From the IMG/VR virus record IMGVR_UViG_3300030098_000957, positions 1 through 39,708 of that record: a stretch of 39,708 nucleotides of DNA; one strand, written 5' to 3'. The first letter of the stretch is position 1. Each line of letters starts with the position of its first letter. The DNA comes from a virus. Below the pieces are notes generated by a model that was not told the origin of the DNA, did no database searches, and saw only the letters and a list, made by a program, of their open reading frames with translations. The position numbers and the translations under genes were made by a program. Of the stretch, positions 1 to 39,708 are shown piece by piece.

Positions 1-3000
1 AAGGTAAGTCTACCATCTGCACCAAAAGTGCCTTGACTTAGCTTATCAATGTTGTGGATATTAACTGGATATATATTCGGATTTCCTTCAAATGCCCACC
101 AATCATTTAAAGCATCTCTTTGTCTAATACCTTCAGCTTGCGAATACAAAACCGCTCTAGCTGCTGCTCTACTAGCCGCACTAGTATCAGCTTCAATTTG
201 TAAATCATCTCCAGAATGTCCTTCTTTAAAAATTCTATCTGGCAGCATTTCTCTTGCAACAAAATTCCAACCATCAATTAAAAAATCACCGCTTAAAAGA
301 TAATTGCCTTCAACTGTTCCAGCAGCGTCTAAAGCTGTAGCTAAAACACCATCTAAATTAAAAGCGGGTTCATTTAAACTTCTATCATAATATTCAGGAC
401 TATCGCCACTTACTCTTCTAAACTCTGCTCGTTGAAGTGCTGGAGGCAATACATCATAATATCTTTCAATAGCTACATCAGCATCTGCTGTGTGACTAAC
501 TTTGCCTCCATATCTAGGATCAGGCAAACGTTGAAGAGCTGAACCAACCATAAATGTTACAAAAGCTTCTGCATCTGGATCATCACCATAAACGTCATCT
601 CTATAATCTACAGTAGGTCTTAGTTCTTCTCTAACAACACCCCTTCTCCCTCTAGCATCTATTCCACTTTGACCATAACGACTAAATGCCTGAAGATCAC
701 TGGCTTCTAAAACAGACCCAATACGAGGATCTACTCTGAAGGGATCTCCTGCGTCCATTCCTTCTACTTCTCCTGCTTCAATAGATGCAAATGCTTCAGT
801 AAATTCAGGACTTATTTCAACACCAGCCAAGTGTGCCGCATGTGCAAGTCGAGGATATAAAGCAGCCTGTACATATGCTAATGCTTCAACGGGTCGCATT
901 TGTGCTGTCTTACCATCTAATGTTACATTAACAAGAGGATGCTTAGAAAAGCCGCCAAAGTCATATACACCTTCAGCATTTTTAGGTACATCAAAACCAA
1001 GGTTAACAAGACCATCACCTAATCTTGTAACATAATCAGCACGTTCAATATTAAACTGTTGTAAACGTGCTGCTGGATTTGTGGCTGCAGTTGTAGCGTG
1101 ACCTCCAGCTGAGGTTCTACTGGTTAATAACGCACCGATAGGTATATTATCTCCAGCTGCATTACGCCGAGCTACAGCCTGTCTTGTTAATGCTTGGCTT
1201 GTATCTGTACCATTACTAATATATGATTCTACATTTTGATCGTTAATATCTAATCGCTGTACTGGCACTACTCTTCTATGTTCCTCAAATAATTGAACAG
1301 CAATTTGATTTTGTGTTAAGTCTCCAATAGGATTTTCACGTTCAATACCAAATAATTTTTGATCGCCGCTAACAGTAGTTACAAACGCCGCATCCTTTTG
1401 ATCTTCTCCCTGTCCGGGCATAGGTTCAGCCATTTGAACATTAGCAACAAGAACTTGAATTGTAGGCAAGTGAGGCATCTTAAATGGGTTTCCATCTTTA
1501 GACTGTGGGATTAACTCTTCTCTTTTTATACCACCTTTAATGTCTGCTTGTCCTCTAAGTAAATCATCTATGATTGGACTAGGCTGACCTGTAGTTTGCT
1601 CCATAATTAATTCAGAAGAAACAATTGCAGATAACATATCAATTTGACCGGCAGCTAATTCTGTATCATATTCTTGAGCAAATGATCGTACTCTATCAAA
1701 CAACATAGCACTTTCACTAGTGCTTAATTGATATTCACCATAGTTGTCTGGATGAATAACATATTCTTGCATTAAACGAGCATTATTAACTGCTGATGTT
1801 GCTAATGATTGTGTAGTATTTAATTTAATATCAATACCAGCTGTAGATAAATCTCCAGTTAAATCAGCAACTGCAGTAGGCACAATAAGCCCACCATCTT
1901 CTGCAATCATTGATCTACCCGGAGCTAAATTAGTAGGCATACGAACCATACCAAAGAATTGACCGGGAGTAAGAGATGGATTTCTTCCATCATTTGTTGT
2001 TAATGCTAAAGTTCTTACAGCTGCCATCATACTAAGACCAATAGATTGATCACCCACCTCAAAGGTGCGAACAGTACGAGCTAATCCTTCTTCTGCTTCT
2101 TTTTTAGCTTCATCAGTATTTTCTGCAGCAAGAGATGAAATTAAAGCATCATAGCTTGTTTGTTCTTCGTCTGTATATTGATAGTCAAGAGCATCCGATG
2201 TACCTAAACCTTTGCCTAATGCAAAAAAATATCTTAATTTTTTTCCTACTTCATCGGGCTCAATACGCCTAGTACCAGACACTCTTGCATCTGTAGGATC
2301 TTTTCTAAACAAACTTTGTGCAGCAGTATACTCTGCTTGAACAAGTGGATTTTGAAAAGTACCTTCTCGACTAAAAGCTAAACCTTGCAAAATATCCATA
2401 GCTCCGTCTCTCATTTCAGGCGTTAATCTATCTAAATCAAAATTAGGAATAATTGTACCCATGACAGACATAGTTAAAGCACCATCTCTTGAGAATCCTA
2501 AATCTTTCTCTAAGATTCTTACAAAATCACTTGTTTGGGGTAGGTCTTCTGTCCCAGCTAAAGCACCTGATCTTACCTGTGCTTGTGCTTGCCTATCTTT
2601 AGGAGCTTCGATTCCTTTTCTATGTGCTTGAATTTGAGCAGCAGCCACGCCAATATTACGCATGCGATATGCATTTCTTGCTGTAGCCGACTTTCCAGCA
2701 ACTGCACCTTCTGGAACTGTAAGAATTGCGTTTCTTAATTGATCTCTACTACTAGGATCTAATTTAAAATTAAACACAACACCATCTGGGGTAGTTAATG
2801 CATCATTACCAGAATCTAATGCAAGTAATTGTGCAGCCATACTAACAGCTCCCAGTCTACCTACTTGAGTCTTATATTGGGATGGATTAAAACCATATTG
2901 AATAAATGACATAGGATCCATTAATAGCCGCAGGTCATCTAAAGTTTCTTGTTCTATACCGGGATTATTTTTTGCAAAATCAGCCAGAGCTTGGGGATCT

Positions 3001-5573
3001 CCAGTTTTTAACAGCTCTTGAAAATTAGCTAAACCGTTTTGAAGAGATCTACCACTTGGATCAGTATCGCTCAGACCCGGAATTGCTGCCGCAACAAGAC
3101 TTCCCTGTACGGTATTGGCTGCAGCACCGTTAGGATTAAAAATACCTGCAACTGCATTAGGTGCCGCTTCTCCTACTACAGTAAATAACATATCATTTTT
3201 TGCTTGATCTGTTGCATTAGTTGCATTGGGAACATAACCGTGACCTAAACCAAATGTTGTATTAGGATTCCTGATGTAATTGTTTTTGAGTTGTAGTTTT
3301 GTAGCAGCATCTGCTTTAGCCTGAGCTGCCTTTGATTGAGCATTTAATCCTCTTCCAACAGCATCTGAAAAATCTTCATAAAGTTTTTCCGCTTCATTCT
3401 TTAATGTATTACCCAGTCTTAATAACCGCAAAGATGATGGGCCATCAGCTGTATGACCAAATTCTCTAGCTTTATTAGGACCAATCAAGTCAACCATAAA
3501 GTCATAAATCTCTTCATCTGTAATTAAATCTACAATATCAAAAACATCTGGATTGCCATCAATTACAGCCAAATCATTACTTGTTAAAGCAGACCATTGA
3601 ATACCAGAAGTAGCAATGTAAGTTTGAAATAATTCTGGAATTTTTGTATCACGATCTGCAAGAACAGCTTGATAATTTTGTTCAGTAATAGCACTCTCTC
3701 CTGCAGCTGTTACTTCACCAGCAAGTTTTACATTACGATAGTTTTCTCTTAACTGTGTTTGTAAGTTAACAAAATCATCACTACCTAAATAGTTGGCTAA
3801 AAATGCATCAGTGCTATCAAGAGGGGTTAAAAAACCTAACTCTGTTAAGACTTCAACCTTTTCTTCTTTAGTTGTAGCAGCTGCTATTCTTTGACGATCT
3901 TCTTCCATCATCTGCATATCGTCAATAATATCTCTACTTGAATAGCCATTATTTTTTGCAATATAGTTATCAATACGAGCTTGCTCAAACGCTCTGTTTC
4001 TCAAATATCTTTCTTCAGCAATTTCAATATGTGCTTCCGTATAAACGGTTTCATCATCAATATTGACATCAAATCTTCTAGCCATGCTTCTAGCAGCTAA
4101 TTCTACAAAGTCTTCACCTGTAGGAAATGAGGCTAAACTAATATCAAAGTCAGCAGCATACTGTTGAATAAGTTCTGGATTATCTCCAATTTTTTTCATC
4201 ATGTCTAAGAAAGCATCTCTGTATAACTCTTCTCTAATCCGTGCTTCTTCAACTTTAACTTCTTTATCAGTAGTCTTGTAATTATTCTTTGTTGCAAAAT
4301 CTAAAACCAAAGCATCAACATAGGGATCTAACAACTGCAGCTTAGAATCTAAATGTTCAGATGATTTATATTGTTCTGTTTTAGCAGCCAATCCTGCTTT
4401 TCTAAACTCTTCAACTTTATTAGAAATTGTGCTTCTAACTCTACGATCCGCTCTATCAATAATATTATCTAATCTTCGATAACGATTTTCAAACTTATCA
4501 AAGTAATCATCTAAGAATTGTTGTCGATTAATGGGGCCTGCCGCTGTAGCTGGACCTAAGATTTCTTCATAGACTCCAGCATCAATTAGAGCTTGTTCTA
4601 AATCAGCTCTTGTTACATTCATGACAGCATTAGGACCTTGCTCTTCAATCTTTGTTATGTACTCGCTCAGAGCCTCTTCTGCCATATCAAACATGCGTTG
4701 ATCCATGGATTCAGCTTCACGCTGTTGCATGTTGTATTCTTGTCCTTGGAACCACTCAGCAAAGGTAGATCCCGGTACAGCAAAGTCTTCGTACTTATCT
4801 TTCCATTCTTGTAAGTCTTCTGCTCTATTTGGATTATTAATATCATTGGCAGCATTAAAAGCTAGACCAGCTTCATTAATCATATCCCTATCCAAATCAC
4901 CTTGAACTCTCTCACCAAGTCTAAGCATATTTTGTCTAACATATCTTCTATTATCTTTCATAGAAGTCTTCATTAGATCTCGCAGAATTGTTAACTTATG
5001 CGTCCCCGTTCTGCCTTTGTCATCAATCAAAGTAAAATCAGTAGCACCAGCTTGTAATTGTTCTACTAACCTTGTATGCTCCTCGGAACCCAGCTCAATA
5101 AAGGTATCTTCACCACCATCACTCAGTGCAACAGGCTGACCTGTCTGAGGATCTATTTTAAGTTTAGGTTGTTTAGTAACAGGATCAAGAATAACATTAC
5201 CATTAGCATCTTTTTCTACAGCTTGATTCCTAAGAACAACATAGTCCTTGTCCAAAGCATCATCAATTTTTTTCTTATCTCTTTTAACTCTGTCTTGATA
5301 CACAGCATTGTAAGCTTGTACCCCAGAAGTCATAGCTCCTGCCAAAGATCTTAAAACCTCAAGTCCCCCAGAAGGACCCGGAGTCATATTACCAAAAGAG
5401 AGTTGCCCGGGTTGATCTACAATATCTCGTTGTGGTTGAATAAACACATTTCTTTGCTGATTGCCTAGAGTTTGTTCAAACTGTTCTCCCATAACTTGAG
5501 CTCTATTGCTATATGGAGAATACGGATTTCGTGGTCGCCCCTGTCTTTGTCTCTTTTCATCTGATCTTGGCAT
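1..5573 (-). CDS. Giant internal virion protein, partial (runs off the left edge)
   Basis: I translated this frame from the ATG at 5573 to base 1 and found no stop, so at least 1857 residues are encoded and the C-terminus lies outside the window. The start has AAGGAG eight bases upstream. The product is mostly hydrophilic and helical: Glu/Arg/Lys-rich in the first ~700 residues, then more Ala/Gly/Asn-rich. I saw no signal peptide, no transmembrane run and no clear transglycosylase motif in the visible part. It follows a gp14-like gene. In T7-like phages the very large proteins beside gp14 are gp15 and gp16, which leave the capsid and form the DNA ejection tube across the periplasm, so I infer an ejection protein. 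It exceeds T7 gp16 (about 1318 aa) by at least 500 residues and may fuse gp15- and gp16-like functions. AGA and TTA codons are abundant, matching the two tRNA genes. Confidence 0.8.
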   Translation of the reverse strand, partial: MPRSDEKRQRQGRPRNPYSPYSNRAQVMGEQFEQTLGNQQRNVFIQPQRDIVDQPGQLSFGNMTPGPSGGLEVLRSLAGAMTSGVQAYNAVYQDRVKRDKKKIDDALDKDYVVLRNQAVEKDANGNVILDPVTKQPKLKIDPQTGQPVALSDGGEDTFIELGSEEHTRLVEQLQAGATDFTLIDDKGRTGTHKLTILRDLMKTSMKDNRRYVRQNMLRLGERVQGDLDRDMINEAGLAFNAANDINNPNRAEDLQEWKDKYEDFAVPGSTFAEWFQGQEYNMQQREAESMDQRMFDMAEEALSEYITKIEEQGPNAVMNVTRADLEQALIDAGVYEEILGPATAAGPINRQQFLDDYFDKFENRYRRLDNIIDRADRRVRSTISNKVEEFRKAGLAAKTEQYKSSEHLDSKLQLLDPYVDALVLDFATKNNYKTTDKEVKVEEARIREELYRDAFLDMMKKIGDNPELIQQYAADFDISLASFPTGEDFVELAARSMARRFDVNIDDETVYTEAHIEIAEERYLRNRAFEQARIDNYIAKNNGYSSRDIIDDMQMMEEDRQRIAAATTKEEKVEVLTELGFLTPLDSTDAFLANYLGSDDFVNLQTQLRENYRNVKLAGEVTAAGESAITEQNYQAVLADRDTKIPELFQTYIATSGIQWSALTSNDLAVIDGNPDVFDIVDLITDEEIYDFMVDLIGPNKAREFGHTADGPSSLRLLRLGNTLKNEAEKLYEDFSDAVGRGLNAQSKAAQAKADAATKLQLKNNYIRNPNTTFGLGHGYVPNATNATDQAKNDMLFTVVGEAAPNAVAGIFNPNGAAANTVQGSLVAAAIPGLSDTDPSGRSLQNGLANFQELLKTGDPQALADFAKNNPGIEQETLDDLRLLMDPMSFIQYGFNPSQYKTQVGRLGAVSMAAQLLALDSGNDALTTPDGVVFNFKLDPSSRDQLRNAILTVPEGAVAGKSATARNAYRMRNIGVAAAQIQAHRKGIEAPKDRQAQAQVRSGALAGTEDLPQTSDFVRILEKDLGFSRDGALTMSVMGTIIPNFDLDRLTPEMRDGAMDILQGLAFSREGTFQNPLVQAEYTAAQSLFRKDPTDARVSGTRRIEPDEVGKKLRYFFALGKGLGTSDALDYQYTDEEQTSYDALISSLAAENTDEAKKEAEEGLARTVRTFEVGDQSIGLSMMAAVRTLALTTNDGRNPSLTPGQFFGMVRMPTNLAPGRSMIAEDGGLIVPTAVADLTGDLSTAGIDIKLNTTQSLATSAVNNARLMQEYVIHPDNYGEYQLSTSESAMLFDRVRSFAQEYDTELAAGQIDMLSAIVSSELIMEQTTGQPSPIIDDLLRGQADIKGGIKREELIPQSKDGNPFKMPHLPTIQVLVANVQMAEPMPGQGEDQKDAAFVTTVSGDQKLFGIERENPIGDLTQNQIAVQLFEEHRRVVPVQRLDINDQNVESYISNGTDTSQALTRQAVARRNAAGDNIPIGALLTSRTSAGGHATTAATNPAARLQQFNIERADYVTRLGDGLVNLGFDVPKNAEGVYDFGGFSKHPLVNVTLDGKTAQMRPVEALAYVQAALYPRLAHAAHLAGVEISPEFTEAFASIEAGEVEGMDAGDPFRVDPRIGSVLEASDLQAFSRYGQSGIDARGRRGVVREELRPTVDYRDDVYGDDPDAEAFVTFMVGSALQRLPDPRYGGKVSHTADADVAIERYYDVLPPALQRAEFRRVSGDSPEYYDRSLNEPAFNLDGVLATALDAAGTVEGNYLLSGDFLIDGWNFVAREMLPDRIFKEGHSGDDLQIEADTSAASRAAARAVLYSQAEGIRQRDALNDWWAFEGNPNIYPVNIHNIDKLSQGTFGADGRLT

Positions 5574-5583
5574 TAGTTACTCC

Positions 5584-6201
5584 TTATTCTGCTTTCGAGC
5601 CAAAGTATGCACCAGCTGCTGAACCAGCGGCACCAATCCAACCAGCAGTAATAGCTGAACCGGGATCACCTGCAGGACTAACTCCTGCAATAAAGTGAGT
5701 ATTAGCTTGCATATTCATATCTCTTTGATTTAATAAATTTTGATATTGATTGCGAGCATTTTGATCTGCAATCTTTTTTTGTTGTTCTAAATTTCTAAAA
5801 CTTCTTCTTCGATTAGCAATAGACATACGCATTAATGCAGCAGCTGTACCTACACCACTTGCAATATTCTTACCTTGCATGCCACTTTTAAGTTTAGAGT
5901 CAGCGTCAGCAGCCGCATTTGTCAAAGCTCGAAGCGAACCCTGCATACCCTCTAGATTTTGTTGTAGTTGAGATTCAAGTTGTTTAGCTCCGCTGGTTGC
6001 AATAGTTCTATTTCTAATTAATCTATTGGCATTTTGTTGATTAATAATATAGTTCTGATTATCAACTTCTAATTGTCTTTGAAATTCTTGTTGTTGGAAC
6101 GCCATATCTTGACGGGCATATTGTTCTGCTTTGGCATAGCCACCCATAATACTGCCCATAATTTGACCAGCTACTTGCATTCCTACTAGTGTTGCTACCA
6201 T
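5584..6201 (-). CDS. Internal virion protein, T7 gp14-like
   Basis: The product is 205 aa, close to T7 gp14 (about 196 aa). It opens with a Gly/Ala/Met hydrophobic segment (VATLVGMQVAGQIMGSIMGG). A long Gln/Asn-rich helix follows (residues ~25-165), then a Gly/Ala-rich C-terminus (AGWIGAAGSAAGAYFG). This hydrophobic-coiled-hydrophobic plan is typical of gp14-type proteins, which are ejected and form an outer-membrane channel. I chose the ATG at 6201 because AAGGAG lies six bases upstream; an ATG at 6219 overlaps that site. The start shares a base with the terminase stop (TAATG), so the genes are probably translationally coupled. Function is inferred from length, composition and the giant protein gene downstream. 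Confidence 0.7.
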   Translation of the reverse strand: MVATLVGMQVAGQIMGSIMGGYAKAEQYARQDMAFQQQEFQRQLEVDNQNYIINQQNANRLIRNRTIATSGAKQLESQLQQNLEGMQGSLRALTNAAADADSKLKSGMQGKNIASGVGTAAALMRMSIANRRRSFRNLEQQKKIADQNARNQYQNLLNQRDMNMQANTHFIAGVSPAGDPGSAITAGWIGAAGSAAGAYFGSKAE

Positions 6202-7895
6202 TAGACTCTCCTTCCCCATTGCATTCTACCAGATCGTCCCACTTTTTTGGGCTGGTTATTTTTATAAATATCATCATGGTGTCTCAAAGCACCAGATAAT
6301 TTGTCACCAAATAATCCCTCTACTCGTTTATCAGATTGCCACATTTCAATAGTATCCATGTGAGCTTGCTCTTTTCGTTTCCGAATCACATGGTCTACAT
6401 TGACATGTAGCCGCTCCTCCCAGTACATACACGCCGCCGACAATACATCTACACGGTCATCGTGTGTAAGGCTCCCACGCCGCTCTGTAAGCCGTGTGAG
6501 CTGCCTCTGGTTCGTTTCATCCCTTGCGGGCTTTTTATCGAATACAAGCCTGTGCTGGGCCATTGTAGGCTCCAGAGCGGCAAGCATTCTACGCTCTTTC
6601 TGTCCCGTCACTCTATATTCCTCAATAGCCACCTGTCCGCAGGCTTCTACAATTACAGGTCTTAACAAAGAATTAAACATAGCATCGCCATAATTGGATT
6701 CAATTCTGATATGATTAACCTCATATTCATAGGCTAGCTTAGTAATTTTACGGAGAACAGTTTGATCATAGCCTCCTTCTAAGCCCAATAATTCATGCAC
6801 AAAAATATAACCATTACTAAAACTAGCAATACATACTCCCGTTTCATCTTTACCTCTACCAGAAGGGTCAATAAACATAATCCTATCTTGATATTCTGTA
6901 AACTCATTTGATATCCACATAGGGTCATAGATACAATCTCCTGACATACCAAAAGATGGTATCTTTCTATTAGGAGTAGATGTAGCCCAGATAATTTTTT
7001 CAGGGGCTAGCTCTGGACTTAGATCCAAAACAATAAGATCTTGTAACTTAAGAGGATACTTATCTTTATCGGCTAGACTAGTATCTAGTTTATAGTGGAG
7101 ACTGAAGAGCGTGGGTCCTACCTTTGCTTGACGCTCCATCAGAATCTCCAAACTAAATCTTTCTGGTTGCGTTGGATCTCCAGCTTCAAAGCCTTGCTCA
7201 AAGATCCATGGCGAAACATCCTCACACTCAGATTCTACATTCTTATCTGGCATAACAGCAGGGAACTTTACTACTGGGTAGCCTGTTTTTAATTGGTTGT
7301 AGATACTATCTTTAATCTGAGGAGTACCTAGAAAGATAACACGCCCACCCACGTTCCGAATTTGTTCTGCTTCCAGACATTTGTTTAATAGTTTTTGCCG
7401 AGTAACAGCAGTCTCACAGTTACCTTCAATCTCAACATCGTCAAAGATAAGATACTCTGCGTGCGACCCTGTGATCTGAGCAGTAATACCTTTAGCATAA
7501 CAGGACTTATCTTGCCCAATACGAGTCCTAGACTCTACGTTAAAACCAAAAGCATTATCCGTTGTATGATCCCCCGGTCTAAGATGTTCACAGTAAGGAA
7601 CAAGATCTAAAATTCTACGAGTCATACTGATAAACTCTACCGCTTTATTGCCAGTAGCAGACACAACCATAATAGTTGAGTTTTGATCTCTTACAAGAAA
7701 CCAAGAAGCTAGACAGGCAGTAATAACAGATTTACCAAAACCCCGTCCAGCTTGTAGTTGCATATCGTTTGGACCATTCTGAAGAGCATCTGCCATGGCA
7801 TATTGTACAGGTGTTGGCTCACCCAGACCTAAGTATTTAAAGCACGCCCAAAGGTGATTTCTAAAATCATCCTTCATTTCTGATGGTATTTCCAT
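6201..7895 (-). CDS. terL: Terminase large subunit
   Basis: This 564-aa DNA packaging motor matches T7 gp19 (586 aa) in length and layout. The N-terminal ATPase has a Walker A at residues 49-56 (AGRGFGKS) and a Walker B with Asp152-Asp153 (LIFDDVEIE). The C-terminal RNase H-like nuclease has acidic residues at Asp343 (FIDPSGRG), around Glu399-Asp404 (ESNYGD) and at Asp483 (HDDRVDV). It docks on the portal, pumps DNA into the prohead and cuts concatemers. The ATG at 7895 overlaps the stop of the small membrane protein (TAATG) and has GGAGAG upstream. A patch at about 6390-6650, encoding part of the nuclease domain, is about 50-58% GC by my line counts against about 30% in the line beginning at 6661, which hints at a recombined segment. 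Confidence 0.96.
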   Translation of the reverse strand: MEIPSEMKDDFRNHLWACFKYLGLGEPTPVQYAMADALQNGPNDMQLQAGRGFGKSVITACLASWFLVRDQNSTIMVVSATGNKAVEFISMTRRILDLVPYCEHLRPGDHTTDNAFGFNVESRTRIGQDKSCYAKGITAQITGSHAEYLIFDDVEIEGNCETAVTRQKLLNKCLEAEQIRNVGGRVIFLGTPQIKDSIYNQLKTGYPVVKFPAVMPDKNVESECEDVSPWIFEQGFEAGDPTQPERFSLEILMERQAKVGPTLFSLHYKLDTSLADKDKYPLKLQDLIVLDLSPELAPEKIIWATSTPNRKIPSFGMSGDCIYDPMWISNEFTEYQDRIMFIDPSGRGKDETGVCIASFSNGYIFVHELLGLEGGYDQTVLRKITKLAYEYEVNHIRIESNYGDAMFNSLLRPVIVEACGQVAIEEYRVTGQKERRMLAALEPTMAQHRLVFDKKPARDETNQRQLTRLTERRGSLTHDDRVDVLSAACMYWEERLHVNVDHVIRKRKEQAHMDTIEMWQSDKRVEGLFGDKLSGALRHHDDIYKNNQPKKVGRSGRMQWGRRV

Positions 7896-8059
7896 TAGTG
7901 CTCTCCTTCAATCGCCCTCAATCTATTCTCATGATCCTCTACAATATGATGTAAGTTAGTTAAGTTAGCATTTATCTTGCCAAGTTCTTTTTGAATCTGC
8001 CATAGAAAGTTAATAATGCCGCCACCAATAACTAGCTCAATAAATACTAACTCATTCAT
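7895..8059 (-). CDS. Small membrane protein with coiled-coil tail (holin/spanin-like)
   Basis: This 54-aa ORF begins at ATG 8059 and ends at the TAA overlapping the terminase start. Residues ~4-20 are a hydrophobic segment (LVFIELVIGGGIINFLW). Residues ~21-52 form an amphipathic helix with heptad spacing (NLTNLHHIV, HENRLRAIE). Tiny proteins with an N-terminal membrane segment and a coiled coil are common as XhlA-like haemolysin/holin accessories or minimal i-spanins. In T7 the spanin genes 18.5/18.7 lie between terminase small and large subunit genes, which is the position of this gene. It is too short to span the periplasm alone. Function is inferred from position and topology. Confidence 0.7.
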   Translation of the reverse strand: MNELVFIELVIGGGIINFLWQIQKELGKINANLTNLHHIVEDHENRLRAIEGEH

Positions 8060-8271
8060 TAGACTGCCTCTATCTTAAACGGAGCAGCCGAGGACATAGC
8101 ATCTTCGATCTCTTTAATAGTATTTTGCGGAAGAATATTTACATCCTCTTTGTGGTCATTAATGACACCACGGACTACTCCATACAAACCCGGGCCTCTA
8201 ATAGTTGGATCGTTAAGATCTTCAATCAACGCATCAATCAACATTTCTTGTAGTATCTGTAACTTGTTCAT
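8059..8271 (-). CDS. Putative terminase small subunit
   Basis: The 70-aa product is helical and acidic at its start (residues 1-25, LIDALIEDLNDP), with a central GPGLYGVVRGVINDHKED segment. Small terminases recognise the packaging site and stimulate TerL. T7 gp18 is also very short (89 aa) and is encoded just before the lysis-accessory gene and TerL, as here. The ATG at 8271 has TAGGAG seven bases upstream. I see no canonical helix-turn-helix, so the call rests on position and size, with a resemblance from memory to small terminases of marine podoviruses. Confidence 0.6.
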   Translation of the reverse strand: MNKLQILQEMLIDALIEDLNDPTIRGPGLYGVVRGVINDHKEDVNILPQNTIKEIEDAMSSAAPFKIEAV

Positions 8272-8527
8272 TTAAAGCTCCTAACTTATCTAACATTGCT
8301 TTGCGACGAGCACAGCCGCCACACTTCTTTAACATGCCGCCGGTTAATCCATCTATTAACCGTTCAGCCTTATCACCTAGTGTTTCTTTTTTTGGTGACT
8401 CTACAATATGACCTTTATCGTTAATCCAATCTACTGCAACAGAATAGTCATCGTTAACTACAATTTTTAAACTTTTTACAGTTTGATCGTCATCTAAAAA
8501 ACTTAGTGTTTGAATTGCCTTGGACAT
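8234..8527 (-). CDS. Hypothetical protein with CxxC motif
   Basis: This 97-aa protein of unknown function has a beta-rich N-terminal half (residues ~1-45, SLKIVVNDDYSVAVDW). Its C-terminal half is helical and holds a CGGCARRKAML motif near residue 70. The paired Cys followed by basic residues could bind metal, but only two cysteines are present. AAGGAG lies five bases upstream of the ATG. It overlaps the putative terS start by 38 nt, which suggests coupling. It sits between the cysteine-rich virion protein and the terminase genes, so a minor structural or packaging role is possible but unproven. Confidence 0.75.
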   Translation of the reverse strand: MSKAIQTLSFLDDDQTVKSLKIVVNDDYSVAVDWINDKGHIVESPKKETLGDKAERLIDGLTGGMLKKCGGCARRKAMLDKLGALNEQVTDTTRNVD

Positions 8528-8536
8528 ATATTCTCC

Positions 8537-11401
8537 TTATGTTGCTACTTGTCGATCAAGAATACCCAGATTAAGATAATTATCTGGACTGCCCTCAGTG
8601 AATGGAGTTACTTTACTAATACAACCCTCACAGCTACGACACCATGGATCTTGTGCCGTGATAAATACTGATGTCCATTCACTATCAATACCTACAGCTT
8701 CCTCAGCATTACCGCTAAGTCCACTATTTCTAAAGTTAACACCGTTGCCTACATATCGTAAAATATTTGTACCATTTATAGTATCATCATCATCGGCTCC
8801 ATCAGCTCCTGTACGAGATCCATTCATTCTAGTTAATTCATTATTATAACTAGCAGTAATCATATGTGCATCAGTGCTAAACCTATAAATATCTTGACAG
8901 AATATCGGTAAAACTCCGCATACTTCTGAAAGATCTAGATCGCCGCTACCATCATCTCTAAATGGACTAACGTGTTGCGCATCTTCACATGTATCTTGAT
9001 CTTCTAGATCTTCAATAAAGTTTTGATTGCCTCTACTGAAAAATCTCCTGTTAACATCATTATCATTACCAACTAAATCAGAGTACACAGCTAAAGCTTT
9101 TTGAAGTGTACAGGCTTGCATACTACCTAAAGATGTACAATAAGAGTCAAAATAAAAAGGCAAGCCTGTTAAACTAAATCCATCTGTACCTGCAGCACCA
9201 AATGTAATTTTAGATGTATTAGAATTACCGGGATATACTTTAAATGCTTCCGCATCCACAGTAACAGTCTGCAAATCACTACGACCTGCTGTTGTATCGT
9301 TTATTTCTCCGTCTCTAGTTTTTTGTTTAATATGATTAAATCCATTAACATTAAAACCAGCAGCTAGTTCAATATACGGAGCAAAAGGAATAACCTCATC
9401 AACCGCTTTGCCTATTAAAGATGCATCTCTTTGAAAAATATTTCTTTCTATCCTTGTAAATCTAGCTTCATCATTTTGAGGTAAAATATAATTATCTGGA
9501 AAACCATCTGCTGCGGTTGTTCCATCTGCTCTAACACCCGGAACATCTGCTAAATGATTTCCGTAATATCCAATATATTTATAGAAAGGAGTAATTTCAC
9601 CTGTATCTGGTCGCTGAATATACAACCTACCTTTATATGTATTTGTTGCACTATTGTAACCAATTGGAGGTGCATCTAAAATATTAATATCTGTTCGATA
9701 TTTAAATCTTTCATTTGTTTCAAAATCAAAACCACCCGGAGGAGTACTTCCACATCTATTTCCCTGTACGTTAGTAACACAAGGAATTAATGGAGGATTA
9801 GCAATACCTGCACTTAATGCATTATCTGAGCTTGATAAAATAGACGCTACAATAGTACCCTTATTTGACGTAACATCCGTACTAACAGATACGCTATTTA
9901 AAGTATAGTCAAAATCAATAGTAGAATTAATTCTTCTTCCATCAGGACATGGAGTAGATACAAGAGGAGTTTGATCAATAACTATATTTCTTTTATACTC
10001 TGCAGTAATAGTAATTGTCTGAGGTTTAAAATTATTAACATTGTTTCCACTTGTATCTTTAATACTTCTATCAGCTCCAATAATATTCTCTGATAAATTA
10101 TGACCTTCTAAACTATTTCTGCCCGGAGCTTGTTCATAATCTAATCCTATACTTCTCCCAAGACCGGGGCTATCTGGACCATCATTACAAATTGCAGCAC
10201 CATCAATTGACGGTAATAAATCTGGAGCTTCTGATGGATTAGAAGGTGTTATGGGTCTAGCAAAATTATTTCCATCTGAAAAATTATCTGCTATGGTACA
10301 GTCAATAGAATATGTTCTTGCAATTTGTACACTACATGGCCAAGTTGAAGGACAATCACTAAGAGTATCACTAAAGGTAGTATCTGTAATATCAATAATG
10401 TCATCAAGACCTTTAGTAGTTCTACTAGAGTCTCCTAACATAAAACCAAAGTATGCTTGCAAACAATCTTGACAGTTTTCTAAATAATCATAAGCACTAC
10501 CAGCTGATGTTCCACCTGTTGCATGGGTTTTAACTACAGGACTATTAACATAAGCATCAATTTTATAAGGATACTTTAATCTTGCAACAAAGTTATCTGA
10601 AACTGTTGCACAGTCTGGTTTAATTTGTTTTGTTCTATCTATAACTCTAAAAATATCTTCTGGTAATGAAGCACTTTTTACACCACCTGAGCCATTGCCA
10701 ACTAATCCAGCCTGAGTATCATCAGCAGTAGAGCTGCTTGGAGTTCCATAAACTGCAGCAGCATTACCACTAACATCAACTAAAGAACCAGACAATGTAA
10801 TATAATCGCCAATATCTAAAGGATTAGTTGCATTATTAGTTGATCCATCAATAGTGGCACCGATAACATTAAAGGCATAGTATTGTTGTCTTGCACAAGT
10901 AGTTGTATGGCTATCGCCGGTACAGTTGTATTTATTTTTTAACGCCTTTAAATTATTAGCCGTATCTACTTTAGATGCACTTGTACCGCCGCCTAGTATT
11001 TGGAAATAATCATTCTTATTACAAAGACATACCACAACCCACAGCTCATTATCCTGAGCAACAGACTCGTCTAGAATATTATCACAAGGATCACCGCCTG
11101 CACCGGGACTACCTACTGCATCATATAAGTCACTACCTGATACTCCAGTAAGAATTAAAGCATCTTTTGGTGGCGAGTTAGTACTAGTGCTTCTATCAAC
11201 AAGCCAGCCTAGTTTATCGCCACTAGTTCCTGCTGGATCGCAGTCATCAAACTGTGACTTGACATATACCTTAGTGTCAGCTACGCCTTCAAATACTGTT
11301 GTAGAAATGTAGGCAATCTCTGCAGCAAAACAACTAGTGTCACATCGAGTGCATTTAAAAAACTCTGGACAACATCGTTTGGTAATATCAGAAGACGGCA
11401 T
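8537..11401 (-). CDS. Large cysteine-rich virion/adhesin protein
   Basis: This 954-aa protein contains about 29 cysteines by my count, very unusual for a phage structural protein. They come as close pairs: RCC, CTRC and SC within the first 25 residues, VVCLC near 130, ENCQDC near 310, and CRSCEGC near the C-terminus. Between them lie Gly/Ser/Thr/Asp/Asn-rich beta-type stretches typical of tail fibres. There is no signal peptide. The gene is just downstream of tail B and a fibre-like gene, so a tail fibre, tip or baseplate-like role is likely. The cysteines may form disulphides after release or bind metal. The stop of the upstream gene is two bases from the ATG (TGATATG) and there is only a weak GGA upstream, so translation is probably coupled. 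I recognise no known domain. Confidence 0.85.
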   Translation of the reverse strand: MPSSDITKRCCPEFFKCTRCDTSCFAAEIAYISTTVFEGVADTKVYVKSQFDDCDPAGTSGDKLGWLVDRSTSTNSPPKDALILTGVSGSDLYDAVGSPGAGGDPCDNILDESVAQDNELWVVVCLCNKNDYFQILGGGTSASKVDTANNLKALKNKYNCTGDSHTTTCARQQYYAFNVIGATIDGSTNNATNPLDIGDYITLSGSLVDVSGNAAAVYGTPSSSTADDTQAGLVGNGSGGVKSASLPEDIFRVIDRTKQIKPDCATVSDNFVARLKYPYKIDAYVNSPVVKTHATGGTSAGSAYDYLENCQDCLQAYFGFMLGDSSRTTKGLDDIIDITDTTFSDTLSDCPSTWPCSVQIARTYSIDCTIADNFSDGNNFARPITPSNPSEAPDLLPSIDGAAICNDGPDSPGLGRSIGLDYEQAPGRNSLEGHNLSENIIGADRSIKDTSGNNVNNFKPQTITITAEYKRNIVIDQTPLVSTPCPDGRRINSTIDFDYTLNSVSVSTDVTSNKGTIVASILSSSDNALSAGIANPPLIPCVTNVQGNRCGSTPPGGFDFETNERFKYRTDINILDAPPIGYNSATNTYKGRLYIQRPDTGEITPFYKYIGYYGNHLADVPGVRADGTTAADGFPDNYILPQNDEARFTRIERNIFQRDASLIGKAVDEVIPFAPYIELAAGFNVNGFNHIKQKTRDGEINDTTAGRSDLQTVTVDAEAFKVYPGNSNTSKITFGAAGTDGFSLTGLPFYFDSYCTSLGSMQACTLQKALAVYSDLVGNDNDVNRRFFSRGNQNFIEDLEDQDTCEDAQHVSPFRDDGSGDLDLSEVCGVLPIFCQDIYRFSTDAHMITASYNNELTRMNGSRTGADGADDDDTINGTNILRYVGNGVNFRNSGLSGNAEEAVGIDSEWTSVFITAQDPWCRSCEGCISKVTPFTEGSPDNYLNLGILDRQVAT

Positions 11402-11402
11402 A

Positions 11403-12635
11403 TCAACACGGTCCTACAAGAGCATTAGTTGCACAGAAGTAATACAAACGACTAATGCCGTCTGTTCCAGTACGACCTGCTGTAGTATCTGTAGCAGTTC
11501 CCACTACAAGTTTTCTACGTTCAGTCATTTCAACAACAACTTGTTCATCTACTAATCGCCAACCCTCAGAATTAGATGTAAATCCTAAGTTTGTATTAGA
11601 AGTTTCAGAACTAGTTGACTCATAAGCTGTACCACTTTCTGATTCAGTTTCTGCTTGGTTATTACCAGAACCAGAAACATAAGATGCTACACCCCCAATA
11701 GGAATAACTCTAGCATTTGTAGGCCAGTCTCCATCTGCGTCTTGACCCGGAGTAGTACGAATACCGGGGAACACAAAATCTTTATCATTCATTAATTCAT
11801 GAATATTAAGAGCAGCATCAAGGTGAGTACCACCCGTGGCTGTATCTGACTCTCTTGCTAAGTCAGCATTTGCAATATTAACCTGCGGCACATTAGACTG
11901 TCCTTCAGTTGTAATTGCCACTGTTCCTGTTTGACTACCATCGGTCGTACTAAACTGAGGAGTAGGTCTATGGCCTTTATAATCACCGAGTGCAGTAAAT
12001 GTAAGCACAGCACCAGATCTCTCAATGCGATATACTCCGCTTTCTGAAGCTTCACTAACACAAAGTTTTAATGAACCACCATCAGCACTATCATCTAAAT
12101 CATGAAGATCGTCAAAGATTTTAATTGCGGCGTTTTCTGGAGTTTCGTTATTAGCAATATCTGCTGTAGTAACAGTTTGGAATGCACCAGAACTATTAGG
12201 GATTTTAATAGTATGATCTCCTGCAGAACCTGCTGCATTCGTAGCGATTGTAAGAGTCCAGATCTGAGCTACGTCATAAAAGGTGCTGCCTAAAGATACT
12301 TCTTCCCAAGCGTACAGGAATCGGTTAGGCAAGGCATTAGGAGTTGTTGTACTGTAGTCAGCATTTAAAGGTTTAAAGTGAGTAATACGAGCTAAGAATT
12401 TTTGTTCATCTACTACGGTTCTAACTTGGTTATTAAGCTCTTCACCTACAGGTAATCTGTCACCAATTTGACCATCTCCATAATGCAAATGAATAGCACC
12501 AAACTCTCTTGTACCATCAGTTGCAGTAAAGTTTCTGTTAGCTGGCATTTCTACCGTAATTTCACCTGCTGCACCTGTTGTAAAAGCACTATGATCTGCT
12601 TTACTTCCTCTACGCTTTTGTACTCTACTAGCCAT
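11403..12635 (-). CDS. Tail fibre-like protein
   Basis: The 410-aa product begins with a basic segment and a motif seen at the N-terminus of many phage fibres and tropism determinants: KRRGSKADHSAFTTGAAGE, then VEMPANRN and, near residue 50, HLHYGDG. The remainder is Gly/Ser/Thr/Asn-rich and predicted beta. It includes a segment at residues ~130-230 resembling a repeated structural insert (DHTIKIPNSSG, ETPENAAIKIFDDL) and a Ser/Glu/Thr-rich linker near 330-350. The ATG has AAGGAG seven bases upstream. Encoded directly after tail B, it is probably the adaptor or fibre that attaches to the tail nozzle. The motif assignment is from memory. Confidence 0.72.
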   Translation of the reverse strand: MASRVQKRRGSKADHSAFTTGAAGEITVEMPANRNFTATDGTREFGAIHLHYGDGQIGDRLPVGEELNNQVRTVVDEQKFLARITHFKPLNADYSTTTPNALPNRFLYAWEEVSLGSTFYDVAQIWTLTIATNAAGSAGDHTIKIPNSSGAFQTVTTADIANNETPENAAIKIFDDLHDLDDSADGGSLKLCVSEASESGVYRIERSGAVLTFTALGDYKGHRPTPQFSTTDGSQTGTVAITTEGQSNVPQVNIANADLARESDTATGGTHLDAALNIHELMNDKDFVFPGIRTTPGQDADGDWPTNARVIPIGGVASYVSGSGNNQAETESESGTAYESTSSETSNTNLGFTSNSEGWRLVDEQVVVEMTERRKLVVGTATDTTAGRTGTDGISRLYYFCATNALVGPC

Positions 12636-12646
12636 ATATTAACTCC

Positions 12647-15600
12647 TTAGTTTTGACCCGATCTGTAGGTCTGTTTGAAGACACCTTTAAATTCAATATG
12701 CGTAATATTGCATGGAGTATAGTGATCACTTGTAATAAATACCTTCATACGTTCAGAATCACCAAACACTTTAGCAATAAACTCTCCCTCTGCATCAATG
12801 GGAACAACCTGATCTAGGGTTGTTTTACTATTAAGAACATTTTTGTAGAAAGGATTTCTTTTTGTAGTAATACTGGCAAAGTTTTCTTCGCCTTTTCTTT
12901 GAACTTTAATGCTATATATTCCGGTATCAGAATATCTAGTAGAAATAGTCCTTAGATTTAATACACCATCTACAGCATTCATTTCATTATCTCTAATAAA
13001 TTGAGTAGATAACTCAACATTCATATCATATTTAGAACCAAATAAAACACCTACACTACCGCCATCAATAGGAGCCAGCAAGAAACCCTGATCTTCAGAA
13101 CTTCCTATAAAATTATCATTAATTAAACCTTGGGTTTCTTGAATTACAATTTCATCATTAATGCTGCCTTGATTATCAATGGTAGTCACTACATCATTAA
13201 AGTTACCATCTATAATAACTCTGGTTCTTTGACCCGGAGTTAACTCTGATACAGTAACTTCGGGACTTTGGAACTGTACATTATTATTTCCACTTTCTCT
13301 AAATAAGTTTTCACTAAACACCGCAGTATCTATATTAGGATCTTGCATAGGCAAAATAAATGTAGTCTTATTAGTAGCTGCATCATAGCTAATTGTAGCA
13401 TCATCTCCTGTACCATCAGGTGCAACAAGCATAAGATTGTCTAATCGAGGCTGATTAATATCGGCTTCTTCTAAGAATGTCCTATGTATAAAGAACTGCC
13501 GAGTAACATTGCCATCTTGGTCTGTGTACGGTCTAGTGGCTACCATATAAATAAAGTTATCAAATGATTCCATAGCATCAACCTGCAGGTTTTCATCAAA
13601 GATATATCTATACAGAGCATTTTGTTGAATCTTGTCTCCCGTAAATTTGTTTACATAAAAATACAAATTGTTTGGTGCATCAGCATCTACCATAGCAATA
13701 AGATCTTGAGCTGGTGCTCTAGTAATAGACCCATAGTTAGTCGGAAGATATCCTCCACAATGAGCAGAAGTTTCTATTGCCTGCGTAATTACATTTTTAT
13801 TTGCTGTAGAGTAATACAAGTATACTTTTTGTGGGGCAAAAAAGTAAATTTGAGAACCTAACAACTGCGGTTTAGCAATAGGATCAGTTGAGTAAAACGT
13901 AGTAGGCGACAACTCTGCTGTAAACGGAGTGATTTGATTTTCAGATCCCTGTAATTCAAACTGTACATCATTATCTGTGTTAATAAACAAGAAGTCATAG
14001 AAAGAAATCATGTTATTAATCTTAGATACTTTGTCAATAGAAGACCTAACATCAATTACATCACTATCTACAATAGTTCCGGGGTCTGTTAAGAACAGAT
14101 TAAAGAAGTTACCAAACTCTGAAGAGAAAATAGTATCATCAATAGCAAACCATAGTCTATTTCTCCATGTAGTAATAGCAGTAATACGCCGCCGAATCCG
14201 ATTATTAGTATCAGTGCTATCAATAAAGGGCGATGGACCCGGATTACTAGTTAAATCTCCTGATAATCTTGGTTGCCATGAGGGTGTACGCAACTTCCAT
14301 GATTGATTAGCAGAGTCAAAATCAATAACAATGGGTAATGTGTTCGCATCCCATACAGAATATCGTGATTCTGCTCTCACCTTTTCATAGTATGGATTGC
14401 CTCTGTCAGGCTCTCTTACTGCACGGTAGAATCCGGGTGTAAAATCAAAGAATCGTTCACGGCACTCATAAACCTTGCCTCTACCCAAACTAGAAAACGT
14501 AGCATTGGTGGGCAAAGAACCATTTTCATACAAAGAAAATAAAGTATCTTCTGCATTATTTACTTTAATAGTATCGTTTTCTTCTGTAGGAATAGGAACA
14601 TTTTGAAATGATACAACAGATTGGCCTAAGTCTGTTTGTTGTGAGATATTAAAGTTCTTATCTTCTACAACAAGCTTATGATCGCGAGTTAAATTACGAA
14701 TACCTAGCAGAGCGGCAAAGTTTGCAGAAGGAACCTCTTGAGTTGCTTGATCTGCAGTAACAGTATTAGCAATATCTTCTACAAAAACTGTAGTTCTTTT
14801 CTTTGCATCAAAACCTTCATCAGTAGGTTCTTTACCTGTTGAATCTTTAAATGTTAAAACCTGAAGCCCAACACTTTCGTCTGAGTTATTAGTAGAATCT
14901 AAAACATCTAAGTTATTATCAGCATAACAAAGAGCATACACACCCCGCTCATCATCGGTATTATCTTTTGTATCGTCACTAATAAATCTTGCCAAATCAT
15001 TTAGTGTAGCTAAATTTAAAATTCTATCTGGAGTAGCTAGATTAATTTTATAAGAAGATGTGTCAACAAATGTACCCAACATGGGGCTAACCTGTCTTGT
15101 AAAAAGACGAATATTATTTACATAGCCAGTATTAGGAATTAATTTAGTACCATCTTCATTAAATAAATCATTAAAAATATCTTTATCTTTGTTGATTGTA
15201 CGCAAAGCTTTAGAATTACTATTCCCTAAACCCAAAGATTCTACAAAGTTTTGATTGCCCTGTTGATTGCTGTTAAAGTTTTCGCCAGTAGCTAACAAGA
15301 CAAGATTTTCTTGGCTATCATCTACAATAGAAAGACGATTAGTACTACTGTCAATTTTAATGGTAGCATCAGCACCAGAGTTTTCAATTAGATTTTTTAA
15401 ATCCGCAATAGTTTTAGTTTCATCTACGGCAGAGGCACCATCCGCAGTAACAATTACACCAGCATCATTAATTGTTCCGCTACCATTAGATCCCATACCA
15501 TTAGTGCTATCATTAGCAATAGTAAAGGCAGTTAAAGGTCTAAGTTTTTGAGTAACTTTTAAATCAGATAAACCTATAGCTCGATTACTAGCACCTGCAG

Positions 15601-16909
15601 GAATTGGTTGTAAGGCTACATCGCCTGCACTTAAAGTAGTATCAAACTCATTTAACTCTACGGCATACTGCACAGAACCACGGCTAATAAAAAACTTGTC
15701 AGCAAAGTAAGTATCATTAGCAGCAGCAGTGCTAGGATCTTTAGCATTACCAGCCAAAGTATCTCCTGTAAAGTTATTAACTAACTGCATTCTGGGAATA
15801 GCTTGATCACCATCAAATAGTTTAGTAGTAGGATTTACATCTAAAGACGAGAGCAACGTGGTTTCTGAAATAGGCACAAGATTTTTAGTATCAGGAAGTG
15901 CAGATACTCTATATTGTATACCCTTTCCTCTAACATCAGGAACACGAGTAACAACCTCCCAGAAAAAATTAGCTTCTGATGTAGGGAAAGTACCTGAAAC
16001 TAACTCTAAATCATCTCGTTTTAATTTAAACTTATCTGTTGGCTCTTTAAAGTTAATTAACTTATATACGCCCTGTAAACTAGTTCTTAACGAATCAGTA
16101 TATAAATTTAAAATAAATGTTTCAGGTTGTATACCACCTGTATAAAAATCATTAAAAGGAAAACCTTGATGAGTTGTATTAACATCTTGAGGAACAGTAG
16201 ATTGATCTTGCAGGGTAAAAGAATCAAAGATACCATTATCTAAATTAGATCTAATTGTAAATGTATAGTTACTGCTATCCAACGAAGGGTCATGACTAAT
16301 AGTTGTATAAGCGTTTAAAACAGTTTTTACGGCTCCCTCTCTATATCCAGCTGATACTTGGTTATTTAATGCAATTAAAGCAGTGCCAAATAAAGCAAAG
16401 GATAGAGCTTCTGAAGATTTTACACCATCTGGATTAGCTGTTAAATAGTTATAGTGAGATCTAGTAATAGAAGAAGTATCGAATGTTTGCAAGTCCATTC
16501 TTTTTCTTGACTTATTTAATTTCCATACCGTAATAAATTTCTTTTTAATGTCATCAGTAAATCCGTCTTCACCTAAAGCTAAACTAAAATTAATTGCAAT
16601 TAAGAATCTATTATCTTGATCAATAGAAATCCATTTAAAAAAGATATCATCGTTTTGATTTGGAACATATCTGCTTCCATCATCTAAGATATTAAACAAT
16701 AAAGATCCGGGTGCAAATGTAGAGTTATCGCTGTAGATAATATCGCCTCCAGCAATCCATTCTAGAGGAGGTCGTTTTTCAATAGATCTTTCTGTTGTAA
16801 CTAAAACATTATCTAAATCTTGAGCTTCCGTAGGCAAGCGTTTATTGCTAGCCTGTCGCCCAACCCCACCGGATAACGTAGGAATTGCAATCTTTTGATG
16901 CACGCTCAT
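12647..16909 (-). CDS. Tail tubular protein B (T7 gp12-like), greatly enlarged
   Basis: The N-terminus has the gp12-type opening: IPTLSGGVGRQ, then RLPTEAQDLDNVLVTTE and RSIEKRPPLEW. This is the usual GGVS-QPxxLR ... KRPPT pattern of the tail nozzle protein. A segment near residues 900-1050 (RRRITAITTWRNRLWFAIDDTIF, FELQGSENQITPFTAEL, TQAIETSAHCGGYLP) matches the gp12 propeller region as I remember it. At 1420 aa it is almost twice T7 gp12 (about 794 aa). Extra Asn/Asp/Thr-rich beta modules occupy roughly residues 150-720. The start overlaps the tail A stop as ATGA, so the genes are coupled. The protein should form the hexameric nozzle below tail A and hold the fibres. Confidence 0.9.
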   Translation of the reverse strand: MSVHQKIAIPTLSGGVGRQASNKRLPTEAQDLDNVLVTTERSIEKRPPLEWIAGGDIIYSDNSTFAPGSLLFNILDDGSRYVPNQNDDIFFKWISIDQDNRFLIAINFSLALGEDGFTDDIKKKFITVWKLNKSRKRMDLQTFDTSSITRSHYNYLTANPDGVKSSEALSFALFGTALIALNNQVSAGYREGAVKTVLNAYTTISHDPSLDSSNYTFTIRSNLDNGIFDSFTLQDQSTVPQDVNTTHQGFPFNDFYTGGIQPETFILNLYTDSLRTSLQGVYKLINFKEPTDKFKLKRDDLELVSGTFPTSEANFFWEVVTRVPDVRGKGIQYRVSALPDTKNLVPISETTLLSSLDVNPTTKLFDGDQAIPRMQLVNNFTGDTLAGNAKDPSTAAANDTYFADKFFISRGSVQYAVELNEFDTTLSAGDVALQPIPAGASNRAIGLSDLKVTQKLRPLTAFTIANDSTNGMGSNGSGTINDAGVIVTADGASAVDETKTIADLKNLIENSGADATIKIDSSTNRLSIVDDSQENLVLLATGENFNSNQQGNQNFVESLGLGNSNSKALRTINKDKDIFNDLFNEDGTKLIPNTGYVNNIRLFTRQVSPMLGTFVDTSSYKINLATPDRILNLATLNDLARFISDDTKDNTDDERGVYALCYADNNLDVLDSTNNSDESVGLQVLTFKDSTGKEPTDEGFDAKKRTTVFVEDIANTVTADQATQEVPSANFAALLGIRNLTRDHKLVVEDKNFNISQQTDLGQSVVSFQNVPIPTEENDTIKVNNAEDTLFSLYENGSLPTNATFSSLGRGKVYECRERFFDFTPGFYRAVREPDRGNPYYEKVRAESRYSVWDANTLPIVIDFDSANQSWKLRTPSWQPRLSGDLTSNPGPSPFIDSTDTNNRIRRRITAITTWRNRLWFAIDDTIFSSEFGNFFNLFLTDPGTIVDSDVIDVRSSIDKVSKINNMISFYDFLFINTDNDVQFELQGSENQITPFTAELSPTTFYSTDPIAKPQLLGSQIYFFAPQKVYLYYSTANKNVITQAIETSAHCGGYLPTNYGSITRAPAQDLIAMVDADAPNNLYFYVNKFTGDKIQQNALYRYIFDENLQVDAMESFDNFIYMVATRPYTDQDGNVTRQFFIHRTFLEEADINQPRLDNLMLVAPDGTGDDATISYDAATNKTTFILPMQDPNIDTAVFSENLFRESGNNNVQFQSPEVTVSELTPGQRTRVIIDGNFNDVVTTIDNQGSINDEIVIQETQGLINDNFIGSSEDQGFLLAPIDGGSVGVLFGSKYDMNVELSTQFIRDNEMNAVDGVLNLRTISTRYSDTGIYSIKVQRKGEENFASITTKRNPFYKNVLNSKTTLDQVVPIDAEGEFIAKVFGDSERMKVFITSDHYTPCNITHIEFKGVFKQTYRSGQN

Positions 16910-17655
16910 GTCGTGTATCTCCAGAATCTAAATCTACTTGGATCATTATGTGCGTTACCTCTTTGGGATACAATTCTACGCAAAGAACTGTCGCCAGATG
17001 CAAAGATATTTCTAGCTTTATCATTAGCATCTGCAGATCTACCTTTAGCGGTGAGCATAGCAGCTCTTTCTGCTAATAGCCGATCAACATCTCTATCTCC
17101 TTGCACAAACATTTGATATTGCCTAGATGCTGATGCTGCAATACCTTTCTGTACACTAGTTTCTAAGTCTTTAAACTCTATATATTCAACAATAGAAATA
17201 GTTAGCTCTTCGCTAGTAGCAAACTCATCTGTATTATCTGTAACATTAAACAATACATTGTAATCTGTTCCATTAGATTCAATACCGAATCTTCTAGGAG
17301 CCGTAGTAATTCTAATATCAAGATCATCACTTATAGATTCAGTAATTAACTGAGCAGAGATTAAGGAACCAGTAATCATATTATCTGTAAATGGAGATAG
17401 CTGCACCCTACCTTTAGTAGCATCAGAAATAGGACGAGCTGCATGACCAGTTGGACCTGTACGAGAAGGGAATACTTTAATAGGTCTACGATTTACTGCC
17501 ATGCCCCGCAACTGTGCTTCTAAAGTAGCTTGATCTAAGATAAAAACTGCTAAGTTAACATCTGTGTTTAGATCATCGGTAAGGCTGGTAACAAGTTGTT
17601 CACCAGAATTAAAAAGCATTTCATTAACAGCATCTAATTTACTCATTAGTCCCAT
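16906..17655 (-). CDS. Tail tubular protein A (T7 gp11-like)
   Basis: The 249-aa product starts with the gp11 signature: a KLDAVNEMLFNSGEQLVTSL helix, then VNLAVFILDQATLEAQLRGM. T7 gp11 is about 196 aa and forms the dodecameric gatekeeper ring between portal and nozzle. The C-terminal ~60 residues (REAA-like AERAAMLTAKGRSADANDKARNIF) are helical and basic. The first ATG at 17655 is preferred because AAGGAG lies six bases upstream; a second ATG lies three codons in. The gene follows the capsid terminator, as gene 11 follows the terminator in T7, and overlaps tail B by four bases. Confidence 0.9.
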   Translation of the reverse strand: MGLMSKLDAVNEMLFNSGEQLVTSLTDDLNTDVNLAVFILDQATLEAQLRGMAVNRRPIKVFPSRTGPTGHAARPISDATKGRVQLSPFTDNMITGSLISAQLITESISDDLDIRITTAPRRFGIESNGTDYNVLFNVTDNTDEFATSEELTISIVEYIEFKDLETSVQKGIAASASRQYQMFVQGDRDVDRLLAERAAMLTAKGRSADANDKARNIFASGDSSLRRIVSQRGNAHNDPSRFRFWRYTT

Positions 17656-17662
17656 AGTATCC

Positions 17663-17703
17663 TCCTTTTAAAAGACCCGAGGCCCCCTTTCGGGGGCTCC
17701 GGG
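17663..17703 (-). terminator. Intrinsic terminator after the capsid gene
   Basis: On the minus strand a GC-rich hairpin has a CCCG outer stem, a two-base G-A internal mismatch, a six-base GCCCCC inner stem and a GAAA tetraloop. The matching arms GGGGGC and CGGG follow, then TCTTTT. It begins 20 bases after the capsid stop and ends just before the tail A ribosome binding site. T7 has its main terminator, T-phi, in the same place between genes 10 and 11, which keeps capsid expression above tail expression. The GAAA loop and U-rich tail support real termination. Confidence 0.88.
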
Positions 17704-17723
17704 CGAATGTGTATTTAATTGTC

Positions 17724-19214
17724 TTATCCGCCAAGGCCGTCATCTTGACCAGTAACACCGAAGTTATCAATGTTAGCAGCGTCAACGTATTCCTTAACGA
17801 AGTCACCTTCAGTGCTGTAACCACTAACAGAAGTGGCAGTACCATCTCCGTTAGCATCGAGGGTATCAGCACCTAAAGCTGCTTGATAAGCGTCTCTAAC
17901 CAATGCATCCGTGTTAGCGGTAACATCAGTAGAGGGCGAACCACCGCCATCAGGGTCGGTATCATAAGCAGTCAAGTCACCAGTGGTTGCGTCATATTCA
18001 AAGTCACCAAACTCAAGAATAGTACCATCAACCTTACCGGAGAACATAACATCATTTGCATTACCGCGAGCGGTAGGAGCAAACGAACCAATGCAGACAG
18101 CAGCATGCTCAGGCTTGAGCACACCAGTACCGCCCATCATCGAAGCAACCGTGAACACGGTGTTACGACGAATATCGTCCACTTGATCAACCTTCAAGCC
18201 AGTCAATCGGAGCGAAGCAACACAGGCTTGTTGCCAGATGATAGCCTTAGTAGGCACCACATGGAAACTTCTGTTATATCGCTTCTCACCAATCTTGTTA
18301 GCCATCAAGTTAGTGGTTGGAAGGTGGTTCGTCTTGACAATCGTGCAGCCTTGATATTCAAGACGATCAGCAAGATTGAACATACCTTGTTGCAGACCAG
18401 CACCAAGACCACCAGCATCGGCTACACCGCCGAAGAATGGTCGACCAGCACCACCAGCAAGATCAGAGCTGTCACGAGCCACACCAAGAGCACGAATGTC
18501 TTGGAAGGTACGAGGGGTCACAGCACAGAAGACACCCTCAGTTGGGGCATCAACCTCTTGCAGACGGATTTGGAACTCTTCAATCTTCTCAAGAAGCTTC
18601 AGAGCAGCGTCGGTTCTGTTAGCAGCGGTAGCAGTCGACAGTCCCAAGTTATCAAACTTGTTATTGCAGAAGATCTTGCCACCAAGACCACCAACAGCAC
18701 TACCACCGAACCAGTCGGTAGCACGCGGGTCTTGAGCTAAGCCATTCTCAGCCGCAGCACGGCACAAGAAGGAAGCAATTTGACGGTCACGGGCATCAGC
18801 CAGAGTCCGTCCAGCTTGACGAGCAAGCTCTGATCGGAATTCCCATTGCGTCAGCATAAGGTCCACATTGTCTAACTCAAAGTGAGCAGCCATTGGACGC
18901 TTGTCTAATGCAATACGGAAAGTGGTAGCCTTACTGTTGGTGCCACCAGTGAGTTCTTCACCAGCTTCCCAAGTAGACTTAAGATCTACATAACCCGTAA
19001 CAGGGAATTCCATAGTAGTACCACTAGAAATGGTCTTTGAATCGACCATAGCTTCAAAAATATTATATTGGTCATACGCATTGATGACCTCGCCCGCCCA
19101 AATGGGCAGAACTAAACGACCCGCACCGTCAGTGGGGTTTTGGGCAGAAACGCCCATAGTTGTGTCGATACGATAAGACATATCGGTATTGCCGAGAGGA
19201 CCTACAGCAGTCAT
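17724..19214 (-). CDS. Major capsid protein (T7 gp10-like, HK97 fold)
   Basis: The 496-aa product has a T7-type capsid N-terminus and core: LPIWAGEVINAYDQYNIFEAM, FPVTGYVDLKSTW, LARQAGRTLADARDRQIAS, and near residue 330 KRYNRSFHVVPTKAIIWQQACVASL. It is about 150 residues longer than T7 gp10A (345 aa). The extra part is mostly C-terminal (~residue 400 onward), Asp/Gly/Thr-rich, with calcium-loop-like acidic stretches (DTDPDGGG, LDANGDGT). This could be a surface decoration. The gene has a strong GGAGGTG site, the largest non-coding leader in the window and a terminator behind it. Its base use is more GC-rich than its neighbours (60% in the line beginning at 18421), with fewer TTA/AGA codons, as expected for the most highly expressed gene. 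Confidence 0.95.
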   Translation of the reverse strand: MTAVGPLGNTDMSYRIDTTMGVSAQNPTDGAGRLVLPIWAGEVINAYDQYNIFEAMVDSKTISSGTTMEFPVTGYVDLKSTWEAGEELTGGTNSKATTFRIALDKRPMAAHFELDNVDLMLTQWEFRSELARQAGRTLADARDRQIASFLCRAAAENGLAQDPRATDWFGGSAVGGLGGKIFCNNKFDNLGLSTATAANRTDAALKLLEKIEEFQIRLQEVDAPTEGVFCAVTPRTFQDIRALGVARDSSDLAGGAGRPFFGGVADAGGLGAGLQQGMFNLADRLEYQGCTIVKTNHLPTTNLMANKIGEKRYNRSFHVVPTKAIIWQQACVASLRLTGLKVDQVDDIRRNTVFTVASMMGGTGVLKPEHAAVCIGSFAPTARGNANDVMFSGKVDGTILEFGDFEYDATTGDLTAYDTDPDGGGSPSTDVTANTDALVRDAYQAALGADTLDANGDGTATSVSGYSTEGDFVKEYVDAANIDNFGVTGQDDGLGG

Positions 19215-19384
19215 AATAACACCTCCATAAATGTGTCATAAAAATTAAATGGACTAAATTTATAGATAGTGTTGATTGTTCCTTGTGGAGTCAACCCTAG
19301 ACATTATCCATACATACTTTTTCAACTCGTAAGCCTAATTGTTCTGTACTTTTAATGTTGTTTATTCGATATCGTGTCCAATGA
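19215..19384 (-). promoter_or_regulatory. Capsid leader region, possible promoter
   Basis: This 170-nt non-coding stretch is the longest in the window and sits between the scaffold-like gene and the capsid gene. I see no ORF with a ribosome site in it. On the minus strand there are two weak sigma70-like arrangements: TTGACT with CACTAT 17 bases on, and GATAAT preceded 18 bases away by TTACGA. A short inverted pair, GTTGA/TCAAC, could form a weak hairpin. In T7 the strongest late promoter lies here, so a promoter for the phage RNA polymerase is expected. I could not identify a motif shared with other gaps. GGAGGTG at its end is the capsid ribosome site. Confidence 0.4.
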
Positions 19385-20290
19385 TTATCGAATTAACACG
19401 CCAGCTTGCATAGTTTTAACAAGCCTAGCTTCAATCTGAGCTCTATATTCAGGATCCGTTCTATACTCTGGTTTATTCATATAGAAGTTCATCTCTTGTG
19501 TAGTAGAAAATGGTTTAATAGCATCAGCGTCCTGTGCCATAGCTGCATTTTCTCTACCCTGAACCGGAGCTGGTTCTTGTCGCCGGTTTGGCTTGTTAGC
19601 CTGTTCTTGGTTGTATCTGGCTTGTAGACCAAGTAAGGCAGTCTTATACGAAGGACCGGCAAGCATGCTGTTAAGATCATCACGCTCTTGATCATTCAAA
19701 GACTCTCCTGCCCATGACAGGATATTATCTAAAGTTTGCTGATCTCCTACTACATTAGCAGCAGAATCGTAGGCTTCCTTTCGCAAAGCCTTCTGACCAG
19801 CAATAAATGTATCTACTACAGCGTCATCGACACCCATAGCAGACTTAATAGCACCACGAGTATCGGCACTAAAGTCACCACTCAAAGCAAGTTCTTGTTG
19901 CCAAGCTGCCCACTGATCATTCATTGATAGTTGTGGTGGTTCCTCGGGCTTCTCAATTCTGAGATCTTCCCTAGTCTGAACAACCTCGGCGGGTTGTTGC
20001 TCTTCTTGTACTGGTTGTGATCGCTCACCAATCTGACCCGTCTTGGCATACTGATCTTTAAGTTCAGCAATTTCTTGACGAGTTTTAGTATACTCAGCTT
20101 GAGCATTCTTTAGTGAATCAAACCATGTATCTACATCTTTAAAGTTTTCAGGAACCTGTTGCCCATTACTTTCGACGTAGGTTTTAAAAGCAGCCCTCTC
20201 ATTAGCAGCATTCTGATCTGCCGGTTGTACGAATTCTTGTGGTGCAGATTGTTCCGTTGCCGGAGTCTCACCAGTAGTTTCTTCAGACAT
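19385..20290 (-). CDS. Scaffolding protein (T7 gp9-like)
   Basis: The 301-aa product is strongly acidic and rich in Glu, Gln and Pro, with no cysteine seen. It has a disordered N-terminus (residues 1-30, EETTGETPATEQSAPQEF), a helical middle (residues ~40-90, AQAEYTKTRQEIAELKDQ) and a short, more basic C-terminal helix (DPEYRAQIEARLVKTMQAG), the usual capsid-binding end of podovirus scaffolds. T7 gp9 is 307 aa and is likewise encoded directly before the capsid gene. It should guide prohead assembly and then leave. AAGGAG lies seven bases upstream of the ATG. Confidence 0.85.
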   Translation of the reverse strand: MSEETTGETPATEQSAPQEFVQPADQNAANERAAFKTYVESNGQQVPENFKDVDTWFDSLKNAQAEYTKTRQEIAELKDQYAKTGQIGERSQPVQEEQQPAEVVQTREDLRIEKPEEPPQLSMNDQWAAWQQELALSGDFSADTRGAIKSAMGVDDAVVDTFIAGQKALRKEAYDSAANVVGDQQTLDNILSWAGESLNDQERDDLNSMLAGPSYKTALLGLQARYNQEQANKPNRRQEPAPVQGRENAAMAQDADAIKPFSTTQEMNFYMNKPEYRTDPEYRAQIEARLVKTMQAGVLIR

Positions 20291-20301
20291 TAACTGTCTC
20301 C

Positions 20302-20889
20302 TTATTTAACTTTTTTCATTCGCTTTAACATATCTTTAAAGCTACTAAACTCTTTAGTATCCGCATCAAAGCGATTGTTTAATTTTTGATTAAGTTGTTG
20401 ATATTTTAAAACGTCTTGGAAATCACAGTCATTTAAACCTTTGACTGACTCAACTCCAATTTCGGTAATATTACCAGTTTTTGTATCGCTATTATTATCA
20501 ATGTTATAAATAATACTTAGTTCACAGCCTTCTTCAAGACCAGTAACTTCAAAACCAACAGTATGATTACCACTAGAACCAAGAGTTCCAATAGTTGTAG
20601 CAGAAGCACCATTAGCAATAGTAGTTCTAGTAACAGTACCATCATCTTCAGTAAACACTGCTTGCACAGTTAAATCTCCTGCAACACTGTCAGGGTGTGC
20701 AGTATCAGTTGCAATAAAATCTTGATCGTATGTCAATGCAACATCTAATTGAACAGCTCCAGTAGCAAAACCACCGGCACTATTTGCAAATGTAGAGCTT
20801 GCTGCAGTTGCAAAAGTATTAGTAATTACTGTATCTACACTTTCAGGATCAAAATCAATATTCGCTGGTGTCGTATAAGTTAAAGCCAT
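20302..20889 (-). CDS. Putative virion structural protein
   Basis: The 195-aa protein has an N-terminal beta-rich part (residues ~1-140), rich in Thr, Ala, Gly and Asp (DSVDTVITNTFATAASSTFANSAGG, GDLTVQAVFTEDDGTVTRTT). A short C-terminal helix is very basic (SSFKDMLKRMKKVK). The beta part resembles small head decoration or fibre-like proteins in general but matches no family I can name. It is encoded immediately upstream of the scaffold gene, with AAGGAG eight bases from the start. A head decoration or head-assembly role is plausible from position only. Confidence 0.72.
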   Translation of the reverse strand: MALTYTTPANIDFDPESVDTVITNTFATAASSTFANSAGGFATGAVQLDVALTYDQDFIATDTAHPDSVAGDLTVQAVFTEDDGTVTRTTIANGASATTIGTLGSSGNHTVGFEVTGLEEGCELSIIYNIDNNSDTKTGNITEIGVESVKGLNDCDFQDVLKYQQLNQKLNNRFDADTKEFSSFKDMLKRMKKVK

Positions 20890-20891
20890 AA

Positions 20892-21125
20892 TTAATCTCC
20901 TTTGGCATCAGCCTTCTTGTATTCTGAGAACCATAGATACCCTAAACAAAGTATAGCCAAACCCACAAAACCACCTCCTAAATAACTGTAATTAGTCGAG
21001 AGTGGTTGTACTATACTGGATACTGGTTCTGTAATAACTTCCTTATCTTTAAACAAAGAGGTTGTCTTACAACCCCCAAGAAGGCAGAGCCACGCGCACG
21101 CCTTCAGAATTACTTTGCAGTCCAT
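20892..21125 (-). CDS. Small lipoprotein-like protein with C-terminal membrane segment
   Basis: The 77-aa product has an N-terminal signal-like segment ending in a lipobox (LLGGC, Cys19) and a second hydrophobic segment at residues ~48-66 (SYLGGGFVGLAILCLGYLWF), followed by a basic-acidic tail. A lipobox plus a C-terminal transmembrane segment is the design of unimolecular spanins such as phage T1 gp11, which link outer and inner membranes in the last step of lysis. Here only ~29 residues separate the two anchors, too short for a normal periplasm. An alternative is an inner-membrane protein with two membrane segments. The start overlaps the previous small gene by 16 nt and lacks its own strong ribosome site, suggesting coupling. 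Confidence 0.7.
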   Translation of the reverse strand: MDCKVILKACAWLCLLGGCKTTSLFKDKEVITEPVSSIVQPLSTNYSYLGGGFVGLAILCLGYLWFSEYKKADAKGD

Positions 21126-21238
21126 GGTAACTTAGCGTTAAGCCAACTAAACAATGGCTTACCCATCCAAGCACCAGCTGCAAACATTAACACATGGGAC
21201 AAGATAAAGCCCCATGATCCAATAATAAAATCTACCAT
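21110..21238 (-). CDS. Single-span membrane peptide (holin-like candidate)
   Basis: This 42-aa ORF has AGGAG seven bases upstream of its ATG. It has one clear membrane segment (residues ~4-25, FIIGSWGFILSHVLMFAAGAW) and a short basic, Trp-containing end (KPLFSWLNAKLPWTAK). Its stop overlaps the start of the lipoprotein-like gene. A tiny membrane protein next to a spanin-like lipoprotein would fit a lysis cassette as a holin or pinholin. No endolysin is recognisable nearby, so the role is not established. Confidence 0.68.
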   Translation of the reverse strand: MVDFIIGSWGFILSHVLMFAAGAWMGKPLFSWLNAKLPWTAK

Positions 21239-21250
21239 AATAATCTCCTA

Positions 21251-21706
21251 TTAGGCACTAGCAATAAATATTTCAAGATCACAAGAAGCAGTATCAGCTT
21301 GTGCATTGATCGTATCAATTTCATTAAATGTACTAAAAGCTGCACCTGAATCATCATCACATTCTAAATCATCATTGTAGAAAGTAAATGTTTGTCCAGC
21401 TTCTAGTTTAAGATACGCTGATTTCGCACCCGTATCTAGAAGTCCAATAGTAATAAAATTAGTATCGTCTTTATTTGTTAATCGAATATACTTAACATCA
21501 GTTTTAATGTAAGTACCAGCGGCTACAGCAGTGCCGAGAACGGCAACTGTCTGTAGACCACTGTGTAAACATGTCATAATTCTGTGATCTACCTCATTGA
21601 TAGACCCCACTGTAAAGGTATTAGTAACACCACGATCAACACCATTCAGCGTAAGAGCTTCAGTGTGCGTAACCGTAAGCGTAGCAGATGAAATGGTGCT
21701 AGTCAT
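21251..21706 (-). CDS. Putative virion protein, beta-rich
   Basis: The 151-aa protein is Thr/Asp/Ala-rich and predicted beta: ISSATLTVTHTEALTLNGVDRG, VKYIRLTNKDDTNFITIGLLD, and LEAGQTFTFYNDD. The pattern 'xxIRLTNxDxxNFITIGL...YLKLxAGQ' resembles small head or decoration proteins of marine podoviruses as I remember them. AAAGGG lies upstream of the ATG at 21706. It is encoded between the lysine-rich small proteins and the membrane-protein pair. A minor capsid or decoration role is the best guess. Confidence 0.72.
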   Translation of the reverse strand: MTSTISSATLTVTHTEALTLNGVDRGVTNTFTVGSINEVDHRIMTCLHSGLQTVAVLGTAVAAGTYIKTDVKYIRLTNKDDTNFITIGLLDTGAKSAYLKLEAGQTFTFYNDDLECDDDSGAAFSTFNEIDTINAQADTASCDLEIFIASA

Positions 21707-21710
21707 TTAG

Positions 21711-21818
21711 TTATCCCTTTCTTCTCATTCCGGTCTTCTTCATACCGTTCTTCTTCTTACCCATGGTCTTCTTCTTACCCATGGCCTTCTTCTTCATTCC
21801 TTTTCCTCTTCCGGGCAT
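21711..21818 (-). CDS. Tiny lysine/methionine-rich repeat protein
   Basis: This 35-aa ORF starts at ATG 21818 with AAGGAG six bases upstream and overlaps the end of the preceding gene. About 40% of its residues are Lys or Arg. It is built from near repeats of M-G-K-K-K (KAMGKKKTMG, KKKNGMKKTGM). There are no acidic residues. Such a peptide should bind nucleic acid or another polyanion. It belongs to the group of tiny basic proteins at 21.7-26.1 kb, which may be condensed with DNA in the head or simply be very small assembly factors. Confidence 0.7.
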   Translation of the reverse strand: MPGRGKGMKKKAMGKKKTMGKKKNGMKKTGMRRKG

Positions 21819-22315
21819 GTCATTCTCCTTTTGTTGACATAATTCATGAAATAATCAGAACAATTTTCATAATAATTCTGACGTTCTAAAAACTTAGAAA
21901 ATTTATTTAGTTCTTTACGCCGTTGAATAAGCGCCATTCCAAACTCGTAGTCTACAACTTGTCCATATTTTTCAGGATCTAACTCAGGATCATCCGGTTC
22001 GTCATCTCCCGGTTCAAATACCATAACATAAAGATCTTTTTCTTCTATCCGTTCGTTGTACCTTTCTGCCCAAGAATCGGCATTAGACCAATTGTCAGGA
22101 TCAAATACAACAATTACTAATTGATAAGTATCATCCCAGTTATACACCTGTTGGCGAACTGTAGATTTCTCACCTAATAAAACATTGACTTGTTTATCAC
22201 GCCATGCTTTAGCAGCAAAAGGACAGGGCTTATTATCCATATAAAATGCAGAAGGTATATCTAAATAATTAAATATCCAATTTTCAATTTCTTGCTTTAT
22301 TAGATCTAGATCCAT
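21794..22315 (-). CDS. Hypothetical acidic protein
   Basis: The 173-aa protein is acidic overall and rich in aromatic residues (CPFAAKAW near residue 31, VYNWDDTYQLVIVVFDPDNW near 58, AERYNERIEEKDLYVMVFEPGDDEPDDPE near 83-112). It has four cysteines. I recall similar PCPFAxKAW openings in uncharacterised proteins of marine viruses but no function. The ATG at 22315 has AGGAG eleven bases upstream, a wide spacing. It overlaps neighbours on both sides by 25-32 nt. Its acidic nature beside strongly basic small proteins is notable: a partner or chaperone relationship is possible but speculative. Confidence 0.75.
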   Translation of the reverse strand: MDLDLIKQEIENWIFNYLDIPSAFYMDNKPCPFAAKAWRDKQVNVLLGEKSTVRQQVYNWDDTYQLVIVVFDPDNWSNADSWAERYNERIEEKDLYVMVFEPGDDEPDDPELDPEKYGQVVDYEFGMALIQRRKELNKFSKFLERQNYYENCSDYFMNYVNKRRMTCPEEEKE

Positions 22316-22412
22316 TCTTAACTTTGGCTCCTGCCTTTACAAATTTTTCTGCGTCCTTTTCAGTATATCTTACAGCCATTCCACCGCAAGAAGATTTAAA
22401 TTTAGTTTTCAT
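22284..22412 (-). CDS. Small basic hypothetical protein
   Basis: The 42-aa ORF starts with ATG overlapping the stop of the upstream basic gene (ATGA), so it is probably translated by coupling. The sequence is basic and Ser/Gly/Ala-rich (KTKFKSSCGGMAVRY, AEKFVKAGAKVKNGSRS). Its single Cys is followed by GG. No domain is recognised. It is one of the cluster of tiny basic proteins. Confidence 0.6.
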   Translation of the reverse strand: MKTKFKSSCGGMAVRYTEKDAEKFVKAGAKVKNGSRSNKARN

Positions 22413-22588
22413 TTTCCACTGCCTCTTGAACGTCGACCTCCAGATGTTGCAGTACCTTTTCTTCTTCTTGCTGCAGGTGCTTTAACATCAGCCTTACGCT
22501 CAGCAGCACGCCTTCCACTTGGTCTTGCCTTTACCTTGGCAACAGCAGCACCAAGTCCGGTCTTCTTTTCTTTCTTCTTCTTAGCCAT
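22409..22588 (-). CDS. Small Lys/Arg/Ala-rich histone-tail-like protein
   Basis: This 59-aa ORF begins MAKKKKEKKTG and continues with an Ala/Lys/Arg-rich body (AAVAKVKARPSGRRAAERK, APAARRRK) ending in GGRRSRGSGK. The composition is like eukaryotic or bacterial histone H1-type tails, disordered and strongly cationic. AGGAG lies upstream of the ATG. It follows the LamG-like gene with a nine-base gap. A DNA-binding or condensing role is the simplest inference; no enzymatic residues are seen. Confidence 0.7.
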   Translation of the reverse strand: MAKKKKEKKTGLGAAVAKVKARPSGRRAAERKADVKAPAARRRKGTATSGGRRSRGSGK

Positions 22589-22597
22589 GATAACTCC

Positions 22598-23683
22598 TTA
22601 CACAGTAATGGATGCTCTTGGAGCATCAGTTTTATAAGCATGACCTGCAGGTAGCAGATCCAACAGCCCATACTTTTGGGCAAAATATCCTTCTAGTTTT
22701 ACAATATCAGTATCAATAGCACCAGAGGTACCAGTTCCATTTAAAACAACCCACTCAAACATAGGGTCTTGAAATGCTCGAACATTAGCAGAACCGCTAT
22801 TGCCACCACCCCAGCCACCATCAACACCTTGAGCAACATGGGCTCTAGCATCTCCACCTTGACTAGCCTCAGATGTACCATTCAATCTAAATAAAGAATT
22901 GCCGCTAGTTCTACCAATAATAACTATTTGAGGTTGATTATCATTGAAAGTAACATCAGGATCATAAGTAAAGGTAGCTTCTCCACTTGCATGTCGTTTA
23001 CGAAGTTGAAATCTTTCATTAGCATTAAGAGTGTTATATCTAAAAATTATACCAAACTCGTTATTACCAGCACCATTACCTACAGTATTTCCATTATATG
23101 CCATAGTGCATTGATTTATACCAGTGTTAGCATGTTGATCTCGAAGTATAGCAACAAAACCCCAACACCAATCTTGAGTAGTATCGTGATCAATACCAGT
23201 TCCTAAGCTGGCAACTAATTGATCACTACTTCCAGTAGCAGTCATACCTCTAAAGTTATTAGCACTAGAATTTTTTGCAGCATATTCTGGTTGATCATTA
23301 GATACAGCTTGGCTAAAGTCTCTACCATTCCCCGAAGAATCTTCACAAACATTTACCCGATCTCCTGCATCATTAGTTGCCATATTCTCAGGATTGAGCC
23401 ATAGCTCACAGGTAGATCCTTCTGCAGATATAGGAGTCCAAATAGGACCAAGCTTATGAGTCCACTGTCTATCCCAAATTTCAGGAATTCTAAACTTGCG
23501 AACTTTATCCGCAAGCAAAGACTCTCTCACAGACAATACATAATCCTCTGTGCCTGATGCAATGAGTTGATTACGATTAGCAATTAAAGCAAACTTATCA
23601 AGATCGCCGTTGGTAGTACCACGAATTTCTAAAGATTGAATTCCTTCAACACCAACACCGTACTTAGTTTTGCCATTAGCCAT
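22598..23683 (-). CDS. LamG/concanavalin-like fibre or decoration protein
   Basis: The 361-aa protein holds a jelly-roll lectin-type domain at residues ~88-350. Signs are an opening CELWLNPEN...NVCEDSSGNGRDFSQA with a predicted Ca-binding DSSGNG turn, central beta strands (PQIVIIGRTSGNSLFRLNG), and the family-typical ending KLEGYFAQKYGLLDLLPAGHAYK. These LamG-like domains bind glycans and occur in secreted and fibre proteins. Residues 1-85 are a separate helical N-terminus, perhaps for virion attachment. GGGGG lies upstream of the ATG, which overlaps the previous gene by eight bases. Likely a receptor-binding or head-surface protein; it lies far from the tail genes, which favours decoration. 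Confidence 0.8.
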   Translation of the reverse strand: MANGKTKYGVGVEGIQSLEIRGTTNGDLDKFALIANRNQLIASGTEDYVLSVRESLLADKVRKFRIPEIWDRQWTHKLGPIWTPISAEGSTCELWLNPENMATNDAGDRVNVCEDSSGNGRDFSQAVSNDQPEYAAKNSSANNFRGMTATGSSDQLVASLGTGIDHDTTQDWCWGFVAILRDQHANTGINQCTMAYNGNTVGNGAGNNEFGIIFRYNTLNANERFQLRKRHASGEATFTYDPDVTFNDNQPQIVIIGRTSGNSLFRLNGTSEASQGGDARAHVAQGVDGGWGGGNSGSANVRAFQDPMFEWVVLNGTGTSGAIDTDIVKLEGYFAQKYGLLDLLPAGHAYKTDAPRASITV

Positions 23684-24731
23684 CGCAATTCCCCCATTCT
23701 GATAATACTTTTACAATTGCATTGAATCCATTGTTTGTTTGATAATGATATCTTTGACTACCTACATCACCAAGAACTTGCAATAAGTCTTGGAATCCAA
23801 CTATGCCATCTTCATTCAAGTCTGATGGGCAAGAGTTATCTGCGTCATATGCAATTTGATAAGGTGACGGCTCACATGGATGATCATTGCCACAAGCAAA
23901 CCGTACAACACCAGAGGACGCAAACCTGTTAGGACCAGTAAACCGAGCAATATGGAACGAACCCGGATACTTCTCACTCATCCAGTCAACGTCAGCGTCC
24001 CATCGAATCAGGTCGCCGTAGTCATTCTGCGATGGGGCAGAACAGCACCTTTGACCTTGAACCTCCCCAACTGGTATTGGCTGCCAAACTTTAAGCACCA
24101 TATTATTCCATGACTTTGGAGTAATTAGATCCTTGTGCTGCTGCTGAACCAACGGGTATTTGTATTGCTGCGAGTTGCCATACTTCTTGCCAAGTGGCCC
24201 ATGCAGAATCCAAGAGTCACACCATGCGTACTCAAGATCAACGAGGTCAGCCGTCCGGGGACAGCATCCCTGTGGGCCTTCAAACACCCAGTTAATTGGG
24301 GTAAAGTTCATGTTCAGATACATCCACCGCTGATATGGGTTGGCTTGTATACACTCCCAATACTCTCCGGCTTCGGGGCAAAGAATGCCAGTGTCTTGGT
24401 TCCAATAGTCTATGCACTCTTGGCAGTTCTCTAGCCAAGGGTACAGATGGTCTGGCCTGTGGTTTTTAAATACATCACCTTCAATCATCCACTGAAACGA
24501 TCTAGCTGGTGACTCATTACCACGAGTACAACCAATCATATACGGACGGCGTGGATCTCCATTAGGATAACTAAAGTCAGGATCAAAACCTGTTTGAATA
24601 TAAACATCAAAGGTTCTGCCAAACGGAGTTAACCTACCAAGATCATCAATCCACATAGCAACTGAATCAGGATCAGTTGGAGGCCCACTACCATTAATTA
24701 ATAAACAAGCCCCCAATAAACTATTCAGCAT
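23676..24731 (-). CDS. Cysteine-rich protein with dockerin-like calcium motif
   Basis: The 351-aa product starts at ATG 24731, chosen because AAGGAG is six bases upstream; an earlier in-frame ATG at 24755 would put that site inside the gene. The N-terminus MLNSLLGACLL contains a lipobox-like LGAC but lacks basic residues. The body is rich in Trp, Pro and Cys (WLENCQECIDYW, GCCPRTADLVD, QRCCSAPSQ), suggesting a disulphide-bonded extracellular protein. At the C-terminus CPSDLNEDGIVGFQDLLQV matches a dockerin/EF-hand calcium loop, and a second half-repeat ends AIVKVLSEWGNC. This paired module is common in secreted planctomycete proteins. The central part (24001-24060 and 24241-24300, 53-60% GC) is GC-richer than flanking genes, suggesting gain from a host. 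Likely a surface adhesin; function unknown. Confidence 0.82.
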   Translation of the reverse strand: MLNSLLGACLLINGSGPPTDPDSVAMWIDDLGRLTPFGRTFDVYIQTGFDPDFSYPNGDPRRPYMIGCTRGNESPARSFQWMIEGDVFKNHRPDHLYPWLENCQECIDYWNQDTGILCPEAGEYWECIQANPYQRWMYLNMNFTPINWVFEGPQGCCPRTADLVDLEYAWCDSWILHGPLGKKYGNSQQYKYPLVQQQHKDLITPKSWNNMVLKVWQPIPVGEVQGQRCCSAPSQNDYGDLIRWDADVDWMSEKYPGSFHIARFTGPNRFASSGVVRFACGNDHPCEPSPYQIAYDADNSCPSDLNEDGIVGFQDLLQVLGDVGSQRYHYQTNNGFNAIVKVLSEWGNCDG

Positions 24732-25021
24732 CTCCATCTCCTTCTTGCTGCACATATTCTTTTCTTTGGTGTTTTTTTACAATTAACACCATGCATTTTC
24801 ATTTGACCAGCAGACCTAGCGCAGTAACTCTTACGTCGCTTAGCTCTTTTACCTGTAGGTTTAGCTTCAGTCACAGCAGTTTTAAGTTTTGATCCGGGGT
24901 TTTGTCTACGGTATTTTGCCACGCCTTTAGCGGTCATTCCAGCACCCTTACTTGTAGGTCTTTTATCACCACTTTTAACTGACATACCTTTCATACTACC
25001 TTTACGTTTCTTTTTTGCCAT
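24725..25021 (-). CDS. Small basic protein with conserved C-terminal KRRKSYCAR domain
   Basis: The 98-aa protein is extremely basic. The N-terminus is a MAKKKRKGSMKGMS tail. From residue ~28 a conserved module follows: GMTAKGVAKYRRQNPGSKL, KPTGKRAKRRKSYCARS, and the end AARRRWRC. I recall the same layout (G-x-(T/S)AKGxxxYRRxxPG...RRKSFCAR...RxxW.C) in short uncharacterised proteins of marine phages and large algal viruses, possibly DUF6321, but cannot confirm the name. Five cysteines could bind metal. GGGGG lies upstream of the ATG. It is part of the tiny basic protein block; a DNA-associated virion role is inferred. Confidence 0.82.
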   Translation of the reverse strand: MAKKKRKGSMKGMSVKSGDKRPTSKGAGMTAKGVAKYRRQNPGSKLKTAVTEAKPTGKRAKRRKSYCARSAGQMKMHGVNCKKTPKKRICAARRRWRC

Positions 25022-25033
25022 GACTAATCCCCC

Positions 25034-25225
25034 TTACAGTTTCTGACCTTGCATATTATACCGTGCTTTTGATTTATGTTCCATCATTTTTTTACGAATA
25101 GCAGGAGCAACTGGACATTTTTCACACTCTTCGCCCATAATAACATCTCCACCTGCTTTAATTTCAACATTAATACATTTGCCAGAACAACAACCAGCTA
25201 ATAATAACAGTGCAATATACTTCAT
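25034..25225 (-). CDS. Small secreted lipoprotein
   Basis: The 63-aa protein begins MKYIALLLLAGCC, a short bacterial lipoprotein signal with lipobox LLAG followed by Cys12. The mature part has three more cysteines (CCSGKC, ECEKC) and a basic end (RKKMMEHKSKARYN). Phage-encoded lipoproteins of this size are usually o-spanins (Rz1-like) or superinfection-exclusion proteins. It lacks the proline-rich stretch of typical Rz1. The ATG overlaps the upstream stop as ATGA, so it is coupled to the basic 44-aa gene. Function undecided. Confidence 0.75.
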   Translation of the reverse strand: MKYIALLLLAGCCSGKCINVEIKAGGDVIMGEECEKCPVAPAIRKKMMEHKSKARYNMQGQKL

Positions 25226-25356
25226 TTCTTGCCTTTCTTTGCTTTAGCCTTCTTAATCTTTGCTTGCAAGAAAGGAGGCAACGTCTTTTGTGCTGCTGTT
25301 AACTTCTTGCCATTACCATTTTTCTTCATAGTTTTTTTCTTACCGTTTTTTCTCAT
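25222..25356 (-). CDS. Tiny lysine-rich protein with LTAAQKTLPPFLQ motif
   Basis: The 44-aa ORF starts at ATG 25356. Strongly basic ends (MRKNGKKKTMKKNGNGKK and KIKKAKAKKGKK) flank a short LTAAQKTLPPFLQ helix-breaking motif. I recall near-identical KLTxxQKKLPxxLQ peptides in many marine phage genomes, always short and uncharacterised. The start overlaps the previous gene by five bases and the stop overlaps the lipoprotein start. The conserved core with two basic tails suggests a real protein, perhaps bound to DNA or the head interior. Confidence 0.75.
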   Translation of the reverse strand: MRKNGKKKTMKKNGNGKKLTAAQKTLPPFLQAKIKKAKAKKGKK

Positions 25357-25685
25357 TTCTTTTTCCTCATGCGTTGGGTTTTACGTTTACTTGCTTCTTT
25401 CTTTTTAACGATATAAGAATGAGCAGCTGTTAGACTTCGCTTCTTAGCAGGATCTTTAGTCCTACCTTTAGCAACTCTTGAACGTTGTTCAATAAGATTA
25501 ATAATTTGAGACTGTCTCTTGTGTGACTTAGATTTAAAACTAGCTTGGCTTAGTGTTTTTCTAATATCTCCTACGCTACTGAACTTAACTGGTACAGTAT
25601 CTTTAGGATTCTCATCAGTATATAATCTACGACCTGATTTTTTAGGCTTCTTGCCAGTACCTTTAGCTGGATCTCTACGTTTCAT
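25353..25685 (-). CDS. Basic protein with conserved RRLYTDENPKDTV core
   Basis: The 110-aa protein has basic tails at both ends. Its conserved core spans residues ~17-95: GRRLYTDENPKDTVPVKFSSV, DIRKTL, KSHKRQSQIINLIEQRS, and AHSYIVKKK. From memory, the core resembles a short domain (perhaps DUF5824) found in phages and giant algal viruses, with a Y-T-D-x-(N/S)-P-x-D-T-V opening and a K-R motif. Function is not known to me. Its start overlaps the upstream gene stop as ATGA. It belongs to the tiny basic gene cluster between portal and scaffold. Confidence 0.8.
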   Translation of the reverse strand: MKRRDPAKGTGKKPKKSGRRLYTDENPKDTVPVKFSSVGDIRKTLSQASFKSKSHKRQSQIINLIEQRSRVAKGRTKDPAKKRSLTAAHSYIVKKKEASKRKTQRMRKKK

Positions 25686-25927
25686 TTTCTTGTCTTCTTC
25701 TTTTTAGTTTTCTTTTTCCAAGAAATACGAGCAGGTCCAGTCTTACGTTTGGCAGCTGAAGTACACTGAGACTTAGTGGGGCGACAGGCGGGATAGGGAC
25801 GGTTCTTATCTTTCTTCCCACTTCTGCCACAAGGTTTGCCGGTCTTGCAGTCGATCCAACCTTTACCTTTATTCTGGGAGAACCACTTGCGTAAACCACC
25901 AGATGTAGCAGATTTCTTTTTAGCCAT
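25682..25927 (-). CDS. Basic protein with conserved KWFSQNKGKGW...PCGR motif
   Basis: The 81-aa protein begins MAKKKSATSGGLRKWF. It has the conserved segment GWIDCKTGKPCGR, then NRPYPACRPTKSQC and a poly-basic end (WKKKTKKKKTRK). Four cysteines (ID-C, P-C-G-R, A-C-R-P, Q-C) could form a zinc site. I recall the GGLKRWF..KWVD....PCGR...YP.C.P pattern in marine phages and algal viruses (perhaps DUF5872). The ATG has no strong ribosome site and lies four bases after the stop of the 54-aa gene, so coupling is likely. Confidence 0.82.
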   Translation of the reverse strand: MAKKKSATSGGLRKWFSQNKGKGWIDCKTGKPCGRSGKKDKNRPYPACRPTKSQCTSAAKRKTGPARISWKKKTKKKKTRK

Positions 25928-25930
25928 TAC

Positions 25931-26095
25931 TTACTTCTTTCTTTTACTCTTATTGCCGTAGTTAGCAGCACCTACTTTTCGGCACTGTACAATTCTACCA
26001 GATGCATACGCAGATGGAAAGACCTTAGCCTTTGCTTTTACTTTACGATAGCATGCATCTTTGTTGGTTTTTTTCTTAGCTTTCTTCTTAGCCAT
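25931..26095 (-). CDS. Tiny basic protein with CYRKVKAK...PSAYASG motif
   Basis: The 54-aa ORF starts at ATG 26095 with AAGGAGG five bases upstream. After MAKKKAKKKTNKD it carries a conserved CYRKVKAKAKVFPSAYASG stretch, then QCRKVGAANYG and a basic tail. I recall this exact style (A/K-rich tail, CYxKVKxxYxVFPSAYASGxxxxCRKxGA) in marine phages and giant viruses, where function is unknown. It has two conserved cysteines. It leads the row of five basic genes that follow the 268-aa-class gene and overlaps that gene by eight bases. Confidence 0.82.
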   Translation of the reverse strand: MAKKKAKKKTNKDACYRKVKAKAKVFPSAYASGRIVQCRKVGAANYGNKSKRKK

Positions 26096-26897
26096 TACGC
26101 CTCCTTGGTTTCCAAAATAATAATAAGGGCAACGCCCACACTCCTTTAGACTCAGCCACTACAATCATCTCAGGCTCAGGTTGAATAACAACAGGAGGTG
26201 GAGGAATGTATTCGTCTGGTTGATCTATTTTAATTTCTTTTACTTCAGCTTGCTCAATAGATAGAGTTTCTTCTTCAGTAACTAATTCAATTAAAGACTC
26301 TTCAGCCTCTAGCTCTTCAACAAGTTCTTCTACTTCAGCTCTAGCAACAAAGTAACCAATACCTTCTGCAATAGAATAGTCTTCATCTTCGGTTAAAAAG
26401 AAATATTCTTTCTCAGCAGCCTGAGTTAAGTCAGCTTCTGTCTCTAAATCTTGTGCAGGATTAGGAATACTAGCCCATGAATCTTCAAGTAAATCAAACT
26501 TCATGCCTTCTTTAGCATCAAAAATACTATCTTGATCTCCATCAACTAACACAGCACCGCCTGCTGTATCATTATCAGGCATCTTAATTTCTGGAGTAAT
26601 CCAATCTAAATCAAGAGCATAAGGATCTTTAGTTGATTTAGGTGCTGCACCAAGCGTATCTGTAAGACCAGTAACCTGTTCTACCGTTTCAGTTACCTTA
26701 CTTAATACTTCACCACCAACTACCGTGCCAGTAACAGCAGCAGCAAGAGTCATCTTCTGCACTTTTTTCTCAAGACCCTGCTTAATGTTAGCACAATCTT
26801 CGTATGCAGTCTTTAACTTACGATTGTTTTCTTCACGACAATCTTCTAACTGTTGCTTAATTCTAACAAGTTGTTCTTGTAATTCTGTATTGTCCAC
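26088..26897 (-). CDS. Acidic coiled-coil protein with C-terminal hydrophobic-basic tail
   Basis: The 269-aa product starts at a GTG (26897) after a GGGGG-type site. Residues 1-48 form a coiled coil (LQEQLVRIKQQLEDCREEN), followed by a Gly/Ala/Val-rich hydrophobic segment (MTLAAAVTGTVVGGEVL). Residues ~90-245 are very acidic, with runs of Glu, and Pro-rich near the end (PPPPVVIQPEPE). It ends in GVWALPLLLFWKPRRRNG: a short hydrophobic stretch plus an Arg cluster, the outline of a C-terminal sorting or tail-anchor signal. It is encoded between portal and the basic-protein cluster. The acid/basic contrast suggests it could hold or counter the lysine-rich peptides. Function unknown. Confidence 0.75.
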   Translation of the reverse strand: MDNTELQEQLVRIKQQLEDCREENNRKLKTAYEDCANIKQGLEKKVQKMTLAAAVTGTVVGGEVLSKVTETVEQVTGLTDTLGAAPKSTKDPYALDLDWITPEIKMPDNDTAGGAVLVDGDQDSIFDAKEGMKFDLLEDSWASIPNPAQDLETEADLTQAAEKEYFFLTEDEDYSIAEGIGYFVARAEVEELVEELEAEESLIELVTEEETLSIEQAEVKEIKIDQPDEYIPPPPVVIQPEPEMIVVAESKGVWALPLLLFWKPRRRNG

Positions 26898-26918
26898 GCC
26901 CTTGCCCCCTCATTTAAA

Positions 26919-28496
26919 TTACCCCGGCGGTTGCATTCCTTGCATAGCCTGTTGAATACCTTGACCACCTGTTTGTTGAAGATCCATCATTGCAGCCTGT
27001 GATACGCCTTGAGTAATAGCTTGATTAGTAGACATCTGTTGTTGAGCATTTAACATTTCACGTTGTTGCTCAGCCTTCTCAGCCTTGATATCTTCGTCAG
27101 TACGCACCCAGTTATTAGCATCAAAGCCAAGAGCGGTAATCAATGCACGACCATACTCTTCAAACTTAAATGTTTGCATGGCTTCTGCTGGCAAGTTACG
27201 CATCATCTCACCCATTTGCATAAGCTTCATAAGATCTGTATCTCGACTTAGAGCTTGCAGTCCAGTAATAATTTCTACTTTTAATGCACCATCTTCAAAG
27301 AACTGATCTTGTAATCGTTGGTCAATCTCACCTTCTTCTAACATCAAGAAGACGGCTCGTTCTACAATAGGAACAAACAACTCCCGTGCAATAGAACTAA
27401 ATGCTCCACCTAATACAGTCTCAAGCTCTTGTCCAATTCTTCGGACAGCAGTAGCAGTAACTCTGTCACCGCTAGGAATAGCAGCTGAGTCAAGTAAGAA
27501 TGCTTGACCAACCTCTCTACGCATAGTTTCTACAGCTTGGAATGTAGCCTGAATTTGTGGATTCAATGTTTGTGCAGGAGACAAAGCGATAACATCTTGC
27601 TGCCTAGCAGATACCCAAGAGCCATTAGCTTGACCCGCAAGATCATCAATCTCAGTAATACCTGCAGGATCTACACCCATCCAGAATGTAGAGGCAGCAG
27701 CCATACCTTCTTGTGAAGCCTCAGTAAATGACTCTAAGGATTGGATATCACCTGCGATATCTTCGCAATGGGATCTTCCATAATTTTCACCAGCAACAGA
27801 AACCCAACGCAAAGGGATAATAGGAAACACTTTGTACGAACCAGTTTCAATGATCTTCTCGTCCTGCTCACGTTCGACAAACCACTCATTGTCATCTTCC
27901 TCCTTAGTTAATCTATTGTATACAACATCATAACCTTCAGAGGCATAGTCAGCACTATATTGAGATCTAAAGTTATCTTCAATAGCCTCGTCATTACTGC
28001 GTGCTACAAACTCAAGATAAATAATTTCCTTTGGCTCTCCGTTAACTTCCCTCCTCATCACGAAATGATCAAATCGAATAACTCTAAAAGAAAAATCATC
28101 TTCCATAATAACAAGTGAATCTCCAACAACAATAAGATGTTGCAGGGCTTGGTAGATACTTTCTCTAAGATTTTTAGAATTAATCTTACGATAAACTTGA
28201 GTACTCATAGCCTCAAGATAGCTGTTAACTTCAGGATCAGGCTCTGTACCCGGTCTTAAACTGAATTTAAAAAATGGTGTATCATTAACAGGAAGCATAG
28301 CAGAAAGCATTCTAGATGCCATACCTACTACACCACGGGCAGAGACAGAACTAAATGGTTGAGGCAACTGTTCTTCATTAGTCCAGCCAGCAGGTGGTAA
28401 GACAGAAGGAACAGTTAAGGATGCTACATATCTTGATCGCTCCAGTTTTCGGATACGTCTACTATCTAGCTCACGAAACCGTTCTTTAATACTCAT
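26919..28496 (-). CDS. Portal (head-tail connector) protein, T7 gp8-like
   Basis: The 525-aa product matches T7 gp8 (536 aa) in length and pattern: an N-terminal RFRELDSRRIRKLERSRYVASLTVPSVLPP, then PQPFSSVSARGVVGMASRMLSAMLPVNDTPFF, a central YGRSHCEDIAGDIQSLESFT, and later SGDRVTATAVRRIGQELETVLGGAFS. It should form the dodecameric ring through which DNA enters and leaves the head and on which TerL docks. The C-terminus is Gln/Met/Gly-rich (MQGMQPPG), as in related connectors. The ATG overlaps the upstream stop (ATGA), so it is coupled to the coiled-coil gene. Confidence 0.95.
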   Translation of the reverse strand: MSIKERFRELDSRRIRKLERSRYVASLTVPSVLPPAGWTNEEQLPQPFSSVSARGVVGMASRMLSAMLPVNDTPFFKFSLRPGTEPDPEVNSYLEAMSTQVYRKINSKNLRESIYQALQHLIVVGDSLVIMEDDFSFRVIRFDHFVMRREVNGEPKEIIYLEFVARSNDEAIEDNFRSQYSADYASEGYDVVYNRLTKEEDDNEWFVEREQDEKIIETGSYKVFPIIPLRWVSVAGENYGRSHCEDIAGDIQSLESFTEASQEGMAAASTFWMGVDPAGITEIDDLAGQANGSWVSARQQDVIALSPAQTLNPQIQATFQAVETMRREVGQAFLLDSAAIPSGDRVTATAVRRIGQELETVLGGAFSSIARELFVPIVERAVFLMLEEGEIDQRLQDQFFEDGALKVEIITGLQALSRDTDLMKLMQMGEMMRNLPAEAMQTFKFEEYGRALITALGFDANNWVRTDEDIKAEKAEQQREMLNAQQQMSTNQAITQGVSQAAMMDLQQTGGQGIQQAMQGMQPPG

Positions 28497-28825
28497 GTTG
28501 GCCTATCACCTTCTCCGAGTTTATTAATCTGTACCCCCGGTCGTTCTGAAAAGAAACCCATAACATTATCCATTGCAGTATTCTGAGCAACCTGTTCTTG
28601 AATAGCTTCTTCTTCCTTTTCTTCAATCTCTTCTTTCTCTGCCTGCATGGCTGCATACTGTTCTTCACGAGCAGCACGCTCTAAAGATAATCTTAACTTT
28701 TCTTCTTCTAATCTAGCATTACGAGCAGACTCTGCCTCTTGTTTTCGATATTGTCTTTCTCTTTCTAAATTAGCCTGTGTCTGTGCCTGCATAGCAGACG
28801 GATCATAGCTTGCTCCCATACCCAT
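28493..28825 (-). CDS. Coiled-coil protein upstream of the portal gene
   Basis: The 110-aa product is almost all charged helix from residue ~15 to 85 (ERERQYRKQEAESARNARLEEEKLRLSLERAAREEQ, then an acidic run of EEIEEKEEEAI). It ends with a short less charged tail. AAGGAGG lies eight bases upstream of the ATG. It is coupled to the portal gene. Small coiled-coil proteins just before the portal gene are common in T7-like phages (compare T7 6.7 and 7.3, virion-associated), so a minor head-tail protein is plausible. No enzymatic motif is present. Confidence 0.75.
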   Translation of the reverse strand: MGMGASYDPSAMQAQTQANLERERQYRKQEAESARNARLEEEKLRLSLERAAREEQYAAMQAEKEEIEEKEEEAIQEQVAQNTAMDNVMGFFSERPGVQINKLGEGDRPT

Positions 28826-28827
28826 TC

Positions 28828-29184
28828 TTACATCCTCCTTGGCACACGCAGCATGCCTAATGATTGTTTACGAGGTCTATAAGACTCTCTTGATTCTGTT
28901 AACATTTGTTCAGCAAGTCTATCTGCAGCAGCTTGACGAGACTTAATATCAAAGTCAGCTTTATCAGCTTCAGTCTGTCCTTGTCTGTAGCTAGCAACAA
29001 CGCCACCCATCATAAACTGTCTACGACGTTCTTGCGATGCCATAAATTGTTTATTAAATTTTTCAGAAAGTCCAGCTCTAAACTTAGCAAAAGCAGCATC
29101 TCTTCTTGCCTGTCTTCTTGCTCTTCTTCTTTTACTTCTACCGAAAATTAATCCAGTAGTCTTTCCTCTATTAGTAAAAATCAC
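28828..29184 (-). CDS. Basic helical protein, GTG start
   Basis: The 118-aa protein starts at GTG 29184 with AAGGAGG five bases upstream; the adjacent ATG belongs to the stop region of the preceding gene (ATGTGA). The N-terminus is strongly basic (SKRRRARRQARRDAAFAKF), the middle helical with Gln/Arg (FMASQERRRQFMMGG). It ends RPRKQSLGMLRVPRR. It could bind DNA or be a small head protein. It is in an operon with the 204-aa and coiled-coil genes before the portal gene. Confidence 0.72.
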   Translation of the reverse strand: MIFTNRGKTTGLIFGRSKRRRARRQARRDAAFAKFRAGLSEKFNKQFMASQERRRQFMMGGVVASYRQGQTEADKADFDIKSRQAAADRLAEQMLTESRESYRPRKQSLGMLRVPRRM

Positions 29185-29795
29185 ATTGGCCTCCTTTGTG
29201 GAATCATAACAGAACCGCCTTTGCGAGCCTGTTGCATAGATACTCCACCCTTACTGCCAACATACTCTTGACTCTTTGCTTGCATTCTACGACGCTCTGC
29301 TACCAACCCAGCTTCTTCTTCAGTAGGTCTAGCAGCTTCAGAAACCGCCTTGTCAAATTCTCGCTGAAGTCTAGCATCTGCTTCCTCCCTTTTCATTTCT
29401 CGTTCAGTATCTAAAGTTTGTTGATATAGTTGACTAGATTCATCAACATATGCCATTACATATCTATGTAATTCATTCTCATTAGCAAATATTTTTTGGT
29501 CTTTAATACCATATTCTTCAGGATCTTTATCCATATCAGCAAATAATTTTTGGATTTCTCTATCAGAGAAGCCTCTATTCTTAAGACCTTCCACAGTTTT
29601 ATCTATTTGAGGTGAAAACATTCCAGAAAAAGGACCACCACCTCTTTGTGGTGAACCTGTTTCTTTTCCATACAATGCCCGAGAAAATCTACCGCTACCG
29701 TATCCACCCTCTTCCATTGCAGCTCGTCTTTCTGCTTCTCGTCTTAGTTGAATTTCCTCTGGAGTTTCCCTGTGAAATGGTGAATGTGGCATCAT
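29181..29795 (-). CDS. Hypothetical protein, helical, before the portal gene
   Basis: The 204-aa protein has a charged helical N-terminus (residues 1-30, EEIQLRREAERRAAMEEGG), a Gly/Ser/Pro linker (~31-60), a helical middle (GFSDREIQKLFADMDKDPEEYG) and a long charged helix (~115-160). It ends in a Gly/Arg/Met-rich segment (GGSVMIPQRRPM). There are two adjacent ATGs; an AGGGGG site precedes both. No domain is recognised. Its position suggests a minor virion or assembly protein, as with the T7 genes between 6 and 8. Confidence 0.72.
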   Translation of the reverse strand: MMPHSPFHRETPEEIQLRREAERRAAMEEGGYGSGRFSRALYGKETGSPQRGGGPFSGMFSPQIDKTVEGLKNRGFSDREIQKLFADMDKDPEEYGIKDQKIFANENELHRYVMAYVDESSQLYQQTLDTEREMKREEADARLQREFDKAVSEAARPTEEEAGLVAERRRMQAKSQEYVGSKGGVSMQQARKGGSVMIPQRRPM

Positions 29796-29974
29796 CGGCC
29801 CCCTTTCTCTTGCTGTTTAATAATTGTTTCTAATTTTCTAATAATATCTCGTTGACCGCCACGAAAAGCCCACTCTTCACGAGTCACTTTCTCCTGATAC
29901 TCCAGTGGTGGGTACATTTCGTTTAGCAGCTTTGGCACGAGGTTGTCGATTCTTGGAAAGCTCTTTGACTTCAT
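29792..29974 (-). CDS. Small hypothetical protein, RGGQRDIIRKLE type
   Basis: The 60-aa ORF has GGAG seven bases upstream of its ATG at 29974. Its C-terminal half (EEWAFRGGQRDIIRKLETIIKQQE) resembles the W-x-F-x-(R/G)GQ-x-D-x-(I/L)-R-x-L motif that I recall from small uncharacterised podovirus proteins encoded between exonuclease and portal. It overlaps the previous gene in another frame by 98 nt, a long overlap. Because both reading frames have ribosome sites and protein-like composition, I keep both. Confidence 0.6.
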   Translation of the reverse strand: MKSKSFPRIDNLVPKLLNEMYPPLEYQEKVTREEWAFRGGQRDIIRKLETIIKQQEKGGR

Positions 29975-30089
29975 TTTCTAACTCCTCAATCTTTTCAAGC
30001 ATGTGTCCTAAAACAATAGATAGTTCAGCCGGTGATAATGCCACGGCTTTCTGGGCTTTGTTGAGGATTGTTTCTTTTACATAAGGCAT
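29877..30089 (-). CDS. Small helical hypothetical protein
   Basis: The 70-aa protein has a helical first half (residues 1-45, KAQKAVALSPAELSIVLGHMLEKIEELENEVKEL) with heptad spacing, so it probably oligomerises. A basic disordered tail follows (KNRQPRAKAAKRN). GGAG lies six bases upstream of the ATG. Its tail overlaps the start of the next ORF by 98 nt. Function unknown. Confidence 0.68.
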   Translation of the reverse strand: MPYVKETILNKAQKAVALSPAELSIVLGHMLEKIEELENEVKELSKNRQPRAKAAKRNVPTTGVSGESDS

Positions 30090-30117
30090 GTATATTCTCC
30101 ATTATTTTTAAAATATA

Positions 30118-30216
30118 TTACGAACAACCACTAGTTGATCCGCAATTAGTACATACAGTACACACACCCGCTTGAACCATATTACTTGAACCACAGTTAG
30201 AACATTTGGAATGCAT
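30118..30216 (-). CDS. 32-residue zinc-ribbon peptide resembling the class II RNR C-terminus
   Basis: The tiny ORF starts at ATG 30216 with AAGGAG six bases upstream. It encodes two CxxC knuckles and a conserved end: CSNCGSSNMVQAG, CTVCTNCG and the final STSGCS. This Cys arrangement, with M-V-x-x-G-x-C and the closing T-x-G-C-S, strongly resembles the C-terminal zinc-ribbon tail of B12-dependent (class II) ribonucleotide reductases. Those tail cysteines help to reduce the active site. No reductase gene is in this window. It may be an independent zinc protein, a remnant, or a redox partner of a host or distant phage enzyme. It overlaps the exonuclease end by 20 nt. Confidence 0.8.
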   Translation of the reverse strand: MHSKCSNCGSSNMVQAGVCTVCTNCGSTSGCS

Positions 30217-30964
30217 TCTTATCTCCTTTATACCCAAAGTTCCATAAGTTTATGAGCTGACTAGACTTATCATATTCTTCATGACGAAGGATTCTAACAC
30301 ACCAAGCCATAGCCTTACCAAATCTTATAGGATCTAAACCTGCTCGACCCCTATGTTCTGGCCTCTCTTCGACACGATACATTTCTAGGATCTCTTTTAC
30401 CCAATCTTCTTGTGGAGTATTATCTAAGAACCTTTGAGCCTTCTTGGGACCTACTTTCCACAGACCCGGAATATTATCGGTCATATCTCCAGTCATCCAC
30501 TGCTCATAAAAAAACCTATCTGCTTCCTCTTCGGATACACAGATAGGTTTCTTTTCTTTATCAGGATTCCAGTGCCAGCCGGGGACACAACGTAAGTCTT
30601 TATCAATAGTTACAGCGATAGCATTACCAGACGATGCTTCAATACCCATAATATCATCAGCCTCAAGCTGGGGATACTTAACAATATCAAAGTCATCAAC
30701 TATAATTTCAACTGCATAATTAATACAATCAGGCTGATTAGTATCATCACGGTGAGCTTTGTACTCAGACCAAACCCTACGCCTAAAGTTCTGTTTGCGG
30801 GGACAAGACAGGGCTACAATAGGCTTGCAGCCCCGTGGTGTCCATCGCTTTACATCATGCTTAAGACGCACAGGAAGCTCGTCAATACCCTCTACATCTG
30901 CCCAGAATGAGGCACGATATATTAGGATATCACCATCAATTACTGCTGTCTTTGGTTTCTTCAT
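30197..30964 (-). CDS. 5'-3' exonuclease (T7 gp6-like, FEN/PIN fold)
   Basis: The 255-aa product carries the FEN-type metal-binding residues: DGDILIYRA near residue 10 (Asp10, Asp12), FRRRVWSEYKAHR near 60, EADDIMG near 101, TIDKDLR near 118 and MTGDMTDNIPGLWKVGPKKAQRFL near 157-180 with the helix-hairpin-helix. T7 gp6 (about 300 aa) has the same order and removes RNA primers and processes DNA ends. It is encoded just after the dNMP-kinase-like gene, with a 29-nt overlap and only a weak ribosome site, so translation is probably coupled. Confidence 0.93.
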   Translation of the reverse strand: MKKPKTAVIDGDILIYRASFWADVEGIDELPVRLKHDVKRWTPRGCKPIVALSCPRKQNFRRRVWSEYKAHRDDTNQPDCINYAVEIIVDDFDIVKYPQLEADDIMGIEASSGNAIAVTIDKDLRCVPGWHWNPDKEKKPICVSEEEADRFFYEQWMTGDMTDNIPGLWKVGPKKAQRFLDNTPQEDWVKEILEMYRVEERPEHRGRAGLDPIRFGKAMAWCVRILRHEEYDKSSQLINLWNFGYKGDKNAFQMF

Positions 30965-31607
30965 CGTCTAATAAATCCATTAACTTCTTAATATTCTTTT
31001 TCATATTAGCAATAGAGAAAGCCTCAGCCTTACTGACCTGATAGTAAACTTCCTTGATCATCCTTTCATACGTCTTGATGCCATTATAATTTTCGATCCA
31101 ATGTTCCACATCGTAATCTTGACCATTCTTCTCAACTTCATTAGCCCATTCTTCAGACTCATGATTTCTCCAATCTCCATGATGATCCTCTAGTTCTCGA
31201 GGACCGTGTGCTACAAAACAAAGATGTGCATCAATCTCTTTACATAATGCAATCTCATTTAAATATCGACAGTCATCTACAATAATAAGATGCTCCCAGT
31301 GTTTCTTATCTTGTTTAATAAGATTAAATTCTCTATCTTGAAAAGATTCAAACTCTGTCTGCCAAGCTTTAATCCAGTGATCAGGATCTATTTCTCTAGC
31401 AGTTTCTCCCATTAGTTGACAATAAGATCTATACTCTTGAGGATTATCTTCTTTAGTATAACCTTCAGCCTTTGCCCTATCTTTGATAGGCTTGGCGAAG
31501 GGCAGAAATACTGGCCTCAGACCGTCCGCAAATGCGAGCTCTGCAATCAGATTCGCAGCGTGGGTCTTCCCAACCCTTGCTTTGCCTGAGAACATAATAG
31601 TTTTCAT
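30936..31607 (-). CDS. Deoxynucleoside monophosphate kinase-like P-loop protein
   Basis: The 223-aa product starts with a P-loop (GKARVGKTHAA, residues 8-18). It has IIVDDCRYLNEI near residue 110, a Walker B-like strand with DxRxxNE, and a HESEEW lid-type motif near 149. This set is typical of phage dNMP kinases of the T4 gene 1 type, which feed dNTPs to replication. AAGGAG lies seven bases before the ATG at 31607. The upstream ORF overlaps it by 131 nt. About 120 bases of the overlap (31480-31590) are GC-rich (57% in the line beginning at 31501) against AT-rich flanks, perhaps a recombination joint. Confidence 0.8.
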   Translation of the reverse strand: MKTIMFSGKARVGKTHAANLIAELAFADGLRPVFLPFAKPIKDRAKAEGYTKEDNPQEYRSYCQLMGETAREIDPDHWIKAWQTEFESFQDREFNLIKQDKKHWEHLIIVDDCRYLNEIALCKEIDAHLCFVAHGPRELEDHHGDWRNHESEEWANEVEKNGQDYDVEHWIENYNGIKTYERMIKEVYYQVSKAEAFSIANMKKNIKKLMDLLDDEETKDSSN

Positions 31608-32058
31608 TCTTCAACTCCTTGTAAAACTCAATAGGTTTATGATTATATTTTACCATATATCCACTGCTTCGTAAAATTTCTTGTGCAAGAATTGTACACA
31701 ATCTTGGCTTCCATCCTAAATAGTAGCCAGTCAATCGCCACCATGCAGTTTCTAAAATACTACCCTGATAACCAGTGACTAGTTTACACAGTGTACTGTA
31801 AGTAAGATTAGTTTCACCAAATACATGACTGTACACAGGTGGCTCATACAACTCATTAAATTTATCTCTATCACATACTCTAGCTGAAAACTTATCACTA
31901 GTTACAACAGTATATTTGTTGCCACCAAACTCTAATACAAGATTGCAATGAGTAATTTGATACGGTGTCTTTGTAAACAAAGGCTTAGTTGTAAGCCATA
32001 CCATGTTAGCAACTGGATCGTTTTTGAATTCATAAAAGTCTACACTAATCAGTGACAT
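31477..32058 (-). CDS. Hypothetical protein after DNA polymerase
   Basis: The 193-aa protein overlaps the DNA polymerase end by ten bases and has no separate strong ribosome site. It is a mixed alpha/beta sequence with ITHCNLVLEFGG near residue 35, YSHVFGE near 76 and LCTILAQEILRSSGY near 120. The His/Cys spacing resembles that of papain or NlpC/P60-like folds, but I do not see a convincing catalytic triad. The last ~43 residues (from about GWEDPRCESDCRAR) are translated from the region that also encodes the kinase P-loop in another frame. They may be a late extension. Function unknown. Confidence 0.72.
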   Translation of the reverse strand: MSLISVDFYEFKNDPVANMVWLTTKPLFTKTPYQITHCNLVLEFGGNKYTVVTSDKFSARVCDRDKFNELYEPPVYSHVFGETNLTYSTLCKLVTGYQGSILETAWWRLTGYYLGWKPRLCTILAQEILRSSGYMVKYNHKPIEFYKELKNENYYVLRQSKGWEDPRCESDCRARICGRSEASISALRQAYQR

Positions 32059-33740
32059 TCTGACCAGTCCTTTCCGATTTGATACTCACCATCAATGGGC
32101 ATCTTACAATCTAATTTTTCACCTGCCTCTAGTAGAGCCTGTACACCAAGCTTTCCTACTTCTTCTGCAATATCTTCTGGACATTCAAGCTGCCACTCAT
32201 CATGCACTGTAGCCATAAACTTAACAGGCATGTCCTTGATCTTACGTTCAAGAAGAACTTGTGCTACCTTCATAACAATAGCACCATCGCCTTGCAGTTG
32301 CACATTAAGTGCAGCGTGTTGTGATCGACATGGTACAAGCCTGCCATCTAACAGTTTAACTTTACCAGTACGATCTACATGTGCCTTGACATCATCAATA
32401 ACTTTCTTTAAAGCTGGCAGACGAGTCAAGAACTTTTTCTTAAGAGCAGCACCAGCATTAGCATTCTTGCCAATAATCTTGCCAATCTTTACATTGCCAG
32501 CACCATACAAGAAACCATAGAAGAAAGTCTTAGCATCGTTTCTTGTTGGTAATCCAGCAGCATGTTGATTCTCAGAGTGAATGTCTCCCTCTAAGATAAT
32601 CTTCGCATACGCTCCCTTATCATACTTAGCCATACGGGATGCAAGCATGCGTGCTTCAAGACCACTAGCATCAATACCGACTTGTACATTACCAGCGGAA
32701 GGTTTGAATAATGCTCGTGCTCTTTTGTCTCCTGATACCTGTTGCAGGTTTGGTTGCGATGCAGTCATACGACCAGTCACCGTACCCTGTGGGTTTACCA
32801 TGCCGTGAATCTTACCATCACGGCTATGGTAAGCCCGTTTAATCCAGTCAGATACTTGACCCTGTAGCTTGATAGTATCAAAGTACTTGATAAGTACCTG
32901 AGCTTCTGGATACTTGAGTTCTCTAAGCACAGCTTCGTCAACCTTTGGATTACCCTTGTCGGTCAATGGGGGAACCCAACCATACTTGGCACTAAGCCGC
33001 TCCGCAATCTGTTTGCGGGAACCCGGGTTGAAGACTGTTACCTTATCTTTAAGTCGCCGTCCTGTTTTCTCGGACCAACGTTCTTCAGTAATAGGTGGAA
33101 ATGATTGTCTCATTTCATCTTCAATAGAAATCTTATTGTACTGCAACTCTTCTTCCAAATCGTATGCAGCATCAATGTCAAAGCAAAAGCCGTTAGCAAT
33201 TTGATTAGCAATAATTCTTGTAACTTGCTGCTCAAGCCAAACAGATTTGGAATTTGCATTAATAAACTCCTGTTGTGCTGCCCAAATTTTATGGGAAACT
33301 TCTACGTCTTGAATACAATACTCTAGCATTTCATCTGAGTATTCTTCCCAGCCACCTTGATAGTCTTGTTTATGACAGCCAAGATGTTGCCCCCAACACT
33401 GAAGCGAGTTACCACCCAGAGGATGATCACTACGCTCAGGGTACATCATTCGGGAGATAACGAGAGTATCTTGTTGCTCAGTGTGAATAGGACCGTAGAA
33501 CCTTTCGAGCACAGGAATGTCATATATCGTAATGTTATGGCCAATAAGACAGTCGGCATTGCGCAACACATCAACACCAGATCTAATATCCATACCAGTA
33601 TAAGTTTTAATTTCATTTGTATCTACGTCCTTGATAACAAGGCAATGAACCTGAGTTACCTCAGGTATTACATCGCCTTTTGTATTTAAATTAATTTCGT
33701 TTAAGCCGTTGGCTTCAATGTCTAGTACGAGTCGGTTCAT
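32049..33740 (-). CDS. DNA polymerase, family A (T7 gp5-like)
   Basis: The 563-aa polymerase has a 3'-5' exonuclease domain at the N-terminus (Asp7/Glu9 in DIEANG, Asp74 in NITIYDIPVL, Asp145 in YCIQDVEVS). The polymerase domain has motif A at Asp357 (DASGLEAR), the O-helix RNDAKTFFYGFLYG (Lys404, Tyr408), and motif C His513-Asp514-Glu515. Tyr408 corresponds to the PolI 762 position, as in T7. It ends IGKDWSECH, like T7. It is about 140 residues shorter than T7 gp5 (704). Only ~21 residues separate the FP and FNPGSR anchors that flank T7's thioredoxin-binding loop (about 70 residues there), so that loop is essentially missing. GGAGG lies upstream of the ATG. Confidence 0.96.
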   Translation of the reverse strand: MNRLVLDIEANGLNEINLNTKGDVIPEVTQVHCLVIKDVDTNEIKTYTGMDIRSGVDVLRNADCLIGHNITIYDIPVLERFYGPIHTEQQDTLVISRMMYPERSDHPLGGNSLQCWGQHLGCHKQDYQGGWEEYSDEMLEYCIQDVEVSHKIWAAQQEFINANSKSVWLEQQVTRIIANQIANGFCFDIDAAYDLEEELQYNKISIEDEMRQSFPPITEERWSEKTGRRLKDKVTVFNPGSRKQIAERLSAKYGWVPPLTDKGNPKVDEAVLRELKYPEAQVLIKYFDTIKLQGQVSDWIKRAYHSRDGKIHGMVNPQGTVTGRMTASQPNLQQVSGDKRARALFKPSAGNVQVGIDASGLEARMLASRMAKYDKGAYAKIILEGDIHSENQHAAGLPTRNDAKTFFYGFLYGAGNVKIGKIIGKNANAGAALKKKFLTRLPALKKVIDDVKAHVDRTGKVKLLDGRLVPCRSQHAALNVQLQGDGAIVMKVAQVLLERKIKDMPVKFMATVHDEWQLECPEDIAEEVGKLGVQALLEAGEKLDCKMPIDGEYQIGKDWSECH

Positions 33741-33756
33741 GAGACTCTTCCTCCTA

Positions 33757-35442
33757 TTAGTTAAACGTTACATTGCCTGCATCAGATTCCTGATACTCGA
33801 CTTCCTCCAGTCTACCGCAGTTGTGATTGTAGTAGAGAGCTGAAGCTATACCACACTTACCAGTTAGGCGGTTCTTCAGAACACGAACTGTAGTTGTATT
33901 CTTGACCACCTCGTCTGGGTCTTGTCGGTTACGCTCCAATGCGATAACAGTATTGGGTACAGAAGCAAGAGAGCCTGAGCCTCTAAGATCCTGCATGGTA
34001 ATACGTTCGCCTTCTTCAAATGCCTTGCCATTCTTGACAAGCTGAGATACGATATGAATGTGTACACCAGTGCGTGACACAAGTGATCGCAACTCTTTCA
34101 TAAGACTGTCAATCAACAGTCGTTCGTTATCATTCATAGACCCAAGCATACCAGTAGCGGCAGCAGTAATGTGGTCAAGAACAATAACCTCAATGCCAAG
34201 AGATACAGCCATGAACTCTAGGCGTTGCACAAGATTCTCTACACCATTGTTACCAAGGTGGTCATAGATATAGAATCCAGTCTTGCTTAGTTTACCCAAG
34301 GCATCATGATACTCTGCATCATTGAATGTGTCAATCTCATTTGTTGACAAAACATTCTGACCCTCTTCTTCCATCAGCTTGTGCATCAATCGTTCTGCAC
34401 GGATAGATCGAACAGGCTTGTTGATAATCAAAGAGATAATATCTTCTATAGTTTCTTTGGGTGATTCTTCTAGCATGATAGCACCGCACTTGCGTCCTCG
34501 CTTGAGATGATCCCAAATGATTTCACGAATGATAGTAGACTTACCTGAGCCAGTACCCGATGTCCAAAGAGTAATCTCTCCTGATCTTTGACCAATCAAG
34601 AACTTGTTCATGTTACCCCAAGGATAAGAGAACACACTCTGTTCTGTATCTTCATTAAGATTAATATTAGAGATGTGCAAGATTTCATCTGGGCTATAGT
34701 GCTGTGCATTCCACATAGCAGTCATAACTTCTTTACTCTTACCTGCAAGCAAGCAATCGTTTGGGTCGTTGAATGGCAGGTTAGCAATCTTGCACTTACC
34801 CGGAGGCAGTGTCTCAGCTACTCTCTTTGCTGCCTCTCGACCAGCTTCATCCTCATCAAACATAAGAATAACTTCATCATACGAGTTAACAAACTCCAAG
34901 TTATCTTTGATAGATTTCAAAGCACCTTGTGCTCCCGTTGGTAATGAGACTACAGGCCAGCCGCCATTGATTTGGCAGACAGTCATCGCATCGACTTCAC
35001 CCTCGGTAATGACAAGTTTCTTGCCACCCTTGGATGGCCACAGCCATTGTCCATACAACGGAAGGTTATGTGCTTTGCCTACCCATTTAAACTGCTTATC
35101 AGGACCACGCAACTTCTGAGCAATCAGCTCTCCATCTCTGTAGTAGTTAGCAATCTCTACATCTTTACCGTTCATGTTTGCAGATTGATAGTCAAACTTC
35201 TTAGTAACATCTTCTTTGATGCCACGATGAGAGAGAACTTGGCAAGCACCCCTGTAAGGTTTCCAATCTTCATCATAAACAGGTTCTGGTTTTATATCAT
35301 GCATAGGTTTATCTCCTTCCCAATATCCACATGCGAAACAATACTTGTGACCATCATCATAGATCGCAAGGTTGTCTCCTTTTGTATCACGACCCTGCCC
35401 CCTACACTGGGGACAGGGCTCGTGATGAGTACAAACACTCAT
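33757..35442 (-). CDS. Primase-helicase (T7 gp4-like)
   Basis: The 561-aa protein matches T7 gp4A (566 aa). The N-terminal zinc ribbon has Cys10, Cys13, Cys35 and Cys38 (CPQC...CFAC). The TOPRIM primase core has Glu147 (ITEGEVDAMTV) and Asp196 (MFDEDEAG). The C-terminal RecA-type DnaB helicase has Walker A at 296-303 (GTGSGKST) and Asp423 (IVLDHITA), with SQLVKNGK and QDLRGSGSLASVPN downstream. It primes and unwinds DNA at the phage replication fork. An AAAGGA site overlaps the end of the PEP-CTERM-like gene, so the two genes are in one transcript. Confidence 0.96.
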   Translation of the reverse strand: MSVCTHHEPCPQCRGQGRDTKGDNLAIYDDGHKYCFACGYWEGDKPMHDIKPEPVYDEDWKPYRGACQVLSHRGIKEDVTKKFDYQSANMNGKDVEIANYYRDGELIAQKLRGPDKQFKWVGKAHNLPLYGQWLWPSKGGKKLVITEGEVDAMTVCQINGGWPVVSLPTGAQGALKSIKDNLEFVNSYDEVILMFDEDEAGREAAKRVAETLPPGKCKIANLPFNDPNDCLLAGKSKEVMTAMWNAQHYSPDEILHISNINLNEDTEQSVFSYPWGNMNKFLIGQRSGEITLWTSGTGSGKSTIIREIIWDHLKRGRKCGAIMLEESPKETIEDIISLIINKPVRSIRAERLMHKLMEEEGQNVLSTNEIDTFNDAEYHDALGKLSKTGFYIYDHLGNNGVENLVQRLEFMAVSLGIEVIVLDHITAAATGMLGSMNDNERLLIDSLMKELRSLVSRTGVHIHIVSQLVKNGKAFEEGERITMQDLRGSGSLASVPNTVIALERNRQDPDEVVKNTTTVRVLKNRLTGKCGIASALYYNHNCGRLEEVEYQESDAGNVTFN

Positions 35443-35444
35443 AC

Positions 35445-35888
35445 TTATTCCTTTCTATTTCTCCTACCAAGGCCAGCGAGCCCAAGCATAGCCAGAGCAC
35501 CGGGGGCAGGAATTAAGTTTCCGTCAAACTGAGTACCAATGGTAGTGAAGAAGTCATAAGATCCTTCTTCTGCATTAAAGAGAACAGCTTGTTGAAACTC
35601 ATAGCCATACGCTTCATCAGTAGTGTAGCTGTAGCTAACGGTTTCACCGGGACTAACTTCTACATTCCAAGTGACAGTATCATCAATAACAAGATCGAAG
35701 ATAGCAATATCAGATGTTGCATCATTTGAGAATGTATAAACAAACAGCTCTGAGTTTGCTTCTTCATCTAAGAAGTATGAAGCAACAAAGCTACCTGTCC
35801 ACTGAAAATCTTCACCAGCATCACCTACATAGGTTTGCTCAGTATAGTCTGGTCCTGCAAGACCAGCTAACAATAATTCTAATAACAT
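35445..35888 (-). CDS. PEP-CTERM-like exported protein
   Basis: The 147-aa product ends with a tripartite C-terminal signal: a Pro-rich start (LIPAPGAL), a short hydrophobic helix (AMLGLAGLG) and an Arg-rich tail (RRNRKE). This is the design of PEP-CTERM signals cut by exosortases in biofilm-forming Gram-negative bacteria, and the variant PAPGALALLGLAGLxxRRR is typical, from memory, of Planctomycetes. The body (residues ~15-120) is acidic, beta-rich and aromatic (FQWTGSFVASYFLDEEANSELFVYTF, VTWNVEVSPGETVSYSYTT). The N-terminus MLLELLLAGLAG is hydrophobic but lacks a basic start, so export may be unusual. GGAG lies seven bases upstream of the ATG. It sits between the tRNA genes and primase-helicase, where T7 has lysozyme. 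Confidence 0.85.
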   Translation of the reverse strand: MLLELLLAGLAGPDYTEQTYVGDAGEDFQWTGSFVASYFLDEEANSELFVYTFSNDATSDIAIFDLVIDDTVTWNVEVSPGETVSYSYTTDEAYGYEFQQAVLFNAEEGSYDFFTTIGTQFDGNLIPAPGALAMLGLAGLGRRNRKE

Positions 35889-35909
35889 ACGTTATCTCCT
35901 AAAATAAAT

Positions 35910-35935
35910 GTGCCACCCTACCGACTGGGTGACAC
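35910..35935 (-). terminator. Hairpin after the tRNA genes
   Basis: On the minus strand GTGTCACCC and GGGTGGCAC can pair as a nine-base stem (one G-U pair) around an eight-base loop, five bases after the tRNA-Arg end. The sequence downstream is ATTTATTTTAGG, so a U-rich run is interrupted by A. It could be a weak terminator or a processing site releasing the tRNA 3' end. The next ribosome site follows eight bases later. Confidence 0.5.
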
Positions 35936-35940
35936 ATAAC

Positions 35941-36013
35941 GCTCTCGGCAAGACTCGAACTTGCAACCTACTGCTTAGAAGGCAGTTGCTCTATCCAATT
36001 GAGCTACGAAAGC
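35941..36013 (-). tRNA. tRNA-Arg (anticodon UCU)
   Basis: A full cloverleaf folds on the minus strand: acceptor GCTTTCG/CGAGAGC (one G-U), D-stem GCTC/GAGC, anticodon stem ACTGC/GCAGT with loop CTTCTAA (U33, anticodon TCT), a five-base variable loop and T-stem GCAAG/CTTGC with TTCGAGT. The discriminator would be G (35940) and CCA is not encoded. It reads AGA and AGG, which are frequent in the AT-rich genes here. It lies four bases downstream of the tRNA-Leu gene, so both are probably cut from one transcript. Confidence 0.95.
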
Positions 36014-36017
36014 CAAT

Positions 36018-36089
36018 AGCTCCACCGGGACTCGAACCCGGACTGGATGGATTTTAAGTCCACTGCCTCTGCCATTGGGCTATGGAGCC
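36018..36089 (-). tRNA. tRNA with anticodon UAA (tRNA-Leu, short variable loop)
   Basis: The cloverleaf has acceptor GGCTCCA/TGGAGCT (first pair G-U), a three-base D-stem GCC/GGC, anticodon stem GTGGA/TCCAT with loop CTTAAAA (U33, anticodon TAA), a five-base variable loop and T-stem CCGGG/CCCGG with TTCGAGT. The discriminator is A (36017). It would read UUA, very common in this genome. Bacterial tRNA-Leu normally has a long variable arm; this one is short, so it may descend from another isotype with a changed anticodon and its charging is uncertain. CCA is not encoded. Confidence 0.9.
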
Positions 36090-36094
36090 TGCGG

Positions 36095-36340
36095 TTAGTT
36101 GTCCCGCTTGTGCTCTGCCCATGCGACAAAGGTTTGTTCAACACATGAAATATTTGGCATAGCAAACTGCCGACCAATCCAATTACCATTGTGATCTTGT
36201 CCATCAATCTTTACAAGATAACCATTAGCAATCTTGTTAATATAAAGATCATTATCAACAGTATCAAACTGACACAGGTAAGCGGCAGCTTGAGTCACGC
36301 AGTCTTCAACACTGCATTTAGTTTCATTACAATCACTCAT
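36095..36340 (-). CDS. Small hypothetical protein with N-terminal cysteines
   Basis: The 81-aa product starts at ATG 36340, chosen because AAGGAG lies seven bases upstream; an earlier in-frame ATG lies inside the RusA gene. It has three evenly spaced cysteines at the start (CNETKCSVEDC) and two later ones (YLC, ISC). The middle is beta-like (LYINKIANGYLVKIDGQDHNGNWIGRQ). No family is recognised. It lies between RusA and the tRNA genes and overlaps RusA by eight bases. Confidence 0.75.
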   Translation of the reverse strand: MSDCNETKCSVEDCVTQAAAYLCQFDTVDNDLYINKIANGYLVKIDGQDHNGNWIGRQFAMPNISCVEQTFVAWAEHKRDN

Positions 36341-36713
36341 TGGGTTTCTCCTTGTTAATTCCCAAAACAAAATATCCATTTGCATCTTCAGCCCACTGCT
36401 TTGTAGCGTATAGTTTAATTACTTGTGAGTCATCATCCCATAGTCTACCATTCATGACATCAAAGATAGCCTTTACAAAATTATCAATGTCCGCCTTTGG
36501 TGCATCTAATTTAGTAGTCTTTGGTCTGCCAATAAACAGTTCAAGATCTACAGTCAATGGACCAGACAGCGGTTCCCATTCTCCCAATACATCGTCTACA
36601 ATCTCCGCTGCTTCGCGTCGAAAGTTTTTATAGGGTCCGGCAAAGTAGGCCCCGTGCTTTGACACACGAGGTCTACTAGCCGCAACAGGACTAATGGGAA
36701 AGGACCACTCCAT
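36333..36713 (-). CDS. RusA-family Holliday junction resolvase
   Basis: The 126-aa protein matches RusA in length (about 120 aa) and motifs: ASRPRVSKHGAYFAGPYKNFR at residues ~12-32, the Asp-rich core APKADIDNFVKAIFDVMNG near 71-90, and LWDDDSQV near 91-98. The Asp residues bind the catalytic metal. It should cut branched DNA before packaging, the job of endonuclease I (gp3) in T7, whose genome position (after SSB) it occupies. Its ATG overlaps the SSB stop (TAATG). Confidence 0.93.
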   Translation of the reverse strand: MEWSFPISPVAASRPRVSKHGAYFAGPYKNFRREAAEIVDDVLGEWEPLSGPLTVDLELFIGRPKTTKLDAPKADIDNFVKAIFDVMNGRLWDDDSQVIKLYATKQWAEDANGYFVLGINKEKPNE

Positions 36714-37228
36714 TAGAACGGGGTGTCTTGAGTCTCAACCTCAGGAGCCATGGCTTCAGAGCCATCGAATCCTTCAGTCTTATCAAAGCCGCTGCTCTGC
36801 TGTTGTTCACCCTTCTCAATGATCTGGACACCATTTAAGAAGAATGATACAGAGCCATCACGCTTGAGAAGCATAGGCTTAAGACGAAGCCGAACCTTGT
36901 CACCGCCCATAGGCACAGCCTTGGTAGGCTTGGTGTTAGCATCTACACATGGGTAGATATCTTTCTTCTCTCCGCCATTCTCTGGTGGGTTAGTAAACAA
37001 GGTAGACTTGACCTTAAGGATCTGAGCATCTTCTTGTTCATACATACCATTGATCTTCTTACCACCAAGGGCAGTTTGGATCTCACTGAGCTGCGTCTGA
37101 AGCTGATCGTCAACAACGACGCTTACGTTATGGTTGCCGGGAGCACCAAACTTATCATCAGGACGATGCAGATGTGACCATTTCACATCTAGGGTGTGAG
37201 TGTTAAACACTTTAGTAGGATCATTCAT
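36713..37228 (-). CDS. Single-stranded DNA-binding protein (T7 gp2.5-like)
   Basis: The 171-aa protein has an OB-fold-like body (residues ~1-135: LDVKWSHLHRPDDKF, HNVSVVVDD, LKVKSTLFTNPPENGG, KVRLRLKPMLLKRDGSVSFFLNGVQII). An acidic C-terminal tail ends in an aromatic residue (GSEAMAPEVETQDTPF). T7 gp2.5 (232 aa) also ends in acidic residues plus Phe, which contacts polymerase and helicase. It is shorter than gp2.5 but has the same order, before the resolvase and primase-helicase genes. GAGG lies upstream of the ATG. Confidence 0.88.
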   Translation of the reverse strand: MNDPTKVFNTHTLDVKWSHLHRPDDKFGAPGNHNVSVVVDDQLQTQLSEIQTALGGKKINGMYEQEDAQILKVKSTLFTNPPENGGEKKDIYPCVDANTKPTKAVPMGGDKVRLRLKPMLLKRDGSVSFFLNGVQIIEKGEQQQSSGFDKTEGFDGSEAMAPEVETQDTPF

Positions 37229-37237
37229 ATGATTACC

Positions 37238-37351
37238 TCAATTCTTTCTGCCAGCCTTACGCTGACCATACTTGTTCTTATGTTGCCGACGAGTTCTTCC
37301 CGCCTTCTTCATACGGGCAACAATACTACTATCAATTTGATTCTTTGCCAT
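37238..37351 (-). CDS. Tiny basic peptide
   Basis: The 37-aa ORF starts at ATG 37351 with GGAG eight bases upstream. It is rich in Arg and Lys (ARMKKAGRTRRQHKNKYGQRKAGRK). There is no acidic residue after position 7. It overlaps the preceding gene by 20 nt and is followed nine bases later by SSB. In this early/replication block such a peptide could bind nucleic acid or inhibit a host enzyme. Not a recognised family. Confidence 0.65.
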   Translation of the reverse strand: MAKNQIDSSIVARMKKAGRTRRQHKNKYGQRKAGRKN

Positions 37352-37595
37352 TTAATTTCTCCATGGCTTCATTGAATTCTTGTTCGGATATTTTACCAAA
37401 AGCGAGCTTCCAACGCAAGTCTTCTTCAGCATAAGAAATATTTTTATTTCGTGGTGCTGATCCCTTGCCTTGTTCATTCATGTTAGTAGGATACCACTTG
37501 TTTTTATTTTTTCTACCAAATTTTACATCGCGGTCTTTATAACTACGACTATTATTCTTAAACCATTTTTCTCTTAAGTCATCACGCAATGCCAT
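37332..37595 (-). CDS. Small basic hypothetical protein
   Basis: The 87-aa product starts at ATG 37595, giving a 14-nt overlap with the phosphoesterase end. An upstream ATG in the same frame would be deep in that gene. It is basic in the middle (RSYKDRDVKFGRKNKNKWYP) and helical and acidic at the end (AEEDLRWKLAFGKISEQEFNEAMEKLNG). There is no strong ribosome site, so translation is likely coupled. The C-terminal helix WKLAFGKISEQEFNEA resembles that of short SHOCT-like helices, but this is a weak impression. Confidence 0.7.
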   Translation of the reverse strand: MALRDDLREKWFKNNSRSYKDRDVKFGRKNKNKWYPTNMNEQGKGSAPRNKNISYAEEDLRWKLAFGKISEQEFNEAMEKLNGKESN

Positions 37596-38262
37596 TGTAT
37601 GGTTCCCAGTATGCATACTTGCCATCCAATACAATACCACAGCCTAAGATAGGTTTGGCATTGTATCTCCGTGCATAGTACATAGCTAATTGATCGTGGT
37701 CTACACCACAGCCTACGTTCATACCAAAGACTCTACCACCTTCATTACGATAGTAATTAACACCAGCTAGTGAGTGAGTATGCCCTTGCACATAAGAGTT
37801 AAAGTTATCCATAGCATTATTCAGTGCCGCATACTTGCCACCACGACCGCTATCGCCATGCCGATATAACACACCATCCAAATTGTGAGTAGCATATCTT
37901 GGCCTCCAATCCCAGCCCGGAGTTTTCCACAGATAGTTGTAGTCAACTAAGCACTCTTCAGGCAAGCCAACAGTAGTCATTTGTCTCCGGGGTAGGTCAT
38001 CATGATTACCCGTCATGACAGTAGCCTTAGGAAATAACTTATACAACATTTGCACTTGATCCAGAGCTTTCTGGTATTCCAAGGCTGGGCTATCAAAGCC
38101 GGGCATCTTCTCGTGGTAGGAAATGCTAGCCCAGTCTACGACATCACCGATATGAACTACGGTATCAATCTCCCACTGATCAGCCATTTCTTCTAGGAAG
38201 TTTGGATACCCAAGGTCCATGGCTGGACAGTGGGTATCACCTATTACGAGTACTCTTGCCAT
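37582..38262 (-). CDS. Calcineurin-like metallophosphoesterase
   Basis: The 226-aa protein shows the full metal-binding set: GDTHCP (residues 8-13), HIGDVVDW (~37-44), GNHDD (~82-86), and near the C-terminus GHTHS with a further His. It should be a two-metal phosphoesterase; the target in the phage cycle is unknown (DNA ends, nucleotides, RNA or a signalling nucleotide). I chose ATG 38262, with GGAGA seven bases upstream, over an ATG at 38304. Many marine phages encode a similar enzyme near the replication genes. Confidence 0.9.
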   Translation of the reverse strand: MARVLVIGDTHCPAMDLGYPNFLEEMADQWEIDTVVHIGDVVDWASISYHEKMPGFDSPALEYQKALDQVQMLYKLFPKATVMTGNHDDLPRRQMTTVGLPEECLVDYNYLWKTPGWDWRPRYATHNLDGVLYRHGDSGRGGKYAALNNAMDNFNSYVQGHTHSLAGVNYYRNEGGRVFGMNVGCGVDHDQLAMYYARRYNAKPILGCGIVLDGKYAYWEPYNGIA

Positions 38263-38572
38263 TTCTAAATCTCCGTTTGTAGTCATCCTTCCATTGATCA
38301 ACATGGGAGGGAAGATCTACCATTCTTTCTGAGCCCTCGATATACTCAGCTGAAATGAACTGACCTTTCTCATCAGCATTATGCTTGTACTTACAAGCTT
38401 CAGCACGACGCGGTGCATACAGGTCAACAAGACCATCAATATGCAACCGCTGCAGAGCATTAAGCTCATCGTAATTATACTCTTTCACTTCGAGAACGTC
38501 AAACCATTCTCCTTTGTGAAAGAACTTAGCGGCAGGCTTACTCTTTGCCTGCTCCATCGCTTTCTTCTTCAT
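38237..38572 (-). CDS. Hypothetical protein upstream of the phosphoesterase
   Basis: The 111-aa product has two adjacent ATGs; the second (38572) gives better spacing from AGGAGG. It is a charged alpha/beta protein: FHKGEWFDVLEVKEYNYDEL (~20-38), HIDGLVDLYAPRRAEACKYKHN (~45-67) and a basic end (WKDDYKRRFRNGKSTRNR). The stop lies inside the phosphoesterase start (26-nt overlap). No family is recognised. Confidence 0.75.
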   Translation of the reverse strand: MKKKAMEQAKSKPAAKFFHKGEWFDVLEVKEYNYDELNALQRLHIDGLVDLYAPRRAEACKYKHNADEKGQFISAEYIEGSERMVDLPSHVDQWKDDYKRRFRNGKSTRNR

Positions 38573-38795
38573 CATTATCCTCCTCTACAGGGAACATTAC
38601 GTTCAACTGCATATCGGTTTCTTTCTTTACACCTGCCTCAACAAAGGCAACGAACATATTTTCCATAAATAATTTTGCAAAATTTTCTGAAGGTAATTCT
38701 ATTGTTAGATTAGAGCCATCAATCTTTGCTAGAGTAACAGCTTCTGTAATACCTTTCTCCATATCACCCTCTGAATTGATTACTAGATGTGTCAT
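38538..38795 (-). CDS. Small acidic hypothetical protein
   Basis: The 85-aa product has an alpha/beta body (MTHLVINSEGD, NLTIELPSENFAKLFMENMFVAFVEAGV) and a very acidic C-terminus (VEEDNDEEESDGAGKE). AAAGGA lies seven bases before the ATG. Small acidic proteins in the early region of T7-like phages often inhibit host enzymes by mimicking DNA (compare T7 Ocr), but there is no sequence similarity to support that here. It overlaps both neighbours by about 32-35 nt. Confidence 0.75.
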   Translation of the reverse strand: MTHLVINSEGDMEKGITEAVTLAKIDGSNLTIELPSENFAKLFMENMFVAFVEAGVKKETDMQLNVMFPVEEDNDEEESDGAGKE

Positions 38796-39153
38796 TATTA
38801 GTCCTTTCTAAATAGTAAACATTTTGTATCATACCTATAGGTATCTTTGTGACCCCGCCAATTTGGTCGTGACCCACATTATCGGTAATAGAATAATGAG
38901 TATCGGTAATAGCACAAAGAAAGCCAACAGATTTAATAATAGGAAGATTACTAAATATATAATCATCAGCATCATTCCTATCAACCCAACCGGGACCGCC
39001 ACAAGTTTCCGCATCATGCCACCATATCTCCACACGTTCAGGAAAAGAAGTACTTGGAGTCCAAGACTCCTGTGAGATCCATGTCTCTTCGTTCTGGGAC
39101 ATCAGGGAGTGTGACACCCGTGGTTGCTTCGACGCATCGTTTGAATACTTCAA
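38764..39153 (-). CDS. Hypothetical protein, probable TTG start inside the RNA polymerase gene
   Basis: The 129-aa reading frame begins with TTG at 39153, seven bases after AAGGAG, and overlaps the RNA polymerase gene by 116 nt. An in-frame ATG at 39102 has no ribosome site; I therefore prefer the TTG but with doubt. The product has a Trp/Cys-rich centre (VEIWWHDAETCGGPGWVD), then DADDYIFSNLPIIKSVGFL. The pattern YIFSNLP...G.L and H-Y-S-I-T-D suggests a small beta-rich fold, unrecognised. Confidence 0.65.
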   Translation of the reverse strand: MKYSNDASKQPRVSHSLMSQNEETWISQESWTPSTSFPERVEIWWHDAETCGGPGWVDRNDADDYIFSNLPIIKSVGFLCAITDTHYSITDNVGHDQIGGVTKIPIGMIQNVYYLERTNNDTSSNQFRG

Positions 39154-39708
39154 GTTGATTCTCCTTGTGCATTTTTAAAAACTCATCTCTAATAAATTGA
39201 TTCATCATATCCACATACGGTGCAGGACAACCATATGAATCATGTATCATACTAAATCTTTCAATACCTGCATTAATCATTTGTTTAATAGTGCAGAACA
39301 TATGACTAGCATCTAGTGAATGTATATAGTTAGGCGGAATACCTAACATTGCCTTATCTTTATGCACATCTTTAGAGACATTCCAGAATATAAGTTCTTT
39401 GTGGTTAAAGAGTGACGCTAGTGAACGACGTTTTTTGATTTGATAATATGCATGCACCACTTTAAATCCACTAGGCACAGTGTATTCCAGATGCATCTCA
39501 GCATTGCCACAAATCTCAGCACATTCTTTGAGCCATTCTTTACCACGATTTGGTTCTTGCAATGCTTCGCCTAGCCCTGCTTGGATAGCACGAGCCAGCT
39601 CTACAATAGCCCCACCCTGTTTATCTTTTGGCACCCAGTCAACATGACCTTCAATCTTAATATACTTTTGAATACCATAAAACGTAAGTCCATATGCATC
39701 ACACATGG
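39038..39708 (-). CDS. T7-type single-subunit RNA polymerase, C-terminal part
   Basis: The frame is open to the right edge, so only the last ~222 residues are visible. They carry the catalytic end of the fold: CDAYGLTFYG (residues 2-11, like the T7 LAYG...FG region), PPNYIHSLDASHM (~124-136) and the motif C IHDSYG (~154-159) with the catalytic Asp. The C-terminus DSKYFFS mirrors T7's DFAFA, which is needed for activity. It transcribes the middle and late phage genes from its own promoters. It is followed by the TTG-start hypothetical gene overlapping its last 116 nt. Confidence 0.96.
   Translation of the reverse strand, partial: MCDAYGLTFYGIQKYIKIEGHVDWVPKDKQGGAIVELARAIQAGLGEALQEPNRGKEWLKECAEICGNAEMHLEYTVPSGFKVVHAYYQIKKRRSLASLFNHKELIFWNVSKDVHKDKAMLGIPPNYIHSLDASHMFCTIKQMINAGIERFSMIHDSYGCPAPYVDMMNQFIRDEFLKMHKENQLEVFKRCVEATTGVTLPDVPERRDMDLTGVLDSKYFFS

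What the first reader, a model, noticed from the sequence alone, without database searches (positions are those of the whole stretch)
23676..24731. Dockerin-like, cysteine-rich phage protein that looks like a planctomycete secreted protein
Seen: CPSDLNEDGIVGFQDLL calcium-loop motif, second half ending VLSEWGNC, many Cys/Trp, lipobox-like LGAC, and a locally GC-rich core (24241-24300 is 60% GC by count; 22921-22980 is 30%). Known from memory: this motif pair is typical of secreted Planctomycetes/Phycisphaerales proteins. Inferred: recent capture from the host, serving as adhesin or surface-display protein during infection.
Basis: partly seen in the sequence, partly recalled or inferred. Interest (0 to 1): 0.74.

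Follow-up and report, generated by a model that had tools for sequence, protein, structure and literature searches.

The report
Phage-borne secreted protein with host tag
Many otherwise unrelated marine phages carry the same exported, cysteine-rich protein ending in the calcium-loop tag that marine Phycisphaerae planctomycetes put on tens of their own secreted proteins; it comes and goes at a fixed spot even between close phage relatives, so it is probably a swappable weapon or shield used at the surface of the infected cell.

Summary
In detail: a 351-aa protein (start 24731, minus strand, good ribosome site) with a hydrophobic leader, 15 Cys, 14 Trp and a C-terminal dockerin-like loop CPSDLNEDGIVGFQDLL…VLSEWGNC. 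The last ~50 residues are homologous to C-terminal tags carried in 16-56 copies by five of six Phycisphaerae MAGs searched (HHalign 98.9%, E 3e-17), and another window protein has a PEP-CTERM tag of the same hosts, so a Phycisphaerae host is likely. But it is not a recent capture. The same protein occurs in at least 80 IMG/VR contigs (61-100% identity), including T7-like, T4-like and other phages that often share nothing else with the window. Its tree conflicts with the portal tree, dN/dS is ~0.03-0.09, its GC3 equals the capsid gene's, and its first ~290 residues were not found in 397 Phycisphaerae genomes. The LGAC lipobox is not conserved. In close portal relatives the gene is present or cleanly absent between the same neighbours: an exchangeable accessory gene. 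Best reading: an exported late protein held at the host envelope by a host-type tag; superinfection exclusion or surface remodelling is the likeliest role (inferred). New variant of the exported phage-moron kind.

The parts
23676..24731 (-). exported dockerin-tagged phage protein ('DOCK'), 351 aa, from ATG at 24731
   Evidence: ORF; SD AAGGAG at 24738-24743; at least 80 viral relatives
24687..24731 (-). hydrophobic N-terminal leader (residues 1-15), signal-peptide-like
   Evidence: 56/56 members have a 10-aa hydrophobic core of at least 1.88 KD (52 at 2.0 or more) against 6% of 638 other ORFs at 2.0 or more; sequence itself not conserved (38% majority against 80-92% in most of the mature part); canonical Sec-type leaders in L031, L071, L010
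23832..24686 (-). Cys-rich mature domain (residues 16-300), no known family; predicted beta strands in residues 24-84 and 211-296, low-confidence model
   Evidence: no Pfam/PHROG/NCBIfam/PDB match; AF2 pLDDT 61; no fold match
23685..23831 (-). C-terminal dockerin-like tag (residues 301-349), bounded by invariant Cys301 and Cys349
   Evidence: HHalign to Phycisphaerae tags prob 98.9, E 3.4e-17; AF2 two-helix model pLDDT 81
23787..23822 (-). intact EF-hand/dockerin Ca2+ loop D-L-N-E-D-G-I-V-G-F-Q-D (residues 304-315)
   Evidence: near-invariant in 56 sequences
23685..23762 (-). second half-repeat with its Ca2+ loop lost; helix and WGxC end kept
   Evidence: alignment with host tags A4
24725..25021 (-). 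small Lys/Arg-rich protein (98 aa), upstream boundary of the DOCK insertion site
22598..23683 (-). virion structural protein (phrog_10356, head and packaging), downstream boundary of the DOCK insertion site
35445..35888 (-). second exported window protein: leader plus PEP-CTERM-like C-terminus PAPGALAMLGLAGLGRRNRKE
   Evidence: 51% identity over 72 aa and up to 80% at the tag to Phycisphaerae proteins; Pfam PEP-CTERM E 0.047, below cut-off
26088..26897 (-). coiled-coil/membrane protein with PEP-CTERM-like hydrophobic plus basic end (WALPLLLFWKPRRRNG); resembles cluster C2, found beside DOCK in other phages

Best explanation
DOCK is an accessory, horizontally exchanged phage gene expressed from the structural operon. 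Its product is exported by the host's Sec system, folds as a disulfide-rich protein outside the cytoplasm, and is held in the host envelope or surface matrix by a C-terminal dockerin-like tag of the type that marine Phycisphaerae use on their own secreted enzymes. There it most likely changes the surface of the already infected cell against competing phages (superinfection exclusion or receptor masking) or remodels the envelope. Shown by sequence: leader, conserved cysteines, host-type tag, accessory status, spread across unrelated phages, purifying selection. Inferred: actual export, Ca2+ binding, envelope retention, host identity. Speculative: the exclusion role (about 0.3 on its own).
For: Leader in 56/56 members; 10 invariant Cys; tag homologous to host tags, present in 16-56 copies in five of six Phycisphaerae MAGs and found there on GH66, GH16/CBM and arylsulfotransferase proteins. 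Same phages carry other host-type exported proteins: PEP-CTERM protein in the window and C15 next to DOCK in T4-like phages, with a host homologue over 176 aa; exosortase in 10/10 host genomes. Unbiased portal scan: gene present in L045, L011, L145, L087, L046 but cleanly absent between the same neighbours in L139, L143/L144, L150, L152, L155. DOCK and portal identities uncorrelated (r 0.10, 82 pairs) and trees conflict with 100/100 support. dN/dS 0.03-0.09 where dS is not saturated.
Against: Many leaders, the window's included, are short and lack a basic n-region, so export efficiency is unproven. No cohesin (PF00963) in 10 Phycisphaerae genomes, so the partner of the tag is unknown. The gene lies among head genes and has capsid-like codon use, which also fits a virion protein. 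Host link rests on tags, not on CRISPR spacers or isolates.
Confidence: 0.5

Rival explanations
1. Virion decoration or adhesin: DOCK is attached to the capsid or tail and the dockerin-like tag or the Cys-rich domain binds the host surface or extracellular matrix on infection.
For: Gene lies in the head gene cluster, right after the major head gene (phrog_138) in T4-like L031/L033 and beside a virion protein here; capsid-like codon use.
Against: Signal-peptide-like leader in all members, which would send it out of the cytoplasm where virions assemble; shared by phages with unrelated heads; absent from close relatives that keep all surrounding head genes.
Confidence: 0.2
2. Recently captured host gene: a Phycisphaerae secreted protein taken up by this phage.
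For: The tag is of host type and the core is more GC-rich than the window mean.
Against: At least 80 diverse viral contigs; residues 1-290 not found in 397 class genomes; GC3 like capsid and helicase; saturated dS between members.
Confidence: 0.05
3. Envelope-disrupting or lysis-aiding factor: exported late and used to loosen the planctomycete outer envelope or matrix so that progeny escape.
For: Late operon position, leader, disulfide-rich; lysozyme-like cluster C9 lies near DOCK in several phages.
Against: Close relatives do without it; no catalytic family recognised.
Confidence: 0.2
4. Decoy or inhibitor of a host surface protein network: the tag competes with host tags for their unknown acceptor.
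For: Host genomes carry tens of such tags; the phage tag keeps one Ca2+ loop and loses the other.
Against: No acceptor known; canonical cohesin absent; the large conserved N-terminal domain suggests a function beyond the tag.
Confidence: 0.1

Closest known systems
Dockerin type I domain (PF00404) and Phycisphaerae C-terminal dockerin-like tags
   Same: C-terminal place, Cys-Pro-x-D-L-N-x-D-G-x-V-x-x-x-D-L-L loop, two-repeat layout ending WGxC; profile match E 3.4e-17 to host tags
   Different: Below detection by PF00404 itself; second Ca2+ loop lost; no cohesin partner found in host genomes
PEP-CTERM/exosortase sorting (PF07589, PF09721)
   Same: Other proteins of the same phages (35445-35888; cluster C15) carry this host sorting signal and host genomes have exosortase
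   Different: DOCK itself has no PEP-CTERM; it shares only the idea of a host-type C-terminal sorting tag
Exported phage morons for superinfection exclusion (T5 Llp, phi80/N15 Cor; from general knowledge)
   Same: Accessory, exported, mobile between phages
   Different: Those are small lipoproteins or membrane proteins; DOCK is a 350-aa Cys-rich protein with a host-type tag, and its function is untested
'Planctosome' cohesin/dockerin modules of freshwater planctomycetes (PMC6461901)
   Same: Dockerin-type modules on secreted planctomycete proteins outside cellulose degradation
   Different: Bacterial, with cohesins; nothing phage-borne is described in the passages read

Membership tests
Dockerin type I (PF00404) | Score above the Pfam gathering cut-off | tested here: not met
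   No hit in the protein nor in the window at E<=1; host tags themselves are sub-threshold, E 0.004-0.04
Dockerin type I (PF00404) | Two Ca2+-binding loop-helix repeats | tested here: not met
   First loop intact and near-invariant; second loop lost
Dockerin type I (PF00404) | Dockerin fold | tested here: inconclusive
   AF2 two-helix model pLDDT 81; Foldseek finds no dockerin in the PDB; profile search gives weak EF-hand/dockerin matches, E 0.01-0.13
Dockerin type I (PF00404) | Binds a cohesin | not testable with these tools
   No PF00963 in 10 Phycisphaerae genomes
Phycisphaerae C-terminal dockerin-like tags | Homology over the full tag at the protein's C-terminus | tested here: met
   HHalign 53 columns, prob 98.9; terminal position in nearly all host examples
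Sec-exported proteins | N-terminal hydrophobic leader followed by a mature domain | tested here: met
   a dedicated signal-peptide predictor was not available
Bacterial lipoprotein (lipobox) | Conserved L-x-x-C lipobox at the leader end | tested here: not met
   LGAC Cys present only in the window's own sequence type
Exported superinfection-exclusion morons | Accessory, exchangeable gene absent from close relatives | tested here: met
Exported superinfection-exclusion morons | Blocks adsorption or DNA entry of other phages | not testable with these tools
   Needs an infection assay
Recently captured host gene | Close full-length bacterial homologue and atypical composition | tested here: not met

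The most novel reading that the evidence does not exclude
Phages of several unrelated types that infect marine Phycisphaerae share an exchangeable set of exported proteins carrying the host's own C-terminal sorting tags (dockerin-like and PEP-CTERM), so that the host's surface-sorting machinery dresses the infected cell with phage proteins, chiefly DOCK, to keep rival phages out.
Probability: 0.3. Interest if true: 0.85.

Novelty: new variant of a known kind. Interest (0 to 1): 0.62.

Why it matters
A gene 60-90% identical across phages whose heads and polymerases barely resemble each other must serve something common to their hosts. It offers a sequence marker for phages of uncultured marine Phycisphaerae, and suggests that phages can use dockerin-like and PEP-CTERM sorting of the host, for which I found no report in the paper library searched. 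It also gives a handle on what these very abundant planctomycete tags do, an open question since canonical cohesins were not found in 10 such genomes.

Tried and rejected
Recent capture: rejected. Lipoprotein: rejected, lipobox Cys not conserved. Known enzyme or virion family: none found. Fold match of the full model: none, but the model is poor, pLDDT 61. Fold match of the tag: none at E<=0.001. Search of isolated phages: none of 50,697 records has it. Search for a second, more distant branch from another part of the protein (A7): returned nearly the same contigs, so the family looks compact. One search scored only 7 candidates per genome and was swamped by tags, so the N-terminal part was re-searched alone. 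That empty search has no positive control of its own.

Full report
The thing itself. The window is an IMG/VR virus record of a T7-like podovirus (portal phrog_449, terminase phrog_38, capsid phrog_267, scaffold, tail proteins), related only distantly (about 30% at the portal) to Pelagibacter, cyanophage and other podoviruses. The finding's ORF is real. Its start at 24731 has AAGGAG six bases upstream, and it overlaps both neighbouring genes by a few bases. No Pfam, PHROG, NCBIfam or PDB sequence matches the protein, and none of 50,697 phage records holds it.

A phage family. Scans of IMG/VR found at least 80 contigs encoding it at 61-100% identity; a scan with a different part of the protein returned nearly the same set. 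In an alignment of 56 members most of the mature part is 80-92% majority-identical, ten cysteines are invariant, and the leader varies in sequence (38%) while staying hydrophobic in all 56; only 6% of 638 other ORFs reach the level that 52 of the 56 reach. Several leaders are textbook Sec signals (MRHFLTLVVCTLSSFSFA-S, MKKIVCMLCGIFTFSSFA-S). The LGAC 'lipobox' is confined to the window's own type. I infer export and disulfides; no signal-peptide predictor was available.

The C-terminal tag. Residues 301-349 run from Cys-Pro-Ser-Asp-Leu-Asn-Glu-Asp-Gly to Trp-Gly-x-Cys. A scan of 11.3 million genome contigs gave full-length matches only in Phycisphaerae/Planctomycetes; Flavobacteriales matched only the first half-repeat. 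Profile comparison with those host tags gives 98.9% probability, E 3.4e-17, over 53 columns. The phage keeps the first Ca2+ loop but has lost the second. Five of six Phycisphaerae MAGs searched carry 16-56 such matches, on proteins such as GH66, GH16/CBM and arylsulfotransferase. It is dockerin-like rather than a Pfam dockerin: PF00404 does not reach E 1 in the window, no PDB fold match was found, and no canonical cohesin was found in 10 host genomes.

The rest is not found in bacteria. Residues 1-289 gave no match in 397 genomes of the class; an earlier search with the whole protein found mainly tags. The AF2 model of the whole protein is poor (pLDDT 61) and matches nothing.

Other host-type tags. 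Window protein 35445-35888 ends in a PEP-CTERM-like signal whose last 25-28 residues are up to 80% identical to those of Phycisphaerae proteins, and one host protein matches over 72 residues at 51%. All 10 Phycisphaerae genomes tested have an exosortase. In T4-like phages the gene next to DOCK or one further (cluster C15, ~210 aa) has a leader and a PEP-CTERM end, with a host homologue over 176 residues (31%, E 1.5e-8). Five of those loci also carry a 278-aa second dockerin-tagged protein, found in nine viral loci in all. Together these make a Phycisphaerae host likely; nothing here proves it.

Not a recent capture but an exchanged accessory gene. The contigs include T4-like (head phrog_138, baseplate wedge), T7-like and other terminase/portal types. 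DOCK identity is uncorrelated with portal identity (r 0.10 over 82 pairs): L012 and L076 share 95% of the portal but 59% of DOCK; L012 and L058 share 88% of DOCK but 25% of the portal. Of 2485 pairs of loci, 1613 share nothing but DOCK in the DNA held; held stretches are limited to about 10 kb per side, so this is an upper figure. Portal and DOCK trees conflict with 100/100 support. An unbiased scan with the portal found close relatives (76-92%) in which the gene is missing cleanly between the same two neighbours (L139, L143/L144, L150, L152, L155), and others that have it (L045, L011, L145, L087, L046). dN/dS is 0.03-0.09 where dS is not saturated. GC3 (0.40) equals that of the capsid (0.41) and helicase (0.40), so the GC-rich core is not a mark of foreign origin.

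How it most likely works. Late in infection DOCK is made with the head proteins, exported through Sec, oxidised outside the cytoplasm, and kept at the host envelope or matrix by the host-type tag. An exported, optional, swapped protein shared by unrelated phages of what looks like one host group fits a role in competition at the cell surface, most simply superinfection exclusion, with envelope remodelling or lysis help as rivals and a virion role less likely because of the leader and the clean absences. The exclusion step is inference.

Literature. Searches for dockerin or PEP-CTERM together with phage and planctomycetes found no report of such phage proteins; the library lacks many subscription papers. 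Cohesin/dockerin modules are described in freshwater planctomycetes (PMC6461901), and one chronic phage of a cultured Phycisphaerae is described (PMC10945688).

Noticed in passing
window 35445-35888 (-): Phage-encoded exported protein with a PEP-CTERM-like end nearly identical to Phycisphaerae sorting signals; apparently unreported in phages in the library searched.
   Followed up: partly
L065, L069, L071, L073, L074 (278-aa ORF next to DOCK): A second dockerin-tagged exported protein (GRMTPYGNTYRFFI start motif resembling DOCK's GRLTPFGRTFDVYI), possibly a distant paralogue.
   Followed up: partly
L031, L065, L069, L071, L073, L074, L010, L018, L039 (cluster C15): About 210-aa PEP-CTERM-tagged secreted protein beside DOCK in T4-like phages, with host homologues.
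   Followed up: partly
window 24725-25021, 25353-25685, 25682-25927 (-): Small Lys/Arg-rich, protamine-like proteins kept near DOCK across phages with unrelated heads (lys98/lys81, up to 96% identical between contigs).
   Followed up: no
window 26088-26897 (-): Coiled-coil/membrane protein with PEP-CTERM-like hydrophobic plus basic end; same layout as cluster C2 (25 loci), often adjacent to DOCK.
   Followed up: partly
window 11403-12635 (-): Weak Mtd_N (major tropism determinant N-terminal) match, E 1.1e-4, below cut-off; no diversity-generating element was looked for.
   Followed up: no
window 8537-11401 (-): 954-aa protein with 29 Cys between packaging and tail genes, no family; possible host-recognition protein.
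   Followed up: no
L071:12342-15479: 1045-aa fusion of cytidyltransferase-like, RimK-type ATP-grasp and RloA2-like retropepsin domains in a DOCK-bearing phage.
   Followed up: no
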